Origin: a virus
IMG/VR virus record: IMGVR_UViG_3300032053_000600
Span: 1 to 21,888 of that record
Length of the DNA: 21,888 nucleotides
Direction: 5' to 3' (one strand)
Numbering within the stretch: position 1 is the first letter of the stretch; every line of letters starts with the position of its first letter. Under the pieces are notes generated by a model, which was given only the letters and a program-made list of their open reading frames with translations, made no database searches and had not been told where the DNA came from. Made by a program: the position numbers and the translations under genes. Of this stretch, positions 1 to 21,888 are shown piece after piece.

Positions 1-136
1 AAGAGAACCTATCAATCCTATCAAGCGGCCGACAGCCTATCTTACTTCTTTTTTTTCTGTTCATTAAAAAAATCTTTTAAATAACCGAAATTGTTGTGCT
101 ATTGTTAACTAATTACATATTGAAGGACTAAGAATA
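1..136. other. Left-edge leader upstream of the polyprotein gene
   Basis: No gene can be assigned. All three + frames are open from the left edge and close between about 65 and 84, so the first 60-80 bases could be the 3' end of a gene that begins outside the window, but I cannot tell which frame. CCTATC occurs three times (8-13, 17-22, 36-41), and a T-rich run lies at about 46-57. No stable stem precedes the T-run, so I do not call a terminator. A TATA-like octamer and the ribosome binding site of the next gene lie in the second half. Confidence 0.5.
76..83 (+). promoter_or_regulatory. Candidate late-type promoter (TTTAAATA)
   Basis: TTTAAATA differs at one base from TATAAATA, the -10 sequence of T4 late promoters. 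It lies 53 bases before the ATG of the 1564-residue gene, in the only sizeable non-coding stretch of the window, and the window itself encodes a gp55-like late sigma factor. In DNA this AT-rich such octamers also arise by chance, so this is a weak call. Confidence 0.25.
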
Positions 137-3100
137 ATGGCAGACTTAAACGAACTTAAATCCTTATTAGCGGAACTATATGAATACTTTAAAGAAACAT
201 TAGATTTTAAAGAAGATGTCAAATCGGTTAAACTCCTTCCAGATAAACAAAATGGTGAATTAATTTTAGGTAAAACCGCTCATTATGATCCTGAAAATTC
301 TGAAATTGTCTTATACACCTTTGGTCGACATCCAAAAGATATTCTTCGAAGTTTCGGTCATGAATTGGTTCATCACAAACAACGATGCGAAGGACAGTTT
401 AGAAATTTATCAACAATGTCAAATACATATGCACAGGACGACAAAGAGCTGAGAGAGGCAGAAAAACAAGCATATCTTGAAGGAAATATGCTTTTTAGAG
501 ACTGGGAAGATAGCAAAAAATATGGGCAATCTCAGCAATTAAATGAAAATAAATTGTCTAATTTAGGTTTTGTTTATTATAGAGGCACTATACCTGGAGA
601 AACTAAAAGAATTAAAACAGGAAGAGATACTTGGGATCGTTATTTGTTCGTAACAGAAAAACCAGAAAACGCAAAATGGTATGGAAGCGATATTGAAAAA
701 ATTATTTTATACCCCGAAGCTAAAATTTTAAGAGAAAGAACACAGGAATTTATTCGAATTGCGGGCAAACCTCGTAAAGGCGAATCAATGTTGGAGTATG
801 TTGATCGTGCCGCATTAAAAGCTAAAGCGGCAGGGTATGATGCAATACATTTTGAAAGACAAACGGATATTGGTACAGCTATTTTAAATCTAGATTCTAT
901 ATTTCAACGAGAGAAAATAAATGAATCTCAGCAATTAAACGAAGGTGGAGCTTATGGTCATATGAATCATTTGTATGACAACCTAGAGCTTACTTTTGCT
1001 CAAATAAAAGATATCTTTCAAAAAGCTGCTGGCGGTGAACTGGTTGGAACTGAAAAAGTTGATGGAGTAAACATTTATATTTCTTATTCTTTAGCTAATA
1101 ATGAGCCACGGGCCGCCAGGAACAAGGGCCAGCTTTTGGGGGGAGGGGTTAACGCTAAAGAACTGTCTAATAAATTTGCAGATAGAGGGTCGCTTGGAGA
1201 GGCGTTTAATGAGGCGTTTGAAGCGTGGAACAAAGTTGTTCGTGTTGTTCCTAAAAAGTATCTTTTAAAATTGTTTGGTGAAGATGCTGATATCTTTTAC
1301 AACGCAGAGATTCAAGATCCCAGAGCCTCGAACGTTGTTCGGTATGATACTAAAAATTTAATATTTCATCCTTCTGGTCATGTGTATGTAAACAAACAAG
1401 AGCAGAAAATTCAACTACTTCCGGACTCGTCAGAGAATTGGAAATTATTAAATTCTGTTTTAGAAAGACAAAAGAAATCTGACCACGATTACAATGTAAT
1501 TACTCAGGCGGTTAATAGATTGCAAGCTCTTTCAAATAAAGAGCCTTTATTGAATGCTCTACGACATTTAGAACAAGTACAAGGTCAGTACAGTATTAAA
1601 GACGAGCAAACTATCGAAGATTATATGATTGCTCACATTAATGAAATCTTTAAAAAGTCACAAGTTCTGCTGCCAGACGAAATACAACAATTACTAATAA
1701 AAAGGATTTTAGGATTTAAAGGTGTTACGATTAATTCTATTATTCGTGCTCTTCCAAAAAATGAAGATATTTCTGCGCAGAAGGCGAAGGTTCGTTCGGT
1801 TGTTGCAAATGGAAAAAACATATTAAAGACTGCGATTGAACCGCTTGAACACACAATTCATGATTTTTCTGTTGAGATGTTAAAAGGATTGAGAAGTGCA
1901 TTTATTTTGGATCAAGATGAAGAAGTTAAGCGATTGCAGCGAGAATTAGCAACGGCAATTAAAACAATTGAAAAAACGGGCGACAAGACTGCGACTCAAG
2001 TTCTTTTGGCGCAGATGAATAAGATAAAAAATATTGAAAACGTATCTGCCGCTGCCGAAGGATTTGTATTTGATTATAACGGAAAGGTTTATAAATTTAC
2101 AGGTAATTTTGCTCCGATCAATCAAATATTGGGATTGTTTAAGTATGGAAAAGGAAGTTTAAATTTGGAAGTTGGGCAGGGAGAAGAATCGCCGGATGAA
2201 GTAAAAAATGACGATCAAAAGGATGCGATCGTAGAAAGCATTATGGCTTCTATTCTTCAAGAATCTCCCAAACAAGACGCTTTAAACAAATATCCTAATG
2301 AAAAACAAGCGGTCGAATATTTCATTCAAGAGTTATCAAGCGATAAGCATAAATATTTGCTTTGGACGATGAAGCAATATGTTGATTTGAAAGGAAAAGT
2401 TAATCTTCAGGAAATTGAACTTTTGGACAAAATTATATTTAATGTTCGTTTATTTGATGAACACAGAAAAGAACTTGAAAAGAAGGATCTTTTTGGTTAT
2501 AAAACTTTCAAGGAATTGCTTCAAGCACTTGAACCGTTGAAGCAGCAAGCTGCAACGTCAAACAATGAACCAAATCAGCCTTCCGAAGAAGATCCCTTTT
2601 CTTCGGTTCAAGACGACCAAACGAGCGGTAAGCGTGTTTATGAGGACAAAGAGTGGTTGATTATCGAGCCTGATAACGCTGAACAATCTTGTAAATATGG
2701 GGCTGGAACAACGTGGTGCATTTCTGCCGAAAAAGAAAATTGGTTCAATCACTATAAAGAGGCGCAATGTCGTCCGGTTTTTGTTATCAATAGAAGTCTA
2801 TCTTCTCAATTGACAAAAGAAATTCAACGTCGAGGTTTAAAGTCTAAAAAGGAAATAGCAGCGTTTTTGGGAACAAACGAAGCCGGAGATCTTTGCTATC
2901 ATAAGGTGGCAGTTGTTGGTTGCGGTAGAAAGCAACTGAACAAAGTGTTTCCCGGCATTCAATTTCCCGAAGGACGCTTGGTGTTGGAGGAGATACGAGA
3001 TGCAACGCAATTAAAATCTTCGGCAGAAATTCGTTCTAAATTACCTAGTGAAATCTTTAAAAAGGTATGGAGCTTTCTTGGTTTGTATGAATTTACGGAA

Positions 3101-4831
3101 GAAGAACAGTTATATAACTTAGAAAAATATGGGCCAAAATTTTTAACAGTCTTGATTGAGCCCGCTCCAAAAGTAAAAGCGCTTGTAAACGATGTTCGCT
3201 GGCAGCTTGAAGCCGTAAAGCAAAATGGAGATGCAATCCATTATATCCGCAACCCATCAGAGGCTGTCCAACTTGAAGCCGTAAAGAAAAATGGAGATGC
3301 AATCCGGTATGTCAACAACCCATCAGAGGCTGTTCAGCTTGACGCCGTAAAGAAATATGGAAATGCAATCAAGTATATCAACAACCCATCAGAGGCTGTC
3401 CAGCTTGCAGCCGTAAAGGAACATGGATATGCAATCCAGTATATCAACAACCCATCAGAAGCTGTCCAGCTTGAAGCCGTAAAGGAAAATGGAAATGTAA
3501 TCCAGCATATCAAAAACCCATCAGAGGCTGTTCAGCTTGAAGCCGTAAAGCAATATGGATGTGCAATCCAGTATATCAGCAACCCATCAGAGGCTGTCCA
3601 GCTTGAAGCCGTAAAGCGAAATGGAGATGCAATCCAGCATATCAGCAACCCATCAGAGGCTGTTCGGCTTGAAGCCGTAAAGCAAGATGGAGATGCAATC
3701 AAGTATATCAACAACCCATCAGAGGCTGTTCAGCTTGAAGCCGTAAAGAAATATGGATATGCAATCAAGTATATCAACAACCCATCAGAAGCTGTCCAGC
3801 TTGAAGCCGTAAAGCAAAATGGATATGCAATCCAGCATATCAACAACCCATCAGAGGCTGTCCAGCTTGAAGCCGTAAAGCAAAATGGATATGCAATCCA
3901 GCATATCAACAACCCATCAGAGGCTGTCCAACTTAAAGCCGTAAAGCAAAATGGATATGCAATCAGGTATTGTCCCAGCAAGTTTACACTTTCAATGGCT
4001 GAAATTTATAGGCGAATAAATGCAGAAAAGGATAGAGAACAAATAAAAGAATCGAAAAAGCAACAATTAACAGAAAACAGGTTAAATAGTGGATCTCCGA
4101 TTAAAGTTGCATTTTTTCCAGGAGCATTCAAACCGCCCCATGCTGGTCATTATAATGTTGTTAAGAGCTTACTAGCGGAACATGGTGCAGAGGAAGTAAG
4201 AATAATTATTTCTCGTTTGCCGAGAGGCGACGATTTAAAAGAAATATCAGTGGATGCAGAGCAGTCGCTTAAAGTTTGGGAAGCATACACAAAAAATGAT
4301 AGCAAAGTTTCCATACAGGTTTCACGATTTAGCACTCCTTTGGTTGAAGCTCTGGAGCAAATGAGATCTTTCGGTGAAGGGGATACGATTCTTTTTGTTG
4401 CTTCTACAAAAGAAGATAACAAACAAAGATTTGCCATTCAAGGAACTTTTAATAGAACCGGTTCAAAAGCAAAGTTTCTTCCAGTTGAAGTCCCAGTTTC
4501 TTTGGACGTGGGAGCGACGCAACTTAGACAGTTGGCAATAGAGCAAAAGACAGAAGAATTTTATAAATATCTCCCACAGCATTTGAGTAGAAAAGAGAAA
4601 TTAAACGTCTGGACGATTGTAACAAACAAGACAAGAAATAAAAAACTGCAAGAAAGCTCTAATTACGGTATAATTAAAGAGATTGAGGAAGAAATCCTTA
4701 ACGAGATTTCAGCAATGGCAGGAGGAGCAGTTTCGGGAGTCGCGGGAGGAATTGGATTTGCTCCTCAAAAAGTAGAGGATGACGATAATTTAGTTAACGA
4801 AATTCTTGAATTTATTAAGAGAGGGAACTAA
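137..4831 (+). CDS. Giant polyvalent polyprotein: metallopeptidase / ART-like / ligase-like / WC-motif domain / DUF4116 repeats / NMNAT-like
   Basis: AAGGA at 123-127 sets this ATG. Visible modules: residues 1-137 carry HELVH (75-79) and a downstream E-A-E-K-Q-A-Y helix, as in zinc metallopeptidases. Residues 138-269 have YYRGT (147-151), an F-V-T-E..A..Y-G stretch (171-183) and A-G-Y-D-A-I (232-237), resembling phage ADP-ribosyltransferase (ART) domains. Residues 270-709 carry EKVDG with K307 as presumed nucleotidyl lysine, R-N-K-G, E391, EGFVF (641-645) and K653, in the order of ligase motifs but with about 250 residues between the third and fourth. Residues 710-1016 include GAGTTWC (855-861). 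Residues 1017-1280 are twelve 22-residue DUF4116-like repeats. Residues 1314-1506 hold G-A-F-K-P-P-H-A-G-H (HxGH at 1335-1338) and a late A-T-Q-L-R (1460-1464), as in NMNAT-type adenylyltransferases. QQLNE or QQLTE at 133-137, 265-269 and 1309-1313, and LxE at 707-709, 1504-1506 and 1521-1523, mark most junctions. The architecture fits the polyvalent proteins described by Iyer and colleagues. Virion packaging and proteolytic cutting are inferred. Individual enzyme activities are predictions from motifs. Confidence 0.8.
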   Translation: MADLNELKSLLAELYEYFKETLDFKEDVKSVKLLPDKQNGELILGKTAHYDPENSEIVLYTFGRHPKDILRSFGHELVHHKQRCEGQFRNLSTMSNTYAQDDKELREAEKQAYLEGNMLFRDWEDSKKYGQSQQLNENKLSNLGFVYYRGTIPGETKRIKTGRDTWDRYLFVTEKPENAKWYGSDIEKIILYPEAKILRERTQEFIRIAGKPRKGESMLEYVDRAALKAKAAGYDAIHFERQTDIGTAILNLDSIFQREKINESQQLNEGGAYGHMNHLYDNLELTFAQIKDIFQKAAGGELVGTEKVDGVNIYISYSLANNEPRAARNKGQLLGGGVNAKELSNKFADRGSLGEAFNEAFEAWNKVVRVVPKKYLLKLFGEDADIFYNAEIQDPRASNVVRYDTKNLIFHPSGHVYVNKQEQKIQLLPDSSENWKLLNSVLERQKKSDHDYNVITQAVNRLQALSNKEPLLNALRHLEQVQGQYSIKDEQTIEDYMIAHINEIFKKSQVLLPDEIQQLLIKRILGFKGVTINSIIRALPKNEDISAQKAKVRSVVANGKNILKTAIEPLEHTIHDFSVEMLKGLRSAFILDQDEEVKRLQRELATAIKTIEKTGDKTATQVLLAQMNKIKNIENVSAAAEGFVFDYNGKVYKFTGNFAPINQILGLFKYGKGSLNLEVGQGEESPDEVKNDDQKDAIVESIMASILQESPKQDALNKYPNEKQAVEYFIQELSSDKHKYLLWTMKQYVDLKGKVNLQEIELLDKIIFNVRLFDEHRKELEKKDLFGYKTFKELLQALEPLKQQAATSNNEPNQPSEEDPFSSVQDDQTSGKRVYEDKEWLIIEPDNAEQSCKYGAGTTWCISAEKENWFNHYKEAQCRPVFVINRSLSSQLTKEIQRRGLKSKKEIAAFLGTNEAGDLCYHKVAVVGCGRKQLNKVFPGIQFPEGRLVLEEIRDATQLKSSAEIRSKLPSEIFKKVWSFLGLYEFTEEEQLYNLEKYGPKFLTVLIEPAPKVKALVNDVRWQLEAVKQNGDAIHYIRNPSEAVQLEAVKKNGDAIRYVNNPSEAVQLDAVKKYGNAIKYINNPSEAVQLAAVKEHGYAIQYINNPSEAVQLEAVKENGNVIQHIKNPSEAVQLEAVKQYGCAIQYISNPSEAVQLEAVKRNGDAIQHISNPSEAVRLEAVKQDGDAIKYINNPSEAVQLEAVKKYGYAIKYINNPSEAVQLEAVKQNGYAIQHINNPSEAVQLEAVKQNGYAIQHINNPSEAVQLKAVKQNGYAIRYCPSKFTLSMAEIYRRINAEKDREQIKESKKQQLTENRLNSGSPIKVAFFPGAFKPPHAGHYNVVKSLLAEHGAEEVRIIISRLPRGDDLKEISVDAEQSLKVWEAYTKNDSKVSIQVSRFSTPLVEALEQMRSFGEGDTILFVASTKEDNKQRFAIQGTFNRTGSKAKFLPVEVPVSLDVGATQLRQLAIEQKTEEFYKYLPQHLSRKEKLNVWTIVTNKTRNKKLQESSNYGIIKEIEEEILNEISAMAGGAVSGVAGGIGFAPQKVEDDDNLVNEILEFIKRGN
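533..547 (+). other. Predicted prohead-protease site 1 (QQLNE)
   Basis: This encodes Q-Q-L-N-E, residues 133-137, between the metallopeptidase-like and ART-like domains. L-N-E fits the (L/I)-x-E rule known for the T4 prohead protease gp21, which cuts after the glutamate. A bare LxE is common by chance. The weight comes from the same five-residue string recurring at the next junction. Confidence 0.4.
929..943 (+). other. Predicted prohead-protease site 2 (QQLNE)
   Basis: This encodes Q-Q-L-N-E, residues 265-269, between the ART-like and ligase-like domains. It is followed by G-G, a flexible context. The flanking N-E-S-Q-Q-L-N-E matches site 1 beyond the core triplet. Confidence 0.4.
3185..3976 (+). 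repeat. Twelve in-frame 66-bp tandem repeats (DUF4116-like)
   Basis: The unit is 66 bases, or 22 codons. It encodes a consensus of N-P-S-E-A-V-Q-L-E-A-V-K followed by x-x-G-x-A-I-x-x-I-x. Eleven copies start with the N-P-S-E codons at 3251 and every 66 bases after that up to 3911. The first copy (3185-3250) has a diverged start (V-N-D-V-R-W). Copies at 3779 and 3845 are almost identical in DNA, so amplification is recent or the array is homogenised by recombination. The A-V-K-x-x-G-x-A-I pattern matches DUF4116, a helical repeat domain of unknown function. Reading frame and spacing are strict, and no spacers occur between copies. Confidence 0.9.
4061..4075 (+). other. Predicted prohead-protease site 3 (QQLTE)
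   Basis: This encodes Q-Q-L-T-E, residues 1309-1313, just before the NMNAT-like domain. It is a close variant of the QQLNE strings at 133-137 and 265-269. It sits in a short lysine-rich linker after the DUF4116 repeats. Confidence 0.4.
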
Positions 4832-4834
4832 TAA

Positions 4835-5692
4835 ATGGTTGACAGGATGAAGTTTATTAAAGAAATGCAGGAAAAAGAACAATTACGACCATATGTTCGA
4901 AAGAAGGTACAAGAATTTTTCTCTCATAGAAATGGAGAGAGAAAACAAGAAATTTTAGAAGAACAACAACTTCGCTCTGTTATTCGTCAAATTATTAAAG
5001 AAGGTCGAATGTTGCCAGCCCCGCATCCTTCAACCGGCGTTAATATGCTTATTGATCTATTAAAGAAAGTTGTTCCGATTATCAAAGCTGATTACCGGTT
5101 ATTAACAACTAATCAGGATCAGCGAAAATCATATCGAGCGCATTTAGTTGCGAATCTTAGCAAAACGCTGGAGAGGCAAGACTTACAAGATACGGCATCT
5201 TCGCAGGCCGCAGCAGGAGAACACCCTGCCGGAGCGCAAGCGCCGGCCCCGGAAGGAGTTCCAACCAATGTTCCTGGCGCGGGCCAAGAACTTACAGAGG
5301 CCGATCCAACCATGCAGGCAGCAGCGCTCGCCCCCGCGCCAGCGGCAAAAGGCGACGCCGATCCAAGCAAGTTTCTTGATATTGAAGAACCAAAAAAGAC
5401 TGATAAACTTCCGGGCGAAGATAAGAAATCGGAAGAGGATAAGAAAAAAGATTTTACTCTTGCTGGTCACGACTTGACCGGAAGAAATCGTGCGTATACA
5501 ACTTTCCAGAAGATTGAATCGGATATTTCAACCTCTTACAGCGAATTGTCTGCGAAGGTTGATAAGGATGTATTTAGGGATTATTTAATTACCAATGTTA
5601 AATTACACCTTGATCAAGCAGAGGGTGAAATGCAACCAGACATTCAAGAGCCGACCACTCAGCAGTATGAAAAAGAAAAAGGTACGGTTTAA
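4835..5692 (+). CDS. Putative internal head / prohead-core-like protein
   Basis: The 285-residue protein starts three bases after the polyprotein stop, with a GAGAGGGA-type ribosome binding site at 4819-4826. I do not recognise a named family. Residues 1-56 are charged and helical and end in I-I-K-E (53-56), followed by G-R-M-L. L-T-E occurs at 153-155. Both fit the (L/I)-x-E prohead-protease rule and recall the removable capsid-targeting N-termini of T4 internal proteins. A compact, hydrophobic-patterned region (about 60-118) is followed by an Ala/Pro-rich and then Lys/Asp/Glu-rich low-complexity linker (120-205). A second conserved-looking segment begins D-L-T-G-R-N-R (213-219) and ends near 265. 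An ATG at 4847 is an alternative start. Adjacency to the LxE-rich polyprotein supports a shared head-internal role, but this is inference. Confidence 0.55.
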   Translation: MVDRMKFIKEMQEKEQLRPYVRKKVQEFFSHRNGERKQEILEEQQLRSVIRQIIKEGRMLPAPHPSTGVNMLIDLLKKVVPIIKADYRLLTTNQDQRKSYRAHLVANLSKTLERQDLQDTASSQAAAGEHPAGAQAPAPEGVPTNVPGAGQELTEADPTMQAAALAPAPAAKGDADPSKFLDIEEPKKTDKLPGEDKKSEEDKKKDFTLAGHDLTGRNRAYTTFQKIESDISTSYSELSAKVDKDVFRDYLITNVKLHLDQAEGEMQPDIQEPTTQQYEKEKGTV

Positions 5693-5717
5693 ACAAAAAC
5701 AAGAAAGGGATTTTACG

Positions 5718-6032
5718 ATGATGAGTATTCGACGTAGAAAATTGCGCCAAGAAGAAGCGCAGCGCCAGCAACAAATGGAATCTCGTGCGGTTGAAGAGGT
5801 GGCGTTAAAAGAAAAACATGCGCTAAAAGTAAAAGAGGAAAAAGAGAAGCTTGACCGGGAATTAGAAGAAAAGGAAAAGAGAGAGAAAGCCGAAATTGTT
5901 GTAGAACTTCCAGTAGTTGTTTCGTATCCAACTGGTGCCGCAATCGAGTCTGAGGCTGTTCCCTTCGTAGAGCCGGCAGTGGAAGAGGTAGAAAAACCAA
6001 AGAAAACTGTTCGTAAACTTAAGAACGTTTAG
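5718..6032 (+). CDS. Small charged coiled-coil protein, paralog 1
   Basis: The frame opens upstream at 5595, but that would overlap the previous gene by about 100 bases. AAAGGGA at 5704-5710 favours the ATG at 5718 (or 5721), giving about 104 residues. The protein starts M-M-S-I-R-R-R-K-L-R, has a long E/K/R/Q-rich helix likely to form a coiled coil (about 10-65), a short hydrophobic V-V-V-x-Y patch and a basic end (K-K-T-V-R-K-L-K). The start and end resemble those of the next gene, so the two are probably tandem paralogs. Function is unknown. The charge pattern would suit a structural, scaffold-like or nucleic-acid-associated role. Confidence 0.6.
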   Translation: MMSIRRRKLRQEEAQRQQQMESRAVEEVALKEKHALKVKEEKEKLDRELEEKEKREKAEIVVELPVVVSYPTGAAIESEAVPFVEPAVEEVEKPKKTVRKLKNV

Positions 6033-6042
6033 GAAAAGTAAT

Positions 6043-6321
6043 ATGGGCGCCAATATGAGCATTATTAGAAGAAAAACACTTCGGGCAAAAGCGGACAAAG
6101 AGCGCGAGGAAGCTGCGATTGCAGAGGCCGCTCGAATTCAGGTTCTCAGGGAAGTTTTGGAAGTAAAGATAAAAGAATGGGAAAAAGAGCAGGAAAAAAT
6201 AAATCCAATTAGCAAGGAAGAAATTTTGGCAACAGCGGACTCGACAGAGGGTGTTCGTTTCGATTTAGGAGAAACTTCTGAGCTTACTACCGAAAAGCCA
6301 AAAAGAACAAGACGAAAGTAG
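6043..6321 (+). CDS. Small charged coiled-coil protein, paralog 2
   Basis: This encodes 92 residues, starting 10 bases after the previous stop. AGGAAAAG at 6031-6038 supports the ATG at 6043. An in-frame ATG at 6055 would give M-S-I-I-R-R-K-T-L-R, which aligns with the start of the preceding protein, but it lacks a ribosome binding site of its own. The middle is an E/K/A-rich helix and the C-terminus is basic (K-P-K-R-T-R-R-K). It shares its layout with the preceding gene: basic start, charged helix, short acidic stretch, basic tail. Function is unknown. Confidence 0.6.
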   Translation: MGANMSIIRRKTLRAKADKEREEAAIAEAARIQVLREVLEVKIKEWEKEQEKINPISKEEILATADSTEGVRFDLGETSELTTEKPKRTRRK

Positions 6322-6330
6322 AGGCTTTGT

Positions 6331-6657
6331 TTGGCGAAGATCAAAAAAAGAAACTTTGATCCCGAACGCTCGTTTGTTAAAGAACTTCTGGAATTTGGCA
6401 AAGTAAACGAATCTACTTTGCAATTTATTCATAATCTTACGATTGAGGAACTTCTATCTGTTAAAATAGAATTAGCAGCAAAGGCGATAGGAAGGTGTTA
6501 TTACGGGTTTTCCATTTGGAATAGTATATTTAGTATTGTGGAGTCTGCTATTTATAGTAGCGCAACAAGGCTTTGTACTTCTCGAAAGGAAATAAAAGAA
6601 TTTTTAGGAGTTTCGGAGAGGCAATTAAACAACCTTGAAACGAGAATGAGAGAATGA
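6331..6657 (+). CDS. Hypothetical protein with a possible C-terminal helix-turn-helix
   Basis: This encodes 108 residues from a TTG start at 6331, preceded by AGAGG near 6320-6325. No in-frame ATG is available. An N-terminal region is followed by a helical segment containing L-T-I-E-E-L-L-S-V-K. The last 30 residues (S-R-K-E-I-K-E-F-L-G-V-S-E-R-Q-L-N-N-L) have the spacing of a helix-turn-helix, with G-V-S at the turn. It could be a small DNA-binding regulator. The family is not recognised, and the HTH call rests on pattern only. It sits directly upstream of the PIN-PhoH gene. Confidence 0.6.
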   Translation: MAKIKKRNFDPERSFVKELLEFGKVNESTLQFIHNLTIEELLSVKIELAAKAIGRCYYGFSIWNSIFSIVESAIYSSATRLCTSRKEIKEFLGVSERQLNNLETRMRE

Positions 6658-6661
6658 GTTA

Positions 6662-7993
6662 ATGACTAGCAAAAAGAAAATTTATGTAATTGATACAAAT
6701 GTATTTTTAACCGATCCAAATTCAATTGTACAATATTCAAAAGAAGACGATGTTGTCATTCCTTTTAAAGTGTTGGAAGAGGTTGACAATCATAAAAATC
6801 GTCAAGATTCTGTCGGTGTTAATGCACGTTGTTTTATTCGATTTTTAGACGAATTGAGAGGATTAGGCTCTCTTTACAAAGGTGTTTCGTTTGGGAATCA
6901 AGCAGGTCAGATTTTTATTCGTTTGTTTGATGCCGTATATTTGCCAGAAGGGTTTGACCGTTCGGACGCGGACAATCAAATTATTTCCGTTGCGATAAAA
7001 GAAAAACAAAATAGCGGTCAAAAGGTTGTTCTTGTTTCAAAAGATATTAATATGCGAGTTAAGTGTGATGCGCTTGATTTGAGATGTGATGAATTCTCGG
7101 AGAGCGGAGAAATAAAGAATATTTCTTATTTGTATTCTGGATATAAGGAATTAGAAATTGATGACGTGTTGATTGATAAATTTTATGAAGATGGCGACAT
7201 TGCTTCAAAATTAGGGAAAACAATTCTAAAGAACCTGTACCCAAATCAACTTCTTTTGCTTAGATCAAAATCTTCTGAGAAAAAAACAGCGTTGGCAAGG
7301 TTTATTTCAGATTCCAAACCTTTGGTTAATGTAGTTGATAGAACTGCGAATGAGGACTTTTTTGGTTTGGTTCCTAGAAATAAAGAACAAAAATTTGCCT
7401 TAGATCTTTTGACGGATACAAATATTTCTTTGGTAACGTTAACCGGAAAGTCTGGGTCTGGAAAAACCATATTGTCAATAGCTGCCGGGCTACATAGCGT
7501 TCTTAATAAAAAGATATATAAAAAAATTGTTGTTATTCGCCCAATTGTTACGTTGGGAAAGGATCTGGGGTATTTGCCAGGAACGGTTGAAGAGAAATTG
7601 TCACCATTTACTACTCCTATTATTGATAATTTAACTTTTCTTCTTGGAGGGGATAAAAGAACATTAGAAGGATATTTTGAGCAAGGAGTTATTGAAGTGG
7701 AAGCGATGCCGTATATTCGAGGAAGAAGTATTGCAAATAGTTTTATGCTGATAGACGAAGTTCAGAATATTTCGCTTCACGAAATTAAAACAATTTTGAC
7801 TCGCGCCGGGGAAGGAACAAAAATTGTTTTGACAGGGGATCTCAATCAAATTGACAATATTCACTTAACAGAAGTAACAAGTGGACTGACTTATGCGGTA
7901 GAGAAGTTTAAGAGCTATGAGATATCGGGACATATTTCCCTGGTAAAAGGAGAGCGCAGCGCCCTGGCAACGCTAGCGTCAGAAATATTGTAA
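6662..7993 (+). CDS. phoH: PIN-PhoH fusion (PhoH2-type) ATPase / RNase
   Basis: This 443-residue protein joins an N-terminal PIN ribonuclease domain to a C-terminal PhoH ATPase. PIN acidic residues are visible: D11 in V-I-D-T-N, E39/E40, D102/D104 in S-D-A-D-N-Q, and D128 in S-K-D. The PhoH part has Walker A GKSGSGKT at 262-269, I-R-P-I-V-T-L-G-K-D, and Walker B L-I-D-E (363-366), followed by V-Q-N. T-G-D-L-N-Q-I-D comes later, as in PhoH/RecD-like ATPases. The PIN-PhoH layout is that of PhoH2 proteins, for which RNA helicase and RNase activity have been reported in mycobacteria. PhoH genes are frequent in T4-like marine phages, where their role is still debated. The stop overlaps the next ATG (TAATG), implying translational coupling. 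Confidence 0.9.
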   Translation: MTSKKKIYVIDTNVFLTDPNSIVQYSKEDDVVIPFKVLEEVDNHKNRQDSVGVNARCFIRFLDELRGLGSLYKGVSFGNQAGQIFIRLFDAVYLPEGFDRSDADNQIISVAIKEKQNSGQKVVLVSKDINMRVKCDALDLRCDEFSESGEIKNISYLYSGYKELEIDDVLIDKFYEDGDIASKLGKTILKNLYPNQLLLLRSKSSEKKTALARFISDSKPLVNVVDRTANEDFFGLVPRNKEQKFALDLLTDTNISLVTLTGKSGSGKTILSIAAGLHSVLNKKIYKKIVVIRPIVTLGKDLGYLPGTVEEKLSPFTTPIIDNLTFLLGGDKRTLEGYFEQGVIEVEAMPYIRGRSIANSFMLIDEVQNISLHEIKTILTRAGEGTKIVLTGDLNQIDNIHLTEVTSGLTYAVEKFKSYEISGHISLVKGERSALATLASEIL

Positions 7994-8670
7994 TGGGAAT
8001 GTTTTCTAATAACTACGTGTCGGTAGATAATAAGAAAAGCGCAATTTTAGGTGGGAATATCCAACTTACGATTGAAGATGATGATTTTGCCGAGAAAATT
8101 GATTTTGTCGAGCAGGTGTTTAATAAAATTAAGAAATCTTTGCCGCCTCTTTTTTTAACACTTATTCATGGAATTAAAGTTGGGAAATATGATTTTCTAG
8201 GAGACGGAGTGGAATCTGTTTATCAATCTGGCGTTATTTATTTGAATAGTTTGCAAACTAACCCCAAAAATATTGCAAAAAATATTATTCACGAGATTGC
8301 TCATGCGGTCGAAGAGAAGAAATATAAAACAGTTTATGGGGATGAGGAGCTGAAAGAAGAATTTTTAGCGAAGAAAGAACGGTTATACTACACGCTAGGC
8401 CAGATGTATCCCAACCGCCTTCCAGATAGAGAATCTTTTCTTTCAATTAACGCAAATAAGTCTTCGGATCAATTTTTGTTAAACGTTGTGGGATATGACA
8501 AATTAAAGACAATTATTGATGGATTGTTTGTTTCTCCTTATGCCACATATTCTTTACGAGAGTATTTTGCAAGAGGTTTTGAGGACTTCTTTTTAACCAG
8601 CGAAAAAAGAAAATTCTTGCAACAAACCTGCCCCATGTTATACTTCAAAGTAGAATCCGTTTGTTTTTAG
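7993..8670 (+). CDS. HExxH zinc-metallopeptidase-like protein
   Basis: This encodes 225 residues. HEIAH at 100-104 is a zinc-binding HExxH helix, preceded by an I-Y-L-N strand typical of such peptidases. A second helix, S-L-R-E-Y-F-A-R-G-F-E-D-F-F (187-200), offers E190 or E197 as the third ligand, as in gluzincins that carry an E-x-F-A motif. No signal peptide or membrane helix is seen, so it probably acts in the cytoplasm or within the virion. The substrate is unknown. Translation is coupled to PIN-PhoH by the TAATG overlap. It is distinct from the HELVH domain at the start of the polyprotein. Confidence 0.65.
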   Translation: MGMFSNNYVSVDNKKSAILGGNIQLTIEDDDFAEKIDFVEQVFNKIKKSLPPLFLTLIHGIKVGKYDFLGDGVESVYQSGVIYLNSLQTNPKNIAKNIIHEIAHAVEEKKYKTVYGDEELKEEFLAKKERLYYTLGQMYPNRLPDRESFLSINANKSSDQFLLNVVGYDKLKTIIDGLFVSPYATYSLREYFARGFEDFFLTSEKRKFLQQTCPMLYFKVESVCF

Positions 8671-8685
8671 AAACTTAGGTGTTCT

Positions 8686-9456
8686 ATGGCAAATAAAATT
8701 TCATTTACAAAATATTCAATGTATCAGTCTTGTCCTTGGAGCTATAAATTAGTTTATGTTGATAGGGTCGGGATAAGAAAGAAGAATTTGCATCTTTCTT
8801 TTGGGTCGGCGATTCATGAATCTGCTGAAAAAAAGGTGCTAAACGAGTCGATTAACGAAGTTGAGGTCTTTTTAAAACGGTACGATTTCGAAATTGACGG
8901 CTATTCCGAAAACGAACGAAAAGACATTACTCCCGGCGAAATTGCAGATTTCCGCCATCAGGGGATTGAATTGGCGCCACTAATTGTTCCAGCGGTTAAA
9001 GCGAGATTCGGGAATAAGATTATTGGGGTTGAAAAGGAAATTCTTGCTCCAATTGAAGGGCAAAACCTCTTGTTTGAGGGCTTTGCAGATTTAATTCTGG
9101 ATAATGCAGGACGCATTGTGATAATAGACTACAAGACGGCTACAAAGATATGGGGGGCAGAGAAAAGAAGCGATAAAACATTAAAAGATCAATTATGTTT
9201 TTATAAACATTTTTGGTCAGTGCAGAACAAAATTGACGAAAGTTTGATTGATTCCTGTTTTATCATTCTAGCGCGAGAAGCAGAAGAAAAAGAAAAAATT
9301 GAAGTGATTCAAGAAGATATTTCTCCTGAAGATATAAAAAATTCTTTAATTCGGTTAAATTTTGTGATAAAGAATATAAATAAGAAATTGTTTTATAAAA
9401 GCTGGGAAGGTTGTAAATTTTGTCAATTCAACCATACCAAACATTGTCGACCGTAA
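8686..9456 (+). CDS. PD-(D/E)XK nuclease with Fe-S-type cysteines (Cas4/AddB-like)
   Basis: This encodes 256 residues. The start K-I-S-F-T-K-Y-S-M-Y-Q-S-C-P resembles the first helix of the RecB/Cas4-type PDDEXK_1 family. D135 (G-F-A-D-L-I) and D148-Y-K150 (V-I-I-D-Y-K-T-A) are the expected metal-binding and catalytic residues. C16 together with C243, C246 and C254 at the C-terminus gives the four-cysteine pattern that holds a 4Fe-4S cluster in Cas4 and AddB. It is a likely exonuclease in phage replication, recombination or host DNA degradation. No cas1/cas2 or repeat array is present, so CRISPR adaptation is not implied. Confidence 0.8.
   Translation: MANKISFTKYSMYQSCPWSYKLVYVDRVGIRKKNLHLSFGSAIHESAEKKVLNESINEVEVFLKRYDFEIDGYSENERKDITPGEIADFRHQGIELAPLIVPAVKARFGNKIIGVEKEILAPIEGQNLLFEGFADLILDNAGRIVIIDYKTATKIWGAEKRSDKTLKDQLCFYKHFWSVQNKIDESLIDSCFIILAREAEEKEKIEVIQEDISPEDIKNSLIRLNFVIKNINKKLFYKSWEGCKFCQFNHTKHCRP
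9375..9382 (+). promoter_or_regulatory. Candidate late-type promoter (TATAAATA)
   Basis: This is a perfect match to the T4 late -10 octamer, near the end of the nuclease gene and 100 bases before the first glycosyltransferase ATG. Identical octamers also occur inside genes at 4562, 10993 and 18465. That is about the number expected by chance in AT-rich DNA, so this one is favoured only by its position. Confidence 0.25.
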
Positions 9457-9482
9457 TAGTTTTACGAAAGGAATCTTAGTGA

Positions 9483-10748
9483 ATGACTAAAAAGAAGATT
9501 TTTACTATTTCTGACTCTCCGTTAGCACCTTCTGGGGTAGGAATTCAGGCAAGAAATTTTATTGAAGGGCTGTTGAAAACCGGTAGGTATACCGTTTCAA
9601 GCTTCGCTGGTGCGATACGTCATCCGAATTATCAGCCAATTAAGACAGAAGAATATGAGGATGATTGGGTTATTTATCCTGTAAATGATTTTGGAGATCC
9701 GCAGCAGGTTCGTTCGATATTGATGATGGAAAAGCCAGATCTTTTGTGGTTTATGACAGATCCAAGATTTTATGTTTGGCTGTGGGATATTGCTCCTGAA
9801 ATTAGGGAGCGCATTCCAATGGTGTATTATTCAGTTTGGGACAACTATCCATACCCAGTGTTTAATCGAAAATTTTATAATAGTACCGATATTCTTGTTT
9901 CAATGTCGGAAGTAACCAAAGATATTCATTCTATTGTTTCTCCTTCTGTTGAACAGTTTCATATTCCGCTATCAGTTGATACTGGGTTGTTTGTTAAGGC
10001 GACTGCGGAAGAAGATTTGGTCACGCTTAAGGCGGAAAGAGATAAAATAACCCAAGGGAAAGATAAGGTTGTATTTTTTTGGAACAATCGGAACGCCAGA
10101 CGTAAGCAAGGGGCAACGCTCATTCTGTGGTTTAAAAATCTTTTGGAAAAGATTGGAAAAGATAAAGCAGTTTTACTGTTGCATACGAATCCAAAGGATC
10201 AGTTTGGTTCGGATCTTGAGGCTTTGATTAGTTATTATAATCTTGACGATGGAAGCGTTGTTTTCCACATTGAACAAATGCCACAAGCTTCGATGCCGGT
10301 TCTTTATAATATGTGTGATTGTACGATAAATATTTCTGATGCCGAGGGCGTTGGAATGTCGACAATTGAAAGTATGTCGTGCAGTCGGCCAATTATAACG
10401 ACTTTAACTGGCGGATTACAGGAGCAAGTTAAAGACGGAGATATTCAATGTGGTATCGGTATCCCAGTTGCGACTAAGACTTTGACAGGTACTCAGGAAA
10501 TTCCATTTATTTTTGAGGATCGCATTTCAGAAGAGGGTTTTCAAAAGGCAATGATTCAAATGATTGAGATGTCGAAGGAAGAGAGAGAGAAGATGGGCGA
10601 CAATGGAAGAAATTATGTTTTGAAAAAGTACGCTCTTGATATTTATCAAAAAGAGTGGATTAAAACCATTGACGCTGTTTGTGAAAAATACGGTTCTTGG
10701 TCTACAAGACAATATTATAAAAACTGGACGTTTGAGGAGATTAAATAA
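9483..10748 (+). CDS. GT-B glycosyltransferase, GT4-like (1)
   Basis: This encodes 421 residues with AAAGGA at 9467-9472. The N-terminal half has the glycine loop S-P-L-A-P-S-G-V-G-I-Q-A-R (12-24), and the C-terminal half has E288-G-V-G-M-S-T-I-E296, the E-x7-E motif of retaining GT-B glycosyltransferases such as GT4. This is followed by S-R-P-I-I-T and G-G-L-Q-E, as in nucleotide-sugar binding sites. It probably transfers a sugar from an activated donor. The acceptor could be phage DNA bases, a virion protein or the host surface, and nothing in the sequence decides. It is the first of two related, adjacent glycosyltransferases. Confidence 0.85.
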   Translation: MTKKKIFTISDSPLAPSGVGIQARNFIEGLLKTGRYTVSSFAGAIRHPNYQPIKTEEYEDDWVIYPVNDFGDPQQVRSILMMEKPDLLWFMTDPRFYVWLWDIAPEIRERIPMVYYSVWDNYPYPVFNRKFYNSTDILVSMSEVTKDIHSIVSPSVEQFHIPLSVDTGLFVKATAEEDLVTLKAERDKITQGKDKVVFFWNNRNARRKQGATLILWFKNLLEKIGKDKAVLLLHTNPKDQFGSDLEALISYYNLDDGSVVFHIEQMPQASMPVLYNMCDCTINISDAEGVGMSTIESMSCSRPIITTLTGGLQEQVKDGDIQCGIGIPVATKTLTGTQEIPFIFEDRISEEGFQKAMIQMIEMSKEEREKMGDNGRNYVLKKYALDIYQKEWIKTIDAVCEKYGSWSTRQYYKNWTFEEIK

Positions 10749-10750
10749 TA

Positions 10751-11950
10751 ATGGAAAAAATTAAAGTTCTTGTTAAAGGCCCAATTCTTACTTTGTCTGG
10801 GTATGGTGAGCACGCACGTTTCATTATGCGATCTTTAAAGAGAAGAGAAGATATTTTTGATATTTACGCCATTACGACTCCATGGGGTCAATGTCGATGG
10901 CTGTCTGAACCTGATGAAGAGCGCGCATGGTTTGATTCCACCTTTAAAAAGACAATGGAATATATGGGAAAGAAGGGGATGTTTGATCTTTTTATAAATA
11001 ACGTAATCCCACCGGAGTTTGAAACTCTGGCGCCAATTAATATTGGAGTAACTTCAGGTATTGAAACAAATATTGCCCCGCCTCGATGGAATCAATCCTG
11101 TAATAAGATGGACAAGATTATTGTTGAATCGGAACATGCAAAGAATTCTTTGCAATCTAACTCCCCAATTGATATTGTTTCTTTTCCAGCAAAACAGGTG
11201 TCTCCTGTTGGGATTGATATTAACCTTGAACCAGACTTTAATTTTCTTGTCATGGCTCAGGCAATTTCCCGCAAGAATGTTGATACGGTTATTGCAGCTT
11301 TTTTAAACGAATTTCGAAATGAAAATGTTGGTCTTGTTTTGAAACTAAGCGCTGCAACAGATTCTTTGTTGCAGAAAGAACGATTGATGGCGAACTTGAC
11401 ATCAATGTCAAATCGCGCAAATCCTCGTTCTTGCAAGGTTTATTTGATTTATGGGTATTTATCAGATGCGGAATTGGCAGGGGTTTTCACACATCCGAAG
11501 GTTAAGGCATTTGTTACCGCGACAAAAGGCGAAGCGTTTTATCTTCCAATGTTTGACGCGGTTTGTAACGGTCTTCCGGTGATTGCTCCGCCCTGGTCTG
11601 GGTATGTGGACTACATGACAATGCCCGTTGAAAAAAACGGAAAGATGAAGAACAAGTTTATGGGAGCAAAGATTGACTATGTTTTAGATAAGATTCGTCA
11701 AGAGGACATTTGGCAGGGTGTTTATGAGAAGGATCAGATTTGGGCGTATTGTACGGTTGATGCGGTGAAAATTAAAATGCGCGAGGTATATAAAAATTAC
11801 TCCGTTTATAAGTCTCAAGCGGAACATCTTCAAGCGCATGTACTAAAAGAATTTCCAGTTGAGCGTCAATATGCGGAATTTGTTGAATCCGTTTTAAATG
11901 CAATGCCATCAAGAATGGAGAACTCCAATGCAAACAACGAAGTTAAGTAA
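10751..11950 (+). CDS. GT-B glycosyltransferase, GT4-like (2)
   Basis: This encodes 399 residues, starting two bases after the previous stop. The N-terminal loop L-T-L-S-G-Y-G-E-H-A-R parallels the S-G-x-G-x-x-A-R loop of the preceding enzyme, so the two are likely ancient paralogs. The C-terminal donor-site motif reads K-G-E261-A-F-Y-L-P-M-F-D269, with aspartate where the second glutamate of E-x7-E is usual. It is followed by G-L-P-V-I-A-P and W-S-G-Y. The change may be tolerated or may alter activity. It could work in sequence with the upstream enzyme, or form a heteromer with it. Confidence 0.8.
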   Translation: MEKIKVLVKGPILTLSGYGEHARFIMRSLKRREDIFDIYAITTPWGQCRWLSEPDEERAWFDSTFKKTMEYMGKKGMFDLFINNVIPPEFETLAPINIGVTSGIETNIAPPRWNQSCNKMDKIIVESEHAKNSLQSNSPIDIVSFPAKQVSPVGIDINLEPDFNFLVMAQAISRKNVDTVIAAFLNEFRNENVGLVLKLSAATDSLLQKERLMANLTSMSNRANPRSCKVYLIYGYLSDAELAGVFTHPKVKAFVTATKGEAFYLPMFDAVCNGLPVIAPPWSGYVDYMTMPVEKNGKMKNKFMGAKIDYVLDKIRQEDIWQGVYEKDQIWAYCTVDAVKIKMREVYKNYSVYKSQAEHLQAHVLKEFPVERQYAEFVESVLNAMPSRMENSNANNEVK

Positions 11951-12149
11951 ACAAGCGATTATGGTTCTTGCGGTTGTTCTTCAAAAAGCAATCATTGAAC
12001 AAGCGTCCGTTGTTGACTTGTTGGGTCAATTAAAGTTTGTAACTCGGAACGGGGAATTAGAGGTTTCTAATCCTCCAACAAAGATCACAATTTCGGGAGC
12101 GGATTTGCAAGAGGCAAGAGACGAACTCAATGAGGAAGAAAAAGAGTAA
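11928..12149 (+). CDS. Short hypothetical protein
   Basis: I place the start at the ATG at 11928, because GGAG at 11917-11920 is correctly spaced. The in-frame ATG at 11898 has no such site and lengthens the overlap with the glycosyltransferase gene. The 73-residue product has a hydrophobic helix (I-M-V-L-A-V-V-L-Q-K-A-I-I) that looks amphipathic rather than transmembrane, a middle part with short strands, and an acidic tail (D-E-L-N-E-E-E-K-E). It overlaps the glycosyltransferase gene by 23 bases. Family and function are not recognised. Confidence 0.6.
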   Translation: MQTTKLSKQAIMVLAVVLQKAIIEQASVVDLLGQLKFVTRNGELEVSNPPTKITISGADLQEARDELNEEEKE

Positions 12150-12150
12150 T

Positions 12151-12393
12151 ATGCCCAACTATTTATACAAATGTCCATACTGCGATCGGAAGGAAGAAAA
12201 AAACTTTTCTATTGAGAATCATCCTTCTGCTATTTCATGTTCTTGCGGAGAAATTATGGCCCGCCAATTCACGTTTTCAATTGTCAGCGCAGCGAATGAT
12301 TCTCTTGAAAACAAGGTTAAAAGTGGTATTAAGCAGGTTCGTGAGCAGTTGGAACAACAAAGAGAAGAAACAAGATTAAACGAGGTAAAGTAA
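12151..12393 (+). CDS. FmdB-like zinc-ribbon protein
   Basis: The ATG at 12151 is preferred over 12130, because M-P-N-Y-L-Y-K-C is the usual FmdB-type start and it follows the previous stop (12147-12149) directly. The 80-residue protein has C8-P-Y-C11 and, further on, S-C-S-C-G, giving four cysteines for one zinc. The C-terminal half is charged and helical (Q-L-E-Q-Q-R-E-E-T). Small FmdB-like zinc ribbons are common in phages and bacteria. They are thought to bind nucleic acid or protein partners, but no specific role is established here. Confidence 0.7.
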   Translation: MPNYLYKCPYCDRKEEKNFSIENHPSAISCSCGEIMARQFTFSIVSAANDSLENKVKSGIKQVREQLEQQREETRLNEVK

Positions 12394-12870
12394 ATGTATA
12401 TTAGTATTTCTACTTTAATTGGATTTTTCGTTGTTTTGATTGTTCTCGTATTGTTTGCGATTGCAGGATTTTATATTTCTTATTTGTTGAAAAGGCAGTG
12501 GTATTTTTCGTCAAATGTGTTTGAACTTTTGCGAGGATTGAAAACATATTTAACACATCTTGAACAGATGGCTTCGTTAACACTCTATGCCGGAGATCAA
12601 ACTTTGATGGCAATAGTAAAACATACGAGGCAAATGGAAGAAGAAGTTAGATTTTTTATGACAGGGTTTACTGTATATTCTGAACAAGAATTGAAAGATG
12701 TTTATGATGAGCAACTGAAAACAAAGCTAGTAGAAGATGCAGAAAAAGAGGCGGCGGAGGGTCAAGAAGAAGACCCAAATAAGCCAAAGACGGTTTTAAA
12801 TGTAACGTCCATAACTCCGCCGGGAACAGGAGCCCCGCAACTTATTGCCCAGGAAGAAAAAAAGATCTAA
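12394..12870 (+). CDS. One-pass membrane protein
   Basis: This 158-residue protein starts at the ATG directly after the zinc-ribbon stop. Residues 4-31 form one long hydrophobic helix (F-F-V-V-L-I-V-L-V-L-F-A-I-A-G), followed by L-L-K-R. By the positive-inside rule this places the C-terminal part in the cytoplasm. A helical region (about 45-90, with L-K-T-Y-L-T-H-L-E-Q-M) and a Glu/Pro-rich tail follow. It may interact with the host inner membrane during infection. No family is recognised. Confidence 0.6.
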   Translation: MYISISTLIGFFVVLIVLVLFAIAGFYISYLLKRQWYFSSNVFELLRGLKTYLTHLEQMASLTLYAGDQTLMAIVKHTRQMEEEVRFFMTGFTVYSEQELKDVYDEQLKTKLVEDAEKEAAEGQEEDPNKPKTVLNVTSITPPGTGAPQLIAQEEKKI

Positions 12871-13537
12871 CGATTATTTTACTTCAGACACCCAGAACGC
12901 CATACTTGAATATGTCTCTGAAACGAATCACCGCAGGAGAGACATAATTTACGAAACGTACATCTATCCTGTATTTTGTGAAATGGTAGAAAAGATCGTT
13001 TTTACTTTTCATTATAATAATATTCCAGATGTTGACACTTTAAAAGTTGAATGCCAAGCCTTTTTGGTTACAGTTCTAGACAAATATAAGCCAACAAAAG
13101 GTTCTGCATTTTCTTATTTTAGTGTTATAACAAAGAATTGGTTTTTATGTAAATCAAAAAAGATTGCATCTAGAAAGGAAGTGCCATTTGAAGGGCAATT
13201 AAAAACTATGAATACTGAGACAATTGGTTGTAGCGAGGACTGTTATGATCAGGATCGTGAAAGAAAAGAGTTTTGGAATTCTTTAAATAAAGAAGTAATG
13301 AGATGGGTTAAGTTGTCGAATTTAAACGAGAATGAAGAAAAAGTAATTTATGCAATTAAGGTTTTGCTTGACAACGTAGACAACCTAGAAATTATTACGC
13401 GAAAGAGTGTTTATTTGTATCTTCGGGAAATTACTGACCTTCCAACAAAGAAAATTGTTATTGTTTTGGCAAAGTTGCATAAGAAATATAACAACTTTCG
13501 TCAAGATTGGAACAGTGGAAACTATTTAAATCGCTAA
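12845..13537 (+). CDS. gp55: gp55-like late sigma factor (putative)
   Basis: This gene of about 230 codons has an apparent TTG start at 12845, overlapping the membrane-protein gene by 26 bases. The N-terminus is basic (P-R-K-K-K-R-S). The segment F-L-V-T-V-L-D-K-Y-K-P, then K-G-S-A-F-S-Y-F-S-V-I-T-K-N-W-F, has the layout of sigma region 2 in T4 gp55, where a D-K/F-D-x-x-K, A-F/A-Y and I-T-x-x-x-F pattern contacts RNA polymerase core and the melted promoter. T4 gp55 is shorter (about 185 residues), and here the C-terminal half is longer. It sits just before the baseplate genes. Confidence is moderate because identity to T4 gp55 is low by eye. Confidence 0.6.
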   Translation: MPRKKKRSNDYFTSDTQNAILEYVSETNHRRRDIIYETYIYPVFCEMVEKIVFTFHYNNIPDVDTLKVECQAFLVTVLDKYKPTKGSAFSYFSVITKNWFLCKSKKIASRKEVPFEGQLKTMNTETIGCSEDCYDQDRERKEFWNSLNKEVMRWVKLSNLNENEEKVIYAIKVLLDNVDNLEIITRKSVYLYLREITDLPTKKIVIVLAKLHKKYNNFRQDWNSGNYLNR

Positions 13538-13544
13538 TTATAAT

Positions 13545-13862
13545 ATGAAAAAGAACATATTAGAGAAATTGGTTAGAAGCATCGAAGAAGATCGGTCAAC
13601 GGTGATGGATTTAATTGCGGATTTGAAAGCCAAACTGTTGACTGGAAAATCCACATATGAGCAGGCTGGAGACGTTATGGCGAAGTTTATGCTGGCGTCT
13701 ACCAGAAATAACGAACAACTAACACAGGTTTATGCAGCAATTGTTAAGGCAGAGCCAAAAGATAAAAACACTGAAGAGGTTAGCGAAGCAGACCTAGAGA
13801 AGATTTTTGATCATATTCAAGAAGAAAAGGTTGCCGCGAAAGAAAAGGAAAAAAAGAACTAA
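13545..13862 (+). CDS. Small charged hypothetical protein downstream of the sigma factor
   Basis: This encodes 105 residues, starting at an ATG seven bases after the sigma-factor gene. A helical N-terminal half (I-L-E-K-L-V-R-S-I-E-E-D, then M-D-L-I-A-D-L-K-A-K-L-L) leads to an acidic/lysine-rich tail (E-E-V-S-E-A-D-L-E-K-I-F-D-H-I). T4 gp33, the late co-activator that works with gp55, has a similar size (about 112 residues) and is mostly helical, so this could be its functional counterpart. Sequence similarity is not evident, and position is the only argument. Confidence 0.55.
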   Translation: MKKNILEKLVRSIEEDRSTVMDLIADLKAKLLTGKSTYEQAGDVMAKFMLASTRNNEQLTQVYAAIVKAEPKDKNTEEVSEADLEKIFDHIQEEKVAAKEKEKKN

Positions 13863-14918
13863 ATGTCAGATTGGAAGTCTAGAAGCGGTGAAGCCAACGA
13901 TGTTGGAACCTACACCCCAAATGCTTCCTCTGATGCCTCCGGACAAGAAGTCGGTATAACTCCAAGAGCTTGCCGGGTAGCGGAGAATATTGATCCAGAA
14001 AGACAGGATGTTTATTCTATTATTCGCCGGGCGATGCTTTTAATAGAAGAAGGAGACACCACAAAGGGAACGGGTCCGTACCGAGCGATTGTGGTTGAAA
14101 CCATGGACGTTCCAGGCGCGGTGAAGCCGGATGAGACCGGAGACCCAACCTTTGTTGTTCGAGCTAGAATTCCAGAATTACACAGCAGCTATCCCATTCC
14201 AATAGATGCAAACGATCTTCAAGCGATTAGAATTTATCCGACCTTTGTTCCCCGTGACAGTGTTGCTGCTGCGTCAAAACCAAAAGTTGGTGACATTGTG
14301 ATGGTTGATTATGGCAATCGAGAACATTTAGAAGATGGGGTTTTTTTGAGTATTATTACCAAGAAAAGTATGGAAACGATGAAAGGACCACAGCCTATTA
14401 ACAGAGGGGCTTGCGGTGGAGACTTAAAGAATCTTCATAACGATATTAACAATGAAGTTCGTCCTCTGGGAGTATCAAAAACATATCTTCCTGGTGAAAT
14501 GGTTATGGAAGTTGGATATCATAAAGGTTTAAAACAGGACATTCTTTTGGTCGAATGGGGTGGCAAACTTGTTTCACCAGAAATGGCAACGAAACTTGAT
14601 CAGTTAAAAATCCTAGCCGGTCAGAATAGCCCAAGTATAGTAACGATTGTTGTTGTTTCTGGTTTTCGCACAATGGAAGAACAACAAGATAAATATGATC
14701 GCTGGCTTCTCCCGGAGAACGATCCAAGGAAGTTTCATACCGCCGGAGTAGCCCGCCCCGGTACGAGTAACCACCAAATGGGCAACGCAGTCGATCTAGA
14801 GGTCAAAGGACATGGGATCGACGGCTATGCGTGGCTTGCGGAAAATGCTCCTAAAGTTGGATTGAGAACCCTTTCTAGCATTTACGAACCCTGGCATTGG
14901 GAACTTCCTGGAAATTAA
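13863..14918 (+). CDS. Tail hub/spike protein with M15 D-Ala-D-Ala carboxypeptidase domain
   Basis: This encodes 351 residues. Residues from about 55 to 165 look like the OB-type region of phage gp5-like hub proteins, including K-V-G-D-I-V-M-V-D-Y-G-N. From about 245 on it matches M15/VanY-type peptidases: S-G-F-R-T-M-E-E-Q, then S-N-H304-Q-M-G-N-A-V-D311, then E342-P-W-H345-W-E. H304, D311 and H345 would bind zinc and E342 would act as the base. It should cut peptidoglycan peptides while the tail penetrates the wall. T4 gp5 uses a lysozyme domain in the comparable position, so the enzyme class is different here. The baseplate genes downstream support a virion location. Confidence 0.85.
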   Translation: MSDWKSRSGEANDVGTYTPNASSDASGQEVGITPRACRVAENIDPERQDVYSIIRRAMLLIEEGDTTKGTGPYRAIVVETMDVPGAVKPDETGDPTFVVRARIPELHSSYPIPIDANDLQAIRIYPTFVPRDSVAAASKPKVGDIVMVDYGNREHLEDGVFLSIITKKSMETMKGPQPINRGACGGDLKNLHNDINNEVRPLGVSKTYLPGEMVMEVGYHKGLKQDILLVEWGGKLVSPEMATKLDQLKILAGQNSPSIVTIVVVSGFRTMEEQQDKYDRWLLPENDPRKFHTAGVARPGTSNHQMGNAVDLEVKGHGIDGYAWLAENAPKVGLRTLSSIYEPWHWELPGN

Positions 14919-14929
14919 GGAAATTATAA

Positions 14930-15853
14930 ATGACAACGCGAGCAATTGATTATCGAGATTTATCCAACAACGAAAAAAAATTGATTGAATTGGACAGCAA
15001 TCAGCGCATCTTTGCCCCTGGAATTGGTTGTAAAAGTCTAGTAGAACCACAACCAGAGTTTATTTTGGCAGATTGTGAGACAATTTATTCCGGTAAGAAT
15101 AACTCTTATATCCTTTTAGGAAGAGATCGCCCAGCGTCTAGATTGAGCGGCTATGGCGGGAAGGGCGATACGGGAGCTGGATCAATTGATTTAGTGGTTG
15201 GCTTGGGGGCTCCGCATCCTCAAACTGTTGACAAACATGGTAACAAGCTTTATACCGATCCAAATTTTATTTTAGACTCTGCAAGGATTCATATTTCGCA
15301 GAGAACAGACATAGATGATAATTTTAGACTTGCTGCCGGCTCTGTTGGCGTTTCCAAAGGAAAGTCTGGAATCGGCATTAAAGCTGATGCGGTTAGAGTG
15401 ATTGGTAGAGAAGGAGTAAAAATTGTAACTGGAGGAGATAAAATTAATTCTCAAGGGTCTCAGTTGCTAACGATTCCAGGCATTGATTTGATTGCGGGAA
15501 ATGATGATTCTGATATGCAGCCAATTCCGAAGGGTGAGAATTTAGTAGAGTCAATTACAAGGTTAGAAGAACACGTTAATGAACTTACTTCAATTGTTTT
15601 TAAAATGTTGGATATCCAGAACCAATTTAACATTCAAATAACAACACACTTTCACAATTCTCCATTTTTTGGTTCGCCAGACACCCCGTCTGGTCCGCTA
15701 GCGGTGCAGGGTCCTATTACAATGGCAGATCATCTTTTGACAACGATGAAAGATTTAATGATTACAAAGATGAACTTGAGCAATTTTAAAATGGATTACC
15801 TGACCCCAGGTGGGCAAAAATATATTAATAGTCGGTGGAATAAAACAAATTAA
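14930..15853 (+). CDS. Baseplate spike-like structural protein
   Basis: This encodes 307 residues with AAGGAAA at 14917-14923. It follows the M15 hub gene, and its stop overlaps the next ATG by one base. The middle is glycine-rich with short strands (S-G-I-G-I-K-A-D-A-V-R-V-I-G-R-E-G-V-K-I), the alternating pattern seen in beta-helical spike proteins. A helical segment (N-L-V-E-S-I-T-R-L-E-E-H-V-N-E-L) and a second helix near the C-terminus (M-A-D-H-L-L-T-T-M-K-D-L) would suit trimer formation. The assignment as part of the central spike/baseplate comes from position and composition, not from a recognised family. Confidence 0.6.
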   Translation: MTTRAIDYRDLSNNEKKLIELDSNQRIFAPGIGCKSLVEPQPEFILADCETIYSGKNNSYILLGRDRPASRLSGYGGKGDTGAGSIDLVVGLGAPHPQTVDKHGNKLYTDPNFILDSARIHISQRTDIDDNFRLAAGSVGVSKGKSGIGIKADAVRVIGREGVKIVTGGDKINSQGSQLLTIPGIDLIAGNDDSDMQPIPKGENLVESITRLEEHVNELTSIVFKMLDIQNQFNIQITTHFHNSPFFGSPDTPSGPLAVQGPITMADHLLTTMKDLMITKMNLSNFKMDYLTPGGQKYINSRWNKTN

Positions 15854-18800
15854 TGGATACAAATTGGACAATTAAGAAGGATGGAGAGATTTTTGTCGAA
15901 AATGACAAATATAATTTTGTTATTTTCGCTAAAGATGAAGAAGACGCCAAGACAAGGGCGCAGGAACGGGCGAATTCTTTTTTTAATGTTCAAGTTCTTT
16001 TGGTTCTGGTTGAAAGTCGTTTGACTGCTGATTTGGGATTATTTTTATTTGAGGCGAATGTTAGTGGGACTGACGCGGGATTGGATCAAGTAGAGTTTGA
16101 CATTGAAGATCCTAATTACGAAAGATTGTATTTGCCTATAGAGTTTTTTAATATTCAAAAATTATTGAACGCTGCACAAAAGAAAGTTGATAGACCTTGG
16201 GTTCCACAATTTACAAAGAATATTTTTTCTACTTATCAATTATTTTTTAACGAATTGGGAAAACGAATTGAATTGGCATTCGATTTTAACGGATGGGAAA
16301 AGAAGCCAGATCAACAAGTTGTTATTCTTTATGATAAAGAAACGGAAGGCCCAAAACGTTGGTATGTCGATGCGACTATTAACAACTTGTATCCGTCTGT
16401 AGACGTTCGGTCTTTTGCAGGAGATTTTTCAAAGATTGGTGGGTATGATAAGGTTTTGTATTTTATTACTATTGCGCTTAAAAATCATTTGAGACTAGAG
16501 ATTTCTCCCATCTTAAAAAGATTACTTTCTGTTAAAAACGGTGATGAACTGTGGCAGGTTTTCGTGGAGGATTTAATAACTAATCCGGAAGATTGGTCTA
16601 CTATCTTCGGAGCCAGCGCAGCCGGAGGCGTGGACGTTTCTGCTGGCGGAGAGACATATAATATAATCGATTCTTTTAACGAAGTCTCGATCAAAACAGC
16701 AGACGATAAACAAAGAGAAGACGTTTATCTTCGAGATCCAGAGTTTATTAAAAAAGCAATTTCAGAACGAATAAATGCGATTGTTAATCCGATTGGAGAT
16801 TTGGCGAATTTTGCGAAAGAACCGCGAAGGAACACAGTGGGGCTGATAAGCGTTCCTAATTCCCCCAAGTCTTTGTCTGAAGGCTATGAACTTGTCAACA
16901 AGCTTCCTCTAAACAATTATGCTTCTGTTATCGAGTCGGCCGCTCAATGTGTTGGAGGAGCTTTTCCAGCGGTGGGTCTTTTAGAAGGGTTTCAAGATTT
17001 AAAAGGAGTCGCGCAAAAGTTTCTCATTCCAACGTTACGTTTTCCAGATAATTTATTTATTACAGATGTTTTACAATCTCTTTCTGTTTCGGTTGAAGAG
17101 GCCGCCATTGCGATGGTTCAAAGTTTGTTTGTTGATACTTTGTTTCAAATTCTTGATGAAATCAACTTTTGTTATCAGCCAGGAATGGAAAATGAAAAGC
17201 AATTAGACTTGGCAAATATTATATCTGATGTTGCCAAAGATTATGAAGACTTTGCCAAGAGTTTGGGACTCGACCCTGAAACCCAAAAAGATTGGTTTGG
17301 GGTTGGACAGCAGTTGGGGGAGGGATTAGAAGGACTTTCAGTTCGGAAAGTTGCAGAAGATACGTCAGAGGCTGTAAGAGATTTGTTTAAGTCGGTTGCT
17401 TCTCTGGTGTCTCCGAAAGAGTATATAGAACTTTTGTTAGGACAGCCTTCTGACAGAGTTATAGGGATTGTTGATTCAATTATTGGAATTAAGAAATATC
17501 CATTTGCCCAAGCAGTTTCTGGGCAAGGACACAAAATAAAAAAGTTGTTTGCTGCAACAGGAAAAAAAGTAGGACCAGAAGTCTTAGAGAAATATTTAAA
17601 TACATGTAAAGAAGCTGGAGTTGCGATCGATGGGAACAAGCTTGCTTGTTTAGAAGATCTTCCAGAGGAGATTGATCGAAGAAAAAAAATATTAGATAAG
17701 TTAAAAGATGCGATTGGAAAGATTGGACAAGCTGGATCGGACGGACCTTCTCCTTGCGACGCGATGTCCAATTCTAATAAACTTCCGCCAGCTTTTAAAA
17801 ATGCTGTTAAAAGTTCTATTGATGGAATTTTTAGCGGAGTTAAATTTGCTTTTGACAGGGATATGACCGATTGGCCGAATACAATTATTGAACAGAGATT
17901 AAAAGAAAAAGAAATAACACTACCATCCCCACTGGGGGATATTGCGAATTGGAATATTTGGCCTCAAACTAGAAATCCAGATACTGGAGAATTAATTCCT
18001 CCAAACCCGCAAGAGGTTCTTATGCCTCTATATTATCTTATGATGGGGATGGATAGCGATAGAATGCAAAACAAAGCCCCGACTTCTAACATTTCTTATC
18101 GATTAACAGCCCCGGCTTTGAAAGAAGCTCTTAAAAATTATAAAGTAAGAATACAAACAGATTCTAATTTTATTAAATTTATTATTTTAGTTTCCGATGT
18201 ATTTGGTACAACTACCGCCGCGAGTTCGGTTCCTGATTTTGCAGGGAAATTATTAGCTAAAATTAATGCCGCGCAGGGAGCAGCGGCAGCCGCTACGATA
18301 GAGGACAGGGATCGGAGATCTCTTTCCCAGCAACCCGCAGCTCCTATGTCAGCATCTTCAGGGCAAGCCGTTGAGGCTCCGACAGAAGACCCCATAGCAG
18401 ATCTTATAGGTGAGCCCCCCGTTCCCGATCACTCATCGGTTTTTAATACTACGAGCGTAACAGCTATAAATACTTCCGGAATTAACGCCCCCTCTCTGTC
18501 AGACCGTGCGATTGAAAATATAGCCCAACATCCAAATTTTGGAGAGGGTGCTATAATATATACAATTTATTTTGATTCTTTTAATATCGGAAAATTAAAT
18601 TATACTTTGGAATTTCCATTTAATTCTGGAAATGGTTCTCAAGGGAATTTTGGACCTATTAGTGGTTCTATTTTGGTTGACGACGCAACAAGACGATTGA
18701 CTACAAATAGTAGTAATTTGTTTGAAAATTTATTTAAAGAATTGTCTTATAAAACGATTGAAGGAGCGGTTGGTTTAGAAAGCTTTGAAAAGGATGTTAT

Positions 18801-20715
18801 AAAAGATGATGTAATTGGGATTTCGTATCCCTACGCCGTTGATTCGGCCGGAGGAGTTGTTGCGTCTTTGGCAAAAAATTCTGTGCTGTTTTCTAACATA
18901 GAAGTGGACGTTCAAGAGAATACTACGAAACTTTCTTCTGAAGAACCGGATGGCAAAAAGGTTGTTATTCCATATATTACGCAAATTAAATTCAACCATC
19001 AGCCGCCTCCGTGCTCTCCTCCAGAAATTATGAATTTTCATCTTTTGGGATTAGAAGATCTTAAAAAAGAAATTGTCGACAATTATTTAAAAGGTTTCTG
19101 CAAAGATATTGGGAAAGAGAAGCCCAAAAAAGATCAACTTGCAGAAATTAGTATGAAAGGCGTTGTTAAAACCACATTTCGGGCCTACGCTATTGATTAT
19201 TGTTTAAGAAATCTTTTTGTATTTTCTCGGCTTGATTTAAACGAATCTTTAGATGACGGCTATTTGGAATATATAAAGATTGATATGCAAGAGTTGATGT
19301 TATATTACGGAATGAATTATTTAAGTAAATTTATAGAAAAGACTAAAGAAGTATACAAGGAAGAAGAAGGACCGGTTGGAGGAGACGAGTTTAAATATTA
19401 CTTGAACGAACAGTTGATTCAAGTTTCAAAATTAATAAACGAAAAGATTTTAGGGAACGGTGATCTAAGAGCACTTAAAGATTTGTTTATTTTTTCTCTT
19501 CCCTTTGTTGATATCGCCAAGTTTTTACCGGGATACGGAACGACTTCCTCATTAAGATGGAAGGAAAATTTTGAATATAAAAATATTAAAGGCATGGCCC
19601 TTGCCCCAGAAGTGCGACGCAACATGTTTGACAATTCTATTTTTAAATCAACTTTTTGTTTTGAGCAATATTGTGTTGAAGATGGGAATGTAATTGTTTT
19701 AGATCCTAATGAATTGCTGGAAAATCGTGACTTATCTCTGGAGAGAAGAGCGCGTAAAAAAATAGGACTTAGACTTTCCTATGTTTACAATTCGAGATAC
19801 GGAGATTATAAAATAAACAATCTTGAAAGCGTGATTAGAGAGAAAAAAGATTTTTTGCGGGGAAAGAATGTAATTTTCGACATCGAAGAGGTAATTGAAA
19901 ATTCTTCTATGAACCTTTTTACAATGGTTATTCCTTTGATTAAGTTTGAAAAAGTCTATAACGGAGAGGAATCGGTTTCTGAGATTTTGGGGCAGTTAAA
20001 AGAAGAATTGTTGAACTCTGATGAGTTTAACACTTTATTTGGATATGTTATTTCTTTAAAGCAACAGTTGTCAATGTTGAATTTGTTTAACATATCCTAT
20101 ATTACATATATGAACAGTATGCTTCCTAGATTTGCTTTTGGCCCAACAAGAGACCAGTTAAAAACACTGTTTGACGCTTTTGCGCATCGGGAAGAAGGTG
20201 GGGGTTTAGAAAACCCGCTTGAAGAGAACTATCAAGATCCTGCTTTTGTGGGATATGGAGGAGCTTCTGGCATTTCAGAAAAGCTCAGAACCCCAATAGA
20301 GCAGATGAGTTGTTTTAATTTACAAGGACTGTTTAAGGCTCCCATGATTAATTTTGGAGCGGTGTTAAAGTTGTTTTTAGAAACTCCAATGAAGATATTT
20401 AAAGGATTGACAGAGTTTGCAGATCCGAATATTGCGATTGCTAGCAAAATAGCATTTGCTTTAAAATTGGGAGCCTGTATTGAAATTCCAGTTGGAGCAA
20501 TTTCTATGTCTCTTCAGCCAGCGACTCTTATGCCAGGAAGTTGGTTTGGGCCGCCCATTACTCCATTAGGAATTGTTTATTTGTTATTGGGTCTTGGAAT
20601 GTCTTTCAGTCCTCAAGAAGTACAGAAATTGATTAAGGAGGTCGGAGGTGGAATGAATCCAAATACTAACGAGGGATCAAACGAAAATCCATACAAATGT
20701 GAGGAAAACAAATAA
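15853..20715 (+). CDS. Giant (1620-residue) putative virion structural protein
   Basis: It starts at an ATG overlapping the previous stop (TAATG) and ends overlapping the gp25 ATG. No enzyme motif is evident. A low-complexity linker rich in Ala, Ser, Pro and Gln lies at about residues 805-885 and divides the protein into two halves. The C-terminal 60 residues include a hydrophobic, proline-flanked stretch (P-L-G-I-V-Y-L-L-L-G-L-G) near 1570-1582, with possible membrane or packing contact. It sits between the spike-like gene and gp25, where T4-like marine phages often carry very large unnamed tail or baseplate genes. Roles such as baseplate component or tape-measure-like protein are possible, but I cannot choose between them. 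Confidence 0.7.
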   Translation: MDTNWTIKKDGEIFVENDKYNFVIFAKDEEDAKTRAQERANSFFNVQVLLVLVESRLTADLGLFLFEANVSGTDAGLDQVEFDIEDPNYERLYLPIEFFNIQKLLNAAQKKVDRPWVPQFTKNIFSTYQLFFNELGKRIELAFDFNGWEKKPDQQVVILYDKETEGPKRWYVDATINNLYPSVDVRSFAGDFSKIGGYDKVLYFITIALKNHLRLEISPILKRLLSVKNGDELWQVFVEDLITNPEDWSTIFGASAAGGVDVSAGGETYNIIDSFNEVSIKTADDKQREDVYLRDPEFIKKAISERINAIVNPIGDLANFAKEPRRNTVGLISVPNSPKSLSEGYELVNKLPLNNYASVIESAAQCVGGAFPAVGLLEGFQDLKGVAQKFLIPTLRFPDNLFITDVLQSLSVSVEEAAIAMVQSLFVDTLFQILDEINFCYQPGMENEKQLDLANIISDVAKDYEDFAKSLGLDPETQKDWFGVGQQLGEGLEGLSVRKVAEDTSEAVRDLFKSVASLVSPKEYIELLLGQPSDRVIGIVDSIIGIKKYPFAQAVSGQGHKIKKLFAATGKKVGPEVLEKYLNTCKEAGVAIDGNKLACLEDLPEEIDRRKKILDKLKDAIGKIGQAGSDGPSPCDAMSNSNKLPPAFKNAVKSSIDGIFSGVKFAFDRDMTDWPNTIIEQRLKEKEITLPSPLGDIANWNIWPQTRNPDTGELIPPNPQEVLMPLYYLMMGMDSDRMQNKAPTSNISYRLTAPALKEALKNYKVRIQTDSNFIKFIILVSDVFGTTTAASSVPDFAGKLLAKINAAQGAAAAATIEDRDRRSLSQQPAAPMSASSGQAVEAPTEDPIADLIGEPPVPDHSSVFNTTSVTAINTSGINAPSLSDRAIENIAQHPNFGEGAIIYTIYFDSFNIGKLNYTLEFPFNSGNGSQGNFGPISGSILVDDATRRLTTNSSNLFENLFKELSYKTIEGAVGLESFEKDVIKDDVIGISYPYAVDSAGGVVASLAKNSVLFSNIEVDVQENTTKLSSEEPDGKKVVIPYITQIKFNHQPPPCSPPEIMNFHLLGLEDLKKEIVDNYLKGFCKDIGKEKPKKDQLAEISMKGVVKTTFRAYAIDYCLRNLFVFSRLDLNESLDDGYLEYIKIDMQELMLYYGMNYLSKFIEKTKEVYKEEEGPVGGDEFKYYLNEQLIQVSKLINEKILGNGDLRALKDLFIFSLPFVDIAKFLPGYGTTSSLRWKENFEYKNIKGMALAPEVRRNMFDNSIFKSTFCFEQYCVEDGNVIVLDPNELLENRDLSLERRARKKIGLRLSYVYNSRYGDYKINNLESVIREKKDFLRGKNVIFDIEEVIENSSMNLFTMVIPLIKFEKVYNGEESVSEILGQLKEELLNSDEFNTLFGYVISLKQQLSMLNLFNISYITYMNSMLPRFAFGPTRDQLKTLFDAFAHREEGGGLENPLEENYQDPAFVGYGGASGISEKLRTPIEQMSCFNLQGLFKAPMINFGAVLKLFLETPMKIFKGLTEFADPNIAIASKIAFALKLGACIEIPVGAISMSLQPATLMPGSWFGPPITPLGIVYLLLGLGMSFSPQEVQKLIKEVGGGMNPNTNEGSNENPYKCEENK

Positions 20716-21080
20716 TGGCGACACCTATTGGAATTAAAATTCCCCTAACAAGAGACGAGAGAACCGGGTATACTTCTCTTGATACTTATCCAGAAACGGT
20801 TAAGCAAAACTTGAAGAACCTTCTTTTAACCAATCAGGGAGAAAGGGTTATGGAGCCGTTGTTCGGGGTGGGAATAAGACATAAATTATTTGAACAAAAA
20901 GATTCGTCAACGTATGCGAAAATTGATTCTTCTATACGAGAACAGGTTAGAAGATATTTGCCATATCTCGATCTACAAGAAATTTCTTTTAAGGAGGATG
21001 ATCAAAATGCAGTTTTTATTAGAATTGTTTATTTTATCACTCCTTTGGGCACTAGCGATACCTTGGAAATAACTGAATAA
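20715..21080 (+). CDS. gp25: Baseplate wedge protein gp25 (GPW/gp25 family)
   Basis: This encodes 121 residues, close to the 132 of T4 gp25. N-Q-G-E-R-V-M-E-P-L-F-G-V-G-I-R is the family hallmark (G-E-R, then P and G), and the region before it has D-T-Y-P-E-T-V-K-Q-N-L-K-N-L-L. gp25-family proteins form part of the conserved wedge core of contractile tails and are related to TssE of type VI secretion. The ATG overlaps the stop of the giant gene (TAATG), which suggests coupled translation. The next gene is gp6-like, a usual pairing. Confidence 0.9.
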   Translation: MATPIGIKIPLTRDERTGYTSLDTYPETVKQNLKNLLLTNQGERVMEPLFGVGIRHKLFEQKDSSTYAKIDSSIREQVRRYLPYLDLQEISFKEDDQNAVFIRIVYFITPLGTSDTLEITE

Positions 21081-21112
21081 TCCGCCTATTTATAAAAAGG
21101 ACTTTGTAAACA

Positions 21113-21888
21113 ATGGCCGTTTCCTCAAAGAAAATTATACCTGTAAAATATACGTCTCGGGATTTTGATTCCATTAGAAGTGATTTGGTGGAGTATGCAA
21201 AGCGGTACTATCCCAGCACTTACAAGGATTTTTCTGAGGCAAGTTTTGGTTCCTTGATGTTAGATTCTGTAGGATATGTTGGAGACATACTATCTTTTTA
21301 TTTAGATTATCATGCCAATGAAATTTTCTTTGATACTGCCTTAGAATATAACAATATTATTCGGCACGGGAAGCAAAGAGGGTACAAGTTCAGAGGAAAT
21401 CCTTCTTCTTGGGGGACTGCGGCATTTTACATTTTGGTTCCTGCCGGAACGAGCCTTGGGCCGAACGCGGACTATATTCCTATTTTAAGGAAGGGAAGCG
21501 AATTTGCCACATCTGGCGGTAGTAATTTTATTTTAAATGAGGATGTTATTTTTACTAATCCTGTTAATGAAGTGGTGGTTGGAAGGGTAGACCCTACGAC
21601 CGGTATGCCAACTTATTATGTGATTAAAGCAGAAGGTCGTGTATTGTCTGGACAGATTATTCAAGAGACGGTGGCAGTGGGCGCGTATGAGCGATTCTTG
21701 CGAATTGAGCTTGGAAGAAGTGATATCGCGGAAGTTCTATCTGTCATCGATTCTGAGGGGCATGAATATTCGGAAGTGGAATTTTTAACACAGAACGTGA
21801 TTTACCGAGAGATAGAAAATAATACTGATTCTAAAAATTATGCGGCAACGATTCTGAAGCCGTTTGTTGTTCCGCGTCGGTTTGTGGT
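21113..21888 (+). CDS. gp6: Baseplate wedge protein gp6-like (5' part; runs off the window)
   Basis: The ATG at 21113 follows AAGGA at 21097-21101. The frame stays open to the window end, giving 258 codons plus two bases. T4 gp6 has 660 residues, so well over half is missing. The start (T-S-R-D-F-D-S-I-R-S-D-L), S-F-G-S-L-M-L-D-S-V-G-Y-V-G-D and Y-H-A-N-E-I-F-F-D-T-A are typical of gp6 / baseplate J-like wedge proteins. In T4 two gp6 copies per wedge dimerise and bind gp25 and gp53. It is the right-hand member of the gp25-gp6 pair here. Confidence 0.9.
   Translation, partial: MAVSSKKIIPVKYTSRDFDSIRSDLVEYAKRYYPSTYKDFSEASFGSLMLDSVGYVGDILSFYLDYHANEIFFDTALEYNNIIRHGKQRGYKFRGNPSSWGTAAFYILVPAGTSLGPNADYIPILRKGSEFATSGGSNFILNEDVIFTNPVNEVVVGRVDPTTGMPTYYVIKAEGRVLSGQIIQETVAVGAYERFLRIELGRSDIAEVLSVIDSEGHEYSEVEFLTQNVIYREIENNTDSKNYAATILKPFVVPRRFV

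What the first reader, a model, noticed from the sequence alone, without database searches (positions are those of the whole stretch)
137..4831. LxE-partitioned 'polyvalent' polyprotein, possibly packed in the capsid and cut into separate enzymes
Seen: one 1564-codon frame joins at least five unrelated domains. QQLNE/QQLTE recurs at three junctions (residues 133-137, 265-269, 1309-1313), and further LxE triplets sit at 707-709, 1504-1506 and 1521-1523. Known: T4 gp21 cuts after (L/I)-x-E in head proteins, including internal proteins and the ART Alt, and polyvalent proteins mix metallopeptidase, ART and NTase domains. Inferred: maturation releases fragments of about 137, 132, 440, 604 and 193 residues that enter the cell with the DNA. 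LxE alone would occur about 20 times by chance in a protein this size, so the recurrence of the whole five-residue string at junctions is the real argument.
Basis: partly seen in the sequence, partly recalled or inferred. Interest (0 to 1): 0.85.

Follow-up and report, generated by a model that had tools for sequence, protein, structure and literature searches.

The report
Phage multi-enzyme protein with capsid-protease sites
A bacterial virus encodes one long chain of several linked enzymes whose joints carry the short tag that T4-type viruses cut while their head matures, and related viruses keep that tag at the same joints, so the chain is probably packed in the head, cut into separate enzymes and delivered with the DNA.

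Summary
The 1564-codon frame and all listed LxE strings are real. Relatives carry the modules as separate genes or in other orders. In 43 of 43 distinct ligase modules with enough residues upstream, the module is preceded by [LI]xE|GG with a variable x; ten others begin at that point with Met. 22 of 23 ligase-to-cytidylyltransferase linkers hold [LI]xE. Relatives encode a T4-type gp21 protease and gp23. A profile built only from their gp23 maturation region finds, outside gp23, this protein first (LNE1523|ISAMAGGAVSGVAG). Many genes of relatives carry leaders with T4's capsid-targeting spacing (WxxFLxE; T4 MKTYQEFIAE). Best reading: head-packaged cargo polyprotein processed by the capsid protease, probably after E137, E269, E709, E1313 and E1523 rather than E1506. 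Virion presence and cleavage are not shown, the window lacks gp21/gp23, and the ADP-ribosyltransferase label is unconfirmed.

The parts
137..4831 (+). polyprotein ORF, 1564 aa
137..154 (+). N-terminal MADLNE; LNE-6 sits where T4 Alt is cut (ITE-6); relatives of the peptidase start MNLNE, MELLLE, MIQLLNE
137..547 (+). zincin-like metallopeptidase module (HELVH at residues 75-79), a separate gene in most relatives
533..547 (+). QQLNE137, candidate cleavage site 1 (no comparative test possible: the next module has no relatives)
528..547 (+). copy 1 of the 20-nt direct repeat flanking the second module
924..943 (+). copy 2 of the 20-nt direct repeat, ends in QQLNE269
929..943 (+). QQLNE269|GG, candidate cleavage site 2; [LI]xE|GG conserved in 43 of 43 testable relatives, also in differently ordered fusions
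944..2263 (+). covalent nucleotidyltransferase (DNA/RNA-ligase-like) module; invariant E306 K307 D309 G310, E641 G642 V644 F645, K653
2255..2263 (+). LQE709|S, candidate cleavage site 3; aligns with the leader end of stand-alone homologues
2264..3196 (+). module with YGxGTxWC motif; a PA5oct homologue is annotated as a virion protein from ESI-MS/MS
3197..4036 (+). DUF4116 repeat array; no [LI]xE in residues 1040-1300
4061..4075 (+). QQLTE1313, candidate cleavage site 4; 22 of 23 ligase-to-cytidylyltransferase linkers in relatives hold [LI]xE
4076..4705 (+). cytidylyltransferase-like module (PGAFKPPHAGH)
4697..4747 (+). LNE1523|ISAMAGGAVSGVAG, candidate cleavage site 5; matches the gp23 maturation region of relatives
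4706..4828 (+). 41-residue C-terminal tail, predicted to be removed (T4 Alt loses 63 C-terminal residues)
4835..5692 (+). next ORF; fused behind the ligase/cytidylyltransferase in some relatives; function unknown

Best explanation
The protein is a cargo polyprotein of an uncultured T4-type phage. It is built into the prohead and cut there by the gp21-family capsid protease after [LI]xE in the linkers between modules. This releases a zincin peptidase, a small module of unknown function, a ligase-like nucleotidyltransferase, a YGxGTxWC plus DUF4116-repeat protein and a cytidylyltransferase-like enzyme, with a 41-residue tail removed at a site that copies the gp23 maturation region. The free enzymes would enter the host with the DNA. 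Shown: modules, strings, conservation at junctions, gp21 and gp23 in relatives, the shared gp23 motif and T4-spaced leaders on other genes. Inferred: packaging, cleavage and injection of this protein.
For: (1) The ligase module is preceded by [LI]xE|GG in 43 of 43 distinct relatives with enough upstream sequence. x varies over 10 residues, and this holds whether upstream lies a short leader (26) or other domains (17); ten genes start M-GG exactly there. It includes Mel-JY01 with reversed domain order (IAE|GG) and the syntenic nearest relative G027/L176 (LQLNE|GG). (2) [LI]xE lies in 22 of 23 ligase-cytidylyltransferase linkers; control patterns in 1-11. (3) Across related genomes 50 of 120 fusion junctions have [LI]xE against 22.9 +/- 4.5 at random positions. 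(4) A profile from gp23 alone ranks this protein first outside gp23, 28.5 bits against a shuffled maximum of 9.7; built without the LxE it finds mostly ligase ORFs, usually preceded by [LIVM]xE. (5) gp21 is found in 18 of 28 relative records searched, many of them fragments. (6) Leaders with T4 capsid-targeting spacing are enriched, 33 against about 3.6 expected; other spacings 0-1, T4 reference MKTYQEFIAE. (7) T4 gp21 cuts L/I-x-E and trims Alt at ITE-6 and LTE-619 (PMC9026906; PMC5694885). (8) In the ligase model site 269 lies in a disordered end, whereas internal LxE at 355 and 503 lie in confident helices.
Against: No virion proteomics and no observed cleavage. The window is a 22-kb fragment without gp21 or gp23 (gp21 search), so the protease is inferred from relatives. 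The protein has no T4-spaced targeting leader of its own. Ten relatives have no leader at the ligase. One distant fusion (L140) lacks LxE there. Some conserved LxE in clade-2 polyproteins lie inside a domain (residue 709 of L197). Relatives are not independent samples, and related giant phages vary in what they process (PMC5694885).
Confidence: 0.68

Rival explanations
1. Packaged but not cut between modules: the LxE strings are fossil leaders left when separate leader-bearing genes fused, and the protein works as one polyvalent chain, like N4 virion RNA polymerase.
For: Modules are separate leader-bearing genes in relatives. N4 vRNAP is packaged unprocessed (PMC5512222). Homologous head proteins differ in processing between related giant phages (PMC5694885).
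Against: L and E persist while x varies in 17 fused ligase proteins; an unused leader should decay. At site 709 the aromatic targeting residues of the stand-alone leader are gone but LxE stays (single case).
Confidence: 0.17
2. The N-terminal metallopeptidase module cuts the chain itself, as proposed for polyvalent proteins in general.
For: Iyer et al. 2017 propose embedded peptidases releasing the domains (PMC5512222). The module keeps HELVH.
Against: The sites match gp21 specificity and copy the gp23 maturation region. They are kept where the peptidase is a separate gene or placed elsewhere.
Confidence: 0.07
3. The [LI]xE before GG is only a folding cap of the ligase module or a linker-composition effect, without any protease.
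For: Linkers are E-rich; LxE is common by chance (28 in this protein).
Against: Ten ligase genes lack it entirely (M-GG), so it is not needed for folding. Control patterns and random positions are far lower. It cannot explain the gp23 motif at the C-terminus.
Confidence: 0.08

Closest known systems
T4 Alt and internal proteins IPI-III processed by gp21
   Same: [LI]xE sites, short N-terminal propeptides (Alt ITE-6; here LNE-6), a removed C-terminal tail (Alt LTE-619; here LNE-1523), gp21-family protease in relatives
   Different: Alt and the IPs each carry one protein; here several enzymes sit in one chain with sites between them; packaging and cleavage not shown here
Polyvalent proteins (Iyer et al. 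2017)
   Same: several unrelated enzymatic modules in one phage protein, predicted to be packaged and injected
   Different: release there is ascribed to embedded peptidases or none; here the sites are those of the capsid maturation protease. None of the terms DUF4116, cytidyl or ligase domain occurs in that paper's text
P1 DarB/DdrB head cargo
   Same: large head-packaged proteins with an N-terminal packaging signal (DarB, residues 1-30) and processing of DdrB
   Different: no shared modules shown, and no set of cuts between enzymes known
phiKZ/SPN3US inner-head proteins
   Same: prohead protease trims internal ejected proteins
   Different: motif is S/A/G-x-E or A-x-E there, propeptides are long, no multi-enzyme chain with cuts between enzymes

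Membership tests
T4-type gp21-processed head cargo | [LI]xE sites at propeptide or junction positions, conserved in relatives | tested here: met
T4-type gp21-processed head cargo | gp21 (Peptidase_S77) and gp23 encoded by the phage | tested here: inconclusive
   gp21 absent from the 22-kb window fragment; both present in relatives
T4-type gp21-processed head cargo | capsid targeting sequence with T4 spacing on the protein | tested here: not met
   not on this protein; present on many other genes of relatives and on a stand-alone homologue of module 4
T4-type gp21-processed head cargo | present and cleaved in virions | not testable with these tools
   only a distant homologue of module 4 (PA5oct EST35_0205) is annotated ESI-MS/MS
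Polyvalent proteins | several unrelated effector or enzyme domains in one phage polypeptide | tested here: met
Polyvalent proteins | shared domain families of the published set (ART, peptidase) | tested here: inconclusive
   peptidase-like HELVH only; ART not confirmed
Covalent nucleotidyltransferase (ligase) superfamily, module 3 | motif I KxDG, motif IV EGxVF, motif V lysine, and fold | tested here: met
   invariant in 40 sequences; model pLDDT 88; Foldseek top hits are DNA/RNA ligases, probability up to 0.99 but E 0.008 at best
ADP-ribosyltransferase, module 2 | ART family or fold match | tested here: inconclusive
   no match; fold model pLDDT 45

The most novel reading that the evidence does not exclude
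A lineage of uncultured T4-type phages uses its capsid protease as a polyprotein-processing enzyme. Cargo enzymes, alone or chained, carry T4-like targeting leaders or junction sites, and the chain ends in a copy of the gp23 maturation region, so cutting of the cargo is coupled to maturation of the shell.
Probability: 0.45. Interest if true: 0.9.

Novelty: new variant of a known kind. Interest (0 to 1): 0.8.

Why it matters
If true, tailed phages also use a polyprotein strategy: many different enzymes made as one chain, packed together in equal numbers and released inside the capsid by the protease that matures the shell. It would explain how polyvalent proteins are separated without an embedded peptidase, and it gives a sequence rule ([WYF]xx[FYW][LI]xE leaders, [LI]xE|GG, the gp23-like tail) for reading the injected cargo of uncultured phages from genomes alone.

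Tried and rejected
Recurrence of QQLNE as the main argument: rejected, partly a duplicated DNA linker. LQE1506 as the last cut: replaced by LNE1523, which has the gp23-like context. ADP-ribosyltransferase for module 2: no family, no PDB match, fold failed, no relatives in viral contigs. Single-sequence scans for modules 4 and 5 found nothing. Own-genome search for gp21: the record is only the window. LxE leaders of any kind counted over whole genomes show only mild enrichment; the specific T4-spaced form is what stands out. A search for cultured relatives of the ligase module found only Mel-JY01, for which no paper is in the library.

Full report
What is there. The ORF 137-4831 (+) encodes 1564 aa. 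The window is a 22-kb IMG/VR fragment, and its own record holds neither gp21 nor more sequence. The surrounding genes (PhoH, glycosyltransferases, VanY-like, gp25-like and baseplate wedge proteins) are those of a contractile-tailed phage; the glycosyltransferase label is from reading the translations only.

Chance. [LI]xE occurs 28 times against 23.5 expected, so triplets alone prove nothing. QQLxE is expected 0.05 times and found three times, but the first two copies share 19 of 20 nucleotides and flank the second module as a direct repeat. They may be one linker duplicated when that module was inserted; the nearest relative, which lacks the module, has a single LQLNE|GG junction there. I therefore did not rely on the recurrence.

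Natural dissection by relatives. In 26 related viral contigs the modules are usually separate genes. The ligase-like module begins either with a short leader ending LxE|GG (MNSFLLE|GG, MTSILSE|GG, MVKNLLNE|GG, MGTNVFLTE|GG) or directly with M-GG. A wider search gave 55 distinct N-termini: 43 with [LI]xE before GG, 10 starting M-GG, and 2 starting three to five residues upstream. The middle residue is L, N, S, V, M, T, K, I, Q or A. 17 of the 43 are fusions with other domains upstream: metallopeptidase (L176, LQLNE|GG), cytidylyltransferase first (Mel-JY01, IAE|GG), and a marine-type clade of about 1000-1700-aa polyproteins in a different domain order. One distant jumbo-phage fusion lacks it (L140; its start differs too much to be counted in the 55). 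The ligase-to-cytidylyltransferase linker holds [LI]xE in 22 of 23 relatives, while control patterns occur in 1 to 11.

Site 709. LQE709|SPKQDALNKYPN aligns without a gap with the end of MKLLLEKWEAYLEE|GKADDIVAKYPN, the start of a stand-alone homologue. Other homologues start CLEE|AM and TLYE|DK; adding one more sequence shifts that alignment, so this site is less certain. The TLYE|DK protein is PA5oct EST35_0205, annotated as structural from ESI-MS/MS.

A general test. In the gene sets of eight near-complete relatives plus all loci, 50 of 120 dereplicated fusion junctions have [LI]xE nearby, against 22.9 +/- 4.5 (maximum 34 of 200 draws) at random positions; other tripeptides are not enriched to this degree. 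The ligase family contributes part of this signal. Gene calls were my own simple ones.

Protease and capsid. gp21-family proteases are found in 11 of 21 and 7 of 7 relative records, many being fragments, and gp23 in 12 of 21 and 8 of 14. Their gp23 has, near residue 60, LLENQAKELLRE|ASSMAAGDVEGFA, close to where T4 removes a 65-residue propeptide (PMC9026906). A profile trained on eight gp23 sequences alone scores this protein highest among all non-gp23 proteins: 28.5 bits at LNE1523|ISAMAGGAVSGVAG, followed by ligase ORFs of three relatives at 23.2, 18.2 and 16.0; the shuffled maximum is 9.7, and the best unrelated real protein scores 14.7. A profile of the downstream residues only, without LxE, again finds mainly ligase ORFs, most preceded by [LIVM]xE. 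In that shorter form the window protein (19.6) is only just above the shuffled maximum (18.5), so the strength lies in the group of hits. That the gp23 site is cut there is itself inferred from T4.

Targeting leaders. In T4 IPIII residues 4 and 7 target and 8 and 10 are needed for cutting (PMC9026906), that is Y..FI.E in MKTYQEFIAE (verified). In the relatives, leaders such as MKLLMENWRKFLNE| have the same spacing (W -6, F -3, L -2, E 0). This pattern occurs in the first 24 residues of 33 of 963 proteins, 0 to 5 in later windows; shifted spacings give 0 or 1. The proteins behind these leaders look unrelated to each other, and the genes form arrays. The window protein has no such leader; its N-terminus is MADLNE|, with LNE at position 6 as in T4 Alt (ITE-6; PMC5694885).

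Modules. Module 3 has invariant EKxDG and EGxVF/YK motifs, a confident model (pLDDT 88), and its best structural matches are DNA/RNA ligases and tRNA ligases (probability up to 0.99, E-values 0.008 and weaker). Site 269 lies in the disordered start of this model, and LxE at 355 and 503 lie in helices with high confidence. Module 5 is cytidylyltransferase-like. Module 1 has HELVH. Module 2 stays unidentified.

Conclusion. The most likely mechanism is packaging into the prohead and cutting by gp21 after E137, E269, E709, E1313 and E1523, giving fragments of about 137, 132, 440, 604 and 210 residues and a 41-residue tail. Support is strongest for E269 and E1523, good for E1313, moderate for E709, and for E137 it rests on the string alone. 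Embedded-peptidase release was proposed for polyvalent proteins (PMC5512222); I found no paper in the library describing release by the capsid protease, which is a limited search.

Noticed in passing
G006:C1:9891-19506, G003:C1:162578-172063, G013:C1:160158-164326, G018:C1:150638-153642 (loci L058, L076, L124, L113): Arrays of apparently unrelated small genes whose proteins begin with a T4-like capsid-targeting leader, MK[LI][LI][MLF]ENWR[KR][FY]LxE|; probably injected cargo.
   Followed up: partly
relatives, e.g. G003:C1:95789-96953: A second shared N-terminal leader, MKITKxQLKQIIKEEL, on many proteins that otherwise look unrelated; role unknown.
   Followed up: no
G003:C1:162578-165028: An 816-aa protein with a T4-spaced leader at its start and a similar string (LFEGWRKFLNT) at its very end.
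   Followed up: no
G025:C1:47588-47959 (L239): The gp21-type protease lies in a 612-aa open frame, about three times the usual length.
   Followed up: no
G027:C1:125542-126876: A protein whose start resembles module 4 of the window protein is followed by a stretch with YHGT, a motif I associate with ADP-ribosyltransferases; not tested.
   Followed up: no
G013:C1:174293-180940 (L015:4943-11590): A 2215-aa protein with three stretches matching the YGxGTxWC module.
   Followed up: no
window 7993-8670: Second zincin-like gene, next to PhoH, just under the Pfam cut-off for the lethal-factor-type domain (27.2 bits, cut-off 27.4).
   Followed up: no
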